In this document: positions 1-64,000 of the stretch, piece by piece
Position numbering within the stretch: the first letter of the stretch is position 1
How the letters are laid out: each line of letters starts with the position of its first letter
From: Acidobacteriota bacterium
GTDB lineage: Bacteria > Actinomycetota > AC-67
DNA: 64,000 bases
NCBI GenBank assembly: GCA_016208485.1
Contig: JACQXY010000003.1
Coordinates: 1 to 64,000, forward strand
Reading direction: 5' to 3'
Made by a program: the position numbers and the translations under genes
The notes under the pieces: model-generated
Database searches by the model: none
Told to the model about the DNA's origin: nothing
Seen by the model: only the letters and a program-made list of their open reading frames with translations

Positions 1-74
1 AGGACCTGCCCTTCGGCGTCCACGACCCACCAGCGACGGACAATGTCCTGAGGCTTCGGGGAGAAAGTCTTCAT
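1..74 (-). CDS. rplM: 50S ribosomal protein L13, 5' end only
   Basis: The minus strand from the ATG at 74 reads MKTFSPKPQDIVRRWWVVDA and then EGQV before the window edge. This is the conserved N-terminus of ribosomal protein L13. Only 24 full codons are present; the rest lies to the left of the window. An AGGG stretch about ten bases upstream can serve as ribosome binding site. In many bacteria rplM follows rplQ and truA directly. Here truA is 9.7 kb away on the same strand, so the gene has its own promoter and accessory DNA lies between. Confidence 0.9.
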   Translation of the reverse strand, partial: MKTFSPKPQDIVRRWWVVDAEGQV

Positions 75-100
75 GCAAAAGCCCTGGTCAACGAGGAAAT

Positions 101-129
101 AGGCTACCCGCTCGGGCGCGCGGGGTCAA
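101..129 (-). promoter_or_regulatory. Promoter for rplM
   Basis: Read on the minus strand, TTGACC (124-129), a 17-bp spacer and TAGCCT (101-106) form a good sigma70-type promoter. It lies about 27 bases upstream of the rplM ATG. An own promoter makes sense because rplM is separated from the upstream ribosomal genes by accessory DNA. Confidence 0.55.
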
Positions 130-177
130 ACGGCGTGCGGGGTCGGTGCCCGCCGGGACCTCCGCCGTCGTCCGAAG

Positions 178-1572
178 CTAGCCCGGCCGGGGCGCACCCC
201 CCTGAGCGGTTGGGATCGTCAAGCGGAAGCACGCCCCCGTTGGCAGATTCGGCTCGCAGGAGACGTCCCCTCCCTGCGCGAGCGCGAGCGATCTCACGAT
301 CGCCAGACCGAAGCCCACTGAGCCCTTCTCGGCGCCCCCGGCGAACGGTTCGAAGATCCTGTCCAGCCGGTCCTCGGGCACCCCGGGTCCATGGTCGCGG
401 ATCGCGATCTCGACGTGATCGCCGCGGGACTCGGCTTCGATCCGGAAGGGAGGGCTCCCGTGCCGCAGCGCGTTCGTCGCAAGGTTCACCAAGACCTGCT
501 CGAGGCGAGCGGGGTCCGCCTTGACGCGCAAGCCGGGCTCCACGGAGACCTCTACTGCGTGCTCGGGATCGGCGAACCCGAGAGCGCGCTCGACGGCGGG
601 CCCGAGAGGAATCTCTTGCGGAGACAGCTCGAGCTGGCCGTGCTCCAACCGGGCGAGGTCGAGCAGGTCGGCAGAGAGCCGCTCGAGCCGCTCCGCCTGG
701 TGGCGGGCCGACTCGAGAAGTGCCTGCGCGCGGTCGGGCGGAAGGGGCCGGCGGCGGTCCGCCAGCAGATGGAGCGCTCCCCCGATCACGGTGAGCGGGC
801 CGCGCACGTCGTGTGCGAGAGTCGTGACGAGGCCCGAGCGGATCCGGTCGACTCGCGCCAGGTCCTCGTACGCGGTCGCAAGCTCGGCCCGCTGGCGGTG
901 CAGGTCCCGGGCCATCAGCCCCGCGACGAGCGCGATCAGCAGGCCGATCCCCAGTCGAAACGAAACGCTGTCGGACTGGAAGCGGTAGTCGTAGATCCGC
1001 GAGCCCCACACCTCGCGACCGACGTAGATCGCCGAGCTGAGCAGCCAGGAGCCGAGCGCACCCGGCAGCCGGAACCGGATGGCTCCCTCGAGCGGCAGGA
1101 TGAACAGGATCGCCCACAGCGCGGAGACCTGATCGAACGCCCAGACCCACACGAATCCGGAGACGACCCCCACGTCGAGCATCAGGCTGGCCAGGGCAAG
1201 GCGGCGGGCTCCCTGGAGGGTGCTGGTTCGACGGTGGAGGAGGCCCACGCCGATCTCGCCCGCGCCGAGCGCGGAGGCCAGGCCGAGCCCTGCCGACCGG
1301 ACGCCGGGGGGAAAGGGAAGGGTGCTGTAGGTGAGGACCTGTAGGAACACCCAGGGCACGGCGACAGCGCGGACGACGAGCATGATGCGCTCCCCGCGCC
1401 GCAGGTCCTCCAGCGGCACCGGCAGCGACGCGCGGTCTGCCGGCGCTTGCCCGGTGCCCCCGGCGTTGGAACCACGTCCTGTCCACCCGTTGCTCGCACG
1501 CCGGGCGCGCGCCACGCCGCGATCTCCCTCACGCGGGGATGTCCCGGGCCTAGACAGCGCCGTCCCTCCCAC
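178..1572 (-). CDS. Membrane sensor histidine kinase, orphan
   Basis: A 464-residue sensor kinase. Residues about 63-222 contain hydrophobic segments forming a membrane sensor region, followed by a short helical linker. The dimerisation/phosphoacceptor motif is TLAHDVRGPL with His254. The ATPase domain shows the N box NLATNALRHG (about 363-372), the G1 box DHGPGVPE (about 393) and the G2 box VGFGLAIV (about 419-426), so it looks catalytically intact. The first 60 residues are low-complexity and the true start may be later. The GTG at 1572 is preceded by GGAGG and overlaps the upstream small membrane gene by 23 bases. No response regulator gene is present in the window, so its partner and signal are unknown. 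Confidence 0.85.
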   Translation of the reverse strand: MGGTALSRPGTSPREGDRGVARARRASNGWTGRGSNAGGTGQAPADRASLPVPLEDLRRGERIMLVVRAVAVPWVFLQVLTYSTLPFPPGVRSAGLGLASALGAGEIGVGLLHRRTSTLQGARRLALASLMLDVGVVSGFVWVWAFDQVSALWAILFILPLEGAIRFRLPGALGSWLLSSAIYVGREVWGSRIYDYRFQSDSVSFRLGIGLLIALVAGLMARDLHRQRAELATAYEDLARVDRIRSGLVTTLAHDVRGPLTVIGGALHLLADRRRPLPPDRAQALLESARHQAERLERLSADLLDLARLEHGQLELSPQEIPLGPAVERALGFADPEHAVEVSVEPGLRVKADPARLEQVLVNLATNALRHGSPPFRIEAESRGDHVEIAIRDHGPGVPEDRLDRIFEPFAGGAEKGSVGFGLAIVRSLALAQGGDVSCEPNLPTGACFRLTIPTAQGGAPRPG

Positions 1573-1783
1573 TTCCGAATGCCTCCTCCGCGCTCCTCGT
1601 CAGCAGGGCGATGAGGACGACCAGGCCCGCAGATATCCCGAAGCGCAACTGAGCAAGCGACCAGAGGATCTCTACGGCGGCCAGGCCGAGAACGATTCCC
1701 GCCGCTGCGTTGACGCCGGCGCAGACGACGGCCGCGATGACGCTCGCCGGCAGGCCCGGGCGGGACGGCGAATGACCCCCCAT
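1550..1783 (-). CDS. Small two-helix membrane protein, shortened paralog of the 5500-5874 gene
   Basis: A 77-residue protein of unknown function with two hydrophobic segments. It aligns with the protein at 5500-5874: LPASVIAAVVCAGVNAAAG against LPGTVLAAAVCMGINATAG at the front, and WSLAQLRFGISAGLVVLIAL against WSLFAGRIEISTNLVILLTL at the back. About 43 residues of the longer paralog, including its middle helices, are missing in frame. The gene overlaps the start of the histidine kinase by 23 bases, so the two are probably co-translated. Confidence 0.65.
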   Translation of the reverse strand: MGGHSPSRPGLPASVIAAVVCAGVNAAAGIVLGLAAVEILWSLAQLRFGISAGLVVLIALLTRSAEEAFGSGRDGAV

Positions 1784-1810
1784 TTGACTTTGAGTCTAGA
1801 CCCATAGGAG

Positions 1811-1885
1811 ATGCATCGCGCTCGCGTCGCGCTTCTGGCCACCGCGCTGCTCGCCGTGGCCCACGGAGCGGCGCTCGTCGCCTAG
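1811..1885 (+). other. Possible remnant or 24-codon peptide, signal-peptide-like
   Basis: ATG at 1811 opens a 24-codon frame (MHRARVALLATALLAVAHGA and then ALVA, stop TAG). It looks like a signal peptide or a truncated gene tail. The AGGAG directly abuts the ATG, which is poor spacing. Its last codons and the following bases match, in opposite orientation, the 3' end of the ATPase gene at 3781 (see the inverted repeat). I regard it as a relic rather than a working gene. The rest of 1784-2000 holds nothing else I can identify. Confidence 0.2.
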
Positions 1886-1896
1886 CCTGACTTTCC
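1879..1896 (+). repeat. Outer inverted repeat, left copy
   Basis: CGCCTAGCCTGACTTTCC here matches the reverse complement of 3770-3787 (CGCCTAGCCTGACCTTCC) at 17 of 18 bases. The match extends outward as GCTCGT against GCTCGG. The pair flanks the whole IS element from outside, about 104 bp from its left tip and 58 bp from its right tip. Confidence 0.6.
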
Positions 1897-2000
1897 CCCC
1901 TCGCCGCCGGCATGGTTGAGCGCTGGCCCGCTGAACCGGTCGCAATCGGCTCCTGACCTGCGCTGTTCCCGCCCAGGATCCTTGCGTTGCCACCGCGTCA

Positions 2001-2014
2001 GGTGTATGACCTAA
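2001..2014 (+). repeat. IS left terminal inverted repeat
   Basis: GGTGTATGACCTAA, exact complement of the right end at 3698-3711. It lies just upstream of the transposase GTG at 2019. Confidence 0.8.
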
Positions 2015-2018
2015 AGCT

Positions 2019-3701
2019 GTGGCAAGCATCCACGGCAAGATGATCAAGGGCCAGACCTACTACTACCTGCGCGAGGTCGCGCGGGTGGGGGGCAAGCCCA
2101 AGATCGTCTCCCAGCGCTACCTCGGCAAGGCCGCCGACATCGCCCAGGCAATGGAAGGCGCCACAGCGCTGCCAGAGCGCACCCGTCACATGGAGTTCGG
2201 GGCGCTGGCGGCGGTGTGGGGGGTGCTTGAGCAGCTGCAGGTGGCGTCGATCATCGACGAGGTCGTGGGGGCGCGCCGGGCGGACGCCGCGGCGTCGGTC
2301 GGCACCTACCTGGCGCTGGCCACTGCCAATCGGGTGGTGGCGCCCTGCTCCAAGCTCGCGTTTGCCGACTGGTGGGCGACCACGGCCGGGGACCGCTTCC
2401 TTCCCCTGCCGGCCGCGGCGCTCGACCACCGCCGCTTCTGGGACGCGATGGACGCGGTATCGGAGGAGGACCTCGCGGAGACCCAGCGCCGCATCTCTGA
2501 CCGCGCCGTCCAGATCTTCGGGCTGGACTTGTCCGGGCTCGTGCTGGACATGACCAACTTCGCCACCTTCATAGACTCCGCCAACCCGCGCGCCCCGGTG
2601 GCCCAGCGCGGCAAGGCCAAGCAGAAGCGCACCGACCTCAGGCTGGTCGGCTTGGCGCTCGTGGTCACCCGCGACGGGGGCGTGCCGATGCTCTCCCGCG
2701 CCTATCCGGGCAACCGCCCCGACGCCGCGCAGTTCACCGGGGTGATCGACGAACTCGTGGCCTGCTTCCACGACCTCGGCGGAGAGGCGGCGGACCTGAC
2801 GGTCGCCTACGACGCCGGGCAGAACTCCGCCGAGAACCAGGCCCATATCGAAGCGCTCGGGCTGGGGTTTGTCACCTCGCTGCCGCCGTCTGATCATCCG
2901 GAGCTCCTGGCGGTGCCGTCCGGCCACTTCCGCGTCGTCGACGAAGACCGCTATGGGGGGCTGACGGCCTATGAGGCCACCGCCGTGGCCTACGGGGTCA
3001 CCCGCCGGTGCGTCCTCACCCACTCGCCCACCTTCCACGCCGCCCAGGCCCGCGGGTTCGAACAGACTCTCGCCAAGGCCCGCCGCCGTCTCGCCGAGCT
3101 TGAGGCCCGCCTCGCCCGGGGCCGCACCCGCAAGGACACCGCCGCCGTGCGCGGCGAGATCAACGCGATCCTTGCGCCCCGCTGGCTCCGCCGCGTCATC
3201 AAGGTCGAACTGAGCGGCGAGGATGCCGCCAGCCGGCGGATCCGCTGGCGCACCGACCCCGGCGCTCGCGCCCGACTCGAAGACGAGATCTTCGGCAAAC
3301 GCGTGCTGTTCACCAACCGCGACTGGCCTGTCGCCGAGGTCGTGGCCGCCTACCGCTCCCAGGCCGACGTCGAAGCCGGCTTCCGCCAGCTCAAGGACCC
3401 CAAGGTCGTGTCGTTCTCACCGATGTTTCACTGGACCGACCAGAAGATCCGGGTCCACTGCTTCTACTGCGCCCTCGCCTTGCAGGTCGCCCACCTCATG
3501 CGCCGCAGCGCCCACCAGAGCGGCCTGCAACTATCGGTGCGCGAGCTGCTTGCCACCCTCGCCGGCATCGGGGAAACCGTGCTCATCTACCCCTCAACCG
3601 GCGGGCGCCCCAAGGCCCGGCGCATGCTCACCGAGATGAGCCCCGTCCAGCGGCGCCTGTTCGACCTCTTCGGGCTCGACCGCTATGCCCCCACCGGTTA
3701 G
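2019..3701 (+). CDS. IS1634 family DDE transposase
   Basis: A 560-residue transposase starting at GTG 2019 (MASIHGKMIKGQTYYYLREV). The N-terminal segment with HGKMIKGQTYYYLRE and RYLGKA is typical of IS1634-type enzymes. The catalytic triad is visible: the first Asp in LVLDMTNFATF (about residue 178), the second in VAYDAGQNS (about 268), and the Glu in YRSQADVEAGFRQLK (about 455), which also carries the conserved Tyr/Arg/Lys positions. The length is normal and there are no frameshifts. Translation probably starts from a promoter in or outside the left end. Confidence 0.92.
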   Translation: MASIHGKMIKGQTYYYLREVARVGGKPKIVSQRYLGKAADIAQAMEGATALPERTRHMEFGALAAVWGVLEQLQVASIIDEVVGARRADAAASVGTYLALATANRVVAPCSKLAFADWWATTAGDRFLPLPAAALDHRRFWDAMDAVSEEDLAETQRRISDRAVQIFGLDLSGLVLDMTNFATFIDSANPRAPVAQRGKAKQKRTDLRLVGLALVVTRDGGVPMLSRAYPGNRPDAAQFTGVIDELVACFHDLGGEAADLTVAYDAGQNSAENQAHIEALGLGFVTSLPPSDHPELLAVPSGHFRVVDEDRYGGLTAYEATAVAYGVTRRCVLTHSPTFHAAQARGFEQTLAKARRRLAELEARLARGRTRKDTAAVRGEINAILAPRWLRRVIKVELSGEDAASRRIRWRTDPGARARLEDEIFGKRVLFTNRDWPVAEVVAAYRSQADVEAGFRQLKDPKVVSFSPMFHWTDQKIRVHCFYCALALQVAHLMRRSAHQSGLQLSVRELLATLAGIGETVLIYPSTGGRPKARRMLTEMSPVQRRLFDLFGLDRYAPTG

Positions 3702-3711
3702 GTCATACACC
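3698..3711 (-). repeat. IS right terminal inverted repeat
   Basis: TTAGGTCATACACC, the complement of the left end at 2001-2014. The transposase stop codon TAG (3699-3701) is inside it. Confidence 0.8.
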
Positions 3712-3769
3712 CGCCCACCCCGAATCTGCCCCCTGACCAGGGTACTTGCTCTCGCTGCGGGATTAACCA

Positions 3770-3787
3770 GGAAGGTCAGGCTAGGCG
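3770..3787 (-). repeat. Outer inverted repeat, right copy
   Basis: Reverse complement CGCCTAGCCTGACCTTCC, 17/18 identical to 1879-1896. It overlaps the last codons and stop of the ATPase gene ending at 3781, so the left copy may be a relic of a second copy of that gene end. Confidence 0.6.
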
Positions 3788-5073
3788 CCGAGCAACGCCA
3801 ATGGGACGACGGCGATGCCGTCGCTGCGTCGGTAGGCGTCGCGCCCGGTCGTGATGACCACCGCATCGAGCAGGTCGTCGCCGATCCGGTCGCGCAGCCA
3901 GTTGAGATGCCGCACGCTGCGCTCGTCGGCGGTGCGTGCGAGCTTCGCCTCGATCGCGACTACGCGATGATCCCCCCGTTCGACGATCAGGTCGATCTCG
4001 TGATCGCCTCCATGCGTTCGCAGATGCCCGACCGTTGCCTCGGCCGCCTGGGCGAACACCCGCACACTGAGCGCGGCCAGCGATTCGAAGAGCTGGCCGA
4101 GCAGCGTGGTGTCGCGCGCGACCGATGGACCGAGGGGTCGCCCTTCAATCAGCGCCGGGACATCGGCTCCGAGCAGGCGCGCCGCAAGCGCTGGATCCGC
4201 AAGGTGATGCTTCGGCGCGGCAGCGAGGCGGGCGATGTGATTTTTCGTCGGCAGCCACGCGGGGACCGGGTCGAGAACCCACAGCCGTTCCAGAATGTCG
4301 CGGTAGGGGATGACCGTCGTCTTGGCAGGCTTCTCGTGCTCGCCGGCCGTCGCCGCATCACGAATCGTCTCGTACGATGCCCCCGTGGCCGTGGCGGCCG
4401 CGTACGCAGTCATCCAGCGGCGGAGGCCGGCGGGGTTTCGGATCGGAAGGCCCATCTCGGCGAAGTCCCGATCGATGATCCGGTCCAGGTACCCGTCGAG
4501 ATGCGCCCGCAACGCGCGGCCTTCGAAGGTACGGAGCCCCGGGAACCCGGAGCCGCAGATCTCGGAGGCGTAGTTCTCCAGCGAGAACGAGCACTGGCCT
4601 TCGATCGCAGGGCGATCCCCGCGCAGCAGACCGGAGAGGCCGACCGAGGGCGTCGCGCACCCTCGCTCGGCCAGCGTCATCGGGCGCATGCGCAGCCGGA
4701 CGATCCGTCCCGCGCCCGAATGGGTACCCGCCGCCGGGGTCGCGGACCCGGTGAGCAGGAAGCTGCCCGGCGGCGCGCCGTCGTCCACGGCGCGCCGGAC
4801 CAGATCCCAGGACTCGGGAACGCGCTGCCATTCGTCGATCAGGATCGGCAGGTCCCCACTCACGACGCGCGAGGGATCGGCACCGATGATCTCCCTGATC
4901 GCCGGATCGTCGAGAGTCCTGACCGAGTGCGCGCGCCGGATCGCGGTGGCGGTCTTCCCCACCCCCTTGGCCCCCTCGAGGGCGATGGCCGGGAGGGATG
5001 GGACAAGCGAATCGAGTTCGTCGTCCACGACCCGCCCCAGATAGGGACTGGCGGGAACCAGTCGGACCGTCAC
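3781..5073 (-). CDS. DUF4143-type AAA ATPase with nuclease-fold-like C-terminus
   Basis: A 430-residue protein. Walker A is GAKGVGKT at residues 34-41, and Walker B is ILIDEWQ at about 77-83. The sensor-like LLTGSA follows at about 106-111. The C-terminal part shows HEIDLIVERGDHRVVAIEAK, the D...ExK pattern of a restriction-endonuclease-like fold usual in DUF4143 proteins. The family is widespread, often found in variable regions and of unproven function; some members behave like toxin or defence ATPases. The start is GTG 5073 with two direct repeats just upstream. The gene stands alone between the IS and a small membrane gene. Confidence 0.8.
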   Translation of the reverse strand: MTVRLVPASPYLGRVVDDELDSLVPSLPAIALEGAKGVGKTATAIRRAHSVRTLDDPAIREIIGADPSRVVSGDLPILIDEWQRVPESWDLVRRAVDDGAPPGSFLLTGSATPAAGTHSGAGRIVRLRMRPMTLAERGCATPSVGLSGLLRGDRPAIEGQCSFSLENYASEICGSGFPGLRTFEGRALRAHLDGYLDRIIDRDFAEMGLPIRNPAGLRRWMTAYAAATATGASYETIRDAATAGEHEKPAKTTVIPYRDILERLWVLDPVPAWLPTKNHIARLAAAPKHHLADPALAARLLGADVPALIEGRPLGPSVARDTTLLGQLFESLAALSVRVFAQAAEATVGHLRTHGGDHEIDLIVERGDHRVVAIEAKLARTADERSVRHLNWLRDRIGDDLLDAVVITTGRDAYRRSDGIAVVPLALLGA

Positions 5074-5078
5074 AAGCC

Positions 5079-5112
5079 TACGCTACCATATCGCGCATAC
5101 ATACGCTACTAT
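5079..5112 (-). promoter_or_regulatory. Tandem direct repeats upstream of the ATPase gene
   Basis: TACGCTACCAT (5079-5089) and TACGCTACTAT (5102-5112) are two copies of an 11-bp motif, 23 bp apart start to start, about two helical turns. They begin six bases upstream of the GTG start at 5073. The AT-rich content and position suggest an operator or promoter region, perhaps for autoregulation; the binding protein is unknown. Confidence 0.4.
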
Positions 5113-5499
5113 GTCGCCCTCCCGAGCAGGTCCATTCCGCGGGGGGCATACCCCAGAGGAAGATCGCTCCGATCCGCCTGGACGAGGCGGGCCGCGTGGA
5201 AGGCCGAATCCACCCGCCGTCGCACTGGGACGCATGGAGGATCGGCCCGCGACAACCATGCGGTTGCAGCAGGGCTCATGACTTGGCGCTCACCCCTCAT
5301 CCGACCGCAGCCCTCCGGCAGGGCCGGCGCGGCCGGCCCGATGACTCGCGAATCGTCGGCCCGACGGGAGCGCGGCGGACTGCTGAGGGCGCCTGCGGTT
5401 GGAAGGCTCAACCTCCTATCCCTCAAAGGGTGCCCGAGTCCCGGGGTCCCGGCGGTCGCCTCTTCGCGCCGGCACGTCCGCGTCCGACCTCCAGGGCGT
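5113..5499. other. Gene-free stretch
   Basis: I see no supported gene, tRNA or clear repeat here. Open frames in this stretch have atypical Arg/Ser/Pro-rich translations and no recognisable motif. It separates the ATPase gene from the next membrane protein. Confidence 0.5.
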
Positions 5500-5874
5500 C
5501 TACTCCGCAGGCTCCGCCGCCTCCTCGAAGGCGCGCGACGCGCTCGTCGAGAGCAGCGTGAGCAGGATGACGAGGTTCGTGGAGATCTCGATCCGCCCGG
5601 CGAAAAGGGACCAGACGATCCCGATCGTCGCAAGCGTGATTCCCGTGGGGCGCGCCCACGAGCGCAGTTGTGCGGAGCCGACCGCGACGGCAATCCACAC
5701 TGCACCCCAGAGGATGCTGATGAGACCCGCGGCCGCGGCGCGTGGGTGGCCTCGCGCCACCAACCCGAGGAACAAGCCCGCGGTCGCGTTGATGCCCATG
5801 CAGACGGCGGCGGCCAGAACGGTCCCCGGGAGGCGACTCGCCTCGCCCCGCACGTCCCGATCACCCCAGGACAT
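5500..5874 (-). CDS. Small four-helix membrane protein of unknown function
   Basis: A 124-residue protein starting at ATG 5874 (MSWGDRDVRGEASRLPGTVL). The frame is open further upstream, but that extension is Arg/Pro-rich and without homology to the paralog, so I prefer this start. Four hydrophobic segments are visible: around AAAVCMGINATAGLFLGL, ISILWGAVWIAVAVG, ITLATIGIVWSLFAG and TNLVILLTLLSTS. It is the longer paralog of the 77-residue protein at 1550-1783, which lacks the middle part. Function unknown. Confidence 0.65.
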   Translation of the reverse strand: MSWGDRDVRGEASRLPGTVLAAAVCMGINATAGLFLGLVARGHPRAAAAGLISILWGAVWIAVAVGSAQLRSWARPTGITLATIGIVWSLFAGRIEISTNLVILLTLLSTSASRAFEEAAEPAE

Positions 5875-6285
5875 CTCGGCACACCCTATCCCCCTTGGGC
5901 GCCGTCGGCACGCCGAGCGGACTCGCGCGCTCGATCGCGGGCGCGCGCCCGCAGCCCGTTCGCGGCAACGGCGCCGCAACCCCGTGAAGCAGCGACCCGG
6001 CTGGCCCGGCCGCGGGCTCGAGCGAGGGGCACGCGGGACCGGACGCCGGTCCGCCCTCGTCCGCGCCCGAGGGACAGAGGCAGCCCGCCCCGCCGCCGCG
6101 GGAGGCGCCCCGGGGGTGAACAGCCTAGGGCGCACGTCCGATACTGAACGTCGCGCGCAGCCACGAGCACCCCGACTTCGCCTATCAAGGCCCTATTTCT
6201 GCTCCGCGCGGCAGGAAGCCCCGGCCCGTGCGCGAAAGCCACAGCGTTCCTCGTGCACGAGTAGTCGGAAGGAGGAGGTGGGAAC
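5875..6285. other. Gene-free stretch between divergent genes
   Basis: About 410 bp between two divergently oriented genes. It must contain their promoters, but no convincing -35/-10 pair stands out. The only clear signal is the strong GGAAGGAGGAGG ribosome binding site just before the secreted protein gene. Confidence 0.5.
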
Positions 6286-6780
6286 ATGCCTCGAGTTCGC
6301 GTGGCGTCTCTCGTCGTCGCGCTGCTCGCCCTGCCGCTGGCGGTTGCGCCGGCTCACGCCCTGCAAGCCTCGGCGTGCGAGTTCAGCTTCGTCGTGACCA
6401 TCAGCCCGGGAACGGGCGTGACGCCGAACAAGGGGACCATCTCCGCCCCCCTGGGCGGCTCGATCACCTGCGTCGGCGAGGTGTCAGGCACCGGGCAGGT
6501 CGGGATCGAAGGGACCTACGGCGCCACGACGCCGGGCGGTGGCGACACCTGCGCGCTCGGCTCCGGCGGAGGCACGCTAACGATCAAGATCGGCACCACC
6601 GCCAAGAGCGGAGCCTTCAGCTTCCACCGTGCCGGCGCGGCCGGCGCCTTCACTGGCCTCATCGAGGGGATGGGCAATCTCCGGGGCGGCTTCGCCTTCC
6701 AGCCCACCACGGGTGACTGCGTCCAGACCAAGGTGACCAAGGCGAACGTCACCGGCGTCGGCGTCCTCTCCCACGTTTAG
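6286..6780 (+). CDS. Secreted protein of unknown function
   Basis: A 164-residue protein with a clear Sec signal peptide: basic MPRVRVAS, a hydrophobic core, and a probable cleavage after AHA at about residue 25. The mature part is Gly/Thr-rich with three or four cysteines (SACEF, ITCVG, DTCALG, GDCVQ) and alternating beta-type segments, suggesting an extracellular beta-rich fold with possible disulfides. I do not recognise the family. A strong ribosome binding site precedes the ATG, and a terminator hairpin follows the stop. Confidence 0.75.
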   Translation: MPRVRVASLVVALLALPLAVAPAHALQASACEFSFVVTISPGTGVTPNKGTISAPLGGSITCVGEVSGTGQVGIEGTYGATTPGGGDTCALGSGGGTLTIKIGTTAKSGAFSFHRAGAAGAFTGLIEGMGNLRGGFAFQPTTGDCVQTKVTKANVTGVGVLSHV

Positions 6781-6794
6781 ATCGCCGCCAACAA

Positions 6795-6825
6795 GAGAGG
6801 CGGGGGACCCCCGCCCTCGCCTCTC
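6795..6825. terminator. Bidirectional hairpin between convergent genes
   Basis: GAGAGGCG (6795-6802) pairs with CGCCTCTC (6818-6825), with a GC-rich inner stem. It lies between the stop of the secreted protein gene and the stop of the convergent PepSY gene. There is no T-run, which is common in high-GC genomes. Confidence 0.55.
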
Positions 6826-6847
6826 AACCTTCCACCTGCCGGCCTCG

Positions 6848-7513
6848 CTAGACCTCGCGCACGAAGGCGCCGTGCCAGGTGTGGTACCACACCGCCCCAG
6901 TGGCGGCGTTCACCGAGAGCATGCCCGCGGTGCGGCCGTCCCGTTCGGTCATCAGGGTGTCGTACCCGTGGAAGGCGTGGACGTGATCAGAGGGAGTCTC
7001 GCCGGGACGGTTGACCTCGAGCCAGCGGCGGGCGATCTCCCGCGCCTCCTTCGCGCTCACGGCCGTGCTCCCCCCCGAGCCGTCTCCCATCATCCCGTAC
7101 TTCGCGTTCCACATCATATTCGGGCCGGGCTCCGGGAACACCGCCCCCGTCCACCGGTCGACGAGCACCTCGAACGCGCCCCGGCCCGTGCTCTTCTCCT
7201 CGACCACGGCGTAGAAGTTCGAGTCGAACTCGAGCAGCTCTCCCAGCTCGAGATCGGGGCTTCCGTAGCGACCGAGGTACCGCTCGACGGCGGCCTTCGC
7301 CTGCGGCGGGGAAACCCGGGCCGGGCCACGACCGCGCGCCCCCTGGCCCATCATGCCGCCGCCCTGGCCCATCATCCCGCCCTGGAACCCCCAGCCCTGG
7401 ACGCCGGTTGGCCCCAACCGGCGCGCCCCCGTGAGGGTCGACCCGACCGAAGCCAGCACGAGCGCGACGCCGACGAGCGCGAGCCCCACGATGCCGATCG
7501 TGCGGGATCGCAT
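6848..7513 (-). CDS. Membrane-anchored PepSY-like protein with Met-rich segment
   Basis: A 221-residue protein starting at ATG 7513 (MRSRTIGIVGLALVGVALVL), preceded by AGGGAGGG. It has one N-terminal signal or anchor helix, then a Gly/Met-rich stretch with two GGMMGQG units, which could bind copper or another soft metal. Then come two PepSY-like repeats: one with AKAAVERYLGRYG and YAVVEEKSTGRGAFEVLVD, the other with AREIARRWLEVN and MLSVNAATGAVWYHTWHG. It follows the SHOCT gene with one base between stop and start, so they form a two-gene operon. The partner protein is unknown. Confidence 0.7.
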   Translation of the reverse strand: MRSRTIGIVGLALVGVALVLASVGSTLTGARRLGPTGVQGWGFQGGMMGQGGGMMGQGARGRGPARVSPPQAKAAVERYLGRYGSPDLELGELLEFDSNFYAVVEEKSTGRGAFEVLVDRWTGAVFPEPGPNMMWNAKYGMMGDGSGGSTAVSAKEAREIARRWLEVNRPGETPSDHVHAFHGYDTLMTERDGRTAGMLSVNAATGAVWYHTWHGAFVREV

Positions 7514-7514
7514 G

Positions 7515-7778
7515 TCAGCCCTCCCTGGGGAAGCGGCCGAGCGCGGCGATCCTCCGCTCGAACTCAGCCCCGTCGATCTCGCCGCCTGCGAACCGCCGGC
7601 GCAGGATCTCGACCGCCGGATCCTCGCGCCGCTCCGGCTCACGGCGGCGCGGTTCGCGCGACCCCGCCGCGGCGGACACCGCCCAGACCACGATCGCGAC
7701 GAGGCCCACCCAGAACAGCATCATCGTGATCGCCCCGACCCATCCCCATCCCGGGCCGTTCCCCCAACCCCACATCAT
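7515..7778 (-). CDS. Small membrane protein with C-terminal SHOCT motif
   Basis: An 87-residue protein. MMWGWGNGPGWGWVG is followed by one transmembrane helix (about 15-38), a charged linker, and a C-terminal SHOCT motif: EILRRRFAGGEIDGAEFERR. SHOCT segments occur at the ends of many small membrane proteins and are thought to mediate oligomerisation. It is the first gene of the pair with the PepSY protein and is divergent from the ArsR-rhodanese operon, from which it is separated by about 175 bp. Confidence 0.75.
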   Translation of the reverse strand: MMWGWGNGPGWGWVGAITMMLFWVGLVAIVVWAVSAAAGSREPRRREPERREDPAVEILRRRFAGGEIDGAEFERRIAALGRFPREG

Positions 7779-7890
7779 GGACGGTCACCCCTTTCCTCCA
7801 GTCCGCTCCGTCCCTCCGGTGGCACCGTAGCCCGCCGGTGTGAAGAGACCGTGAAGGAGAAGCGCGGAAGCGATGAGGCCTCGCCCCCGA

Positions 7891-7929
7891 CTGGACGGCT
7901 CGGCATGTCTATCTTATACTATTCAATAG
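7891..7929 (+). promoter_or_regulatory. Promoter with palindromic operator for the ArsR-rhodanese operon
   Basis: CTGGAC (7891-7896), 18 bp, then TATACT (7915-7920) form a plausible promoter. The perfect palindrome CTATTCAATAG (7919-7929) overlaps the -10 end and the transcription start. A short AT-rich palindrome at this place fits binding by an ArsR/SmtB-type repressor, most simply the product of the next gene acting on itself. Confidence 0.6.
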
Positions 7930-7952
7930 AATCCTTGAAGAACGGCGGGGGC

Positions 7953-8630
7953 ATGGGAGCGATTCGGGCAGGCGAAGATCTCTACGAGAGCTTCTCTCGC
8001 ATCGGCAAGGCCGTCGCGAGCCCGCGGCGCATCCAGTTGCTCGATCTGCTCTGTCAGGGCGAGCGGAGCGTCGAGGCGCTCGCCGGTGCCGCCGGGATGA
8101 GCGTCGCGAACACCTCCGCTCACCTGGGAGTGCTCCGCGGGGCGCGGCTCGTGGAGAGACGCCGTGACGGGACGAGGGTCCTCTACCGGCCGGCCGGGGA
8201 CCAGGTGGTCCGCTTCGCCCTTGCGCTCGAGGACCTCGCGCGGGACCGGCTTGCCGAGGTCGACCGGTCGCTCCGGGCGGCCCCGTGGAGCGCGACGGAC
8301 GCCGAGCCGGTGACCCGAGAGGAGCTGCTCCGGCGCATGCGCCGCAAAGCCGTCGTGGTCATCGACGTGCGCCCGGCCGAGGAGTACGCGGCCGCGCACA
8401 TCCCCGGCGCCGTCTCCATCCCCCTCGCAAGCCTCGGCCGCAGGCTTCGAAGCCTGCCGCGCGCCGCCCAAATCGTCGCCTACTGCCGCGGGCCGTACTG
8501 CATCCTCGCGCCGCAGGCCGTGGCGATCCTGCGGAGGAAGGGGTTTCGCGCGCGGCGCTTGGAGGACGGGTTCCCCGAATGGCGCCTCGGCGGTCTTCCG
8601 GTCGCGGCGGGCGCGGAGGCATCCGGGTGA
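7953..8630 (+). CDS. ArsR family regulator fused to a rhodanese domain
   Basis: A 225-residue protein. Residues about 10-100 form an ArsR-type winged helix (LCQGERSVEALAGAAGMSVA, then HLGVLRGARLVERRRDGTRV). Residues about 125-220 form a rhodanese domain: VVVIDVRPAEEYAAAHIPGA and the active-site loop AYCRGPYC with Cys178. Fusions of this kind are known and are thought to sense or handle sulfane sulfur. The ATG at 7953 was chosen because the promoter -10 lies at 7915-7920. The gene ends with a four-base overlap into the DsrE gene, so the sulfur theme continues. Confidence 0.88.
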   Translation: MGAIRAGEDLYESFSRIGKAVASPRRIQLLDLLCQGERSVEALAGAAGMSVANTSAHLGVLRGARLVERRRDGTRVLYRPAGDQVVRFALALEDLARDRLAEVDRSLRAAPWSATDAEPVTREELLRRMRRKAVVVIDVRPAEEYAAAHIPGAVSIPLASLGRRLRSLPRAAQIVAYCRGPYCILAPQAVAILRRKGFRARRLEDGFPEWRLGGLPVAAGAEASG

Positions 8631-8977
8631 ACGCCCTCTTGATCCTGAACGACCCGGCGTACGGGACCGAGCGCTCCTACAACGGCCTCAGGCTCGCCCT
8701 CGCGCTCTCCCGGCGCGACGGCGCGGCCGTCCGGGTGTTCCTGATCGGGGACGCCGTCGGCTGCGCGGTCGCCGGGCAGAAGGTCCCGACCGGCTACTAC
8801 CAGCTCGACCGGATGATCGAGTCCGCCGCGCGCAGGGGCGCCGAGATCGGCTGTTGCGGGACCTGCATGGACGCGCGGGGGATCGCCGAGAACTCGCTCG
8901 CCAAGGGCGCTCGGCGCTCGAGCATGGAGGATCTCGCGGAGTGGACCGCCTGGGCCGACAAGGTGATCGCGTTCTAG
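8627..8977 (+). CDS. DsrE family sulfur-carrier-like protein
   Basis: A 116-residue single-domain protein starting at GTG 8627, inside the stop of the preceding gene. It has the DsrE/TusD-like layout: MNALLILNDPAYGTERSYNG at the N-terminus, the central VFLIGDAVGCAVAGQKVP, and the Cys-rich loop GCCGTCMDARG with Cys76, Cys77 and Cys80. Cys80 sits where the family carries its sulfur-accepting or redox Cys. Being translationally coupled to an ArsR-rhodanese protein, it probably receives or transfers persulfide sulfur. The acceptor is unknown. Confidence 0.85.
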   Translation: MNALLILNDPAYGTERSYNGLRLALALSRRDGAAVRVFLIGDAVGCAVAGQKVPTGYYQLDRMIESAARRGAEIGCCGTCMDARGIAENSLAKGARRSSMEDLAEWTAWADKVIAF

Positions 8978-8997
8978 AGAGAAGCGAGCGGACCTCC

Positions 8998-9672
8998 GTG
9001 ACCGCGCTGCCGCGCGCCGCTTCAGTCCTGGCCGTATGCGCGCACCCCGATGACGAGTCGTTCGGGCTGGGCGCTCTGCTGTCCGCCTTCGACGAGGACG
9101 GCATCAAGACATCCGTCCTCTGCTTCACGCGCGGCGAGGCGTCCGCCCTCGGTGCCGAGCGCGAGGATCTTGCCTCCGTGCGCGCCGCCGAGTTCGAGGC
9201 GGCCGCCCGGGTGCTGCGCGTCCGGCGGCAACGCCTGCTGTCCTACCCGGACGGGGCGCTGGCGGGGGTCGATCTCGACGAACTCGTCGCCCACGTCCGG
9301 CGGTTCGGATCGGAGGTCGGCGCCGATCTGCTGCTGGCGTTCGACGAGGGAGGCATCACCGGCCATCCCGACCACATCCGCGCGACGCAAGCCGCGACGA
9401 GGGCCGCCGACGCGGACGGGTATCCGGTGCTCGCGTGGGCGGTGCCGGATGAGGTGGCGAGGGCCCTCAACGAGGAGCTCGGGACGGGCTTCCTCGGCCG
9501 GCGCAGGGAGGAGATCGACCTCGTCGTCACGGTGGACCGCTCGCGCCAGATCCAGGCCATCGCCTGCCACCGCAGCCAGTCCGCCGGGAACCCGGTCCCC
9601 CGGCGCCGCATGGAGATGACCGGCCTCACCGAGTGGATGCGCTGGCTTCGAGGGGGTCCCACCGCGCAGTAA
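8998..9672 (+). CDS. PIG-L/LmbE family zinc deacetylase
   Basis: A 224-residue protein of the family that removes acetyl groups from GlcNAc-linked substrates, including MshB and Mca of mycothiol metabolism. Zinc-binding motifs are intact: AHPDDES at 15-21 and GHPDH at 122-126. The GTG start at 8998 is 20 bases after the DsrE gene, so it is the third gene of the operon. The substrate cannot be told from sequence. The link to sulfur genes makes a low-molecular-weight thiol conjugate a reasonable guess. Confidence 0.85.
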   Translation: MTALPRAASVLAVCAHPDDESFGLGALLSAFDEDGIKTSVLCFTRGEASALGAEREDLASVRAAEFEAAARVLRVRRQRLLSYPDGALAGVDLDELVAHVRRFGSEVGADLLLAFDEGGITGHPDHIRATQAATRAADADGYPVLAWAVPDEVARALNEELGTGFLGRRREEIDLVVTVDRSRQIQAIACHRSQSAGNPVPRRRMEMTGLTEWMRWLRGGPTAQ

Positions 9673-9745
9673 CCGTCCAGATCCGCGTCCCGAACCCAAA
9701 CCCGCGGTCCGGGGCGGCCCGGAGGGGCTTCACTCACATCGGGCT

Positions 9746-9772
9746 GTCAGACGCGTCAGACACGTCGGACGC
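9746..9772. repeat. Three tandem 9-bp repeats
   Basis: GTCAGACGC, GTCAGACAC and GTCGGACGC lie head to tail in the space between the convergent PIG-L and truA genes. No function is apparent. Confidence 0.5.
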
Positions 9773-9784
9773 CCACCGAGGTGT

Positions 9785-10564
9785 TCATGGCCGCCCGCGC
9801 GGTGCCCGCCGGCCGGCGGGCGCGAACGGGTCCGGCCGGTACTCCACCGCCACGAAGTGGAGCGCCTTCGGAGACGCGACCGGCGGCGCCGCCGCGCGCG
9901 ACCGGGCCGCGAGAATCCGCCCCGCCTCCTCCGGCCGGCGCGCGCCGCCCCCGACCGCGAGCAGGGTTCCCGCGATGCTTCGCACCATCTGCTGGCAGAA
10001 CGAATCGGCGCGAATGCGGAAGACGACGCGCGCGGGCGCCGGCGTCGCGATCGACAGGGAGCACACGCGCCGGACCGTCGGGCGGCCTCCGGCGCGGCAG
10101 AACGAGGCGAAGTCGCGCTCCCCGACGAGCGCGCGCGCGGCGGCGCGCATCGCGCGCAGGTCGAGCCCGCCGGGAACGTGGAGGGCGAACCGGTCGAGGA
10201 ACGGATCGGGCGCCGGCCCCCGGTACAGGCGGTACTCGTAGGTCCGCGAGCGCGCGCTGAAGCGAGCGTCGAATCCCGCCGGGACTGCGGCGGCGGCGCA
10301 CACGGCGATCTCAGGCGCGAGCCGCCGGTTCAGGCGCCGCATCACCCACTCCGGCTCGGTGCCACCGGGAGCCTCGAGCGAGACGACCTGCCCGGAGGCG
10401 TGCACCCCACGATCGGTGCGCCCGGCTCCCACCGTCCGGACCGGAGTCCGGAGCAACTCGGAGAGGCAGCGCTCGATCTCGCCCTGGACCGTGCGGCAGG
10501 CCGGCTGGCGCGCGAACCCGCGCAGGTCGGTGCCGTCGTAGGCGACCCGCAGCGCGAGCTTCAC
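9785..10564 (-). CDS. truA: tRNA pseudouridine synthase A
   Basis: A 259-residue enzyme converting U38-U40 of the tRNA anticodon stem to pseudouridine. The catalytic Asp lies in GRTDRGVHASGQ (about residues 48-59). RVAYDGTDLRGFARQP at the start and MVRSIAGTLLAVGGG near the end are family signatures. It is the last gene of the ribosomal block, 12 bases downstream of rplQ. In many genomes rplM would follow immediately; here accessory DNA does. Confidence 0.95.
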   Translation of the reverse strand: MKLALRVAYDGTDLRGFARQPACRTVQGEIERCLSELLRTPVRTVGAGRTDRGVHASGQVVSLEAPGGTEPEWVMRRLNRRLAPEIAVCAAAAVPAGFDARFSARSRTYEYRLYRGPAPDPFLDRFALHVPGGLDLRAMRAAARALVGERDFASFCRAGGRPTVRRVCSLSIATPAPARVVFRIRADSFCQQMVRSIAGTLLAVGGGARRPEEAGRILAARSRAAAPPVASPKALHFVAVEYRPDPFAPAGRRAPRGRP

Positions 10565-10576
10565 CGGCGGGGCCGG

Positions 10577-10951
10577 TCAGTCCTTCGCGGCTTCCTCGGG
10601 CGATGTCAGCTCGATGACCGCCATTGGAGCGGCGTCCCCCTTGCGGGGGCCGAGCTTGGTGATCCGGGTGTACCCGCCGCTGCGCTCGGCGAACTGCGGC
10701 GCGATCTCCGCGAAGAGCTTGTGCACGATCTCCCGGTCGCGAACGACCTGGAGCACGCGGCGCCGCGCGGCCACGTCACCCCTCTTCGCGAAGGTGATCA
10801 TGCGCTCCGCGAGCGGCCGGACGGCCTTCGCCTTCGCGTGGGTCGTGCGCACGCGCCCCTGCCGGAACAGGGACGTCGCAAGACCCGAGAGGATCAACCT
10901 CTCATGCGCCGGACCACCGCCGAGCCGCGGTCCCTTCCTCGGCTTCGGCAT
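10577..10951 (-). CDS. rplQ: 50S ribosomal protein L17
   Basis: A 124-residue protein of normal length, starting [40 protein letters not shown] is the characteristic L17 segment. It follows rpoA by two bases in the alpha operon. Confidence 0.97.
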
Positions 10952-10953
10952 CT

Positions 10954-11886
10954 CTATCCCTCCCGGAGGGCCAGCCCCATCTCAGCGAGCTTCTGCTTGA
11001 CCTCGTCGATGGACTTCTGGCCGAAGTTCCGGATGTCGAGGAGATCCTGCTCGGTCCGCTGGATCAGCTCACCGACCGTCTGGACCCCTTCGCGCCGGAG
11101 GCAGTTGTAGGAGCGCACCGACAGGTCCATGTCCTCGATCGGCTGGGCGAGGTCGGAGGCGCGCGCGAGATCCTCCGGGGCCGGCCCCAGCCGGAGCGCC
11201 TGCGTCTCCGACAGGTCGGCCACGAGGCCGAGGAGGTCGACCAGCGTGCGCCCGGCGGCGGCGACCGCCTCCTTTGGCGAGACGGCCCCGTTCGTCTCGA
11301 CATCGAGCACCAGCTTGTCGAAGTTCGTCATCTGCTCGACCCGGGTCGCCTCCACCGCGTAGAAGACCCTCCGCACCGGCGAGAAGATCGAGTCGATCGG
11401 GATGGGGCCGATCACGTCGCGACCGCGCTTGTTGCGCTCGGCGGACACGTAACCCCTGCCCCGCTCGACCATCAGCTCCACGTCGAGCCGCGCCTTGCGG
11501 TTGATGGTGGCGATGAGCTGCTGGGGATTGAGGATCTCGACGTCCGAAGGGCACTCGATGTCTGCCCCGGTGACCTCCTTGGGCCCTTGGACCCGGAGGT
11601 GCACGGCGATCGGCTCGTCCGAGGTGCTCCGGATCACCAGGTCCTTGATGTTCAGGATGATGTCGGTCACGTCCTCCTTGACGCCCTCGATGCTCGAGAA
11701 CTCGTGGAGGACCCCGTCGATGCGAATCTGCGTGACGGCCGCACCCGGGATGGACGAGAGCAGCGTACGGCGGAGGACGTTGCCGAGCGTGTAGCCGAAC
11801 CCGGGCTCCAGCGGCTCGATGGCGAACTTCCACCGGGTGTCGGTTATCGGCTCCTCAACGATCTGAGGTCTCTGAACGATGAGCAC
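10954..11886 (-). CDS. rpoA: RNA polymerase alpha subunit
   Basis: A 310-residue alpha subunit starting at GTG 11886. The N-terminal assembly domain shows [21 protein letters not shown] linker follows at about 225-240. The C-terminal domain has [20 protein letters not shown] and [20 protein letters not shown], which contact UP elements and activators. Length and domain order are normal. It lies between rpsD and rplQ. Confidence 0.97.
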
Positions 11887-11912
11887 GTCGGCTCGCGCCT
11901 CCTTACCTTGGT

Positions 11913-12539
11913 CTACTTGGAATACAACTCGACGATGAGCTGCTCCTGCACCGGGATGTCGATCTCTCCCCGCTCGGGCGCGCGGCGCACGGTCGCCGCC
12001 AGCTGGTCACGCTCGACCTCGATCCAGTCGGCCGGCGAGCGACCCTCGTTGACCGCGATCGCGTGCAGGAGCGGCTGCATGCGCTTGCTCTTCTCCCCGA
12101 CCCGCAGGCGGTCCCCGATCCGGACCTGCATGGACGGGATGTCGGCGCGCCGGTGGTTCACCTCGACGTGCCCGTGACGGACCATCTGGCGCGCCTGGTC
12201 GCGGGAGAGGGCGAAGCCGGCGCGGAACAGGATGTTGTCCAGGCGCGTCTCGAGCAGCCGGAGCAGGTTCTCGCCGGTGATGCCCTTCATCTGCGATGCT
12301 TCCTCGTAATAGTTGTGGAACTGCCGCTCGAGGACACCGTAGATCCGCCGCGCCTTCTGCTTCTCGCGGAGCTGGATCGAGTACTCGGTCTCCTTCGTCC
12401 GGCCTCGGCCGTGCTCGCCGGGCGGGAAGGGCCGCTTCTCGATCGGGCACTTGGCCCCTTCGCACTTGGTCCCCTTGAGGAAGAGCTTGATCTTCTCGCG
12501 GCGGCAGAGCTTGCAGTCCGCGTCCGTGTAGCGGGCCAC
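11913..12539 (-). CDS. rpsD: 30S ribosomal protein S4, zinc-binding form
   Basis: A 208-residue protein starting at GTG 12539, whose first G is the last base of the rpsK stop TAG. The N-terminus keeps four cysteines ([18 protein letters not shown] and then EGAKCP), the zinc-binding form of S4. The S4 RNA-binding domain is [20 protein letters not shown] followed by [16 protein letters not shown]4 is an autoregulator in some bacteria, but no leader structure was recognised here. Confidence 0.97.
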
Positions 12540-12925
12540 TACACCCTCCTCCGTCTCGGAGGACGGCAGCCGTTGTGGGGAACCGGCGTGACGTCGTGAA
12601 TGCCCTGCACCTCGAGACCGGCGGCGGCGAGCGAGCGGATCGCCGTCTCGCGCCCGGAACCCGGCCCCTTCACGAACACGTCGACCCGCTTCACGCCGTG
12701 CTCCATCGCGCGCCTCGCGGCCGCCTCGGCCGCGAGCTGGGCCGCGAACGGGGTGGACTTGCGAGAGCCCTTGAAGCCGACGTTGCCGCTGGAGGCCCAC
12801 GAGAGAGTGTTCCCCTGGGCGTCGGTGATCGTGACGATGGTGTTGTTGAACGTCGACTTGATATGCGCGTGCCCGGAGGGCACGTTCTTGCGCTCCTTGC
12901 GCTTCGCCTTCTTGGGCTTCGCCAC
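12539..12925 (-). CDS. rpsK: 30S ribosomal protein S11
   Basis: A 128-residue protein. [20 protein letters not shown] and [18 protein letters not shown] are conserved S11 segments, and the end [12 protein letters not shown] is typical. The stop shares one base with the rpsD start. Confidence 0.97.
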
Positions 12926-12953
12926 CCCTAGTCCCTCTCTCGGCCGCGGCCGG

Positions 12954-13337
12954 TCACTTCTTCGCCTTGACCTTCTTCGAGCCGGCCACCGTCTTCTTCG
13001 GTCCCTTGCGCGTGCGCGCGTTCGTGTGAGTGCGCTGCCCGCGCACGGGGAGCCCCCGGCGGTGGCGGACCCCCTGGTAGCAGCCGATCTCGATCTTGCG
13101 CTTGATGTTTAGAGCCGTCTCGCGCCTGAGATCGCCCTCGACCTTGGCATTGGCGTCGATCCACTCGCGAAGCCGGACGACCTCCTCGTCGGACAGATCC
13201 CGAACCCGCATGGACGGGTCGACCCGAGTTGCCTCGAGCGTCCTCCGCGCGAGGGTCGGCCCCACCCCGAAGATGTAGGTCAGGGCCACCTCCACCCGCT
13301 TGTCGCGGGGGAGATCGACTCCGGCGATGCGTGCCAT
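12954..13337 (-). CDS. rpsM: 30S ribosomal protein S13
   Basis: A 127-residue protein starting [20 protein letters not shown]. The helix-two-turn-helix region ([16 protein letters not shown]) and the basic tail with [20 protein letters not shown] are standard. The C-terminus is lysine-rich. Confidence 0.97.
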
Positions 13338-13382
13338 CGGGCTCCCTTCGACTCCTCTTCGACCGGGCGGGGGACCTGGCCC

Positions 13383-13496
13383 TCAGCCCTGGCGCTGCTT
13401 GTGTCTCGGGTTGGAGCAAATCACGATCACCCGGCCGTGCCGCCGGATGATCTTGCACTTCTCGCACATCTTGCGAACGCTCGGGCGGACCTTCAT
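13383..13496 (-). CDS. rpmJ: 50S ribosomal protein L36, zinc-binding form
   Basis: A 37-residue protein starting at ATG 13496 ([20 protein letters not shown]). The zinc ligands C-x2-C, C and H are present ([12 protein letters not shown]), so this is the C+ version. It is the first gene after the promoter at 13602-13630 and heads the alpha operon. infA, which usually precedes it, is not here. Confidence 0.96.
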
Positions 13497-13601
13497 CGTC
13501 TCACTCTCGCACGGGCGCCCGGCACCGCCGGGCGGACTCCTTCGGATGGCCGTGTCCCGGACCCCGGGCGCGCGCACAGCGCCGGCCGGGGCCGAAGGGA
13601 C

Positions 13602-13630
13602 ATTATAACAGCGTCGAGGCGTGCGTCCAA
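13602..13630 (-). promoter_or_regulatory. Near-consensus promoter of the alpha operon
   Basis: On the minus strand TTGGAC (13625-13630), a 17-bp spacer and a perfect TATAAT (13602-13607) form the best promoter in the window. It sits between the map stop (13638) and rpmJ and predicts a leader of about 100 bases. It should drive rpmJ-rpsM-rpsK-rpsD-rpoA-rplQ-truA independently of the upstream operons. Confidence 0.85.
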
Positions 13631-13637
13631 AGCCCGA

Positions 13638-14387
13638 TCATCCCCCATCGGTCAGGATCAGGGGTCCCTCGGACGTGACGGCCACCGTGTGCTCGAAGTG
13701 CGCCGACAGGCTGCCGTCGGCGGTCACGACCGTCCAGCCGTCCGCGAGGAGTCTCGTCTCGGCCCCTCCCGCGTTCACCATCGGCTCGATCGCGAGGACC
13801 AGCCCCTCCTCGAGCCTCATGCCCTTGCCCCTCACCCCGTGGTTCGGCACCGGCGGCTCCTCATGGAGGGCTCGGCCGATCCCGTGCCCGACGTACTCGA
13901 GAACGACCGAGAAGCCGGCGCTCTCCGCCACGGCTTGGACCGCGGCCCCGAGGTCGCCGAGCCGCCGTCCCGGTCTCGCCTCCGCGATCCCGGCCGCGAG
14001 AGCCCGCCGGGTCGCGTCGATGAGCGCCGTCGCCTCGGGCCCCGGGTCCCCCGCCGGAATCGTCACGGCGGCGTCGCCGTGGAATCCGTCCACGATCGCG
14101 CCGCAATCGAGCTTGACGAGATCGCCCTTACGCACCCGCCTTCGGCCGGGGATGCCGTGCACGATCTCGCCGTTCAGGGACGTGCAGATCGACCCTGGAA
14201 AGCCCCGGTATCCCTTGAAGGACGGGATCGCCCCGCGCGCGCGGATCTCACGCTCGGCGATCGCATTCAGCTCGGCCGTCGTGACTCCCGGGCGAACGGC
14301 CGCGGCCAGCTCCCGGAGCGTCTCGGCCACCACCCGGCCGGCGCGCCGCATGCGCTCGATCTCGGACGGCGTCTTGCGCGCGATCAC
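13638..14387 (-). CDS. map: Methionine aminopeptidase, type I
   Basis: A 249-residue enzyme that removes the initiator methionine from new proteins. It starts at GTG 14387, overlapping the adk stop by four bases. Metal ligands are visible: DCGAIVDGFHGDAAVT contains the two Asp residues, GHGIGRALHEEP contains the His, and the Glu residues lie in LAIEPM and HFEHTVAVT. Length is normal for the short type I form. It is the last gene before the promoter of the alpha operon. Confidence 0.96.
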   Translation of the reverse strand: MIARKTPSEIERMRRAGRVVAETLRELAAAVRPGVTTAELNAIAEREIRARGAIPSFKGYRGFPGSICTSLNGEIVHGIPGRRRVRKGDLVKLDCGAIVDGFHGDAAVTIPAGDPGPEATALIDATRRALAAGIAEARPGRRLGDLGAAVQAVAESAGFSVVLEYVGHGIGRALHEEPPVPNHGVRGKGMRLEEGLVLAIEPMVNAGGAETRLLADGWTVVTADGSLSAHFEHTVAVTSEGPLILTDGG

Positions 14388-15061
14388 GGGGCGGCCGCGT
14401 CCGAGCCTCGGTCCCGAACCTCCTCGACGGCCCGTTCGATCCGGAGGGTGATCTCGCCGACCTCGCCGGCGCCGGCGACGCGCGCGAGGAGCCCGCGCGC
14501 GTCGTAGTAGGCGATGAGCGGCTCGGTCTGCTCCCGGTAGACCCGCAGACGGTTGCGCACGACGTCCTCGGCGTCGTCGGACCGCTGGAGGAGCTCGCTC
14601 GAATCCTCGTCGCACACCCCGGAGCGCCGCGGCGGGTTGGAGTGGACGTTGTACACGCGGTTGCACGCCGGGCAGGAGAAGCGGCCGGACAGCCGGGCGA
14701 TGAGCGCCTCGTCGCTAGCCTCGAGCGCGACGACCGCCTCGACGGCGCCGCCGATCTCTTCGAGAAGGACGCCGAGGGACTCGGCCTGCGCGGCGTTGCG
14801 GGGGAATCCGTCCAGGATGAACCCTCCCGCGGCGTCGGGCTCGCCGAGCCGGCCGCGGATCAGGTCGAGCACGACGGAGTCGGGCACCAGCTCGCCGGCC
14901 TCCATGAACTTCTTTGCCGTGAGGCCGATCTCCGTCCGGGAAGCGAGCGCCGCTCGCAGCAGGTCGCCGGTCGAGACGTGCGGGACCCCGAAGCGCCCGG
15001 CAACGCGGACCGCCTGGGTCCCCTTCCCCACGCCGGGCGGTCCGAGCAGTATCAGACGCAC
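14384..15061 (-). CDS. adk: Adenylate kinase, zinc-lid type
   Basis: A 225-residue enzyme (ATP + AMP to 2 ADP). Start GTG 15061 gives MRLILLGPPGVGKGTQAVRV, with the P-loop GPPGVGKGT at 7-15. The AMP site is FILDGFPRNAAQAESL. The lid has three cysteines of a zinc site, CPACNRVYN and then a third in GVCDED, with the fourth ligand probably Asp. This fits the four-ligand zinc lid of Gram-positive-type enzymes. The gene starts two bases after the secY stop. Confidence 0.95.
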   Translation of the reverse strand: MRLILLGPPGVGKGTQAVRVAGRFGVPHVSTGDLLRAALASRTEIGLTAKKFMEAGELVPDSVVLDLIRGRLGEPDAAGGFILDGFPRNAAQAESLGVLLEEIGGAVEAVVALEASDEALIARLSGRFSCPACNRVYNVHSNPPRRSGVCDEDSSELLQRSDDAEDVVRNRLRVYREQTEPLIAYYDARGLLARVAGAGEVGEITLRIERAVEEVRDRGSDAAAP

Positions 15062-15063
15062 AG

Positions 15064-16353
15064 CTACTTCAGGAATCCCTCGTAGTGGCGCATCAGGAGC
15101 TGGGACTCGAGCTGCTTCATGGTCTCGAGCCCGACCCCGACCACGATCAGGATCGCCGTGCCGCCGAACGGGAATGATTGGATCTTCCACGCGCCGAGCA
15201 TCACGAGCGGCAGGATCGCGATGGTGGCAAGGAAGAGCGATCCCGGCAGCGTGATCCGGGTGAGGATGTGGTCGAGGTACTGAGCCGTCGGTTGCCCGGG
15301 GCGGATGCCGGGGATGAACCCGCCGTACTTCTTCATGTTGTCGGCCACGTCGATCGGGTTGAAGGTGATGGCGGTGTAGAAGTAGGCGAAGAAGATGATG
15401 AGGGTGAAGTACATGATCACGTACAGGGGATGATCGCCCCTGGTGAGGCTATTCGAGGCGAACTTCGAGAACGCGTTGTTCGGGCCGAGGATCGAGGACG
15501 CGAGCACCGGCAGGTACAGCAGGCTCGACGCGAAGATGATCGGGATGACCCCCGCCTGGTTGACCTTGAGCGGGATATAGGTGGAGGTCCCGCCGTACAT
15601 CTTCCGCCCGACGACCCGTTTCGCGTACTGGACGGGGATCCGCCTCTGCGCCTGTTCCACCAGCACGACCGCCACGATGATGAGCAGGCCGAGCCCGAGG
15701 AGCACGCTCCCCTTGAGTGGCCCGGCCGTCGCCCAAAGGGCGCTCCCCTGACCCGGCAGGCTGGAGATGATCGAGGAGAAGATCAGGATCGACATCCCGT
15801 TGCCGATGCCGCGCTGGGTGATCAGCTCCCCGAGCCACATGATCATCGCCGTGCCGGCGGTGAGGGTCAGCACGACGAGAGCCGTCCTGCCCACCGTCCG
15901 GTCGGGGAACAGGTTCGAGATGCCCTGGAACAGGTTGCCCGAGTTCGCCGTCACGATGATGCCCAGGGACTGAAGAAGGGCGAGCACGACGGTCATGTAG
16001 CGCGTGTACTGCGTGATCTTCTTCTGCCCGACCTCGCCTTCCTTCTGGAGGGCCTCGAGCCGCGGGATCACGACGGCGAGGAGCTGCATGATGATCGACG
16101 AGGTGATGTAGGGCATGATCCCGAGCGCGAAGATGGCGAAGTTGGTCAGCGCGCCGCCGGAGAACAGGTTGATGAGCTGGTAGATGCCGCCGCCGGTTTC
16201 GGCTTGGCGGCGCAGCTCCTCGAGCTGGCTGAAGTCCACGCCGGGGAGCGGGATGTGAGAGCCGAGCCGGTAAACGGCGATGATCAGGAACGTGAAGAGG
16301 ATCTTCCTGCGAAGGTCCGGGACCTTGAAGGCGTTCCGAAACGCGCTGAACAT
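15064..16353 (-). CDS. secY: Preprotein translocase channel subunit SecY
   Basis: A 429-residue, ten-helix membrane protein forming the Sec channel. Signature segments: SHIPLPGVDFSQ near helix 1, FALGIMPYITSSIIMQLLAV (helix 2, plug region), GIGNGMSILIFSSIISSLPG and GGFIPGIRPGQPTAQYLDHI (cytoplasmic loop). Its ATG shares a base with the rplO stop. The length is usual. Confidence 0.97.
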   Translation of the reverse strand: MFSAFRNAFKVPDLRRKILFTFLIIAVYRLGSHIPLPGVDFSQLEELRRQAETGGGIYQLINLFSGGALTNFAIFALGIMPYITSSIIMQLLAVVIPRLEALQKEGEVGQKKITQYTRYMTVVLALLQSLGIIVTANSGNLFQGISNLFPDRTVGRTALVVLTLTAGTAMIMWLGELITQRGIGNGMSILIFSSIISSLPGQGSALWATAGPLKGSVLLGLGLLIIVAVVLVEQAQRRIPVQYAKRVVGRKMYGGTSTYIPLKVNQAGVIPIIFASSLLYLPVLASSILGPNNAFSKFASNSLTRGDHPLYVIMYFTLIIFFAYFYTAITFNPIDVADNMKKYGGFIPGIRPGQPTAQYLDHILTRITLPGSLFLATIAILPLVMLGAWKIQSFPFGGTAILIVVGVGLETMKQLESQLLMRHYEGFLK

Positions 16354-16793
16354 CAGAGAACCTCCACCGTCCCACCGGCCGCCTCGATCTTCCGGGCAGC
16401 GGAGGCCGAGAAGGCGTGCGCGCGGACGACGAGCGCGACGCCGATGTCGCCCCGCCCGAGGATCTTGACCGGCGCGCGGCGCACGCGCACGAGCCGCTTC
16501 GACCGGAGCGTCTCGGGGTCGACGGTCTCGCCCGCGCCGAAGCGCGCGGCGAGGCTCTCGACGTTGACCTCGGAGTACTCGACTCGGCCCGGGCTGGTGA
16601 ACCCGCCCATCTTGGGCAGCCGCCTCTGGAGCGGCATCTGGCCGCCCTCGAAGCCCGGCCGGATGCTCCCGCGCGCGCCGGTGCCCTTGGTCCCGCGTCC
16701 CGACGTCTTCCCGTGACCCGAGCCGGTCCCGCGTCCGACCCGCTTGCGCCGGCGGTGCGCGCCGGGGGCGGGCCTCAGGTGGTGAAGCTTCAC
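16353..16793 (-). CDS. rplO: 50S ribosomal protein L15
   Basis: A 146-residue protein starting at GTG 16793 ([20 protein letters not shown]). The Gly/Arg-rich N-terminal extension ([20 protein letters not shown]) and [18 protein letters not shown] are standard. It overlaps rpmD by four bases. Confidence 0.96.
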
Positions 16794-16978
16794 TTGGCGA
16801 CCTCCTCCACGGTCACGAGGTGCGCGACCTGCCGCAGGATTCCGCGCAGATCGTCCCGGTCCTCGCGAACCACGGCCTCGCGGATCCGGTGCAGCCCGAG
16901 GGTGCGCACGGCGCGCCGCTGGTCCGCGGTGCAACCGATGATGCTCCTCACGAGCGTGATGCGCAGCCGGCCGCTCAC
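16790..16978 (-). CDS. rpmD: 50S ribosomal protein L30
   Basis: A 62-residue protein, [20 protein letters not shown] with the typical TLGLHRI motif. It starts at GTG 16978 and overlaps both neighbours by four bases. Confidence 0.95.
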
Positions 16979-17541
16979 GATCCGGCCTCCTCACCGCGGC
17001 GGATCGCCTCGACGAGCCTGCGCGGGGCGATCTCCTCGACGGGACGCTCGCGCATTCGGGCGACCTCCTCCGGCCTCCGGAGCCCACGCAGCCCGGCCAC
17101 GGTGGCGTGCACCATGTTGATCGGGTTCTCGCTCCCGAGCGACTTGGTCAGCACGTCGGCGATCCCGGCGCACTCCATGACGGCTCGCACCGGACCGCCG
17201 GCGATCACGCCGGTCCCCGGCGACGCCGGCTTCATGAGGACCCGGCCGGCGCCGGCCTCCCCGATCGCCTCGTGGGGGATCGTCGCGCCGACCATCGGGA
17301 CGCGGAGCATCGCCCGCCGGGCGATCTCGATCCCCTTCTGGATGGCGGCCGGCACCTCGCGCGCCTTGCCGTATCCGACGCCGACCTTGCCGGCGCGATC
17401 GCCGACGACCACGAGCGCCGCGAACGAGAAGCGGCGGCCGCCCTTGACGACCTTGGCGACACGGTTGATGTCGACGATCCGCTCCTCGAGCTGGGGCTTG
17501 CCCGGATCCTCCGGGCCGCCCGACCTGCGACGCTCGACCAC
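16975..17541 (-). CDS. rpsE: 30S ribosomal protein S5
   Basis: A 188-residue protein starting at GTG 17541. The double-stranded RNA-binding-like domain reads [20 protein letters not shown] and [20 protein letters not shown]. The C-terminal domain has [19 protein letters not shown]. Its C-terminus is about 20 residues longer than in E. coli. Confidence 0.96.
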
Positions 17542-17564
17542 CCCTGCCTCCTCCTCGATTGCCC

Positions 17565-17921
17565 CTAGAACGTGAGCCCGGACTCCCGGGCGCCCTCGGC
17601 AAGCGCCCGCACGCGCCCGTGGAACAGGTACCCCCCGCGGTCGAACACCACCGAGGCGATCCCGCGCTCGGTCGCGCGCCGCCCGAGGAGGCTCCCGACC
17701 CGCTTGGCGACCTCGGACTTCCGGCCGGGCCCTCGAGCCTCCGCCTCGCTGCTCGACGCAGCGACGACGGTCCGGCCGGCGGAATCGTCGATCACCTGGG
17801 CGTAGATGTGCTTGTTGGACCTGAACACCACGAGGCGAGGGCGCTCGGGCGTCCCGACGATCCTGCGCCGGACCCGGCGGTGGCGCCGCTTGCGCGCCTC
17901 TCTCTTGCGTCTCGCGTCCAT
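17565..17921 (-). CDS. rplR: 50S ribosomal protein L18
   Basis: A 118-residue 5S rRNA-binding protein. [20 protein letters not shown] and [20 protein letters not shown] are the conserved segments. A GTG directly before the ATG at 17921 is an alternative start. Confidence 0.96.
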
Positions 17922-18457
17922 CACTTCGCCGCCTTCCCGGCCTTCTTGCGCACGTACTCGCCCGCGTAGCGGATCCCCTTGCCCTTGTACGAGTCGGGCG
18001 GGCGGATCGCGCGGATGTCGGCCGCGAGCTGGCCGACGAGCTGCTTGTCGGTCCCGCTCACGATGATCTTCGTCGGCGCGGGGACCTCGACGATCACGCC
18101 CTCCGGCGGCTTCACGACGACCGGGTGGGAGTACCCGACCGCGAACTCCACGTCCCCGCCCTTCGCCGTCGCGCGGTAGCCGACCCCCTGGATCTCCAGC
18201 TCCTTCGTGAACCCCTTCGTGACCCCCTCGACCATGTTCGCGAGCAGGCTCCGCGTCAGCCCATGCAGCGCGCGGTGGCGCCGGTCGTCGCTCGGGCGCT
18301 CGACGAGGACGGCCGAGCCCTCGACCCGGATGGTCATGTCGGGATGGAACTCGCGCTCGAGGCCCCCCCTCGGGCCGGTCACCGAGACCCGCGCGCCGGC
18401 CACCGCGACCGCGACCCCGCTCGGGATCTGGACCGGCATCCGTCCGATTCGGCTCAC
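17921..18457 (-). CDS. rplF: 50S ribosomal protein L6
   Basis: A 178-residue protein starting at GTG 18457 ([15 protein letters not shown]). The C-terminal signature [19 protein letters not shown] is intact. Two L6 domains of normal length. Confidence 0.96.
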
Positions 18458-18464
18458 GACGCCG

Positions 18465-18863
18465 TCACCACACGAAGGCGAGGACCTCGCCGCCGACGCC
18501 CAGGCGCGAGGCCTGCCGGTCGGTCACGAGACCCTTCGAGGTCGAGATGATCGCGATCCCGAGCCCGCCGAGCACCCGCGGGATCGAGTCGCGCGGCGCA
18601 TACACGCGGAGACCCGGCTTGGAGATGCGCTTGAGCCCCGCGATCGTCCGCTCGCGGTTCGGTCCGTACTTGAGATCGACGGCGAGCATCGGCCCGTGCT
18701 CCCCCGCTTCCACGGAGAAGTCCCGGATGTAGCCCTCGCGCTTGAGGATGTCGGCGAGGGCGACCTTCATCTTGGACGAAGGCATCGAGATCCGCTCGTG
18801 GTATGCGGTCGAGCCGTTGCGGATGCGGGCCAGCATGTCGGCAATCGGGTCGGTCATCGTCAT
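18465..18863 (-). CDS. rpsH: 30S ribosomal protein S8
   Basis: A 132-residue protein, [20 protein letters not shown] at the start and GGEVLAFVW at the end. The rRNA-binding C-terminal segment [20 protein letters not shown] is conserved. Confidence 0.96.
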
Positions 18864-18869
18864 CGTGGA

Positions 18870-19055
18870 TCACCAGCTCGCTTTCGTGACCCCGGGGATC
18901 TCGCCCGCGTGGGCGAGCTGCCGCAGGCAGATCCGGCAGAGGCCGAACTTCCGGTAGTACGCCCGCTGGCGGCCGCACCGCTTGCACCGGCTGTACCCGC
19001 GCACCTTGAACTTCGGGGTGCGCTGCTGCTTCTGGATCATCGCGGTCCGCGCCAT
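18870..19055 (-). CDS. rpsN: 30S ribosomal protein S14, zinc-binding form
   Basis: A 61-residue type Z protein starting at ATG 19055. The four zinc cysteines are in [20 protein letters not shown]. This short form is the housekeeping C+ version. The ATG shares one base with the rplE stop. Confidence 0.96.
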
Positions 19056-19606
19056 CAGCTTGCCTCCTTGAACGGGAACCCGAGCGCGCGGAGGAGGGCG
19101 CGCCCGGTCTCGTCGTCGGTCGCGGTCGTGACGACCGTGATGTCCATGCCGAGCACGTGGTGAACCTGGTCGTAGTCGACCTCGGGGAACACGAGCTGCT
19201 CGTTCAGGCCGAGCGTGTAGTTCCCCCGCCCGTCCAGATTCGCCGGGAGCCCGCGGAAGTCGCGGATCCTCGGCAGCGCGACCGTGAGGAGGCGGTCGAG
19301 GAACTCCCACATCCGGTCGCCCCGCAAGGTCACCTTCGCGCCGATCGCCTGGCCCTCGCGAAGCTTGAACCCCGCGATCGACTGGCGCGCGCGAGTGACC
19401 ACCGGTCGCTGGCCGGCGATGGTCGCGAGGTCGCGCGTGGCCCCCTCGAGGATCTTCTGGTCCTTCAGCGCCTCGCCGACCCCCATGTTCAGGACGACCT
19501 TGGCGGGGCGCGGCACCTGCATCACGTTCGCGAGCCCGAGCTCCGTAGCGAGCCGGGGCACCAGCTCCTCGCGGTAGCGCGCCTTCAGTCTCGGGAGCGT
19601 CGCCAT
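19055..19606 (-). CDS. rplE: 50S ribosomal protein L5
   Basis: A 183-residue protein. [20 protein letters not shown] and [20 protein letters not shown] are the typical segments; it binds 5S rRNA. It lies next to rplX with no gap. Confidence 0.96.
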
Positions 19607-19930
19607 CTAGAGAGCCCCCCCGCACTTCCGGCACACGCGGCGCTTGCCCCCGCCCTCGACCGGCTCGCTGCCCGCCCGGGTCGGGCGGTGGCAGGATCCG
19701 CAGACGAGCGCGACCGTGCAGACGTGCACCGGCATGTCCTTGGTCACGATGCCGCCCTCGGTGCCGGCGCGCCCCCGGCCGACGCGCAACTTCTCGTGCC
19801 TCTTCACCTGGTTCACGCCTTCGACCTGCACCTTCCCCTTGCTCGGCCAGACACGGACGACCCGCCCCTGCTTCCCGCGGTCCTTGCCCGAGAGCATCTG
19901 GACGGTGTCCCCCTTGCGCACGCTGGGCAT
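19607..19930 (-). CDS. rplX: 50S ribosomal protein L24 with zinc-ribbon-like C-terminus
   Basis: A 107-residue protein starting at ATG 19930. The KOW domain reads [20 protein letters not shown]. The C-terminal half has two CxxC pairs, CGSC and CRKCG, about 27 residues apart, forming a probable zinc ribbon that many L24 proteins lack. The ATG shares one base with the rplN stop. Confidence 0.95.
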
Positions 19931-20298
19931 CAGAGGACCTCCGGGGCGAGCGACACGATCTTCATGAACTTCTTCTCCCGCAGCTCCCGCGCGACCGGCC
20001 CGAAGATCCGGGTCCCGCGCGGGTTCTGCTGCTCGTTGATCAGAACGGCGGCGTTGTCGTCGAAGCGGATCGTGGATCCATCCGGCCGCTTGCGCTCCTT
20101 CGCGGTCCGCACCACGACCGCCCGGACGACCTCCCCCTTCTTCACCGGCGCCCCGGGGAGGGCATCCTTCACCGAAGCGACGATGATGTCGCCGATCCCC
20201 GCGTAGCGCCGGCCCGAGCCCCCGAGCACCCGGATGCAAAGGATCACCTTGGCGCCGGTGTTGTCGGCGACCTTGAGTCTCGTCTCCTGCTGGATCAT
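19930..20298 (-). CDS. rplN: 50S ribosomal protein L14
   Basis: A 122-residue protein starting [40 protein letters not shown] near the end is the L14 signature. Normal length. Confidence 0.97.
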
Positions 20299-20302
20299 CG
20301 CC

Positions 20303-20557
20303 CTACTTCGCCTTCTCCAGAACCTGCGCCACGCGCCAGCGCACCGTCTTGGACACCGGCCGGGTCTCCTCGATCCGGACCCGGTCGCCCACCCCGCAAC
20401 TCTGCTCGTCACGGGCCTTGAGCTTCGCCGTGCGGCGCATGGTCTTGCCGTAGAGGGGGTGCCGGACCGTGTCGCGGACGGCCACGACGACCGTCTTCTC
20501 CATCCGGTCGCTCACGACCATTCCCACGCGGCTCTTCCGACGACCTCGCTCCATCAT
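20303..20557 (-). CDS. rpsQ: 30S ribosomal protein S17
   Basis: An 84-residue protein: [20 protein letters not shown] and [20 protein letters not shown] are standard. It overlaps the rpmC stop by four bases. Confidence 0.96.
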
Positions 20558-20796
20558 GCCTCCCCGCCGCCGGCCGCGGGCAGGCTCCCCGCGCCGAGGG
20601 CCTCCAGCTCGCGTTCCCGCATGATCGTCAGGATCCGCGCGACGTCCTTGCGCACCTGCTTGATGCGCATCGGGTTGTCGAGCTGACCGGTCACAAGCTG
20701 GAACTTGAGATTGAACAGCTCCTCCCTGGCCTCGGCCAGGGCACGCTCGAGTTCCTCGTCCGAGTGGTTCTTCAGCTCCGCCGCCTGCTTGGTCAT
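20554..20796 (-). CDS. rpmC: 50S ribosomal protein L29
   Basis: An 80-residue protein with the L29 helices: [20 protein letters not shown] and [20 protein letters not shown]. The C-terminus has about 10 extra Gly/Ala-rich residues. Confidence 0.95.
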
Positions 20797-20797
20797 C

Positions 20798-21214
20798 TCA
20801 CTCGCCCTCTTCGCGGGCCACGAACCGGGTCCGGATCGGCAGCTTGTGCGCGGCGAGCCGGAGCGCCTCGCGCGCGGTGATCTCGTCCACGCCGGCCATC
20901 TCGAACATGACCCGCCCGGGCTTCACGACGGCCACCCATCCCTCCACGTTCCCCTTTCCGGAACCCATGCGGGTCTCGGCGGCCTTCTTCGAGTAGGACT
21001 TGTCGGGGAAGATGTTGATCCAGACCTTGCCGCCTCTCTTGATGTGGCGGGTCATCGCGATTCGCGCGGCCTCGATCTGCCGGTTCGTGATCCACGCCGG
21101 CTCGATCGCCTGCAGGCCGTAGTCCCCGAAGTGCACGACGGTGCCGCCCTTCGCCTGCCCGCGCATGCGGCCGCGATGCTGCTTGCGGTGCGCGACCTTC
21201 TTCGGCCTGAGCAT
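20798..21214 (-). CDS. rplP: 50S ribosomal protein L16
   Basis: A 138-residue protein starting at ATG 21214 ([20 protein letters not shown]). [20 protein letters not shown] and [19 protein letters not shown] are the family signatures. The start shares one base with the rpsC stop. Confidence 0.97.
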
Positions 21215-22176
21215 CAGGACTCGGTCCCTTCCCCGGAGCCGGGCGCAGGAGGCGTGGGGCTCGCCGCGCTCGGGGCCGGCGGAGCAGGGCTTGCCGGCGT
21301 CCCCGGCCGCGGCGAGCCGGCCGGCCGCGGGGTCCGGCGCCCCGGCCCCTCCGCGCCCGGGCGACCGAAGCCGCCTCCACCTCCGGGGCGCCCGCGCCCG
21401 TCGCGCGGCCCCCCGGGGGGGCGGCGTCCAGGACGCCGCGCCCGGTCGTCGTCGCCCTCGCGGCGAGGGACCGCGAGGATCTCGCCGGCCGCCGCCGCCC
21501 GCGCGCGTGCCTTGGCGAGCTCGGCCTGCTTCTCCTCCTGGGTCGGCATGATGTCGCCCCGGTAGATCCAGGTCTTCACGCCGATCCGGCCGAAGGTCGT
21601 CTTCGCCTCCCGGAGCCCGTAGTCGATGTCGGCGCGGATGGTGTGGAGCGGCACCCGCCCTTCGCGGTACCACTCGCGCCGGCTCATCTCCGCGCCGCCG
21701 AGCCGCCCGGACACCTCGACCTTGATGCCCTTCGCCCCCGCGCGCATCGCCGACTGGGTCGCCCGGCGCATGGCCCGGCGGAAGGAGACCCGCGACGAGA
21801 GCTGCTCGGCGATCCCCTGCGCCACGAGCGGCGCCTCCAGCTCGGGCTGCTTGATCTCGATCACGTTGAGCTGGATGTTGTCCTTGGAAGTCAGCTTCTT
21901 CAGGTCGTCGCGGATGCGGTCGACCTCGATCCCCTTGCGGCCGATGACGATGCCCGGGCGCGCGGTGTAGATGTCGACCTGCAGCCGGTCGCCCTTCCGC
22001 TCGACGTCGATCCGGGAGATCCCGGCATGGGAGAGCCCGTCCGTCACGTAGCGCCGGATCTTCAAGTCCTCCTGCAGCCAGGCCCGGTACGTCTTGTCGG
22101 CGAACCAGCGCGAGCGCCATTCGTAGGCCGGGTTGGCGCCGAGCCGGAAGCCGTACGGATTAATCTTCTGACCCAC
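21214..22176 (-). CDS. rpsC: 30S ribosomal protein S3 with long disordered C-terminal tail
   Basis: A 320-residue protein, about 100 residues longer than usual. Start GTG 22176 ([13 protein letters not shown]) has GAGGGAGG six bases upstream. The KH domain contains [20 protein letters not shown], and the C-domain contains [20 protein letters not shown] and [13 protein letters not shown]. After about residue 225 the tail is Arg/Gly/Pro and then Pro/Ala/Ser-rich, ending in GSGEGTES, with no fold expected. The gene overlaps rplV by 17 bases. Confidence 0.95.
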
Positions 22177-22528
22177 CGAAACCCTCCCTCGGCTCGACGA
22201 CGAGCGTGATGTGCGTCGTGCGCTTGCGGATCCGGTAGGCACGGCCGAGCGCTCGCGGCTGGAACCTCTTCAGAGTGGGGCCTTCGTCGGCCCAGGCGCG
22301 GCTGACGAACAGCGAGTCCGCGGGGACCCGCAGGGTCGTCTCGGCGTTGGCCACCGCCGCGTTCAGGACCTTCGAGATCTCCCGGGCCGCCGCGCGCGGC
22401 GTGAACTGCAGAACCCGCCGGGCCTCGTCGACGTGCTTGTCCCGGATCAGGTCCAGCACGAACCGGGCCTTCGACGCCGACATGCGCACGTACTTGACGC
22501 TCGCGCGCGCATGCTTCGCGTCCGCCAT
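22160..22528 (-). CDS. rplV: 50S ribosomal protein L22
   Basis: A 122-residue protein starting at ATG 22528; a GTG directly before it is an alternative start. [20 protein letters not shown] and the loop tip [20 protein letters not shown] that lines the exit tunnel are present. Confidence 0.96.
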
Positions 22529-22550
22529 CACCGGATCACCCTGTCGTCCA

Positions 22551-22838
22551 TCATGCCTTCACCGTCGTCGTCTTCTCCGTCGAGCGCCCGTGCCCCCGGA
22601 AGGTGCGGGTCGCGGCGAACTCCCCGAGCTTGTGGCCGACCATGCTCTCGGTGATGTAGACGGGCACGTGCTTGCGCCCGTCGTGCACCGCGATCGTCAG
22701 GCCGACCATCTCCGGGATGATCGTGGATCGCCGGGACCAGGTCTTGATGACCCGCTTCTCTCCACGACGGCTCGCCGCGCCGACCTTCTCGAGCAGGTGG
22801 TCGTCGATGAAGGGCCCCTTCCTCAGGCTCCTGCCCAT
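22551..22838 (-). CDS. rpsS: 30S ribosomal protein S19
   Basis: A 95-residue protein: [19 protein letters not shown] at the start and [20 protein letters not shown] at the end. Standard length. Confidence 0.97.
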
Positions 22839-22841
22839 CCG

Positions 22842-23675
22842 CTATCCCTTCTTCTTCGTCCGGCGACGGCGGACGATCAGGCGGTCGGACGGCTTGCCCT
22901 TCTTGCGCGTCCGCATCTCCTTCTTCCCCCATGGGCTCGTCGGATGCCGCCCGCCCGAGGACTTCCCCTCTCCGCCGCCGAGGGGATGGTCGACCGGGTT
23001 CATCGCGACCCCGCGGACGCTCGGCCGCCAGCCCTGCCAGCGCCGCCGCCCGGCCTTGCCCCACTTGACCAGCTCCCACTCGGAGTTGCCGACCTCCCCG
23101 ACCGTGGCGCGGCACGCCGACTCGATCAGGCGAATCTCTCCCGAGGGCATCCTGAGGTGCGCGTACTTCCCCTCCTTGGCGAGGAGCTGGATGGCCGTCC
23201 CGGCCGAGCGCGCGATCTTCGCGCCGCCGCCCGGCCGCATCTCGACCGCGTGCACCACCGTGCCGACGGGGATATTGCGCAGGGCGAGAGCGTTTCCCGG
23301 CTTGATGTCGGCTCCCTCGCCGGACACCACGACGTCGCCGGTGGCGAGCCCCGCCGGGGCGAGGATGTAGCGCTTCTCCCCGTCCCGGTAGGCGAGCAGG
23401 GCGATGCGCGCGTTCCGGTTCGGGTCGTACTCGATGGAGGCGACCTTCGCGGGGACCCCGTCCTTGTTGCGCCGGAAATCGATGATCCGGTAGCGGCGCT
23501 TGTTCCCGCTCCCGCGGTGACGGGTCGTGACGCGCCCGTGAACGTTCCGGCCGCCCGAGCTCTTGGCCGGCTTCGTGAGCCGCTTCTCCGGCCGGGACTT
23601 GGTGACCTCGGAGTAGTCCGAGGCCGTCATTCCCCGCCGGCCCGGCGTCGTCGGATTGTAGCGTCGAATGCCCAT
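22842..23675 (-). CDS. rplB: 50S ribosomal protein L2
   Basis: A 277-residue protein. The peptidyl-transferase-associated region [20 protein letters not shown] with the conserved His is intact. [20 protein letters not shown] forms the basic C-terminus. Confidence 0.97.
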
Positions 23676-23677
23676 GG

Positions 23678-23965
23678 CTACCTCGGCTGGAAGATGTCGA
23701 TCTTGTCGCCGCCGGCGAGCGTCACGATGGCCCGCTTCTGCGAGGCGCGCCGCCCGACCGTGTTGCGGGTGCGGGTCCGCTTGCCCGTCCGCCAGAGGGT
23801 GTTCACGTTCAGCACGGTCACCTCGAATATCTCCTCCACCGCGTGGCGGATCTCGGGTTTCGAGGCGCTCGGGTGGACGAGGAACGTGTACACGTTGTGG
23901 TCGATCGCCCCGTAGCTCTTCTCGGAGACGACCGGCGCGAGGATCACGCTCCGCGGATCCTTCAT
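23678..23965 (-). CDS. rplW: 50S ribosomal protein L23
   Basis: A 95-residue protein starting at ATG 23965 ([20 protein letters not shown]). The segment [20 protein letters not shown] corresponds to the rRNA-binding loop. It overlaps the rplD stop by four bases. Confidence 0.96.
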
Positions 23966-24594
23966 GCCTTCGCCTCCCCCGCGCCGCCGACGCGCTCGAG
24001 CGCCGCCTTGGTGAAGACCACCCAGTCGCTCGCGAGCACGTCGTAGGTGTTGAGCTGATCCACGGTGATGATGTGAGTGCGCCCGATGTTGCGGAACGAC
24101 TTGCCGACCGTCTCGTCGCGCCCCTCGAGCACCAGGAGGACCCAGCCGCCGGTCCCGAGCGCCTCGAGGGCCCCGGAGGCCGCCTTCGTGCTCGGGCGGT
24201 CGAACTCGAAGCGCTCGACCACCGCGAGCCGGCCTTCCCGCGCGCGGTCGGAGAGCGCCGAGCGCAGGGCGGCCGCCTTCATCTTCTTCGGGGTCTTCAG
24301 GGAATGATCGCGCGGGTGCGGCCCCCAGGCGACCCCTCCTCCGCTCCAGTGCGGCGCGCGGCTGCTCCCCTGGCGCGCGCGGCCGCTGCCCTTTTGGCGC
24401 CACGGCTTCACGCCGCCGCCGGAGACGTCCCCGCGGGTCTTGACCGAATGGGTCCCGGCGCGCGCGGCGGCGAGCTGCGCGCGGACGACCTGGTGCATCA
24501 CCGGGACGTTCACCTGGGCCTCGAAGACTCTCGGGTCCAGAGCGACCCGCCCGACGACGTCGCCCGACTGGGTTCGCACGTCGATCTCGGTCAC
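23962..24594 (-). CDS. rplD: 50S ribosomal protein L4
   Basis: A 210-residue protein starting at GTG 24594. The tunnel loop [20 protein letters not shown] followed by [12 protein letters not shown] is typical. In some bacteria L4 controls its own operon; no leader can be assigned here because tuf precedes rpsJ. It overlaps rplC by four bases. Confidence 0.96.
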
Positions 24595-25238
24595 GACCGC
24601 CGCACCCCCTTCACCGCGCCGCGAACCATCACCAGACCGCCGTTCCGGCCGGGGACGGCGCCTCGCACGAGAAGAAGATCGCGCTCGGGATCGCTCTCGA
24701 CGATCCGCAGGTTCAGCACCGTGGTGCGCTCGTGGCCCATGCGGCCGGGGAGCTTGCGGCCCTTGAACACCCGGCCGGGCGTCGTTCCCGATCCCACCGA
24801 GCCCGGCGAGCGGTGCTTGCGCTCGGTCCCGTGCGAGTCCTTGAGCCCGGCGAAGTTGTGACGCTTCATCACCCCGGCGAAGCCCTTCCCCTTCGAGACC
24901 CCGATCACGTCCACGCCCTCGCCGGCGGCGAACAGGTCGGCCTTCAGCTCCTGGCCGACCGAGAACGAGCCGGCGGCGTCGGTCCGGACCTCGACCAGGG
25001 TCCTGCGCGGAGCGACCTTGCCCTTCTTGAAATGGCCGGCGAGCGGCTTGGTGACCTTTGCCGCCTTCACGTCCCCGAACCCGATCTGGACGGCGGCGTA
25101 GCCGTCGCGCTCCGGCGTCCGGATCTGGGTGACCACGCACGGGCCGGCGCGCAACACCGTCACCGGGACCGCGCGGCCGTCGTCGGTGAAGATCTGGGTC
25201 ATGCCCAGCTTCTCCGCGAGAATCGCCTTGTCCATCAT
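24591..25238 (-). CDS. rplC: 50S ribosomal protein L3
   Basis: A 215-residue protein, [20 protein letters not shown] at the start and [20 protein letters not shown] with [20 protein letters not shown] in the centre, the conserved extension near the peptidyl transferase centre. Two consecutive ATGs (25238, 25235) are possible starts; the first shares a base with the rpsJ stop. Confidence 0.96.
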
Positions 25239-25546
25239 CAGAGCTTTATCTCCACGTCCACCCCGGCCGGCAGATCGAGCCGCATGAGCGAGTCGACCGT
25301 CTTCGGCGACGGGTCGAGAATGTCGATGAGCCGCTTGTGCGTTCGCATCTCGAAGTGCTCGCGCGAGTCCTTGTCCTTGTGCGGCGAGCGGATCACGCAG
25401 TAGACGTTGCGCTCGGTCGGCAATGGGACGGGCCCCGAGACCTTCGCGCCGGTGCGCGTCGCCGTGTCGACGATCTTGCGCGCCGACTGGTCGATGATCT
25501 CGTGGTCGTACGCCTTCAGGCGGATCCTGATCTTCTGCTGCGCCAC
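25238..25546 (-). CDS. rpsJ: 30S ribosomal protein S10
   Basis: A 102-residue protein, also NusE in transcription antitermination. [40 protein letters not shown] and [18 protein letters not shown] are the standard signatures. It heads the S10 operon and follows the tuf stop region by 28 bases. Confidence 0.97.
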
Positions 25547-25574
25547 GAGCCCTCTCCTGCTTGGGTGGTTCCGG

Positions 25575-26767
25575 TCACTTGAGGATCTTGGTTACCCGCC
25601 CGGCCCCGACGGTCCGGCCTCCCTCGCGAATCGCGAAGCGGAGGCCCTCCTCCATCGCGATCGGGGCGATGAGGTCCACGGTCATGGTGGTGTTGTCGCC
25701 GGGCATCACCATCTCGACGCCGTCGGCGAGCTTGCGAGCTTGATCGCCCCGGTGACGTCGGTGGTGCGGAAGTAGAACTGGGGCCGGTAGTTGTTGAAGA
25801 AGGGGGTGTGTCTTCCGCCCTCCTCCTTGGAAAGGACGTAGACCTGGGCCTCGAAGTTCGTGTGCGGGGTGATGCTGCCGGGCTTTGCGAGCACCTGGCC
25901 GCGCTCGACCTGCTCCTTGTCGATGCCCCGCAGGAGCACCCCGACGTTGTCTCCGGCCTGGACCTCGTCGAGGAGCTTGCGGAACATCTCCAGGTCGGTC
26001 GCGGTCGTCTTCTGGGTGGCCCGGAGCCCGACGATCTCGACCTCCTCCATCTTCTTCAGGGTCCCGCGCTCGACTCTGCCTGTGACCACGGTGCCACGCC
26101 CGGTGATCGAGAAGACGTCCTCGATCGACATCAGGAAGGGCCGGTCGCGGTCCCTTGCGGGCTCGGGGATCGAGGCGTCGCAGGCCTCCACCAGGTCGAG
26201 GATCCCCTTCTCGGCATCCTCGGCGCCGTCCAGGGCCTTGAGCGCGCTGATCCGCACCACCGGGACGTCGTCGCCGGGGAACTCGTAGGAACTGAGGAGC
26301 TCCCGGACCTCCAGCTCGACCAGGTCGAGGAGCTCGGGGTCATCCACCATGTCGCACTTGTTGAGCGCGACCACGATGTAGGGGACGCCGACCTGGCGGG
26401 CGAGGAGCACGTGCTCGCGGGTCTGGGGCATCGGGCCGTCGGCGGCCGACACCACCAGGATCGCCCCGTCCATCTGGGCGGCGCCGGTGATCATGTTCTT
26501 GATGTAGTCGGCGTGCCCGGGGCAGTCCACGTGGGCGTAGTGGCGGTTGTCGGTCTGGTACTCGACGTGGGCGATCGCGATGGTGATGCCTCTCTCGCGC
26601 TCCTCGGGGGCCTTGTCGATCTGGTCGAAGGGGGTGAAGTCGGCGTAGCCCTTCTTCGCCAGGACCTTGGTGATCGCGGCGGTGAGGGTGGTCTTGCCGT
26701 GGTCGATGTGGCCGATCGTGCCGATGTTCACGTGCGGCTTCGTGCGCTCGAACTTCTGCTTGCCCAT
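25575..26767 (-). pseudogene. tuf: Elongation factor Tu gene, frameshifted near its 3' end
   Basis: From ATG 26767 the frame gives a normal EF-Tu: GHIDHGKTT (P-loop), [16 protein letters not shown] for guanine binding, and the domain 2-3 segments up to [11 protein letters not shown]. It then shifts and ends at 25706 with 353 residues. Removing one copy of an 8-bp tandem duplication (25726-25741) restores [13 protein letters not shown] through to RFAIREGGR and AGRVTKILK, ending at 25575 with 394 residues, the normal length. About 40 C-terminal residues, half of domain 3, are lost as written. Either this copy is disabled and another tuf exists, or the assembly has an error. It lies between tRNA-Thr and rpsJ with no fusA beside it. 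Confidence 0.85.
25726..25741 (-). repeat. 8-bp tandem duplication inside tuf
   Basis: GCGAGCTT occurs twice in direct succession on the plus strand (AAGCTCGC on the coding strand). A single copy would keep EF-Tu in frame, so the duplication is the lesion that breaks the gene. Confidence 0.9.
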
Positions 26768-26829
26768 CCACCCGCTTCCGCCCCGCCGGGAACCCGTCCA
26801 TCGCGCTCGGGCCCCATGGAACGTTCCAG

Positions 26830-26902
26830 AGCTGGCGCCGGGATTCGAACCCGGGACCTTCGCCTTACCAAGACGATGCTCTGCCGCCTGAGCTACGCCA
26901 GC
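26830..26902 (-). tRNA. tRNA-Thr (anticodon GGT)
   Basis: The minus strand folds as a full cloverleaf. Acceptor GCTGGCG pairs with CGCCAGC, and the D-arm is GCTC...GAGC. The anticodon stem TCGTC/GGCGA (with a G-T pair) encloses TTGGTAA, giving GGT. The T-arm is CCGGG TTCGAAT CCCGG. CCA is not encoded. It lies 62 bases upstream of the tuf start and may be co-transcribed with it. A TAGACT box lies 14 bases upstream of the tRNA, without a good -35. Confidence 0.93.
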
Positions 26903-26959
26903 GCGGGACCACGAAAGTCTACCGCCTGCCGGCGGGGCCCGGCCACGAGATCCCCGCCC

Positions 26960-27760
26960 TCAGCGGAGAGGCGTCCCCACGATGGTCCGGTACATGATGC
27001 CGGCGAGGGTGTCGACCGCCTGCTCGCGCTCGAACTCGGCGCCCCGCGCGAGCCAGAAGTAGCAGAACCGCTCGAGCATCGCGACGATCGCGGTGGCCGC
27101 CACCGCGGGATCCAGGGGCCGGCGCGCGCGCGGATCAGAGGCCGCCCGCACCACGCGGCCGACCTGGCGGGTGACCTTGGCGAGCACGTCCCGCCCGAGC
27201 CGCTCGAAGCGGGGGCTCCCCGGCTCCGCCTCGATCCATGCGGCGATGACCGGCGCGTGCGCGAGGTAGAGATCGACGAGCTCGCCGACCCACTTCCGGA
27301 GCGTCTCGTAGGCCGCGTCCCCGCTCTCCAAGTCCTCGAGCTTCCACGACAGATCGTGGAGCTGCTCGGAGGTCTCGGCGGCGAGCGCTTCGAGGATCTC
27401 GGACTTGTTCGAGAAATAGAGGTAGAAGGCCCCGTGGCTCGTGCCGGCGCGCGCGGTGATGTCGTCCACGCGCGCCGCGTGGTAGCCGCGCTCACGGAAG
27501 ACCTCCTGCGCGGCGGTGAGCAGCGCGCGCCGCGTGCGCTCCCCTTGCTCGCCGAACTCGCGAGTGAGTTCGGCGGCGCGCGCGCGATCGGCGGGGGTTG
27601 TGCGCGGGCACTCGGCGGGGGTTGCGCGCGGGCGCTCGGCGGGGCTTGTGCGCGCGGGCCTTGCGTTGTGCGCGCGCTCGGCGGGCGGCGCGGGGCGGCG
27701 CGCCGTCGCGCGCGGGCGGCGCGCGGCGCCCTTCCGGGGTGCGGCTCTGCGGTCGGTCAC
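26960..27760 (-). CDS. TetR family transcriptional regulator with repetitive basic N-terminus
   Basis: A 266-residue protein from GTG 27760, preceded by GAGGGAGG at good spacing. Residues about 1-75 are Ala/Arg/Pro-rich and contain 8-residue repeats of the type PAERPRAT. The TetR helix-turn-helix follows: RRALLTAAQEVFRERGYHAA, then RAGTSHGAFYLYFSNKSEIL. A C-terminal all-helical ligand and dimer domain reaches the end. The basic disordered tail before the DNA-binding domain is unusual and may add non-specific DNA contacts. It does not obviously control a neighbour: the next gene is a decayed methyltransferase. Confidence 0.85.
   Translation of the reverse strand: MTDRRAAPRKGAARRPRATARRPAPPAERAHNARPARTSPAERPRATPAECPRTTPADRARAAELTREFGEQGERTRRALLTAAQEVFRERGYHAARVDDITARAGTSHGAFYLYFSNKSEILEALAAETSEQLHDLSWKLEDLESGDAAYETLRKWVGELVDLYLAHAPVIAAWIEAEPGSPRFERLGRDVLAKVTRQVGRVVRAASDPRARRPLDPAVAATAIVAMLERFCYFWLARGAEFEREQAVDTLAGIMYRTIVGTPLR
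27591..27658 (-). repeat. 24-bp tandem repeats in the TetR gene
   Basis: Two full copies (27591-27614, 27615-27638) and a partial third of a 24-bp GC-rich unit beginning GCGGGGGTTG. Because the unit length is divisible by three, it encodes 8-residue protein repeats and can expand or contract without breaking the frame. Confidence 0.7.
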
Positions 27761-27883
27761 GCGACCTCCCTCGCTCGGGCGGATCGGGTTCTCCACGATC
27801 GCGCCGGCCGGACCGGTCCTCTCGGCATCAGGGAGACGCCCCGGCGCACGCTCACCCATCGTACCCACGCCGCGGCCGCCCAG

Positions 27884-28403
27884 TCACGCGACGGGAGCGG
27901 GGACCTCCTCGACGCAGGTCAGGGACCCCCACGGGCGGTTCCGGCCCGCTCGCCCAGGCCAGGCGGCGCCGGCGGCGGTCGGGCGGTCGGGTCGCGCGAC
28001 GGCGTGCAACTCGCGCCAGAACGGGCTCATCCAGGACCACGGGTGGCGCTCGGAGATCTCGATCACAACTCGGCGGCGGGCGCGGGCCGCCAGCGCCGCC
28101 AGGAAGGGCTCGAGGTCGGCAACGTTGTACAGGACGTGGTGGCACACGACCACGTCGGCCGGCTCGACCTCGCCCGAGACGCCGGGCCAGCGCCCGCACG
28201 TCTCGGCGTGCGCGACGCCGATCGCGTCGGCCCGCCGCGCGAAGGCCTCGAGCATCTCCGGGCTCTCGTCGACGCCCGAGACGCGCGCGGGCGTACAGCG
28301 CAGCCGAGAACCCATACGGCGACTCGGGAGCACGCGCGAGGATCTCGGGCGGGATCGCCCAGGCGGCGAGCGCCCCGGCCCAAAGTCCGGCCGCCTCACC
28401 CAT
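27884..28403 (-). pseudogene. Decayed class I SAM-dependent methyltransferase
   Basis: From ATG 28403 (with GGGAGG upstream) one frame gives MGEAAGLWAGALAAWAIPPE and ILARAPESPYGF, typical for the N-terminus of a small methyltransferase. The family continues about 45 residues later in another frame with ARVSGVDESPEMLEAFARRA, then DVVVCHHVLYNVADLEPFLA and ERHPWSWMSPFW. The stretch with SAM motif I (the GxGxG loop) is missing, and the reading frame changes at about 28290. The C-terminus is short too, ending at 27884. It cannot bind SAM as written. Confidence 0.65.
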
Positions 28404-28458
28404 GTCGCGCGCCCTCCCGATCGAAAACGAGAGACCGCCTTGGATCGGCGGTCTCCGG

Positions 28459-28540
28459 TGGGAGGGAGAGGATTCGAACCTCTGAAGGCAGGGCCACGTG
28501 ATTTACAGTCACGCCCGTTTGGCCGCTTCGGTACCCTCCC
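28459..28540 (-). tRNA. tRNA-Tyr (anticodon GTA)
   Basis: The minus strand gives acceptor GGGAGGG pairing with CCCTCCC, followed by discriminator A. The anticodon stem CGTGA/TCACG encloses CTGTAAA, giving anticodon GTA. A long variable arm is present, as expected for bacterial tRNA-Tyr, and the T-arm is AGAGG TTCGAAT CCTCT. CCA is not encoded. Confidence 0.93.
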
Positions 28541-28550
28541 TGGCGCGGGA

Positions 28551-28557
28551 TAGTGTA
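28551..28557. promoter_or_regulatory. Shared -10 element for tRNA-Tyr and yajQ
   Basis: TAGTGTA holds TAGTGT on the plus strand and TACACT on the minus strand. The first is 14 bases upstream of the yajQ GTG, the second 12 bases upstream of the tRNA 5' end. Each is at the right distance for its gene, so one symmetric -10 could fire in both directions. No good -35 boxes are visible. Confidence 0.4.
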
Positions 28558-28569
28558 CCCTTTCGCGCC

Positions 28570-29064
28570 GTGGCACAGCTCTCGTTCGACGTGGTCTCCA
28601 AAGTCGACCGCCAAGAGGTCGACAACGCGCTCAACCAGGCGCGCCGAGAGATCCAAACCCGCTTCGATTTCAAGGGCACCGCCGCAGATGTCACCTGGAC
28701 CGCACCGCTCGCGATCGAGATCCGCGCGAACGCCGAGCACCGGGTCCAAGCCGCCCTGGAGGTCTTCAAGGAGCGGTGCGTGCGGCGCCAGGTCTCGCTC
28801 AAGGCGCTCGACGTTGGAGAGATGAAGCCGACCGGGGGCGGCGGCTTCAAGATCGCGGTCGAGATCGTCCAGGGGATCTCGGACGAAAAGGGGCGAGCGA
28901 TCGTCAAGGCGATCAAGCAGGCCGCCCTGAAGCAGGTCCAGGTCCAGGTCCAAGACGACCAGGTGCGCGTGACCTCGAAGAGCAAGGACTCGCTGCAAGC
29001 GGCGATCGCGCTGCTCAAGCAGGAGGACTTCGGGATCCCGCTGCAGTTCGTCAACTACCGCTGA
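28570..29064 (+). CDS. yajQ: YajQ family nucleotide-binding protein
   Basis: A 164-residue protein starting at GTG 28570 (MAQLSFDVVSKVDRQEVDNA). TRFDFKGT, KIAVEIVQGISDEKGRAIVK and SKSKDSLQAAIALLKQEDFG are family signatures. Some homologs bind cyclic di-GMP and affect virulence gene expression; others are described as RNA or tRNA/ATP-binding. The exact role here is unknown. The -10-like TAGTGT is so close that the message may have almost no leader. Confidence 0.9.
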   Translation: MAQLSFDVVSKVDRQEVDNALNQARREIQTRFDFKGTAADVTWTAPLAIEIRANAEHRVQAALEVFKERCVRRQVSLKALDVGEMKPTGGGGFKIAVEIVQGISDEKGRAIVKAIKQAALKQVQVQVQDDQVRVTSKSKDSLQAAIALLKQEDFGIPLQFVNYR

Positions 29065-29372
29065 CCGGCCCGGCGCGATCCGGTCCGGCCACTTTCGGGC
29101 TCCTCGCAACGCTCCCCCAGATCTCCCCACCAAAGGTTGATGAACCGGCACATGGGGAAGATCGCGATCCCGGACGGAAGGGATCCCGCGGGGCTCTGGC
29201 TAATATCCTTGGAAACAGGATCATGTTCGTGCAGGGGGCCGGTCCGGCAGAACCCAACGCTGACGTCCCGGCGACCCCCGACCGAGGGAGCAGAGGGCCC
29301 GACGACGAGGAGGTGAAGGACGGAAGGGCCGGGATAGCCTCGAATGGGTTCTATCGGAGAACAGGAGGAACC
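29065..29372. other. Intergenic stretch before a secreted protein gene
   Basis: No gene found. It contains a CTAATAT-like AT-rich spot near 29200 that may be part of a promoter, and ends in a clear ACAGGAGGAACC ribosome binding site. Confidence 0.4.
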
Positions 29373-29990
29373 ATGAGTACCAGGAAGCTGATCATCCCGG
29401 TCCTTGTCGTGCTGGTGGCCGGGATCCTCGTCGGCGGCCTGAGCGGCATTGCCGCCGCGGCGGACTGCGGGGCCGACGACGCCGGCGACTTCGCCGGCAA
29501 CTGTGAGACGAACGACAACCAGGTGCAGTGCGGAGCCGACCCCATGGTCGGACCCGGAGGCGTGAGGGTGAACCCCGGCCTGGTGGGGGTCGCCGCCAAC
29601 CTGGACCTCGAGAGCGAGGTCACGGTGTGCAACGACACGCTGCCGGTCCTGCAGGGCCGCGCCGCGGTCTACACCAACCGGCCGCAGAACAGCGACGCGT
29701 TCTCGACGGTTCCGGGGAGCGCCTGCTACGACCGGCCGTGCGAGCACCGCACGTCCGGCGGGATCGGCATCATCCTTGACGGGGACGCCGACAACCCGGA
29801 GGGCATGACCGGCTACTGGCGGCCCGCGATCTTCAGCGAGGGCTACGTTCGCAGCGACTGCCCCGAGCCGGGCAAGGGCAAGGAGAACGCCTGGCGGGAC
29901 GTCGGCTGGGACGGCTGCAACCCACTCCTCAACGTGGTGATGGACCTGTGGAATGGGACCCTGAAGCCGTTCCTCGAGCACATGTTCTAG
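29373..29990 (+). CDS. Secreted Cys-rich protein of unknown function
   Basis: A 205-residue protein starting at ATG 29373 with a strong ribosome binding site. The N-terminus MSTRKLIIPVLVVLVAGILV followed by GGLSGIAAAA is a Sec signal peptide, cleaved probably after AAA. The mature part has at least eight cysteines (DCGADD, GNCETN, VQCGAD, TVCND, ACYDRPC, SDCPEP, DGCNP), so several disulfides are likely. Asp/Gly/Asn-rich stretches such as LDGDADNPEG might bind calcium. I do not recognise the family. A strong terminator follows. Confidence 0.75.
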   Translation: MSTRKLIIPVLVVLVAGILVGGLSGIAAAADCGADDAGDFAGNCETNDNQVQCGADPMVGPGGVRVNPGLVGVAANLDLESEVTVCNDTLPVLQGRAAVYTNRPQNSDAFSTVPGSACYDRPCEHRTSGGIGIILDGDADNPEGMTGYWRPAIFSEGYVRSDCPEPGKGKENAWRDVGWDGCNPLLNVVMDLWNGTLKPFLEHMF

Positions 29991-30010
29991 ACCCGGGCCG
30001 GAGTACTCAC

Positions 30011-30040
30011 AATGAGAGGGGGCGCGAGCCCCCTCTCATT
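30011..30040. terminator. Strong hairpin terminator
   Basis: AATGAGAGGGGGC (30011-30023) and GCCCCCTCTCATT (30028-30040) form a perfect 13-bp stem with a GCGA loop. It follows the stop of the secreted protein gene and also lies downstream of the convergent small lysine-rich gene, so it may serve both. Confidence 0.8.
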
Positions 30041-30066
30041 CGTCTTCCCGGGCAGCGGCCCGGTGA

Positions 30067-30141
30067 CTACTTGCCCTTCGCCTTCTTGTCCTTCTTCGGC
30101 TTCTTCTTTTCCTTCTTCGGCTTGTCGCGACCCTTCGCCAT
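30067..30141 (-). CDS. 24-residue lysine-rich miniprotein
   Basis: ATG 30141, with AGGGAGG five bases before it, opens a 24-codon frame beginning MAKGRDKPKKEKKKPKK and ending DKKAKGK. Half of the residues are lysine, and only Gly, Ala, Pro, Arg, Asp and Glu occur besides Met. The clean ribosome binding site, the lysine codon consistency and the flanking terminator argue for a real gene rather than noise. The function is unknown; nucleic-acid or ribosome binding is a guess from charge only. Confidence 0.6.
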   Translation of the reverse strand: MAKGRDKPKKEKKKPKKDKKAKGK

Positions 30142-30219
30142 GTCGCCTCCCTGAGGTCTTGGCCAAACCGGAGCCTACCCGAGGAGCGGGGCCGATGTCA
30201 CCGACCCGGGGGCGCTCGG

Positions 30220-31470
30220 CTACCCGTACAGGCCGAGCGGGTCGGCGGCCCCGGGCGCCGCGCCCTCCCACTCCTCGGCGTCGGCGCCGACGACCTCGCC
30301 GGAGGGAACAGCCCCGTCCCAGTCCACGGTCGCGACGAGCGAGCCGAGCATGAAGTCGGCGAAATCGGCGCTTGCGCCTGCCGGGTCCAGGACCGACGGC
30401 CACAAGGCCGGCTGAAGGTCGGGAAACTCCCCCAGCAGGCCGAGGAGCGTGTCCCAGCGCGCGGGGGAGAGGTCGGACGGCACGCCTCCATTTCGAGCCA
30501 TGACGGAGGTCTCCACGGCGCCCTCCGCCGCCGCGAGCCACCGGTCGAGGAACGGCTTCGGGTTGATCGGGGGCCCGCTCAGCGGGTGCACCTCGAAGTG
30601 CACGTGAGGGTAGGTGCCCTTCGCGGTCCCGGTATCGCCGACGAAGCCGAGGACGTCCCCCGTGCGGACCCGGAGACCGGGCCGAACCCCGGGGCCGAAC
30701 CCCTGCAAGTGCCCGTAGTAGTAGGTCACTCCGTCCACGCCGTCGAGCCACACCGAGAGACCGCCGATCGTTCCGTTCGCGATCCTCGACACAACGCCGT
30801 CCACGGTCGCGATCGCGGGCGTGCCGGACTGCGCGAACAGATCGGTCCCCTCGTGCAGATGGAAGTACGGCTTGTAGCGGGGTGCCGCCCAGTCGTCCTG
30901 ATACCACACGTATCCGGCGACGGGGAACCGACCGAAGCCTCGAACCATGTCGCGGGGCGACGGAGCGCCGAGTGGATCGAGCCTCGCGAGGAGATCCAGC
31001 AGGCGCGCGGTGGAGTGCGCCGGCGTGCGCTCGCGGCTCGCCCACGCGTTGATCGCGTCGGCGATCCGCCCCTGATAGACGTCGGGGCCGCCGCGCGCGG
31101 AACCCCGAGGAGTCGTCGAGCCGCGCGCCCTCGACCCGCCCGAGCCGCCTCCGTCGCGGGTGGGGGGTGGAGTGGTGGGCTTGGCGCTCGGCTGAGGGCG
31201 AGGCGAAGGAGTGCGGGTCCGCGTCGGGGTCGGCTCCGGAGTCGGCTCCGGGTTCGGCTCCGGGTTCGGCTCAGGAGGGGGAGGCGGAGGGGGGGGAGGA
31301 GGCGGCGTCGGCGAGGTAGTGGGCTTCGGCGACTCAATCGGGAGCGGCGGAACCTGCGCGGAGCCGACCGACGGGAGCAGCGCGAAGACGCCGACGAGCG
31401 CGACCGCCGTCAGGGCCAAGCCCCTCCGGAGCGCGCGACGCCTCACACGACCGATCATCTGATTGACCAC
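30220..31470 (-). CDS. Secreted M23 (LytM-type) peptidase with proline-rich linker
   Basis: A 416-residue protein. It has a signal peptide (LALTAVALVGVFALLPSVGSA, cleaved after about residue 38), then a Pro/Glu/Thr-rich linker to about residue 130 with a run of eleven prolines. The M23 domain spans about residues 190-310: LHEGTDLF (His and Asp zinc ligands), YYYGHLQGF, and HVHFEVHP with the final ligands. The C-terminal 90 residues are of unknown kind. M23 enzymes cut peptidoglycan cross-links; the linker suggests crossing the cell wall. An alternative start is the Met at residue 5. Confidence 0.9.
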   Translation of the reverse strand: MVNQMIGRVRRRALRRGLALTAVALVGVFALLPSVGSAQVPPLPIESPKPTTSPTPPPPPPPPPPPEPNPEPNPEPTPEPTPTRTRTPSPRPQPSAKPTTPPPTRDGGGSGGSRARGSTTPRGSARGGPDVYQGRIADAINAWASRERTPAHSTARLLDLLARLDPLGAPSPRDMVRGFGRFPVAGYVWYQDDWAAPRYKPYFHLHEGTDLFAQSGTPAIATVDGVVSRIANGTIGGLSVWLDGVDGVTYYYGHLQGFGPGVRPGLRVRTGDVLGFVGDTGTAKGTYPHVHFEVHPLSGPPINPKPFLDRWLAAAEGAVETSVMARNGGVPSDLSPARWDTLLGLLGEFPDLQPALWPSVLDPAGASADFADFMLGSLVATVDWDGAVPSGEVVGADAEEWEGAAPGAADPLGLYG

Positions 31471-31647
31471 GCTGCGACACCATTTCGACGCGGACCCACC
31501 GGCTTCCTTCCCGCTCGGTCAACGAGCGACGCGGGCGGGAGGTTCACCGGACAACGGTAGGCCGCATTCTGCCCGAACGGGGGCCGGAGGACAAAGGAAG
31601 GTCAACGAGAGGAGCGCGCGGAGACGCGCGATCCGGAAGTTCGGGAG

Positions 31648-32550
31648 CTACACGCGCGCGCCCATCTCGCGCAGGAGAGCGATCCGCTCCTCGAGCGGCG
31701 GGTGGCTCATGAACAGCTTCGAGATCCCCTGCCTCCGGAGCGGGCTCTGGAGAAAGACGTGCGACACGGCGGGGTTCACCTTCGGAGGCGGGACCGTGGC
31801 CGCGGCCCGGTCGATCTTCAGCAGCGCTTGCGCGAGAGGGGTCGCATCCCCCATCAAACGCGCCCCGGAGCGATCGGCCCCGGACTCCCGCGAGCGAGAG
31901 ACGGCGGCCTGGATCATCACCGCCGCGAGCGGCGCGAGGATCAAGGACAAGATCCACCCAACCGCGGCGAACGGGCTCCCTCCCTCGTCGTCATCACGAC
32001 CCCCGCCGCCGAACATCGCCCCCCACATGGCCATGCGCGCGATCATGGTGATGGCTGCGGCGACCGTTGCGGCGATCGCTCCGATCAGGATGTCGCGGTT
32101 GCGGACGTGGGAAAGCTCGTGGGCGATCACGCCCTCCAACTCCTCTTCGTTGAGCACGTTCAGGATTCCCTCGGTGATCGCGACCGCCGCGTGGCGCGGG
32201 TTGCGCCCGGTGGCAAAAGCGTTCGGCTGCGCCGCAGGCATGACGTAGAGGCGGGGCATCGGGATCCCGTCCCGGTCCGCGAGACGCCGCACGATCCGGT
32301 ACAGCCAGGGCGCTTCCTGCTCGGAGACCGGCCGGGAGCGGGTGGACGCGATCACGAAGCGGTCGCTGAACCAGTAGGCGCCGAGGTTCATGACCCCGGC
32401 GACGACGAGACCCATGACCATCCACTGGGTCCGGTTCCTGCCGCCGATCGCACCGGCCGCGAGCACGAGGACCGCGCTCATCGCGGCCATCAGCGCCGCG
32501 GTCTTGAAGACGTTCCTGCCCACTCTCGCTCCTCCCCCGTCGCGGTTCAT
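31648..32550 (-). CDS. htpX: HtpX-type membrane zinc metalloprotease
   Basis: A 300-residue M48 family protease starting at ATG 32550 (MNRDGGGARVGRNVFKTAAL). It has two N-terminal membrane helices, then the catalytic VIAHELSHVRNRD with HExxH at 144-148 and the third ligand Glu in RSRESGADRSGA. Two further hydrophobic segments lie around GAIAATVAAAITMIARMAMW and VGWILSLILAPLAAVMIQAA. It degrades damaged membrane proteins in the cytoplasmic membrane. It begins only 31 bases after nuoN of the first complex I operon and may be co-transcribed with it. Confidence 0.93.
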   Translation of the reverse strand: MNRDGGGARVGRNVFKTAALMAAMSAVLVLAAGAIGGRNRTQWMVMGLVVAGVMNLGAYWFSDRFVIASTRSRPVSEQEAPWLYRIVRRLADRDGIPMPRLYVMPAAQPNAFATGRNPRHAAVAITEGILNVLNEEELEGVIAHELSHVRNRDILIGAIAATVAAAITMIARMAMWGAMFGGGGRDDDEGGSPFAAVGWILSLILAPLAAVMIQAAVSRSRESGADRSGARLMGDATPLAQALLKIDRAAATVPPPKVNPAVSHVFLQSPLRRQGISKLFMSHPPLEERIALLREMGARV

Positions 32551-32581
32551 GATACGCGCGCGCGGCCGGCGCGGCTCCGGG

Positions 32582-34036
32582 TCAGAGGGCGATGAGGGTG
32601 GCGCCCGGCGCGAAATGGTTGAAGAAGTCGGGGAAGACCCCAACGGCGACCACCACGATGAGGGCGACGGCGATGGCGACGACGAGGGGGACCGGCACGC
32701 CGATCGGCGAAGGGTCCTCGGCCGGTCGGAGGTACATCTTCGCCCCCACCGACAGGTAGTAGTAGAGCCCCACGACGCTGTTCAGCACCATGACGGCGGC
32801 GAGCCAGGCCGTGCCGGAGTCGATCGCGGCTCCGAACACCAGGAACTTGGCCCAGAAGCCGGCGAGCGGCGGGATCCCGGCGAGCGACAGAAGGAAGAAG
32901 AGCATGGCGAGCGCGAGACCGGGCTCGCGCTCCGACAGGCCCTCGTAGTCGGAGATGAGGTTCCAGGGGCGCTTGCGGCCGACCGCCACGACGACCGCGA
33001 ACGCGCCGAGGTTCATGAACGAGTAGACGAGAATGTACGTGAGGGAGGCGGCGAAAGCCTGGCGCTGGATCGCGGCCCCCTGGCCGGCGACGACGCCGAG
33101 CGGCATCAGCATGTAGCCGGCATGCGCAATCGACGAGTACGCGAGCAGCCGCACGATGTTCGTCTGGGTGAGCGCGACGACGTTGCCGATGGTCATGGTC
33201 GCGACCGAGAGGATCGCGAGCCCCGGTCCCCAAGCCGTCGTCTGACCGCCGAAGGCGAGAAAGGCGACCTGGAGGAGGCCGGCGAACCCGGCCGCCTTGG
33301 ACGCGACCGAAAGAAAGGCCGCGACCGGCACCGGGGCCCCCTCGTAGGTGTCCGGGGCCCAGAAGTGGAACGGCACGGCCGAGACCTTGAACCCGAAGCC
33401 GGCGAGGATGAGCATGATGCTCGCCGTGACCAGCGGATCGTCGCCCCGGGCTTTCAGCGCGGCGCCTATCTCGGCGAGATTCGTCGATTGCGCAACGCCG
33501 TAGATCAGCGACATCCCGAACAGCATCACCGCCGAGGAAAGCACTCCGATCAGGAAGAACTTCAGCGCGGCCTCGGTCGAGCGGGGGTCCGTCTTGCGGA
33601 ACCCGGCGAGGAGGAACGCCGGGACGCTCACCATCTCGAGCGCGACGAAGAGCATCAGGAGGTCGCGGGCGCTCGCCATCAGCATGGCCCCGAGGAAACT
33701 CGACAGCAGCAGGAAGTAGAACTCACCCTGGGAGGACCGGAGACTGTCGTTCAGGTAGTCGGCAGACATCAGCACGACGACCACCGCGACCGCGAGGAAG
33801 AGGAACTTGAACAGCAGAGAGAAAGAGTCGAGGACGAACATCCCCCCGAACGTCGTGCGCCGCTCACCGACGAGCGTGAACAGCGCTCCGAGCGCCCCGA
33901 GCACCCCGAGGGCCGTCAGGGTCGAGTTCCACGCCTTGCGCTTCTCCGGAAGGAACAGGTCCACGCAGAGAACGGCGATCAGGGCCCCCGAGAGGATCAG
34001 CTCCGGGGCGACGGCGTGGTAGTCGATGGCCGGCAT
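32582..34036 (-). CDS. nuoN: Complex I subunit N, first operon
   Basis: A 484-residue antiporter-like proton channel subunit with about 14 helices. FKVSAVPFHFWAPDTYEGAP contains the conserved Lys and Pro of the channel, and LLAYSSIAHAGYMLMPLGVV is the matching central helix. It is the last of 11 genes in the operon that lacks nuoEFG. It is distinct from the paralog at 46571. Confidence 0.94.
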   Translation of the reverse strand: MPAIDYHAVAPELILSGALIAVLCVDLFLPEKRKAWNSTLTALGVLGALGALFTLVGERRTTFGGMFVLDSFSLLFKFLFLAVAVVVVLMSADYLNDSLRSSQGEFYFLLLSSFLGAMLMASARDLLMLFVALEMVSVPAFLLAGFRKTDPRSTEAALKFFLIGVLSSAVMLFGMSLIYGVAQSTNLAEIGAALKARGDDPLVTASIMLILAGFGFKVSAVPFHFWAPDTYEGAPVPVAAFLSVASKAAGFAGLLQVAFLAFGGQTTAWGPGLAILSVATMTIGNVVALTQTNIVRLLAYSSIAHAGYMLMPLGVVAGQGAAIQRQAFAASLTYILVYSFMNLGAFAVVVAVGRKRPWNLISDYEGLSEREPGLALAMLFFLLSLAGIPPLAGFWAKFLVFGAAIDSGTAWLAAVMVLNSVVGLYYYLSVGAKMYLRPAEDPSPIGVPVPLVVAIAVALIVVVAVGVFPDFFNHFAPGATLIAL

Positions 34037-34037
34037 C

Positions 34038-35570
34038 CTAGGAGAAGAACCCCGCGAGCTTGGACACGGCGCCGCCCGTCATCTCGAGCACCGCGCGCGG
34101 GTACACCCCGAGCGCGAGAATCCCGACGAGCAGCGGCGACCAGGCCGCCACCTCGACGGGCCGGACGTCGTCGATATGGGGGTCGTTCGCCCATCGCTCT
34201 CGCACCTGGCCGAGATTCAGACGCTGCAGAAGCCACAGGAAGTAGCCGGCCGTCAGGATCGTCCCGACCCCGCCGAGCACCGCGTAGGCCCGGAAGAGAG
34301 GGCTCGACAGGCCGCGCGCGGGGTTGAACGCCGCGAGCAGCGCGAGGACCTCGCCCCAGAACCCGGCCAGGCCGGGCAGCCCGAGCGAGGCGATCGCCGA
34401 GAAGGCGAGGATCGCCCCCATGCGCGGGAGCTTCAGCAGCATCCCCGGTCCGATGTCATCGATGACCCTGGTGTGGTACCGCTCGTACACCGAGCCGGCG
34501 AGGAAGAAGAGCATCCCGGTGATGATCCCGTGCGCGACCATCCCGAAGACCGCCGCGTTGATGCCGACGTCGGTGAGGGTCGCGATGCCGAGCATCACGA
34601 ACCCCATGTGCCCGACCGACGAGAAGGCGATCAACCGCTTGATGTCTTTCTGGGCAAGACAGTTGAGCGCGCCGTAGAGAATCGAGATCACCGCGAGGGC
34701 CCCGATGTAGGGCGCCCACTCCACCGCCCGCTCCGGAAGCATCGGGAGCGCGATCCGGATGAAACCGTACGTGCCCATCTTCAGAAGGATGCCGGCAAGG
34801 AGCACGCTCCCGACCGTCGGGGCGTCGCCGTGGGCGTCGGGGAGCCAGGTGTGGAACGGCCACATGGGGACCTTGATCGCGAACCCGAGGAAGAGCCCGA
34901 GGAAGATCATGTGCTCGAAGGCGGGGCTCCCGAAGGCCTGGTGCTGCAGGACGAGCATGTCGAACGTGTGCTTGCCGGTCGCCGGATCGACCGAGCGGAA
35001 GTACATCGCCAGGAATCCCAGCAGCATGAACACGCTCCCGAACAGCGTGTACAGGAAGAACTTGATCGCCGAGTACTCCTTGCGCTCGCTCCCCCAGACG
35101 GCGATCAGGAAGTACATCGGGACCAGCACCAGCTCCCAGAAGACGAAGAACAGCACCAGGTCGAGCGCGGTGAAAGTCCCGGCCATCCCGGTCTCGAGCA
35201 GAAGGATGAGCGCGAAGAACCCCTTCGGCTTGTGAGGCTTCGGCATGATCCGCTGCGAGTACAGGACGCAGAGGAACGTGAGGAGGACCGTGAGAAGCAG
35301 GAGCGGGAGCGCGATCCCGTCCACTCCCATGTGGTAGCGGGCGCCGATCGAGTCGATCCACCCCTTGTCGATCCCGAGCTGCATCTCGCCGGTTGAGCCG
35401 AAGTCGAAGCGCGCGAGCGCGATGACACCCGCGACCAGCGCCACCCCCGAAGCGACGAGCGCGGACATCTTGACGGCGGCCTCCCTGCCCTTCGGGAGAG
35501 CGGCGATGACTCCCGCGCCGGCAAGCGGCGCGAACACCGCCACGGTCAACACCCACTCGTCTAGCATCAT
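34038..35570 (-). CDS. nuoM: Complex I subunit M, first operon
   Basis: A 510-residue antiporter-like subunit. FWELVLVPMYFLIAVWGSER holds the conserved Glu, and IKVPMWPFHTWLPDAHGDAP with ILLKMGTYGFIRIALPMLP holds the channel lysines. It starts at ATG 35570 and is one base upstream of nuoN. Length is normal. Confidence 0.95.
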   Translation of the reverse strand: MMLDEWVLTVAVFAPLAGAGVIAALPKGREAAVKMSALVASGVALVAGVIALARFDFGSTGEMQLGIDKGWIDSIGARYHMGVDGIALPLLLLTVLLTFLCVLYSQRIMPKPHKPKGFFALILLLETGMAGTFTALDLVLFFVFWELVLVPMYFLIAVWGSERKEYSAIKFFLYTLFGSVFMLLGFLAMYFRSVDPATGKHTFDMLVLQHQAFGSPAFEHMIFLGLFLGFAIKVPMWPFHTWLPDAHGDAPTVGSVLLAGILLKMGTYGFIRIALPMLPERAVEWAPYIGALAVISILYGALNCLAQKDIKRLIAFSSVGHMGFVMLGIATLTDVGINAAVFGMVAHGIITGMLFFLAGSVYERYHTRVIDDIGPGMLLKLPRMGAILAFSAIASLGLPGLAGFWGEVLALLAAFNPARGLSSPLFRAYAVLGGVGTILTAGYFLWLLQRLNLGQVRERWANDPHIDDVRPVEVAAWSPLLVGILALGVYPRAVLEMTGGAVSKLAGFFS

Positions 35571-35579
35571 CTCGTCCCC

Positions 35580-37475
35580 CTAGAACTTCGTGAACAGGAA
35601 CGCCAGGATCGCCACCCCGGCGAAGAGCGCGGCCGCATAGCGCTGGACGTCGCCCGACTGCAGGTACCGCAGGATCCCGCCGCCCTTTCGGGTCCCGATG
35701 GCCGCCGAGACGCGGTCCCGGATCGGCCGCACGATACCCCGCATGTAGAACTCGTCCAGGTAGTACTTGTTCACGAGCAGCGTGTGGAACCACCCGAGGC
35801 GAAGGAGCGGGTCGCGCGCCGGAACTCGCGCGTAGAGCGCGCGGCCGAGCCCGATTCCGGCAAGGGCGACGACGACGGAGACGGCGATGAGGAGCAGGTG
35901 GGCCTCGGGGACGCGCGTCTCCCCCCCGACTCCGACCCAGGCGCCGAACCCCTTCTGCCAGCCTGGGAACCCGGCGAACCCCGCGACGAGCGAGAGGCCG
36001 GCGAGCACCCACAGCGGGCCGGTCATGGTCGCCGGCGACTCGTGCGGACGGCCGTGCCCGCGGTACTCCCCCTGGAACGTGAGGTGCACCGCGCGGGACA
36101 TGTAGAAGGCCGTCAGGAACGCCGTGACGATCCCTACCCCGTAGACGATGGAGCCGACAACGGGAGAGCCGTGGGCCGGGATCGTCCGCGCGCCCACCCG
36201 GAAGGCCTCCGTCAGGATCTCGTCCTTCGACCAGAAGCCGGCGAGCGGAGGGATCCCGGCGAGCGCCACCGAGCCGATCAGGAACGTCCGGTAGGTGTGC
36301 GGCATGAACTTCCTCAGGCCGCCCATCTCGCTCATGTTGTTCGAGTGCACCGCATGGATCACGCTCCCGGCGCCGAGGAAGAGCAGAGCCTTGAACCACG
36401 CGTGCGTGAACAGGTGGAAGATTCCGGCGTTGCCGGCTCCGACGCCGAGCGCGGCCATCATGTAGGCGAGCTGGCTCACCGTCGAGTACGCCAGCACCCG
36501 CTTGATATCGTCCTGGACCATAGCAAGCAGAGCGGCGAGGAGCATGGTGAACGCGCCGATGAGCGCGACCTCGTTCAGCGCCTGCGGGGAGGCCTCGAAG
36601 ACCGGGAAGAGGCGCGCGACCAGGAACACGCCGGCCGTCACCATGGTCGCGGCATGGATCAGGGCGCTCACCGGAGTCGGGCCGGCCATCGCGTCGGGCA
36701 GCCAGACGTGCAGCGGGAACTGCGCGCTCTTTCCGATCGCGCCGCCGAAGAGCAGGATCGCGGCCGCCGTCAGGGTGACGTGCGAGAGGTTGCCGTCCTC
36801 CACCTGGTGGATGATCTCCGTGATATTGAAGGTGCGTGCGGCGGCGAACAGCACGAAGACCCCGATCAGGAACGGGATGTCGCCGGTCTTGGTCGTGATA
36901 AACGCCTTGATGGCGGCGTCCGAGTTCGGTTTCTCCTCCCACCAGTGCCCGATGAGCAGGTACGAGCAGATGCCGACGAGCTCCCATCCGATCAGGAGCT
37001 GCATGAGGTTGTCGGCGATCACGAGGTTGAGCATCGAGCCGGTGAAGATGTTCAGGGCCGCGTAATACCAGGTGTACCGCCGGTCCCCGTGCATGTAGCC
37101 GAGCGAGTAGATCTGCACGAGCAGCGAGACGGTGGTGACGACGACGAACATGATCGAGGTGAGCCCGTCCAGGCGCATCCCGAGACCCAGCCCGAGATCA
37201 CGCCCGAGCGGGAACCACCGGACGGAGCGCAGGACGACCGGGCCGCCGCCGCCGACGTACCGGGTGACGAGGATGATGACCGACAGCAGCCAGGAGATGG
37301 AGGTGGCCGCGATGCCGACCTCGGCGCCCTTGCCCCGGAAGCGCTTGCCGAAGAACACGATGACCCCGACGGCGACGAACGGGAGCGCCGGGATGAGCCA
37401 GGCGTTGCCGGCGAAGAAGCCGGCGGCCTGCGCCGTGGCGTGGGCCTCCTCGTGGGCGAGCAGCACGGCTACCAT
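35580..37475 (-). CDS. nuoL: Complex I subunit L, first operon
   Basis: A 631-residue subunit starting at ATG 37475 and overlapping nuoK by seven bases. Conserved parts: [60 protein letters not shown] and the C-terminal lateral helix region. The distal proton channel of complex I is probably functional by these residues. Confidence 0.95.
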
Positions 37476-37774
37476 TTGAGGAGGTTCACCTCGTCCACGT
37501 TGATCGTCTCCCGCCGCCGGAACACGAGCAGCACGATGGCCAGTCCGACTCCCACCTCGGCGGCGGCCACGGTGATGATGAAGAGCGCGAAGATCTGACC
37601 GGTCGCGTTCCCCTGCCGGATCCAAGCGTCGAAGGCGATCAGATTCACGTTGACCGCATTGAGCATCAGCTCGATCCCCATGAGCACGAGGACGGCGTTC
37701 CGGCGCGCCAGCACTCCGTAGATCCCGAGGCTGAAGAGCAGAGCCCCGAGGGTGAGGACCCAGGCAAGGCTCAT
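37469..37774 (-). CDS. nuoK: Complex I subunit K, first operon
   Basis: A 101-residue, three-helix membrane subunit. The channel Glu residues lie in [14 protein letters not shown] and [14 protein letters not shown]. Normal length. Confidence 0.95.
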
Positions 37775-37820
37775 CGGATCCCCGCCTTCCCCGCGCCGGT
37801 CGTCGAGAGTCGCTTCATCG

Positions 37821-38309
37821 TCAGTCCTTCTTCGCGAGCAGGATGGCCCCGACCAGCGCGGCGAGCAGCAGAACGGAGACCGCCTCGAACGGAAGCACGT
37901 AGCTGGTGAAGAGCGCGTTGCCGATGTCGGCGGTACGCACGGCGCGGACGAAGGTGATCCGCTCGTCGCCGAACGCGTGCCACACCAGCCAGGTGAGCAT
38001 GGCGAACGTTCCGGTCGCCACGATCGCGGCGATCCCCCGCTGCTGGTTGTCGAGCGCCCCGCGCCCGAGGGGGGCCTTGGTGAGCATGAGACCGAACAGC
38101 AACAGGACCACGATCGCGCCGACGTAGATGAGGATCTGGACCCACCCCACGAACTCCGCGCCGAGGAGCAGGAACAGCGCCCCGATCGCCGCGAGCACCG
38201 CGACCAGGAAGAGCGCGCCGTGCACTACGTTGCGCGCGGTCACCACGGCCACCCCGCCGGCCGCGGCGATCGCGCCGAGCGCGAGAAACGCCATCTCCTG
38301 GCCGGTCAC
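37821..38309 (-). CDS. nuoJ: Complex I subunit J, first operon
   Basis: A 162-residue membrane subunit starting at GTG 38309, inside the nuoI stop. [20 protein letters not shown] is the conserved third helix region with the pi-bulge segment; five hydrophobic segments are visible. It ends 46 bases before nuoK. Confidence 0.93.
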
Positions 38310-39424
38310 GGGCTCCCACCTCCGCCCGGCCGGCCGGGCGCCCCACCGGGTCCGTCGCCGGCCCCCGGGCCACCCCGCCTGCGCTTCAGGACCCATGCCT
38401 TCTTCGCCATCGCGCGCGCCTCGCGCTCGGACTTCCCTTCCGCGAGCGCGCGCTGGTAGACCTCCTCGTCGATCTGGGGCGGCTCGTGGGAGGCCGATTC
38501 CGCTGGTGCCACCGCGGGGGCGGGCGCCGCCGCGGGAGCCGCTGCGAGAGCGGGCGCGGCCGCGGGCGCCGGAGCCGCCGGCGCTGCCGCGGCGGCCTTC
38601 TTCTGCTTCAGGACCCAGGCCTTCTTCGCCATCGCGCGCGCCTCGCGCTCGGACTTCCCTTCTGCGAGCGCCGTCTTCAAGACCTCCTCGTCGATCTGCG
38701 GAGCCTCGTGCACGCGGGCCTCGGCCGGAGCAGCCGGCGCGGCCGGGGCGGCAGTCGCGGTGGAAGCCGCCGGCGCGGCTGGAGCGGCAGTCGCGACGGG
38801 AGCCGCGGGTGCGCGCGCGGGAGCCGCCGGCGGTCCGATCACCCTCGCCTTGGCGGAGACCTCCTTCGGGGGCTCGGCGCCGTCTTCGAGCGCCGGCGGC
38901 GGGAGGACCCGGCTCACCCACTCGCCGAGCGTCGGCATCTCGTGCGTCAGGTCGCCGATCTCGGCGGTCGAGTACTCGAAATGGGGCGACCAGAAGAGCG
39001 CGTCGAACGGGCAGACCTCGACGCAGATGCCGCAGTACATGCACAGCGCGAAGTCGATCGCGAAGCGGTCGAGCACGTTGCGGGTCCGCGCGCGCGCGCC
39101 CGGCTCCTTCGGGGGAACGACGTCCTTGTGGCTCTCGATGTAGATACACCAGTCGGGGCACTCGCGCGCGCAGAGCATGCAGACGGTGCAGTTCTCCTGC
39201 TTGAAGGCGATCACCCCGCGCGTGCGCGCCGGCAGGTCTGGCTTCTCGTGCGGGTACTGCTGGGTGACCGAGCGCCGAAGCATCGTCCGCAGGGTGACCC
39301 CGAGGCCCTTCGCCAGCCCGTAGGCCGGGCCGATCCCCCCCAGGCGCGTTATCGCTCGATCGAGGCCGCGGCACCGGCTCCGCTCGCCCCCGACCGCGGC
39401 GCGCGCCGGCGCTTCGACGGCCAC
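38306..39424 (-). CDS. nuoI: Complex I subunit I (2x4Fe-4S ferredoxin) with duplicated C-terminal module
   Basis: A 372-residue protein, more than twice the usual length. Residues about 20-170 are a normal NuoI with two intact clusters: [12 protein letters not shown] and [12 protein letters not shown]. After about 185 comes an Ala/Pro-rich tail containing two 35-residue modules at 239-273 and 313-347. They share PQIDEEV and [19 protein letters not shown] followed by VLK. The coding DNA of the two is also nearly identical (38606-38710, 38384-38488). The modules look like amphipathic basic helices on flexible linkers. NuoI of the second operon has none of this. Confidence 0.92.
38384..38710 (-). 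repeat. Two 105-bp direct repeats in the nuoI tail
   Basis: Copies at 38384-38488 and 38606-38710 begin with CTTCAGGACCCA on the plus strand and end in the CTCGTG stretch. Most positions are identical; differences cluster in the part coding YQRA against LKTA. They are separated by 117 bp of Ala/Pro-rich coding sequence. Confidence 0.85.
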
Positions 39425-40411
39425 CTAGAACACCACCTTGAAGACGCCGGTTAGAAGGATGTTCGCGAGCGCGACGGGAATCATGTACTTCCATGCCATC
39501 TTCTGGAGCTGGTCCTCGCGCATCCGGGGATAGGTCGCCCGCAGCCAGATGATGAAGAAGGCGAGCGCGCCGATCTTCGCGAAGGTCCAGACCGGCCCGG
39601 GAATCCAGCCGACCAGGAACCCGTGCCACCCTCCGAGGTACATCACGGTCGCGACACCCGACAGCGCGACCACGCCGGCGTACTCGGCGAGCAGGAACAT
39701 CGCCATCTTGATCCCGGTGTACTCGGTCATGTGCCCGAAGATGATCTCGGAGTCGGCGACCGGCATATCGAAGGGGGGGCGCGAAAGCTCGGCGAGGCTC
39801 GCGAGCACGAAGAGCGCGAATCCCGCTATCTGAGGGAGCACGAACCAGTAGTGGTCCTGCGCCTCGACGATCCCGACGAGCGACAGCGATCCGGCCTGCA
39901 TCGCGACGGCCGCGGCGGCGAGCACCAGCGGCAGCTCGTAGGCGATGAGCTGAGCGGCGGCGCGCAGCGCGCCGATGAGAGAGAACTTGTTCGCGCTCGC
40001 CCAGCCGGCCGCGAGCACCCCGATCACGCCGACCGTCGAGATGGCCATGACGTAGAAGAGGCCGAGGTCCATGTTCTCGCCCCACCAGCCGCCCGGGCCG
40101 AATGGGATCACGAGGAAGATCATGATCACCGGCACCACCACGAGCACCGGCGCGATCGTGAACACGAACCGGTCGGCGGCACGCGGGACGATGTCCTCCT
40201 TCTGGATGAACTTCACGCCGTCGGCCACGAGCTGCGCCCAGCCGTGGAAGCGTCCGGCCTCCATCGGCCCGAGCCGGGCCTGCATGTGGGCAAGCACTTT
40301 GTGTTCCGCGTACCCGACGACGATCGGCGCCACCAGGAACAGCACGAGGATGGCCCCGAGCTTCAGCCCGAGGATCGCCCAAGCGTTCTCGAAGTACCGG
40401 TCGAGGATCAT
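39425..40411 (-). CDS. nuoH: Complex I subunit H, first operon
   Basis: A 328-residue membrane subunit that helps form the quinone channel. LSRPPFDMPVADSEIIFGHM and GHMTEYTGIKMAMFLLAEY are the conserved quinone-loop residues, and QARLGPMEAGRFHGWAQLVA is the N-terminal amphipathic part. It follows nuoD by seven bases. Confidence 0.95.
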   Translation of the reverse strand: MILDRYFENAWAILGLKLGAILVLFLVAPIVVGYAEHKVLAHMQARLGPMEAGRFHGWAQLVADGVKFIQKEDIVPRAADRFVFTIAPVLVVVPVIMIFLVIPFGPGGWWGENMDLGLFYVMAISTVGVIGVLAAGWASANKFSLIGALRAAAQLIAYELPLVLAAAAVAMQAGSLSLVGIVEAQDHYWFVLPQIAGFALFVLASLAELSRPPFDMPVADSEIIFGHMTEYTGIKMAMFLLAEYAGVVALSGVATVMYLGGWHGFLVGWIPGPVWTFAKIGALAFFIIWLRATYPRMREDQLQKMAWKYMIPVALANILLTGVFKVVF

Positions 40412-40418
40412 CGCGCCG

Positions 40419-41594
40419 TCACCGGTCCACGTCCCCGACGACGAAGAACACGCTGCCGAGGACCGCGATCATGTCGGGGACGAGGATCCCCGGCAAGAGG
40501 TACGGGATCATGCTCACGTTCGAGAACGACGCGGTTCGCATCTTCAGTCGCCACGGGGTCTTGTCCCCGCGCGACACCAGGTAGTACCCACACTCGCCGA
40601 GCGGGTTCTCCGTGCGCTGGTATATCCAGCCCTCCGGCGCCTTGATCGTCTTCGGCATCTTGGGGGGCATCACGGGGCCGGACGGGATCCGGTCGTGCAC
40701 CTGCTCGATGATGCGCAGCGACTCCTCCATCCGGCGAAAGAGGACCCAGAAGCGGTCGAAGGAGTCGCCGTTCTTGCCGACGGGGACGTCGAACTCGACT
40801 TGGTCGTACCGCAGGTAGGGCTCGGTCTTGCGGGAGTCCTCCGCGACCCCGCAGGCCTGCAGGATCGGGCCCGACACGCCGAAGTCCTTCGCGACGTTGC
40901 CGGGGAGGGCCCCAACGCCCACCGTGCGCTTGCGGAAGATCTGATTGCCCAGCAGGAGACCCTCGTAGTCGGCCAGGCGGTTGCGAACCTTGCGCACCAG
41001 CTCCGCCGACCGCCTCAGGAACCCCTTCGGGAGATCGTCCTTCAAGCCCCCGATCCGGTTGAAGGTGAAGTGGAGACGGCCCCCGGTCGCGGCCTCGAGG
41101 ATCTCCTGGATGTCCTCGCGCTCGCGGAACGCGTAGAAGACCGGCGTGATCGCGCCGAGCTCGAGCCCGTAGGAGCCGATGAACACGAGGTGGTTCAGCA
41201 CGCGGTTCCACTCGGCGAGGAGCATCCGGATCCATTGCGCGCGCTCGGGCACCTCGAGGCCCATCAGACGCTCGACCGCGATCGCCACCCCCAGCTCGTT
41301 GCAGAACGCCGACAGCCAGTCGTGGCGGTTGACGAGCGCGATGATCTGCCGGTAGTCGCGCGCCTCGGCGAGCTTCTCGAATCCCCGGTGCATGTAGCCG
41401 ATCACCGGCTCCGCGGTGTGAATCCGCTCGCCGTCCAGCGTGATGACCACCCGGAGAACGCCGTGGGTCGACGGGTGCTGCGGCCCGATGTTCAGGGTCA
41501 TCTCCCGGGTCGCAAGATCCCCCTCGGCGACTGTGACGGCGACCGCCGAGCCGGGCTCTCCGGGGAGGGTGATGGTCCGGGACTCCGGGGTCAC
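40419..41594 (-). CDS. nuoD: Complex I subunit D, first operon
   Basis: A 391-residue 49-kDa-type subunit starting at GTG 41594, overlapping nuoC by four bases. [15 protein letters not shown] at about 35-49 carries the quinone-site His, and PVIGYMHRGFEK follows. Full length, no break. Together with NuoB it forms the quinone pocket. Confidence 0.95.
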   Translation of the reverse strand: MTPESRTITLPGEPGSAVAVTVAEGDLATREMTLNIGPQHPSTHGVLRVVITLDGERIHTAEPVIGYMHRGFEKLAEARDYRQIIALVNRHDWLSAFCNELGVAIAVERLMGLEVPERAQWIRMLLAEWNRVLNHLVFIGSYGLELGAITPVFYAFREREDIQEILEAATGGRLHFTFNRIGGLKDDLPKGFLRRSAELVRKVRNRLADYEGLLLGNQIFRKRTVGVGALPGNVAKDFGVSGPILQACGVAEDSRKTEPYLRYDQVEFDVPVGKNGDSFDRFWVLFRRMEESLRIIEQVHDRIPSGPVMPPKMPKTIKAPEGWIYQRTENPLGECGYYLVSRGDKTPWRLKMRTASFSNVSMIPYLLPGILVPDMIAVLGSVFFVVGDVDR

Positions 41595-42181
41595 GACTTC
41601 GCCTCCTCGTGGCGTTCCTCGGGCTCCTTCTGGCCCGGCCACTCCTTGGCCTCCCGGGTGATCAGCAGGAAGTCCTTGCGGAGCGGGAACCCCTCGAAGT
41701 TGACCGGCAGCTCGAGCTTGGCGAGGTTCGGGTGGCCGGCGAAGCCGATGCCGAACATCTCGGCGGTCTCGCGCTCGTGCCAGTTCGCCCCGCGCCAGAC
41801 GCCGGAAAGGGTCGCGAGCGAACCCCCCTCGCGCGGCACCAGGGTCTTCAGGTTCAGGTGGTGCTGGCGACGCACCGCGTAGACGTGGCAGACGACCTCG
41901 AGCCCTTCGCCCTGGTCGACCGAGGGGCTCGGCGCCTGAGCGCGTCCGGGCTTCCCCCTCGGTGGGGGCGCCTCTGCCCCCCGGTCCCCCCCGCGGTCCA
42001 CGGCAGTGAGGAAAGTGAAGAAGTCGAAGCCGCACCGGCCGCATGTCCGCAGGTGCGTCGCCGCCTCGAGCCAGCGCTCGGGAGCGACCCACACCGCCGC
42101 CTGGCCTTGCGGGGTCAGCTCGTCGCGCTCGACGAGGCCGGTGGCCTCCCGAACGTGTGAGACGAGATCCTCGGGCGTCAT
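41591..42181 (-). CDS. nuoC: Complex I subunit C, first operon
   Basis: A 196-residue 30-kDa-type subunit. The signature [20 protein letters not shown] is intact. Between about residues 63 and 93 a Pro/Gly/Arg-rich insertion ([20 protein letters not shown] and onward) interrupts the domain and is absent from the paralog at 59697. It overlaps nuoB by four bases (ATGA). Confidence 0.94.
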
Positions 42182-42717
42182 CTCGCGGACAGATCGATCG
42201 GCCCGATCGGGCCTCCGGTGACAATGGGGGCGCGCTCGCGCCGCTCGTACCGCTCCTTGAGCGACTCCGAGCCGATGGACTTCTGGAGCTTCAGGATGCC
42301 CTCGAGCAGGGCCTCGGGACGCGGGGGGCAACCGGGAACGTAGACGTCCACCGGGATGATCTGGTCGACCCCCTTGGTGACCGAGTAGGAATCCCAGTAG
42401 GGGCCGCCGCAGTTCGAGCAGGACCCGAAGCTGATCACGTACTTCGGCTCGGGCATCTGGTCGTAGACGCGCTTGAGGGCCGGCGCCATCTTGTCGGTGA
42501 GCGTGCCGGCCACCAGGAGAAGGTCGCCTTGCCGGGGGCCGTGGGCGAACGGGATGACGCCGAGCCGGATGAAGTCGTGGCGAGAGGTCGAGGCGGCGAT
42601 GAACTCGATCGCGCAGCACGCGAGGCCGAAGTTGATCACCCACAGGGAGTAGCGGCGACCCCAGTTGAGGATGAACTTGATGGGCTGCGGAACCTCGACC
42701 TTGTCGACTATGCCCAC
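42178..42717 (-). CDS. nuoB: Complex I subunit B, first operon
   Basis: A 179-residue subunit carrying cluster N2. Ligands: GLACCAIEF (two Cys), [10 protein letters not shown], and [11 protein letters not shown]. All are present. It ends with the usual short extension. N2 passes electrons to the quinone. Confidence 0.96.
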
Positions 42718-42730
42718 CGGGGCACCGCCC

Positions 42731-43117
42731 TCACAGCCACTCGAGGACCTTCTTCCTCCAGGCGTAGAGCAGCCCGACGGCGAGCACGCCGATGAACACG
42801 ACCATCTCCGCCAGAACGAGGCCGGGGTTCCGGCTGCGCTCGAAGACGACCGCCCAGGGGAACAGGAACACGCTCTCGACGTCGAAGATCACGAACAGGA
42901 ACGCGAAGATGTAGTAGCGGACCTGCGTCTGGCTCCAGCCCTCGCCGACCGGGTCGATGCCGCACTCGTACGTGGTGAGCTTCTCGCGATGGGGCTTGCG
43001 CGGGCGCATGAGCCGGTTGAAGAGGAAGGCCACGGCCACGAAGGCGACGCCGAAGATCGAGAGCGCCGCGATCGTGCCGTACTGCCAGAAGTAGCCGCTC
43101 ACGCCATCCCTCCCCAC
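42731..43117 (-). CDS. nuoA: Complex I subunit A, first operon
   Basis: A 128-residue three-helix subunit. [20 protein letters not shown] and [16 protein letters not shown] are family signatures. It is the first gene of the operon; a promoter lies about 77 bases upstream. A start at the GTG five codons downstream is possible. Confidence 0.94.
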
Positions 43118-43193
43118 GCGGACAGCCTCAGACGCCCACGTTCACGCCGAGAAATCGTTCGCTCGTGAATCGGATCACGTGGCCGCGCGGGGC

Positions 43194-43223
43194 ATTCTAA
43201 CCCAGGGGCGCGCGGCGCCCCAA
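43194..43223 (-). promoter_or_regulatory. Promoter candidate for the 11-gene nuo operon
   Basis: On the minus strand TTGGGG (43218-43223), 18 bp, TAGAAT (43194-43199). It predicts a leader of about 70 bases before nuoA. Confidence 0.5.
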
Positions 43224-43275
43224 AGCGCAGCGCGCGCGATCCAGGCGCCTTCATATCCGCGCCGCGCGCCGGCAG

Positions 43276-43878
43276 TCATCTCGGCGCGCGGTCCCACCCG
43301 TCGGGGAGGACCGGCGTGGTCCAGGCCGGATCGGGCCTCCAGCGCTCCCAGCCGTCCGAGAACGGTGAGTCCTTCGCGCGGTAGCGCTCGAGGACCCGCT
43401 CTCCCTCACGCCGGATCGCCGACGCCTGGTCCGCAGCGACGATCCCGCGCCGGACGGCCTCGGCCAGGTGATCCTCGTCCTTCCACTCCCACAACCCGTC
43501 GGGATGAATGATGAGATCGAGCTTCTGGTCCAGGTAGTCGAACCCGAGCGGCGCACGGCGAAGCGGCTCCTCGAGGTTCACGTACCAAGCGAGGAACTCC
43601 TCACCCTCCCAGAAGACACAGACCGAGTGGCCGACACCGGGCTCGGCGAGCCGGAGCGTGCCGAGCGTGAAGGGAACCTCGCGGAGCACCCAGTCGTCGG
43701 GCTGGAGATCGAGCCGCGCGCCTTCCCGAGTGGTCGGCACCTGCCACCGGGTGCCCGGCGGAGTCCAGAACGCCATCACATCGGGTGAGTCCCGAACGAC
43801 GACCACCGGCCGTGCAGCCCAGATCCGGCCCAGGTAGATCTCCCGCAGGACGATGTGCTCGCCGGGAGCCCAGGCCAC
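43276..43878 (-). CDS. DUF402 domain protein
   Basis: A 200-residue protein with the DUF402 signatures CVFWEGEEFLAWYVNLEEPL and GFDYLDQKLDLIIHPDGLWE, followed by WKDEDHL. The acidic residues in these motifs match the metal site of FomD-like nucleotide phosphatases. Cytoplasmic; the substrate is not clear. It lies seven bases downstream of the polyprenyl synthase gene, on the same strand. Confidence 0.85.
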   Translation of the reverse strand: MAWAPGEHIVLREIYLGRIWAARPVVVVRDSPDVMAFWTPPGTRWQVPTTREGARLDLQPDDWVLREVPFTLGTLRLAEPGVGHSVCVFWEGEEFLAWYVNLEEPLRRAPLGFDYLDQKLDLIIHPDGLWEWKDEDHLAEAVRRGIVAADQASAIRREGERVLERYRAKDSPFSDGWERWRPDPAWTTPVLPDGWDRAPR

Positions 43879-43884
43879 GGTCGC

Positions 43885-44847
43885 TCAGCCGGTACGCGAG
43901 CCGACGAAAGCCGCGAGGCGCTCGAGAGCGTCCCTGGCCGCCCCTGCGGGCACCGGCTCGATCGCGCGCACCGCGCGCCCCTGCCACTGCGCGACGGCGC
44001 GCCGGGCGATCTCGAGCGCCCCGTTCGAGCGGAGCAGCCCGAGCGCGGCCGCGACGTCGCCTGCTTCCAGCGCCCGGCGCAGGTCGGGACCCCCGGGCGC
44101 CTCCCCGGCGAGCGTGGCGAGCGCCGGGAGCGTGTAGACGCCCTCGCGCAAGTCCGTCCCCGGCACCTTGCCCGACTCCTCTTCCTGCCCGGCGATGTCG
44201 AGCACATCGTCGAAGAGCTGGAACGCCATGCCGATGGCCTCACCGTACTCCGTGGCGGCCGACACCAGCTCCGGCGGCGCGCCGGCGAGCCAGGCGCCGA
44301 GGTGGCAGGAGGTCGCGATGAGGGCCGCCGTCTTTCGCCGGATCACCTCGAGGTAGCGCCCGGCCGTCGCGTCGAGGGAGCGCGCGCCGGCGAACTCCAT
44401 GATCTGCCCCTCGCAGAGCGCGGCGATCGTGTCGGCGAGCACGCGCGAGACGTAGGTCCCGAGGTCGGCCGCGAGCCCCGAGGCGCGCGCGAAGAGGAAG
44501 TCGCCGGTGAGGATCGCGACGGTGTTGTCGTAGCGCGCGTTGGCGCTCGGCGCGCCGCGGCGCACCGCCGCCTCGTCGATCACGTCGTCGTGGTAGAGCG
44601 TGGCGAGGTGCGTCAGCTCGATCGCCGCCGCGCACGGGATGAGGCGCGGGTCTGCGGGATTCCCGAGACGGCCAGCGAGCAGCACGAGCATCGGGCGGAA
44701 GCGCTTCCCGCCAGCGGCGAGAAGGTGGCCGGCGGCCTCCTGCACGAGCACCTCGTCGGAGGACGCCGCGGCGCGGAGCGCCCCCTCGACGTGCTCGAGT
44801 TCGGCGCGCAGGTCCAGATCGAGCGTGGAGACGGGGTCGGCGTTCAT
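43885..44847 (-). CDS. Polyprenyl diphosphate synthase
   Basis: A 320-residue trans-prenyltransferase starting at ATG 44847. Substrate binding: GGKRFRPMLVLL, first Asp-rich motif LYHDDVIDEA, and second QLFDDVLDIAG. It makes long prenyl diphosphates, in this setting probably the menaquinone side chain (hepB/ispB-type). Chain length cannot be read by eye. A TACAAT box only 10 bases before the ATG suggests a leaderless or nearly leaderless message. Confidence 0.92.
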   Translation of the reverse strand: MNADPVSTLDLDLRAELEHVEGALRAAASSDEVLVQEAAGHLLAAGGKRFRPMLVLLAGRLGNPADPRLIPCAAAIELTHLATLYHDDVIDEAAVRRGAPSANARYDNTVAILTGDFLFARASGLAADLGTYVSRVLADTIAALCEGQIMEFAGARSLDATAGRYLEVIRRKTAALIATSCHLGAWLAGAPPELVSAATEYGEAIGMAFQLFDDVLDIAGQEEESGKVPGTDLREGVYTLPALATLAGEAPGGPDLRRALEAGDVAAALGLLRSNGALEIARRAVAQWQGRAVRAIEPVPAGAARDALERLAAFVGSRTG

Positions 44848-45011
44848 CGCGCGGCCATTGTACGGGGGCGGCCTCGGCAGGGGCGACCAGGCTGGGGACA
44901 TCCCCACTCGGCGCTCGGGCCCCCGAACACGCCCTCCGCGCTTCGTCGACGGAAACGGTGACCCCGGCTCTCGGTCCCTTGTAGGATCGCCCCAGGCGAG
45001 GAGAGCATGGC

Positions 45012-45239
45012 GTGGTGGAGATCGCCCCACGGATCACAGTGGACCCGGCGGTACGGTTCGGGAAGCCCGTCATCGAGGGCACTCACGTCCCCGTGGAACT
45101 CGTTGTGGGCAAGCTCGCCGGCGGCATGACGGTGGAAGGGGTTGCGGGGAAGTTCGCCTTCACCCGCGATGACGTTCTCGCCGCGCTCGCCTACGCGGCG
45201 CGGTCGCTCGCGGACGAGCATGTGCGGGCCGCCGGATAG
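45012..45239 (+). CDS. DUF433 protein, probable antitoxin
   Basis: A 75-residue protein starting at ATG or GTG near 45012 with typical DUF433 text: RITVDPAVRFGKPVIEGTHV, then FAFTRDDVLAALAYAARS. DUF433 proteins have a short winged-helix fold and are usually paired with a DUF5615 PIN-like partner as a toxin-antitoxin set. Here the partner begins directly after the stop codon (TAGATG) but is broken. Confidence 0.88.
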   Translation: MVEIAPRITVDPAVRFGKPVIEGTHVPVELVVGKLAGGMTVEGVAGKFAFTRDDVLAALAYAARSLADEHVRAAG

Positions 45240-45410
45240 ATGCCTCAGTTCCTCGTCGACCAGGGCCTTCCCGCTCGCTCGCGCGTGAGCTGCGCGCAGT
45301 CGAGGTTGACGACGAGGACGTTCGGGACGCGGGACTCCGGGGGAAGTCCGCCAATGAGGTCCTCGCCCACGCCGTCGAGACGCGGAGGACGCTGCCGCGC
45401 GGCGGACGTG
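45240..45410 (+). pseudogene. Frameshifted DUF5615-like PIN toxin
   Basis: ATG 45240 gives MPQFLVDQGLP and then goes out of frame. Inserting one base after 45272 restores RSLARELRAVEVDDEDVRDA and GLRGKSANEVLAHAVETRR, the DUF5615 pattern with the acidic PIN-like residues. A second shift near 45395 leads to ADVFTRVG, and the rest of the domain is missing. The next gene on the opposite strand ends at 45412. The toxin is therefore inactive. Confidence 0.75.
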
Positions 45411-45411
45411 T

Positions 45412-46044
45412 TCACACGGGTAGGCAGTCGGGACGGCCCCCTGTCGGGGATCCATCGAGCTGGATCGGCTCCGGAACTCCGTCGAGCGTGTCCGCCGCGA
45501 CTCCGACGGACTTCAGGGAGTTGTAGTAGCCGCCGGGCCGGATGCACTCCTCGGCGATCGGCGGATTGCCGATCGGCGTGCAGTGGTCGTAGACCGGGAC
45601 GGAGACTTGACTGAACTCGACGACGGTCCATGCACGATCGAAGCTCGAAGGGATGTCGATGATGGCGTCGCCCTGGACTAGGACCGGCATGGAAGCAAAG
45701 GGGTACTCCCATTCCTCGGGATCGGTCGCGAACGTCTTGCCCCGGCGGTCGCCGTTCTCGACCCAACTGACGTGCACTCGAAGGATGGGGGCTCCGCGCT
45801 TGTCTAGGCCCAGCTCGGCCTTGCCAGAGGGGCCGTCTACCCAAACGCGAAAGCGGTTCCCGGAGGGCATGCGCGTCGCCATCACGACGTAGCCGTCGGA
45901 TGTCCAGCGTCGCCAACGAGTCGGATACGGTTCCTCGGCTCGGCCCACACCGCTGACAGCAAGCCAGACCGCACCGGCCACAAACAGGGACCCCCGCCGT
46001 CGCCGGTGCCAGGCCGTGGTCGTCGCCCGCCAGCCGGCGCTCAT
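45412..46044 (-). CDS. Secreted protein of unknown function
   Basis: A 210-residue protein with an N-terminal hydrophobic segment (GSLFVAGAVWLAVSGVGRAE) that looks like a signal peptide with cleavage after GRA. The mature part contains RFRVWVDGPSGKAELGLDKR and a C-terminal region with three cysteines. I recognise no family. It is convergent to the broken DUF5615 gene. Confidence 0.6.
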   Translation of the reverse strand: MSAGWRATTTAWHRRRRGSLFVAGAVWLAVSGVGRAEEPYPTRWRRWTSDGYVVMATRMPSGNRFRVWVDGPSGKAELGLDKRGAPILRVHVSWVENGDRRGKTFATDPEEWEYPFASMPVLVQGDAIIDIPSSFDRAWTVVEFSQVSVPVYDHCTPIGNPPIAEECIRPGGYYNSLKSVGVAADTLDGVPEPIQLDGSPTGGRPDCLPV

Positions 46045-46570
46045 GAGAAGGGAGTTCGACGCTTTGTGCCCGCATCCCTGCCTCGTTTTCTGGGTCCTAC
46101 GGTCACTCGCGAAGCAGGCCGGTCCCGGCCCGCCCGATCTGGGCGGCCCCCGTGCAATGGCCGCACGATGACCGCAGACCCCGTCGCTGCGGGCGAGATC
46201 GGGGCGTGCCGGTGCGCGGCCTCATGAGGCCTTGAGGCCCGGCGGCGCCGCCTTGGGTTGAGCCCCTGGTGGCGGCGCGCCGGCCGGCCCCGGGGTCCGG
46301 CTCGCTCGATCGGGACGACCTCCACGCTCATCGCCAACGCCAACCCGGCGAGCATTCGTCGAACACCTGTTCCCATCGGGCTCACCCCCAGAACTGGACG
46401 TCCCCTGACCGGCGCCTGGGGGAGCATTCGTGGCCCGAGCCGGAATTCCGCCCGCGGCGTGGGGAGTTCCTCGTGACCCGAGCGCGACTTCCTCAGGCGG
46501 CCTCTGGTCTTCCCTCCGGGTCGCAGACCTGCTCGCTCAACTCGCCATCGGCCCTGCGCTGGGCGGCAGG
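46045..46570. other. Gene-free stretch
   Basis: About 525 bp without a supported gene between a secreted protein gene and nuoN of the second operon. On the minus strand a signal-peptide-like start (MLAGLALAMSVEVVPIE, ATG near 46356) changes frame into a Pro/Ala-rich run ending PPGLKAS; it may be a dead secreted protein gene, but I cannot show it. No tRNA, CRISPR or IS features seen. Confidence 0.4.
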
Positions 46571-48028
46571 CTACCCCGTGAACACGCTCGCCGCGCGCGC
46601 GAGGTCCATGATCGCCTGCGGGTACACCCCGAACGCGAGCGTGGCCGCGGCGGCGAGCGCGAGCGCGAGCGCCGGCGCCGGCGACGCCCCGAGCTCCTGG
46701 GCCTCCCCCGCCGGCTCGGTCAGCCACATGAGCACGATGAGCCGCAGGTAGAAGAACGCCGCCACGACGCTCGCGAGCACCCCGACGACGACGAGCGGCG
46801 TCTCGCCGGCCTGCACGGCGGCGGAGAAGACGAAGAACTTCCCCATGAACCCCGCGGTCGGCGGGATTCCCGCAAGGGACAGCAGGAACAGCGTCATCGC
46901 CCCGGCGAAGACCGGGTGGCGCTGCCCCAGCCCGGCCCACTCCCCGAAAGAGAGGCGCTCGCGGCCATCCGGCGCCGAAACGATCACGGCTCCGAACGCC
47001 CCGAGCACCATGACCGCGTACGCGAGGAGGTAGAAGAGCGACGCCGAGAGCCCCTCGCGCCCGCCGGCGACGACGCCGACGAGCACGAACCCGGCGTGGG
47101 CGATCGAGGAGTAGGCGAGCATGCGCTTCACGTCGGATTGCGCGATCGCGAGGATGGAGCCGACGACCATCGTCGCCGCGGCGAGCCCCCAGAGCACGGG
47201 TCTCCAGCTCCATTGCAGCGCGCCGAACGAAACGAGGAACACGCGCAGCAGCGCGGCGAAGCCGGCCGCCTTCGTGCCGGCGGCCATGAACCCGGTGACG
47301 CTCGTCGGCGCGCCCTGGTAGACGTCGGGGGTCCACATGTGGAACGGCACCACGGAGACCTTGAAGCCGAACCCGATCGCGAGGAGCGCCATCGCGGCGG
47401 ACGTCAGGCGCGCGTCCACGCCGCCGGAGGCGACCTTCACCGCCGTGCGCCCGAGGTTGGTGGTCCCGGTCGCCCCGAACGAGAGCGCGATCCCGTAGAG
47501 GAAGATCGCGGTGGAGAAAGCCCCGAGCAGCAAGTACTTGAGCGCGGCCTCCTGAGAGCCGGCGTCCCGGCGCGCCATCCCCGCCAGCACGTAGAGCGCG
47601 AGCGAGAGGACCTCGATCGCGAGGAACACCAGGATGAGGTCGTTCGCCGCGGCAAGGAGCACCATCCCGCAGGTCGCGAACAGCAGCAGCGGGTAGTACT
47701 CGGCTCGGTGGATCCGCCGGCGCTCCAGGTAGTGGTAGGACAGGAGCACGGTCATCGCGGCGGTGACGAGGAGGATCAGGTTGGCGAAGAGGCTCACGCC
47801 GTCCACCGCGACGCTCCCCTGCATCACGACGCGGTAGCGCAGCGCGCACAGGTCGAACGTGGACCAGGAGGCGGCGCCGATCGCGGCGAGCGAGAGGGCG
47901 GCGAGCGCGGCGCGGTGGATCTTCGGGCGCGCGGCGATGACCAGAAGCGCTATCACCCCACCTCCGGCGAGCGCGAGCGCCGGGGCGATCGCGCGCCAGG
48001 CCACCTCGGGGGTCTGGGTGATCGGCAC
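46571..48028 (-). CDS. nuoN: Complex I subunit N, second operon
   Basis: A 485-residue channel subunit starting at GTG 48028, which overlaps the nuoM stop. FKVSVVPFHMWTPDVYQGAP and MLAYSSIAHAGFVLVGVVAG are the conserved channel regions. It closes the 14-gene operon. Confidence 0.94.
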   Translation of the reverse strand: MPITQTPEVAWRAIAPALALAGGGVIALLVIAARPKIHRAALAALSLAAIGAASWSTFDLCALRYRVVMQGSVAVDGVSLFANLILLVTAAMTVLLSYHYLERRRIHRAEYYPLLLFATCGMVLLAAANDLILVFLAIEVLSLALYVLAGMARRDAGSQEAALKYLLLGAFSTAIFLYGIALSFGATGTTNLGRTAVKVASGGVDARLTSAAMALLAIGFGFKVSVVPFHMWTPDVYQGAPTSVTGFMAAGTKAAGFAALLRVFLVSFGALQWSWRPVLWGLAAATMVVGSILAIAQSDVKRMLAYSSIAHAGFVLVGVVAGGREGLSASLFYLLAYAVMVLGAFGAVIVSAPDGRERLSFGEWAGLGQRHPVFAGAMTLFLLSLAGIPPTAGFMGKFFVFSAAVQAGETPLVVVGVLASVVAAFFYLRLIVLMWLTEPAGEAQELGASPAPALALALAAAATLAFGVYPQAIMDLARAASVFTG

Positions 48029-49584
48029 TAGCGTCCTCCTCCGCCGTCCGGACCGGCCTGCTCGATCGGCACGACGACCCGCGAATGCGGATTCGAGAGC
48101 GAGAACGACGAGCCGCGGGCGACCCGGTCGGCCACGCGCGCGAGCGAGGGCTCCATGCGCTCGAGCAGCGGCCGAGGCCAGACGCCGAGGAGCACGATCG
48201 CGGCCACGATCGGCGCGAGGACGAGCCGCTCGCGCGCGGAGACATCTCGGACCTGCCGGTTCGCCTCGATCACGATAGGCCCGTGGAACACGCGCTGGTA
48301 GGCCCAGAGCAGGTACACCGCGGCGAGCAGCACGCCGGTCGCGGCGACGATCGCCCAGGTGCGGTTGACGACGAACGCGCCGACGAGCACGAGGAACTCA
48401 CCGACGAACCCGTTCAGCCCCGGAAGCCCGAGCGACGAGAGCGCGACGATGAGGAAGAGCCCGGCGTACACCGGAGCGACGGAGGCGATCCCGCCGAAAT
48501 CGGAGATCCGGCGAGTGTGGCGCCGCTCGTAGAGCATCCCGACGAGGAGGAACAGCCCGCCGGTCGAGAGCCCGTGGTTGATCATCTGCAAGGTCGCGCC
48601 CTGCATCCCGATCACGGTGAACGCGAAGATGCCCAGCACGACGAAGCCGAGGTGCGCCACGCTCGAGTACGCGACGAGCCGCTTCAGGTCGCGCTGAATC
48701 GCCGCCACGATCGCGCCGTAGGTGATGCCGACGAGCGCGAGCGCGGCGATCCATGGGGCGGCCTCGCGCGCGGCTTCCGGGAACAGAGGAAGCGAGTAGC
48801 GCAGGAAGCCGTACGTGCCCATCTTCAGGAGGACCGCGGCGAGGATCACGCTGCCCGCCGTGGGGGCCTCGGTGTGCGCGTCGGGGAGCCAGGTGTGCAG
48901 CGGGAACAGCGGGACCTTGATCGCGAACGCGGCGAAGAACGCGAGGAAGAGCCAGCGCTGCATGCCGAGGGGCAAAGGCACGCGCTCGATCACCTCGAGG
49001 TCGAAGGTGCCGACCCCGATCCGCCCGCGGACCTGCGCCCACAGGACCAGGATGCCGGCGAGCATCAGCACCCCGCCGAGCAGCGTGAAGAGGAAGAACT
49101 TCACCGCGGCGTAGACGCGCCGCTCATGGCCCCAGGTGCCGATCAGGAAGTACATGGGCACGAGCGCCGCGTCCCAGAAGACCATGAACAGCAGCAGGTC
49201 GAGCGACAGGAACACCCCGAGGACGGCGGTCTCCAGCGCAAGGAGGAACCCCATGAAGAGCTTGGGGTTCTTCGACACGTTCCAGGAGGCGAGCACGCAG
49301 ATCGGCACCAGGAACGTCGTGAGGAGCACGAGGAAGAGGCTGATCCCGTCCACGCCGAGCTTGTATGAGGCGCCGAACGACCGGATCCAGGAGTGACGCT
49401 CGACGAGCTGGAAGCCTGCCTCCGACTTGTCGAAGCTCGCGAGGATGCCGACCGAGAGCCCGAAAGTGGCGAGCGACACGACCAGGGCCCACCAGCGGAT
49501 CGCAGTGTGCCACGAGCGGTGGAGGAGCGCGAGCAGAAGCGCGCCGGCGAGAGGCGTCCAGACCGTCCAGGTGAGCCACCTCAT
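48028..49584 (-). CDS. nuoM: Complex I subunit M, second operon
   Basis: A 518-residue subunit from ATG 49584, four-base overlap with nuoL. Channel motifs FWDAALVPMYFLIGTWGHER, IKVPLFPLHTWLPDAHTEAP and VLLKMGTYGFLRYSLPLFPE are intact. Note FWDAAL where the first-operon paralog has FWELVL: the usual Glu is Asp. Confidence 0.94.
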   Translation of the reverse strand: MRWLTWTVWTPLAGALLLALLHRSWHTAIRWWALVVSLATFGLSVGILASFDKSEAGFQLVERHSWIRSFGASYKLGVDGISLFLVLLTTFLVPICVLASWNVSKNPKLFMGFLLALETAVLGVFLSLDLLLFMVFWDAALVPMYFLIGTWGHERRVYAAVKFFLFTLLGGVLMLAGILVLWAQVRGRIGVGTFDLEVIERVPLPLGMQRWLFLAFFAAFAIKVPLFPLHTWLPDAHTEAPTAGSVILAAVLLKMGTYGFLRYSLPLFPEAAREAAPWIAALALVGITYGAIVAAIQRDLKRLVAYSSVAHLGFVVLGIFAFTVIGMQGATLQMINHGLSTGGLFLLVGMLYERRHTRRISDFGGIASVAPVYAGLFLIVALSSLGLPGLNGFVGEFLVLVGAFVVNRTWAIVAATGVLLAAVYLLWAYQRVFHGPIVIEANRQVRDVSARERLVLAPIVAAIVLLGVWPRPLLERMEPSLARVADRVARGSSFSLSNPHSRVVVPIEQAGPDGGGGR

Positions 49585-51593
49585 CGGAGCCTCTCCTCGA
49601 TCAGGAGCAGCGCCCCGAGCACGACAACGCCTCCGGCAAGAAGCACGGCCGCGTACGAACGGACGAACCCGGTCTGCACCCGGCGCCCCGCGGCGGCGAG
49701 CCTCGCCGTGACCGTCCCGACGCCGTTCACGATCCCGTCCACGAAACGGAGGTCGACGGCATAGGCGAGCGCGCTCGCCGCGAGCCTGCCCACCCCGGCG
49801 AACAGGAAACCGTACAGGTCGTCCACGCCGAATTTGTTGCGCGCCGCGCGCCACGCGAGGCTCGGGCGCTCACGCCGGCGAAGCCAGTCGAAGCGCCCGA
49901 GGTACATCAGGCCGGCCGCGAGCACCCCGAGCAAGCCGGCGCCGGTCGCCATCCCCGTGAGCGCGAGAGGCGACAGGACCGTCCGGTGAGGCGCCGAGGC
50001 TCCCCAGCCGGCTCGTCCCTCCCCGACGGAGAGCAGCGGAGCGCTCTCTGGGAGCGCCTCGAGCGAGCCGCTCTCCTGGACGACGACCGGCGCGAGGAAC
50101 CGCTGGATGCGACCCGACTCGGCGCTCAGGCCGAAGAGGCCCCCGAGCGCCGCCGCGAGAGCCAACGCCACGAGCGGAAACACCATCTCCGGCGGGGACT
50201 CGTGCGGATGGACGCCCGGATCGAGCCGGCTCTTGCCGAAGAACGTCAGGAACACCAGCCGCGACATGTAGAAGCCCGTGCACACGGTGACGAGCAGCCC
50301 GAGGATCCACACCGGGTTGTTGCCGGAGCGGTAGGCCCCTTCGAGGATCTGATCCTTCGAGAAGAAGCCCGCGGTGCCGGGGAACCCGATGATCGCGAGC
50401 CAGCCGACGATCATCGTGACCGCCGTCCAGGGGATCTTGCGGAACAGCCCCCCCATCTTCGTCATGTCGGCCCGGCCCGCGAGCGCGTGCATCACGCTCC
50501 CGGCGCCGAGGAAGAGCAGGGCCTTGAAGAACGCGTGGGTGACCAGGTGGAAGATGCCGGCCGCCGGCAGGCCCACTCCGACCCCCACGAACATCAGGCC
50601 GAGCTGTGAGATCGTCGAGTAGGCGAGCACCCGCTTGATGTCGTCCTGCACGAAGGCGATGAGCGCGGCGAGCAGCGCCGTGAGCACCCCGATCCAGGCC
50701 ACCACGTCGAGCGCCGTCGCCGAGAGGGCGAAGATCGCGCCGGTCCGCGCGACCACGTATACGCCGGCCGTGACCATGGTGGCGGCGTGGATGAGGGCGC
50801 TCACCGGGGTCGGGCCCTCCATTGCGTCGGGGAGCCAGACATACAACGGGAACTGCGCGCTCTTCCCTGCGGCCCCGCCGAAGAGCAGCAGGGCGATCGC
50901 CGTCGCCGTCCCCGCCGACAACACGGTGGCGGCCGAGCCGAACACCCTGCCGAAGTCCAGCGTGCCGAAGTTCGCGAAGATCAGAAGGATCCCGATGGCG
51001 AAGGAGACGTCCCCCACCCGGTTCACGATGAACGCCTTCTTCGCGGCGGTGGCGGCAGCCGGACGCTCGAACCAGAACCCGATCAGCAAGTAGGAGCAGA
51101 GCCCGACCAGCTCCCATCCGAGGTAGAGCACGAGGAAGTTATTCGCCAGCACGAGCGTGAGCATCGAGAAGGCGAACAAGTTGAGGAACGCGAAGTAGCG
51201 CGGCTCGCGCGGGTCTCCCTTCATGTAGCCCACCGAGTAGAGGTGGATCGCCGTCCCGACCCCGGTGACGACGAGCACCATGACGAGCGAGAGCGGGTCG
51301 ATCCGGTAGTCGGCCGTCACCGTGAACCCGCCGGCGGGGATCCACCGGTAGAGGGTCTCGACGAAGCCGCGCTCCGCGGCCGGCCGCCCGATGACCTGGA
51401 AGAAGGTGACCAGCCCCATCCCGAACGCGGACGCCATGAGGAGGGTCGCGATGGGACCGGCCGCGCGCCCGATCCGCCGGCCGAAGAAGAGGAGGAGCAC
51501 CGCGCCGGCGAGAGGGAAGGCCGGGATCAGCCAGGCGTTCTCGACGGCGCCGGGGCTCACCGCGTGCGCCAGGATCCCGGCCACGCTCACCAT
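49581..51593 (-). CDS. nuoL: Complex I subunit L, second operon
   Basis: A 670-residue subunit. [40 protein letters not shown] and [19 protein letters not shown] are conserved. It is about 40 residues longer than the first-operon NuoL, mainly near the C-terminal transverse helix region. Confidence 0.95.
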
Positions 51594-51889
51594 TTGAGGG
51601 TCCTCACGTCGTCGGCGAGCGCCGAGCGCACCCGGCGGAAGATCGCGACGATGATCGCCAGACCGACGACGGCCTCGGCGGCCGCCACCACGATCACGAA
51701 GAAGGCGAGGACCTGCCCGTCGAGGGACCCCTGCATCCGAGCGAACGTGACGAAGGTCAGGTTGACCGCGTTCAGCATCAGCTCGATCGACATCAGGATG
51801 ACGACCGAGCTGCGCCTCACGAGCGCCCCGATAGCGCCCACGGCGAACAGGAGGCCGGCCAGCGCGAGGTACTGGACCGGCTGGGTCAC
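51587..51889 (-). CDS. nuoK: Complex I subunit K, second operon
   Basis: A 100-residue three-helix subunit; [14 protein letters not shown] and [15 protein letters not shown] contain the channel Glu residues. It overlaps both neighbours by a few bases. Confidence 0.95.
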
Positions 51890-52446
51890 GGCCCGCCTCC
51901 CGGCTCGGAAGACGCCGGGGCCGGCGCCGCCGGCTCTTCGCTCTCGGGCTCCCTCCGGCCGATCACCACGACCCCGATGGCCGCGACGATGAGCAGGATC
52001 GAGGTCACCTCGAACGGGAACAGGTAGCTCGTGAAGAGCGCGCGCCCGATCCCCTGCGCGTTCCCGGCCGACGACGAGCCCGCCTGCTCGGCGAAGCGCG
52101 CCAGCCCGAACGAGGTCCGGATGACGAACACGAGCAAGCCCCCGAGCGCCCCGCCGGCGAGGAGGGCGAGCGGGCGCTGGAACCGGATCGGCTCGTCGGC
52201 CGGCTCCTCGCGCTGCACCCCCATGAGCATGATCACGAACAGGAACAGGACCATGATCGCCCCGGCGTAGACGATGATCTGCACGGCGGCGAGGAAGTGG
52301 GCGCCGAGGAGGACGTAGAAGACCGCGAGCGCGAAGAAGTTGACGACCAGCATCAGCGCGCTGTGGACGGCGTTGCGTGCCATGACCATGCCGAGACCGC
52401 TCAGCAGCGCGGTCACCGCCATCACCCAGAACAGGTACTTCTCCAC
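51886..52446 (-). CDS. nuoJ: Complex I subunit J, second operon
   Basis: A 186-residue membrane subunit with [20 protein letters not shown]. The C-terminus ends in about 25 Pro/Glu/Ala-rich residues. It overlaps nuoK by four bases. Confidence 0.94.
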
Positions 52447-52462
52447 GGCCCCGCGGCCGGCG

Positions 52463-52912
52463 CTAGCCGGCCCCCTCCTCTCCGAGCGCCTTCTCCATCG
52501 CGAGGAGCCGGTCCTTCCCCACGATCAGCTTCTCGCGCGAGTCGTCCTCCACGTCGAACTCATGGGTCATCGTCAGCGCGCGGGTCGGGCAAGCCTCGAT
52601 GCATAGGCCGCAGAAGATACAGCGCAGGTAGTTGATCTGGTAATCGGCCGCGTACCGCTCTCCGGGGGAGAAGCGCGCCGCCGGGGTGTTCTCCGCTGCG
52701 ACGACCTGGATCGCGTCCGCCGGGCACGCCCAGGCGCACAGCTCGCATCCGATGCACTTCTCGAGGCCGTCCGCGTACCGGTTGAGCCGGTGGCGGCCGT
52801 GGTAGCGCGCGGCGAACGGCTTCTTCTCCTCGGGAAACTGGAACGTCACCGGCCTGCGGAACATGTGCTTCGCGGTGACGAGGAGGCTCCGGGCGATATC
52901 AACGACCGCCAC
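52463..52912 (-). CDS. nuoI: Complex I subunit I, second operon
   Basis: A 149-residue ferredoxin-type subunit of normal size. Clusters [12 protein letters not shown] and [12 protein letters not shown] are complete. It overlaps nuoH by 14 bases. It lacks the tail seen in the first-operon NuoI. Confidence 0.96.
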
Positions 52913-54068
52913 GGGCCACCTCCTCTCCCGGCCGGGCCGCGCGGATCCCCGCGCGCCGGGCGAGCGTCACCCGAGCGAGCCACCAAAGCGCGAGCGCGCC
53001 GGCCGCGAGGCCGGTCCCGGCGACCAGCGTGGCGCGCGACACGACCGGCCCGAGCGCGACCAGGGTCGCCGTCGCCATCACCCAGACGAGGGAGGCCGGG
53101 ATCAGCACCTTCCATCCGAAGGCCATCAGGCGGTCGTAGCGCACGCGCGGGAGCGTCGCCCGCGCCCACACGAACACGAACACCAAGACGACGACCTTCG
53201 CGAGGAACCAGAGCGGCGGCCACACCGGCCGGGCGAACGGCGGGATCGGCCCGCGCCAGCCGCCGAGGAACAGCGTCGTCGCGATCGCCGAGGTCGTGAT
53301 CACGTGGAGGTACTCGGCGAGGAAGAACATCATGAACCGCACGCCGGAGTACTCGAGGTGATATCCGGCGACCAGCTCGGTCTCCGCCTCCGGGAGATCG
53401 AACGGCGGGCGGTTGCTCTCGGCGATCCCCGCGAGCAGAAAGACGACGAACGCCGGGAGCTGAGAGATCGCGAACCAGTGCGGGACGAACCCGAACCAGG
53501 TCCCCGCTTGGGCGTCCACGATCCCCCGGGTCGAGAGCGTCCCGGCGGCGAGGACGACCGCGACCACCGACAGCCCCATCGCGATCTCGTAGGAGATCAT
53601 CTGCGCGCTCGACCGGACGGCGCCGAAGAGCGGGTAGGTGCTCCCGCTCGACCAGCCGGCCAGCACGACCCCGTACACCATGAGGCTCCCCATCGCGAGG
53701 AAGAACAGGATCCCGACGTTCAGGTCGGCGAGCTGCATCTCGACCACGCGGCGCCCGATCCGGAACGTGTTGCCCCACGGCACGATCGCGAAGGACATGA
53801 ACGCGGGAATCACGGCAACGAGGGGCGCCGCGAGGTACACCGCGCGGTCGACCCCCGCCGGCACGACGTCCTCCTTGAAGAAGAGCTTCAGCCCGTCGGC
53901 GAGCGTCTGAAGAATCCCGAACGGGCCGACTCGGTTTGGGCCGATCCGCTGCTGCATGAACGCCACGGTCCTGCGCTCCGCCCACACGGTGACGATCACG
54001 GCCACCATCAGGAAGGCGAACACGATCAGGACCTTCGCTACGAGGATGATCCAGCCGATCGCGTCCAT
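52899..54068 (-). CDS. nuoH: Complex I subunit H, second operon
   Basis: A 389-residue membrane subunit from ATG 54068. [40 protein letters not shown] and [19 protein letters not shown] are conserved. A C-terminal helix and a basic tail exceed the first paralog by about 60 residues. Confidence 0.95.
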
Positions 54069-56542
54069 CACGCTCTCTCTACCCGGACGGCGGTCACCGG
54101 CGCGAAGGGATCCACCAGCGCGAGTGCCCGGAGCCCCTCCTGGTTCGCGGGGACGAACACCGACCCGCGCGCGAGGCCGGCCGACAGACGAGCCGGCCCG
54201 ACGATCTCGCCCATCGCCGAAGCCACCCGCACGGGGTCGCCGGGGGAAACCCCGAGCGCGGCCGCGTCGCCCGGGTGCATCTCCACGCACGCCCGGCGCG
54301 CGATCTCGAGCAATGCGCCCGACCCGGCGAGCATCGTGCCTGCGTCCAGGAGCAGCGGGTAGGTGACGAGCGAGAACGGGCGCAGGCCGTCCGGCTCCGG
54401 CAGCGCCGGCGTCGGTGCCCCGACCGCAGCCGGCGCCTGCGGCGACCGCTCTAGGACTCGCATCTCCGCGCGAAGGTCCCGGGTCCGGGTCGGGAACGCC
54501 TCCCCGAGCGCCCCGGAGAGCATCGCGAGGATGTCCCGGTCGGCGAGGGAGAGCCCGGCCGGCGCGACAGCCGCCTCGAACTCGGCCGCGCGCCCCTCCC
54601 AATCGGTCGAGGTCCCCGCGCGCTCGGCCGGGCCTCGGGCCGGAAGCACCACGTCCGCGCGGCGAGACGACTCGGTGAGGAACAGGTCCTGGGCGACGAC
54701 GAACGGCGCCGCCTCGACCGCGCTCGCGCCGAATCCGGCGAAATCGCTTGCGGGATCGGCCCCCACGAGGAACAGCGCGCCGAGCGAGCCGGCCTCCGAG
54801 AGAATCGCCCGGGCGCAGCGCCCGGCCACCGGCGGGAGTGAGGCGCCCCAGACCCGCTCGACCTCGGCGCGCGCGGCGGGGTCCTCGACGCGGCGGCCGC
54901 CGGGCAGCAGGCGCGGGTGCAGACCGGCCCACAGCTCCCCGCGAAAGCCCCCGCGGCGCGGCACGTGGCCGAAGCGCGCGCCGAGCGCGCATGCCAGGTT
55001 CCACGCGACCGCGAGCGCCCCCGGAGAGCGCGACAGGCGCTCGCCTGCGAGGATCACCGCGCGGCCCCCCGCCGCGCGCAGGGCCTCGGCGAGCGCGAGG
55101 ACCGGCTCGTCCGCCACGCCGCTTGCGTCGCGGAGCGCCGCGCGCCCGGGGCTCGACAGGCCCTCCTTGGTCGCGTCGTCAACCGGGAGACCGAAGGGAT
55201 TCACGAGCAGCCAGGCGACCGAGAGCAGGACGCCGGCCTCGGTCCCCGGCGAGCAGAGGATCGAGCGCGCGCCCGGCTCGCGCGCGAGCGCCGTGGCGCG
55301 CGGCCCAACTTCGAACAGCGCGGACCCACGCCGGTTGAGCGCCTTGCGTAGCCTGAGGTGCAGGATCGGCGACTCCTCGCGCGGATCGCAACCGAGCAAC
55401 AGGACGAGGGGCGAGACCTCGATGTCCGAGTAGGTGGCGCCCGGGGATCCGAGCATCGAGGCGAACACCGCGTCTTCCTCCCCGTCGGCAGTCCAGGAGC
55501 GCGAGTCCACATCGGCCGTGCCGAGCACGCCGCGCGCGAAGCGCGAGAGGGCATAGGCGTCCTCGTCGGCGAGCCGCCCGCCGGAGAGCACCCCGATCGG
55601 GGCGCCGCGCTCCCGCGCGGAGCCGACCCGCTCGGCCACGAGGGCAGCAGCCTCCGCCCAGGAAACCGCCACCAGCTCGCCGTCCTTGCGCACGAGCGGC
55701 TCGGTCGCGCGGTCGGGGCGCTGCGCGCGCGGGAAGCTGAACCGGCCCTTGTCGCAGATCCACTCCTCGTTGACCTCGGGGTCCTCCGAGGCGAGGATCC
55801 GCGCGACCTCGCCTCGCCGGGTCTGGACGATCGTGCGGCAACCGCTCGCGCACAGCGTGCAGACGCTCGGGGTGCTCGTCAGGTCGAAGGGGCGGGCCCG
55901 GAACCGGAAGGGCTCGGCGGTGAGCGCGCCGACCGGGCAGATCTGCACGATGTTGCCGCTGAACGGCGACTCGTAGGGCTCGTCCTCGTAGGCCGCGACC
56001 TGCTGGAGGGCCCCGCGCTCGAACAGGGCGATGAAGCGGTCGCCGGAGATCTCCGAGGAGAAGCGCGTGCAGCGCGCGCAGAGAACGCAGCGCTCACGGT
56101 CGAGCAGGATGAGCGGGCTGATGCGGACCGGCTTCGGGTACCGGCGCTTCTCGCCCGCGAACCGACTTGCGCCCGGCCCGAACGCGAGCGTCTGGTCCTG
56201 CAGGGGGCACTCCCCTCCCTTGTCGCACACCGGGCAGTCGAGGGGGTGGTTGATCAGCAGCATCTCCAGCACCCCTCGCTGCGCCTCGCGCGCCATCTCG
56301 CTCGTGTGCTGGGTGCGCACCGCCATCCCCTGGGTCACCGGGGTCGTGCACGCGGTGAGAGGCTTGCGCTGCCCTTCCACCTCGACCATGCACTGGCGGC
56401 ACGCGCCGTGCGGCGCGAGCGCGGGGTGGTCGCAGAAGCGCGGGATGTAGATGTCGAGCATCTCCGCCGCCCGAATGACGAGAGTGCCGGCAGGGACGGC
56501 GATCTCGCGGCCGTCGATGGTGACGGTGACCTCAGCGCTCAA
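54068..56542 (-). CDS. nuoG: Complex I subunit G (iron-sulfur/molybdopterin-fold)
   Basis: An 824-residue subunit. The N-terminal 2Fe-2S ligands lie in CDHPALAPHGACRQC, the second part reads HPLDCPVCDKGGECPLQD, then CVLCARCTRFSSEISGD and CTLCASGCRT with a late CDKGRF. The remainder is the molybdopterin-like fold, partly diverged. It passes electrons from NuoF/E toward NuoI. There is no NuoG in the first operon. Confidence 0.94.
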   Translation of the reverse strand: MSAEVTVTIDGREIAVPAGTLVIRAAEMLDIYIPRFCDHPALAPHGACRQCMVEVEGQRKPLTACTTPVTQGMAVRTQHTSEMAREAQRGVLEMLLINHPLDCPVCDKGGECPLQDQTLAFGPGASRFAGEKRRYPKPVRISPLILLDRERCVLCARCTRFSSEISGDRFIALFERGALQQVAAYEDEPYESPFSGNIVQICPVGALTAEPFRFRARPFDLTSTPSVCTLCASGCRTIVQTRRGEVARILASEDPEVNEEWICDKGRFSFPRAQRPDRATEPLVRKDGELVAVSWAEAAALVAERVGSARERGAPIGVLSGGRLADEDAYALSRFARGVLGTADVDSRSWTADGEEDAVFASMLGSPGATYSDIEVSPLVLLLGCDPREESPILHLRLRKALNRRGSALFEVGPRATALAREPGARSILCSPGTEAGVLLSVAWLLVNPFGLPVDDATKEGLSSPGRAALRDASGVADEPVLALAEALRAAGGRAVILAGERLSRSPGALAVAWNLACALGARFGHVPRRGGFRGELWAGLHPRLLPGGRRVEDPAARAEVERVWGASLPPVAGRCARAILSEAGSLGALFLVGADPASDFAGFGASAVEAAPFVVAQDLFLTESSRRADVVLPARGPAERAGTSTDWEGRAAEFEAAVAPAGLSLADRDILAMLSGALGEAFPTRTRDLRAEMRVLERSPQAPAAVGAPTPALPEPDGLRPFSLVTYPLLLDAGTMLAGSGALLEIARRACVEMHPGDAAALGVSPGDPVRVASAMGEIVGPARLSAGLARGSVFVPANQEGLRALALVDPFAPVTAVRVERA

Positions 56543-57806
56543 AGGGGCACCCCTTGTTCCGGATGTGGAGCCGGGCCTCGTCCACGAACTCCTTCGCGAC
56601 CGAGATCACCGGCGCGGTCGCGAAGTCCCCGAGCGCGCAGAACGACCGGCCGCCGATGTTCGCCTGCACGTCCATCATCAGGTCGAGGTCCTCGTCGCGC
56701 CCCTGCCCCGCCTCCAGACGCCTCATGATCTGAGCGAGCCAGTAGGTTCCCTCCCGGCACGGCGTGCACTTGCCGCAGGACTCACGGGCGTAGAAGCGCA
56801 TGAAGCGTTCCATCGCGCGCACCACGCAGGCGTCGTCGGCGAAGACCATCATGGCGCCGGTCCCGAGAAGCGATCCCGCCGCCTGGACCGACTCCCAGTC
56901 CATGTTGACGTCGAGCTTGGAGGCGCCGAACACCGGCGTCGAGGAGGCGCCGCCCGGCGTGTAGGCCTTGAGCTTCCGCCCGCCCGTGATCCCGCCGGCC
57001 AACTCCTCGATCAGAACGCGCGCCGGAGTGCCGAAAGGCACCTCGTAGTTGCCCGGCCGCTCGACGTCCCCGCTGACCGAGAAGATCTTCGTCCCGGGCG
57101 ACTTCTCGGTCCCGAACTTCCGGAACCACTCGGGGCCGTTCGCAACGATGTGGGGCACGCACGAGATGGTCTCGACGTTGTTGATCACCGTGGGGCGCGC
57201 GTAGAGCCCTTCCTGCGCGGGGAACGGCGGGCGCACGCGCGGCTGCCCGCGGCGCCCCTCCAGCGACTCGAGCAGCGCGGTCTCCTCTCCGCAGATGTAG
57301 GCCCCGGCGCCGCGATGGAGGATCACGTCGTGGTCGAACCCGCTGCCGAAGATGTTCCGGCCGAGCGTCCCCCGCTCGTAGGCTTCCGAGATGGCTCGCT
57401 CCACGCGGCGCGCGGCGAACGCGAACTCCCCGCGACAGTAGACGTAGGACTCGGCCGCGCCGATCGCCCACGAGGCGATGACCATCCCCTCGATGAGCTG
57501 GTGAGGGTCGCGCTCCATCAGCTCCCGGTCCTTGAAGGTCCCCGGCTCCCCCTCGTCTGCGTTGCAGACGAGGTAGGTCGGCGGCTCGTCGCGCTTGATG
57601 AACCCCCACTTCACGCCGGTCGGAAACCCCGCGCCGCCCCGGCCGCGGAGGCCGGCGACCTTCACCATCTCGGTGACCGCTGCGGGCGGGGTCGCAAGCG
57701 CCTTGCGCAGAGCCTCATACCCGCCGCTCGCGAGCGAGGCGGCGATCGTGTGGGAGCCGCGATCCCCCCACCGCGCGGTGAGCACCCGGGTCTGCGCGGC
57801 CTTCAC
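56532..57806 (-). CDS. nuoF: Complex I subunit F (NADH/FMN-binding)
   Basis: A 424-residue subunit. GLRGRGGAGFPTGVKWGF is the FMN/NADH loop, GAGAYICGEETALLESLEG follows, and the 4Fe-4S ligands are in ESCGKCTPCREGT with a distant Cys in FCALGD. It overlaps nuoG by 11 bases. It gives the second complex its NADH site. Confidence 0.96.
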   Translation of the reverse strand: MKAAQTRVLTARWGDRGSHTIAASLASGGYEALRKALATPPAAVTEMVKVAGLRGRGGAGFPTGVKWGFIKRDEPPTYLVCNADEGEPGTFKDRELMERDPHQLIEGMVIASWAIGAAESYVYCRGEFAFAARRVERAISEAYERGTLGRNIFGSGFDHDVILHRGAGAYICGEETALLESLEGRRGQPRVRPPFPAQEGLYARPTVINNVETISCVPHIVANGPEWFRKFGTEKSPGTKIFSVSGDVERPGNYEVPFGTPARVLIEELAGGITGGRKLKAYTPGGASSTPVFGASKLDVNMDWESVQAAGSLLGTGAMMVFADDACVVRAMERFMRFYARESCGKCTPCREGTYWLAQIMRRLEAGQGRDEDLDLMMDVQANIGGRSFCALGDFATAPVISVAKEFVDEARLHIRNKGCPFER

Positions 57807-58429
57807 GACTCCCCGCCCCCTCGGTCGGGATCGTGGCCGCCGAGACCGGCGAGCTCGCGGTGAATCGCCTCTCGCGGCACCGGGACGGAGCCGTGAACCG
57901 GCGGAGGAACGGCGCCACCGGAGCGCAGCTTGCGAACCAGCTCCACGGCGGCCTCAGGGGTCAGGTGCTCGTAGCTCTCGTAGTTGACCTGGACGGCCGG
58001 CGCGCCGTCGCAGACACACACACACTCGACCTCCTCAAGGGTGATCGCGCCGTCCGGCGTCGTCTGGCCGAAGCCGACGCCAAGCTCCTCCTCGAGCGCG
58101 CGCCGGAGCGACCCGGCCCCGGCGAGCGCGCACGGCGGCTGGGTGCACACGCTCACGAGGTACCGCCCGAGCGGCTCGCGCTTCAGCATGGTGTAGAAGG
58201 TGGCGACCGATGCAACCTCGGCCTTCGTCAGGTCGAGCATCCCGGCGACCTCTTCGATCCCCGCCTCCGACACGCACCCGTGCTCGGCCTGCACCAGGTA
58301 CAGCATCGACATCAGGGCGCTGCGCGGGTTCGGGTAGCGGGCCATCAGCCGGCGCATCGCGGCGCGCGTCTCCTCCGCGAGCGGCGCGAAGGCCGGCCGG
58401 CGGGGGGACGGACCACCCGGCGCGCTCAC
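57803..58429 (-). CDS. nuoE: Complex I subunit E (2Fe-2S thioredoxin-like)
   Basis: A 208-residue subunit from GTG 58429. The 2Fe-2S ligands lie in CTQPPC and [15 protein letters not shown]; an extra Cys stands between the last two. The C-terminal 30 residues are Pro/Gly-rich. It overlaps nuoF by four bases. Confidence 0.94.
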
Positions 58430-59700
58430 CGGTCGCACCCTCCCATCACCGGATCGAGGCTCGCCACCGTCGCGATGACGTCGGCGATCAGCCCGCCGAC
58501 CGCCATGGCGGGCAGCGCCTGGAGGTTCACGAAGGAAGGGTCTCGGACGTGGACGCGCCACGGCCGGGCCTCGCCGGTCGAGACGACGTGGAACCCGAGT
58601 TCGCCGCGCGGCGACTCGACCGGGACGTACACCTCGCCGGCCGGCACCCGGAATCCCTCGGTCACGAGCTTGAAGTGGTGGATGAGCGCCTCCATGGACT
58701 CGCCCATGATCGTGCGGATGTAGTCGGGGGAGTTCCCGATCCCGTCCGGCCCGAGCGAGAGCCGGGACGGCCAAGCGATCTTCGGGTCCTCGACCATCAC
58801 CGGCCCCGGCAGAAGGCCGCGCGCGGCCTGGTCGACGATCCGGATGGACTCGCGCATCTCCCGGATCCGCACCGCGTAGCGGCCGAGGCAGTCGGCCGTC
58901 TCGGCGACCGGGACCTCGAACTCGTAGTTCTCGTAGCCGCAGTACGGCTGGGCGCGGCGGAGGTCCCAGGGCACGCCGGCCGCGCGCAGGACCGGCCCGG
59001 TCACCCCGAGCGCGGCGCAGTCGCGCGCGCCGAGCACTCCGATCCCCCGGTTGCGCTCCAGCCAGATCGGGTTGTCGGTGAGCAGGTCCTCGTAGTCGTC
59101 CACCCGGTGCGGGAAGTCCTCGACGAACTCGGCGATCCTTCCGAGCGCGTCGCCCGGGACGTCGAGCGCGACCCCGCCGGGACGGATGAACGCGTGGTTC
59201 ATGCGCAGCCCGGTGATCGCCTCGAAAATGTCGAGGACGGTCTCACGCTCGCGGAACCCGTACAGCATCGCCGACAGCGCGCCGAGCTCCATCCCGCCGG
59301 TCGCGAGGTAGACCACGTGGGAGGAGATCCGGTTCAGCTCGCAGAGCAGCACGCGGATCGCCTGGGCGCGCGGCGGCGCCTCGATCCCGAGCAGCTTCTC
59401 CACCGAGAGCGAATAGGCCAGCTCGTTGAAGAACGGCGACAGGTAGTCCATCCGCGTGACGAAGGCGCAGCCCTGCACCCAGTTGCGAACCTCGGTGTTC
59501 TTCTCGATCCCGGTGTGCAGGTAGCCGACGACCGGCCGGCAGCCGATCACCGTCTCCCCGTCCAGCTCGATCACGATGCGGAGCACGCCGTGCGTCGAGG
59601 GGTGCTGGGGCCCGAGGTTGACGATGATCCTGTCCTCGCCGGCCGCCTCCACCGCGCGGCTCCAGTCTCCGCCCTGGGCCCAGACCTCCCGCGCGCTCAC
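58426..59700 (-). CDS. nuoD: Complex I subunit D, second operon
   Basis: A 424-residue subunit from GTG 59700. [15 protein letters not shown] carries the quinone-site His; [10 protein letters not shown] follows. It ends MGGCDR. It overlaps nuoC and nuoE by four bases each. Confidence 0.95.
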
Positions 59701-60251
59701 CGGAACCTCCCGGGGTATCCGGTGGTCGTCGAGGGCTCGCCGCGCTCCTCGGGCGGAGGCACGGGCGCGCCGAGGTACCGAACGCTCGCGGCACCGAGCG
59801 GGTAGTCCTTCCGTTGAGGGTGGCCCTCCCAGTCCTCGGGCATCAGGATGCGCACGAGGTCGGGATGGCCCTCGAAGACGACCCCGAAGAAGTCGTACGC
59901 CTCGCGCTCGAACCAGCCGGCGACCGGCCACACCCCGGTGACCGTCGGACACCGCTCGTCGCCCTCGGGCACCCAGACCCGAAGGCGCAGCCGAAGGACG
60001 TGCCGGAGGGACGTCAGATGAAGCGCCACCAGGAAACGGCGCTCCGGCGGAAGCACTCCGAGATAGTCCACGGCGGACAGGTCGGCGAGCATCTCGAAGG
60101 GGAACTCGTCGCGAAGCCACTCCGCGACCTCCGGCAGCCGCTCGCGCGCCACGTCCACGGAGACCTCCCCGAACTCCTCGGACGGCTCGGAGACGGCCTC
60201 GGGGAAGCGTTCACGGAGCCGTGCGAGAGCGGCGGCGAGGCGCTCGTCCAT
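59697..60251 (-). CDS. nuoC: Complex I subunit C, second operon
   Basis: A 184-residue subunit from ATG 60251. [20 protein letters not shown] and [20 protein letters not shown] are signatures. The frame is open a little further upstream, but that part overlaps nuoB, so I prefer this start. Confidence 0.95.
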
Positions 60252-60255
60252 CGCC

Positions 60256-60741
60256 CTAGACCCCCGCCACCGGGCGGAGATGCTCACTCCGGATCTTATC
60301 GTGCAGCTTGAGGATGCCCTGCATGAGCTGCTCGGGACGGGGCGGGCAGCCGCCGACGTACATGTCCACCGGGACGACCTGGTCCACTCCCTGCACGATC
60401 GCGTAGTTGTTGAACATCCCCCCCGCCGACGCGCACACGCCCATAGAGATGACCCACTTCGGCTCGGCCATCTGGTCGTAGATCTGGCGAAGGACCGGCG
60501 CCATCTTCTGCGAGACGCGGCCGGCCACGATCATGAGGTCGGCCTGGCGCGGCGAGGCGCGAAAGACCTCCATGCCGAAGCGGGCGAGGTCGTGGTGGGA
60601 GGCGCCGGTGGACATCATCTCGATCGCGCAGCACGCCAGCCCGAACGTCGCCGGCCAGAGCGAGCCGGTGCGGGACCAGTTCACGATGCGCTCGACCGTC
60701 GTGAGCAGGATCCCGGAGGGGATCTTCTCCTCAAGCCCCAT
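60256..60741 (-). CDS. nuoB: Complex I subunit B, second operon
   Basis: A 161-residue N2-cluster subunit: [34 protein letters not shown] and [15 protein letters not shown] provide the four Cys ligands. It begins directly after nuoA. Confidence 0.96.
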
Positions 60742-61248
60742 CTACGCGCTCGCCCCTTCGCCCCCGGCCTCGTCGGGCGCGGTAGGCGACAGGATGACGT
60801 CGGCGTACATCGGCTCGGCGACCGCGCCGCGGCGGGCGGCCTCGATCAGCTCGGGGGAGACCGAGGGACGGATGGCCTCGCGGGGCACCCGCTCCCACTC
60901 CAGGCCTCCCATCCGCCACACGTACGCGTAGGCGACGAGCAGCAGCCCGACGAAGACCCCCATCTCGGCCAGGCCGAACAAGCCCAGCTCCCGGAAGATC
61001 ACGGCCCACGGGTAGAGGAACACGACCTCGACGTCGAAGATGATGAAGAGCATCGCGACGAGGGCGAACTTCACCGGGAAGCGACCGCGCACGAGCCGGT
61101 GGGGAACGATCCCGGACTCATACGGCGCGAGCTTCGCCGGAGTCGGGTTGTTCGGCCCGACGTGCCGGCCGATCAGGACCGAGCCCGCCCCGAAGAGCAC
61201 GGCGAGGCCGAGCAGCAACAGGACCGGCAGGTAGTCTCCGAGAGTCAC
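60742..61248 (-). CDS. nuoA: Complex I subunit A, second operon
   Basis: A 168-residue subunit starting at GTG 61248. APYESGIVPHRLVRGRFPVK and LFIIFDVEVVFLYPWAVIFR are signatures. A C-terminal extension of about 40 residues beyond the third helix is unusual in length but without motifs. Confidence 0.94.
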   Translation of the reverse strand: MTLGDYLPVLLLLGLAVLFGAGSVLIGRHVGPNNPTPAKLAPYESGIVPHRLVRGRFPVKFALVAMLFIIFDVEVVFLYPWAVIFRELGLFGLAEMGVFVGLLLVAYAYVWRMGGLEWERVPREAIRPSVSPELIEAARRGAVAEPMYADVILSPTAPDEAGGEGASA

Positions 61249-61281
61249 AACGGCCTCCCCGACGGCGCTCCCCGGGCGCTC

Positions 61282-61310
61282 ACCATATGGACCCGCCCGG
61301 ACACGCGCAA
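61282..61310 (-). promoter_or_regulatory. Promoter candidate for the 14-gene nuo operon
   Basis: On the minus strand TTGCGC (61305-61310), 17 bp, TATGGT (61282-61287). It lies in the only gap before nuoA. Weak match, right place. Confidence 0.4.
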
Positions 61311-61336
61311 ACCGGCGGCGCGCCGCACTCTCGCAC

Positions 61337-62584
61337 CTACGCCCCCACGACGGTGTTCAGGGCCGGCGCGATCCGGCAGAGGCCGTTGATCAGGCGGTCG
61401 GAGGCGTCCCCGTCGCGCGGCTCGGTCAAGTTCGCGAGGATCTTCAAGGCGAACTCCATCAGGCGCCTGCGCGGGAGCCCGTACCGGGTCAGTCCGCGCA
61501 TCACGGCGCCGTGCCCGATCAGCCGGACGAACGCCCGTCCGAGGATGTAGTAGCCCTCATAGGCCTCCCGCAACCGCTCGGGGTACGCGCGCAGTTCGCG
61601 CGGGTCTCCGGCGCGCAGCGCATCCTCGGCCACCTCGGCCGCCATCTCGGCGGTCTCGAGCGCGTAGGCGATCCCCTCGCCGTTGAACGGGTTCACCGCG
61701 CCGGCCGCGTCCCCCACGAGCATCAGGCCGGGACGAGCGACCGGGGCGCGGTTCAGCCCCATCGGAAGGGGCCCGCCGCGCGCCCGCCCGACGCGGTTCT
61801 CCGGGACGAGGCCCCACTCCGCCGGGAGCGAGGCGACCCAGGTGTCGAGCAACCTTCGGTAGTCGACGTTTCCGAAGTGCTTGGAGGTGTTCAGCAGGCC
61901 GAGGCCGACGTTCACCATGCCGCCGGCGAGGGGGAAGATCCACCCGTAGCCCGGCAACAGGTCCCGGCCCCGCCACAGCTCGAGGTAGCTCTCGAAGTAG
62001 GTGTCCTTCGAGCGCGGGCTCCGGTAGTAGGCGCGCGCGGCGACCCCCATCGGCCGCGCCGGCAGGCGCCGGCCCCCGAGCGAGAGGCCGAGCCGGCTCG
62101 AAGCGCCGTCGGCCGCGATCACGACCGGGGCGCGCACCTCCTCGCGCGCGCCGTCGCGCGATGCCACGACCCCGCACACCGCGCCGCCCTCCACGATCGC
62201 CGCCGAGACCTCCGTCTCCTCCCACACCTCGGCGCCCGCGGCGCGCGCGCGGTCGAGCAGCAGCGCGTCGAAGTCGTAGCGAGTGCGCGCGAGGCCGTAG
62301 CCCGGCCAGGCCGACAGCTCGGGCCAGGGAAGCTCGATCACCGTGCCGCCTCCGACGATCCGGAGTCCCTGAACGCGCGCCCACTCGGGCTCCCAAGTCG
62401 GGACGCCCATCGCCTCGAGGGAGCGGACGGCGCGCGGCGTGAGGCCGTCGCCGCACACCTTCTCGCGCGGGAAGCGCGACTTGTCGACCGCCAGGACGCG
62501 GCGCCCCCGGCGCGCGAGATGGTAGGCGGCCGCGGAGCCGCCCGGGCCCGCGCCGACCACGATCGCGTCGAAGGAATCGGTCAC
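61337..62584 (-). CDS. Geranylgeranyl reductase family flavoprotein
   Basis: A 415-residue FAD enzyme starting at GTG 62584. The dinucleotide fold GAGPGGSAAAYHLARRGRRV is at 12-31, CGDGLTPRAV at 44-53 is the family motif, and GDAAGAVNPFNGEGIAYALE is the second FAD contact. Such enzymes saturate prenyl chains; close to nuo operons a role like MenJ, saturating the menaquinone side chain, is likely. Substrate preference is not visible. Confidence 0.9.
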   Translation of the reverse strand: MTDSFDAIVVGAGPGGSAAAYHLARRGRRVLAVDKSRFPREKVCGDGLTPRAVRSLEAMGVPTWEPEWARVQGLRIVGGGTVIELPWPELSAWPGYGLARTRYDFDALLLDRARAAGAEVWEETEVSAAIVEGGAVCGVVASRDGAREEVRAPVVIAADGASSRLGLSLGGRRLPARPMGVAARAYYRSPRSKDTYFESYLELWRGRDLLPGYGWIFPLAGGMVNVGLGLLNTSKHFGNVDYRRLLDTWVASLPAEWGLVPENRVGRARGGPLPMGLNRAPVARPGLMLVGDAAGAVNPFNGEGIAYALETAEMAAEVAEDALRAGDPRELRAYPERLREAYEGYYILGRAFVRLIGHGAVMRGLTRYGLPRRRLMEFALKILANLTEPRDGDASDRLINGLCRIAPALNTVVGA

Positions 62585-62702
62585 CGACGTGTCCCCCCGC
62601 CCCGCCGAGCGCCCGCCGCGTCCCGGCCGCGAGCCTTGTGAAGGGTTTCACAAAAGCCTAGCACCCGCGGGGGCGACTTCGTCCGTCGAACAGCTCGGGC
62701 GT

Positions 62703-62969
62703 TCAGCGGCGTCCGCCAAGGGCGGTCGCCCGTTGCCGCGCCGAGTTGGCCCGCCCACCTCGCGACGACACCCAGCGCGGCCGGCGTCCGGTCTCAGCGC
62801 AGTCGCGCAGGTACATGTTCATCAGCGTCTGATACGGAATCGCGAGTTCGTGGGCGAGGGCCTGGAAGTAGCGGATCGTGTCCGGGTCGAGCCGGATGGT
62901 GAGCTGCTTCTTGAGTCGCTTCGCGTACGGGTTGCGAATACCCTTCGAGAAGTCGTAGTGATCCCTCAT
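62703..62969 (-). CDS. brnA: BrnA-type antitoxin
   Basis: An 88-residue protein. The ribbon-helix-helix-like part LTIRLDPDTIRYFQALAHEL and IPYQTLMNMYLRDCAE is the BrnA signature. The basic C-terminal tail is disordered. It overlaps the upstream toxin gene by four bases. Confidence 0.85.
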   Translation of the reverse strand: MRDHYDFSKGIRNPYAKRLKKQLTIRLDPDTIRYFQALAHELAIPYQTLMNMYLRDCAETGRRPRWVSSRGGRANSARQRATALGGRR

Positions 62970-63262
62970 CTCACCCTCCTCCGATCGTACTGCGCACGCT
63001 CATCCTTATCCGCCTTCCGCGCGGAGATGATGCGGACCACATCCGCGGCCCGCCGGTAGCAGTGACACACAACGAGCGTCCGCAGAGACCTGCCCAGACC
63101 AAGGATGATGAACCGCGCCTCGTTGTGGGAGTGAGCGGCGTCGGGAATAACCAGCGCGTCCTCGTCGAGGAAGACCGATCGAGCCTCCTCGAAGGAGACT
63201 CCGTGCTTCCGCCTGTTCGACGCGGCCTTCCGCTCGTCCCATTCGAATCGCAGTTCCCTCAT
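62966..63262 (-). CDS. brnT: BrnT-type ribonuclease toxin
   Basis: A 98-residue protein. FEWDERKAASNRRKHGVSFE matches the BrnT motif and includes the catalytic Lys/Arg/His set; IISARKADKDERAQYD is the C-terminal signature. The toxin cleaves RNA when free of BrnA. Toxin first, antitoxin second, is the usual order of this family. Confidence 0.9.
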   Translation of the reverse strand: MRELRFEWDERKAASNRRKHGVSFEEARSVFLDEDALVIPDAAHSHNEARFIILGLGRSLRTLVVCHCYRRAADVVRIISARKADKDERAQYDRRRVR

Positions 63263-63271
63263 GCGATCCTC

Positions 63272-63301
63272 AGTATACCTACACTGTAACTACAGTGCCA
63301 A
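63272..63301 (-). promoter_or_regulatory. brnTA promoter with palindromic operator
   Basis: On the minus strand TTGGCA (63296-63301), 18 bp, TATACT (63272-63277). The perfect dyad CACTGTA-AC-TACAGTG (63282-63297) fills the spacer, where a bound BrnTA complex would block RNA polymerase. It lies 10-40 bases before brnT. Confidence 0.75.
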
Positions 63302-63601
63302 CACCGAGCGGCTCGGGATGAGCCTCCGCTTTCGGTCCGATCCCGCCCCGGGCCGCGCCCCGGGGCCTCCTCACCTCCACGTGAAACCGGCTTCCTCGTT
63401 CGCCCTTCGATCTCATCCGAACCAGTCACGCAGATCCCGGCCGAACCATGGCGGCTACCCCTCGGCCCCGATGCCGGCGCGTGCCAGGACAACATTCACT
63501 CCTGCACTTTCGCGAGGAGAGCGACCTGCTCGCCCTGGGCAATTGCGCGGTAGGAGATCGAGATCGCGTTGACATGCCTGACTCACCCATGTCGGGCTAA
63601 C
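63302..63601. other. Gene-free stretch
   Basis: About 300 bp between the brnTA promoter and the hsdR terminator. No gene or repeat seen. Confidence 0.5.
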
Positions 63602-63628
63602 GCGGTGCCGATAAGCTGCGGGCACCGC
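63602..63628 (-). terminator. Hairpin after the restriction gene
   Basis: GCGGTGCC (63602-63609) and GGCACCGC (63621-63628) form a perfect 8-bp stem with an 11-base loop, 15 bases past the hsdR stop codon. Confidence 0.6.
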
Positions 63629-63643
63629 AGGCGACCGTCAGCT

Positions 63644-64000
63644 TCATCGTCTGGCTGGGCCTCCCGCCTCCGGCCGTTCGTACGTCAGCCCGAACACGGT
63701 ATCGGTCAGCCAGCGACGGAACGACTCGTCGTCCATGAACTGCTTGAACAACTCCGTGTCGTCCTTCAGCACAGCGGTCATCACGCGTGACAGCGCCTTG
63801 TCGTGCTCGATACGCGCGTTCTGTCGGTCCGAGTGCTGCCTGGCGTTCTGGTAGGCGGTGTCCGCCGCGACGCGGCTGGGGATGTCCTCGGTGATCAGCT
63901 TGTGGACGCGGTCGGCGTCGCTCCACGGGATGTTGCCGAACTGGTCGTTGAAGGTCCTGAGGATGTTCGACAGCCGATCGAGCTCGGGCTCAGGCTTGTG
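63644..64000 (-). CDS. hsdR: Type I restriction enzyme R subunit, C-terminal end
   Basis: From the window edge the minus strand is open for 118 codons to the TGA at 63644. The text LSNILRTFNDQFGNIPWSDA, ITEDIPSRVAADTAYQNARQ, HDKALSRVMTAVLKDDTELF and WLTDTVFGLTYE matches the C-terminal helical domain of HsdR. The helicase and nuclease parts lie beyond the window to the right. This gene has no start codon here and is easy to miss. Confidence 0.85.
   Translation of the reverse strand, partial: HKPEPELDRLSNILRTFNDQFGNIPWSDADRVHKLITEDIPSRVAADTAYQNARQHSDRQNARIEHDKALSRVMTAVLKDDTELFKQFMDDESFRRWLTDTVFGLTYERPEAGGPARR

Follow-up and report, generated by a model that had tools for sequence, protein, structure and literature searches.

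A putative sulfur-response operon in which an ArsR-rhodanese regulator and a DsrE protein are joined by an accessory, probable amide hydrolase of the PIG-L fold

Sulfur repressors of the ArsR type that stand with SQR or rhodanese genes are already known, as is a sulfane-sulfur circuit of actinomycetes, according to the accessible parts of two accounts (PMC12423496, PMC7533328), the first of which describes sqr, pdo, rhd and shdr genes under the control of ArsR proteins. BigR, SqrR, SoxR and sHdrR, together with their sqr/pdo/rhd operons, likewise link an ArsR/SmtB helix-turn-helix (HTH) to SQR, rhodanese and DsrE functions. The regulator of the locus presented here differs from them in bearing its own rhodanese domain and in reaching only 40 bits on the curated BigR model, for which the cut-off is 155. 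In Streptomyces coelicolor, sulfane sulfur is likewise sensed by an actinomycete circuit with a rhodanese, but that circuit consists of a CsoR regulator and a persulfide dioxygenase besides, and the accessible part of its description names no DsrE or PIG-L protein (PMC7533328). As for the hydrolase, the fold and the HxDD...H zinc site of MshB, Mca and BshB, as far as they are set out in the available part of the source (PMC4101496), are common to the PIG-L protein of this locus, which nevertheless forms a separate clade, scores under all of their cut-offs and has Thr in place of MshB Tyr142, the residue said there to polarise the substrate and stabilise the oxyanion. In lincomycin biosynthesis, as related in the accessible text, LmbE cuts a mycothiol adduct to give a product on which a PLP enzyme works at a later step (PMC5518657).

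The locus lies in the window, that is, the whole stretch of 64,000 nucleotides that was analysed, and its features are collected in Table 1 together with the gene sets found around relatives of its third gene. Gene calls and Pfam domains confirmed the three-gene set, its order and its coupling as given in the initial annotation: the ArsR-rhodanese and DsrE genes share a 4-bp overlap, GTGA (8627-8630), and the gap from DsrE to PIG-L is 20 bp. The domains pass the Pfam gathering scores (HTH_5 38.2 bits, cut-off 22; Rhodanese 64 bits; DsrE 82 bits; PIG-L 96 bits, cut-off 28.2). The span formerly assigned, 7891-9672, had the gene ends right, but 7891 is a position of the promoter and no gene start. 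The first gene has an alternative in-frame ATG at 7905, from which the 11-bp dyad of Table 1 would fall within the gene; the start at 7953 is preferred. No terminator-like site was found across 7600-9900. Divergent to the trio, the minus strand of 6848-7778 encodes a Met/Gly-rich, exported-looking protein with GGMMGQG repeats and also a short protein whose SHOCT match is below threshold; similarity to the latter is also present in L058 and L015, both of which hold ArsR-rhodanese genes.

Table 1. Positions of the features of the window, and genes standing with relatives of its PIG-L gene.
Feature	Position	Strand	Remarks
Promoter-like site TGGACG - 17 - TATACT	7892..7920	+	9/12 consensus matches; consensus only
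11-bp dyad CTATTCAATAG, candidate operator	7919..7929	.	overlaps -10 box
TTCAA-N8-TTGAA, alternative candidate operator	7922..7939	.	short arms, weak; overlaps CTATTCAATAG dyad
ArsR/SmtB-type HTH-rhodanese fusion gene	7953..8630	+	ATG start, TGA stop, 225 aa
DsrE-family gene, CCGTC motif	8627..8977	+	GTG start, 116 aa
PIG-L/LmbE-fold hydrolase gene, AHPDDE and GGITGHPDH motifs	8998..9672	+	GTG start, 224 aa
L009: ArsR-rhodanese, DsrE, SQR, PIG-L
L012 and near-identical L013: ArsR-rhodanese, NifS-type cysteine desulfurase, DsrE, SQR, PIG-L			desulfurase and SQR read in L012 only
L011: end of L012-like set			cut by contig end
L040: ArsR-rhodanese, DsrE, SQR, PIG-L
L015: ArsR-rhodanese, DsrE, methyltransferase-like frame, PIG-L, distant SQR
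L014: DsrE, PIG-L
L042: ArsR-rhodanese, PIG-L
L010: DsrE remnant, PIG-L
L039: PIG-L clade member, ArsR, P1B ATPase
L102: PIG-L clade member, rusticyanin-like protein
L100: PIG-L clade member, CsoR-type regulator			regulator on other strand
L043: more distant PIG-L relative, merA, merB

The regulator scores 69.8 bits on NCBIfam NF033788 (cut-off 55), which places it among the ArsR/SmtB winged HTH proteins. Its cysteines are Cys34 in the HTH and those of CRGPYC in the rhodanese loop; the loop pattern CRG..C is kept in all nine aligned regulators and Cys34 in five of them, the exceptions being L015, L060 and the two copies of L042. These copies are near-identical duplicate ArsR-rhodanese genes (10184-10828 and 13584-14255, about 3.4 kb apart), one of which adjoins PIG-L and the other an MFS transporter gene. 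In front of the first gene of the window, one promoter-like site scoring 9/12 was found, the mean in shuffled sequence being 0.1, and a palindrome had been said to overlap the promoter, which holds: the CTATTCAATAG dyad overlaps the -10-like box TATACT at 7915-7920. At up to one mismatch, the only matches to this dyad in the 64 kb are itself and its own reverse strand (chance mean 0.03), with arms of only 5 bp. The weaker TTCAA-N8-TTGAA dyad occurs also at L014, further upstream. AT-rich dyads were seen at a similar position upstream of relatives, namely ATCTATAGAT (L012, L040), AAGTAATCAGTTGATTACTT (L060) and CTATTC...GAATAG (L056). By sequence, CTATTCAATAG is not supported as a family operator: it is not kept among the 14 upstream regions compared, and only the position of an AT-rich dyad is shared with some of them; the 14 include that of the window and two near-identical copies from L042, the L039 region precedes an ArsR gene without rhodanese, and those of L014 and L061 were taken before DsrE.

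The zinc motif of the PIG-L protein (H16, D18, D19 and H126) is invariant in 17 aligned rows, that is, the HxDD and H of PIG-L/LmbE proteins are present. The initial annotation had called it a thiol-type deacetylase; by score and by tree, the protein is neither MshB, Mca nor BshB. Its best NCBIfam score, 67 bits of 195, is with BshB2 (BshB models TIGR04000/04001, 66.8 and 51.9 bits against cut-offs of 195 and 182), and the MshB model TIGR03445 (47.4 bits, cut-off 224) and the Mca model TIGR03446 (48.8 bits, cut-off 277) are likewise missed. Thr121, in GGITGHPDH, occupies the position of MshB Tyr142, and the motif G[IV]TGH.DH is found in nearly all of the clade, with the exception of L119 (GITAHPDH); the neighbouring L087 has GVTCHPDH. 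A tree was made from 52 PIG-L proteins, drawn from 12 genomes. In it, the window protein falls in a clade of its own with support 100/99, comprising 16 rows or 15 distinct genes (L012 and L103, being the same gene, count as one; L011 and L013 are outside the tree). The mer-linked L087 is the neighbour of this clade, which stands apart both from an MshB-/Mca-like group (100/97) and from a third one of BshB-like proteins. In 9 of the 12 genomes there are also separate paralogs of the MshB- or Mca-like type; none was in the tree for G022 and G072, and G202 had one distant row. The tree was built without L099 and L116, in which the pattern used found no PIG-L frame, and without the short hits G072:C92, G202:C207 and G296:C221. 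Three PIG-L genes of the metagenome bin G299 were counted apart; since several near-copies of SQR and PIG-L occur in it, this bin may be a mixture of strains. On cut-offs, tree and the Thr at the Tyr142 position, identity with MshB or Mca was ruled out. The AlphaFold model (pLDDT 93.6) finds MshB (1q74) as its best structural match, with Z 23.5 and 2.9 A over 215 aligned residues, and chitobiose deacetylase, LnmX, GalB (5cgz) and BshB follow closely, all at Z 21-23.5. For the predicted model, such a match settles the fold and not the substrate; since the fold also includes the hydratase GalB, even hydrolysis is not certain.

A response of the operon to reactive sulfur is supported by its relatives, in which the pair of regulator and DsrE recurs with SQR (L009, L012 and L040, the end of such a set being seen in L011) and with cysteine desulfurase (L012). 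Regulator and DsrE form a known kind of module, to which the relatives add SQR and cysteine desulfurase. Among the 15 clade genes, 9 adjoin ArsR-rhodanese, DsrE or SQR genes, 3 adjoin metal-type genes, and those of L016, L041 and L106 have no sulfur or metal neighbour. L017-L038, which are 22 distant PIG-L loci whose flanks were similar, were taken as a control, and none of them gave ArsR-rhodanese, DsrE or SQR hits. Within the search of the genome collection, which gave 30 loci, the contrast is 5/7 clade loci against 0/22 distant loci (Fisher 1.8e-4), a comparison chosen post hoc among related genomes, in which near-identical L012/L013 were treated as one locus and the L010 remnant was scored as a miss. 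The SQR gene sits between DsrE and PIG-L in L009, L012 and L040, and so it does in L011, where the contig end cuts the set; by its sequence, the FAD protein of L009 is an SQR, with 260 bits against solved SQR chains, and it fails the type III selenoprotein SQR model. In the window operon, no SQR gene stands between or directly after the three genes, and an SQR-like gene is located elsewhere in the same genome (G000:C70, 30% to the L009 SQR). On a plasmid of Rhodococcus antarcticus, a 47% PIG-L relative lies near genes for SufS-like, sulfocyanin-like and DUF302 proteins and a CsoR-type regulator, and on a plasmid of Rhodococcus DK17 a PIG-L fragment has a SufS-like protein and an MBL-rhodanese fusion in its vicinity. 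The DsrE protein has YchN (1jx7) as its nearest solved chain. In L061 and L062 (G043, G249), where the DsrE gene is on the minus strand, an in-frame TGA takes the very place of the first conserved Cys in the CGTC motif, and judged from sequence these two proteins are candidate selenocysteine proteins.

Conservation of the trio is mixed: the PIG-L linkage recurs in scattered Actinomycetota, but the nearest kin lack it (0/4) and most ArsR-rhodanese or DsrE loci are without PIG-L. In an even sample of 296 genomes of the phylum, including the window's own (G000), 6 genomes, again counting G000, have the PIG-L protein at E<=1e-20 and 12 have DsrE at E<=1e-12; of the latter, only G000 and G219 have PIG-L in the operon (DsrE loci being viewed mostly with 1.5-kb flanks). 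Of the 30 loci given by the genome collection, 8 (L009-L016) hold PIG-L relatives with some 48-60% identity. At the thresholds of the phylum sample, the four remaining members of the window's family gave neither PIG-L nor DsrE, and therefore the trio looks horizontally acquired. Among 192 records of ArsR-rhodanese loci on plasmids, the eight that were viewed have no annotated PIG-L within 4 kb, which is weak evidence because the plasmid gene tables are incomplete; several of them have MBL-fold, MFS or cysteine desulfurase genes adjoining. Since PIG-L is missing from most sulfur loci and from the same-family genomes, the trio is an accessory, probably mobile form of a common module and not a trait of the lineage.

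The thiol of the host was approached through the enzymes of its synthesis. MshC reaches at least 400 bits in 10 of 14 PIG-L-bearing genomes, the exceptions being G000, G022, G202 and G072. In G000, which is 95% complete, the MshC search gave two hits (269 and 244 bits), each of which reads as an ordinary CysRS of full length (two such genes are present, L044 on C14 and L045 on C65), and at E<=1e-90 MshC was found in none of the five genomes of the family. In the phylum sample, 68 of 296 genomes have MshC at 342 bits or more, a cut of the analyst's own choice above a next hit of 331 with plain CysRS below; it is found in 2 of 5 clade-positive genomes of that sample (G072, at 40%, left out) and in 8/8 genomes of the 30-locus collection search, an uneven sample. 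BshC was found in 0/14 PIG-L-bearing genomes and in 3/14 controls, and the bacillithiol route was thereby ruled out. G000 does possess MshA (475 bits, above the cut-off) and, outside the operon, a Mca-like protein (272.7 bits against 277) that groups in the tree with the Mca-like proteins of MshC-bearing genomes. Since mshA and a Mca-like gene are there and MshC is not recognisable, a mycothiol-like thiol may be in use in the host, made by an unrecognised route, or parts of the pathway may have been retained for other uses. The link of the operon to mycothiol that had been suggested is no more than possible: by score and by tree the PIG-L protein is none of MshB, Mca and BshB, and beside these two genes the genome has no recognisable MshC or BshC. 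In G000, G010 and G040 of the window's family, a FemAB-like gene directly precedes mshA and a GNAT gene follows; at L050 (G000:C34, 5995-9640), the row is FemAB-like gene, mshA, PIG-L and GNAT gene, PIG-L being there in G000 only. The FemAB-like/mshA row is also seen in L135 and L137, and L136, outside the family, has FemAB and mshA only. A FemAB-like ligase in place of MshC in this family would not be an exclusive substitute, because 8 of 80 FemAB-positive genomes also have MshC by the 342-bit cut; the synteny is suggestive, a lead to a ligation step that may differ in the making of a mycothiol-like thiol.

Taken together, the evidence supports a sulfur-response operon that includes an amide hydrolase as an accessory. 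In its fuller form, which we favour as fairly probable, this is an acquired operon responding to sulfide or persulfide, with a repressor, a DsrE sulfur relay and a PIG-L zinc amide hydrolase of its own clade that would act on a substrate of the thiol pool. The ArsR-rhodanese protein would probably repress its own promoter by binding to the AT-rich dyad that lies across the -10 box, letting go once its cysteines (Cys34 and CRGPYC of the rhodanese) are persulfidated or loaded with sulfane sulfur, while DsrE would probably carry or relay sulfane sulfur. PIG-L, neither MshB nor Mca, would serve as an accessory zinc amide hydrolase, most likely on a GlcNAc-type or acyl-glucosamine compound of the low-molecular-weight-thiol pool, among which a sugar-thiol is plausible.

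Possible yet doubtful is a role as a Mca-like amidase on sulfurated or metal-bound mycothiol-type thiols, with the sugar freed for reuse. Mca and LmbE furnish precedents in the accessible parts of their descriptions (PMC4101496, PMC5518657), and the clade adjoins persulfide genes as well as ArsR with P1B-ATPase (L039) and CsoR-type regulators (L100, L188), the more distant L043 adjoining merA/merB; such mixed persulfide and metal neighbours would be expected if the shared substrate were a thiol adduct. However, the protein lies outside the Mca clade, far under the Mca cut-off (48.8 of 277 bits), and MshC is missing in its genome and family. It is unlikely that PIG-L is a passenger, i.e., a gene of sugar or cell-wall metabolism placed downstream by chance and without a sulfur role: its absence from most ArsR-rhodanese and DsrE loci and the unrelated neighbours of three clade members would fit, but the linkage recurs in distant genomes with differing gene orders, and the distant PIG-L loci show none (0/22). 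Distinctly improbable is an MshB-/BshB-like deacetylase of thiol biosynthesis that raises the sugar-thiol pool under sulfide as an acceptor for SQR/DsrE, for although the nearest curated models are BshB2, BshB1, Mca and MshB, MshB is the best structural match (with chitobiose deacetylase and BshB within 2-3 Z) and MshC accompanies most clade-bearing genomes (10/14), the score is 67 bits against 195, Thr replaces Tyr142, the clade is separate with MshB-/Mca-like paralogs beside it in 9/12 tree genomes, four genomes lack MshC and BshC is absent from all 14.

Beyond the favoured operon with its accessory hydrolase, a third functional class of PIG-L proteins in Actinomycetota, inducible amidases on sulfurated or metal-bound sugar-thiols, with the thiol of the window's lineage made without canonical MshC, may be put forward as a speculation that we consider rather unlikely. 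It would account for the clade travelling with SQR/DsrE/cysteine desulfurase operons, and also for the single cases with ArsR/P1B-ATPase, with a CsoR-type regulator and, in a more distant relative, with mer. By analogy, the joint presence of PIG-L and a gene of the cysteine desulfurase type at L012 and L188 may be likened to the pair of LmbE and PLP enzyme.

A link of ArsR-rhodanese, DsrE and PIG-L was stated nowhere in the literature searched, most subscription journals lying outside its scope. A likeness is seen in Mycobacterium tuberculosis, where Rv0324 presumably carries a rhodanese domain. In the accessible parts of two reports, Rv0324 is an ArsR regulator (PMC9480834) and Rv0323c is matched to the PIG-L-fold structures 1q7t and 5cgz (PMC8562490). 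The adjacency of the two is taken from their locus numbers alone, and the strand letter suggests opposite orientation, unlike the window operon. To our knowledge, persulfide handling is poorly mapped where bacteria rely on sugar-linked thiols in place of glutathione; a hydrolase clade recurring beside sulfide genes offers a specific enzyme to try on persulfidated or adducted thiols, and the clade may bear on the mycobacterial neighbours Rv0323c and Rv0324.
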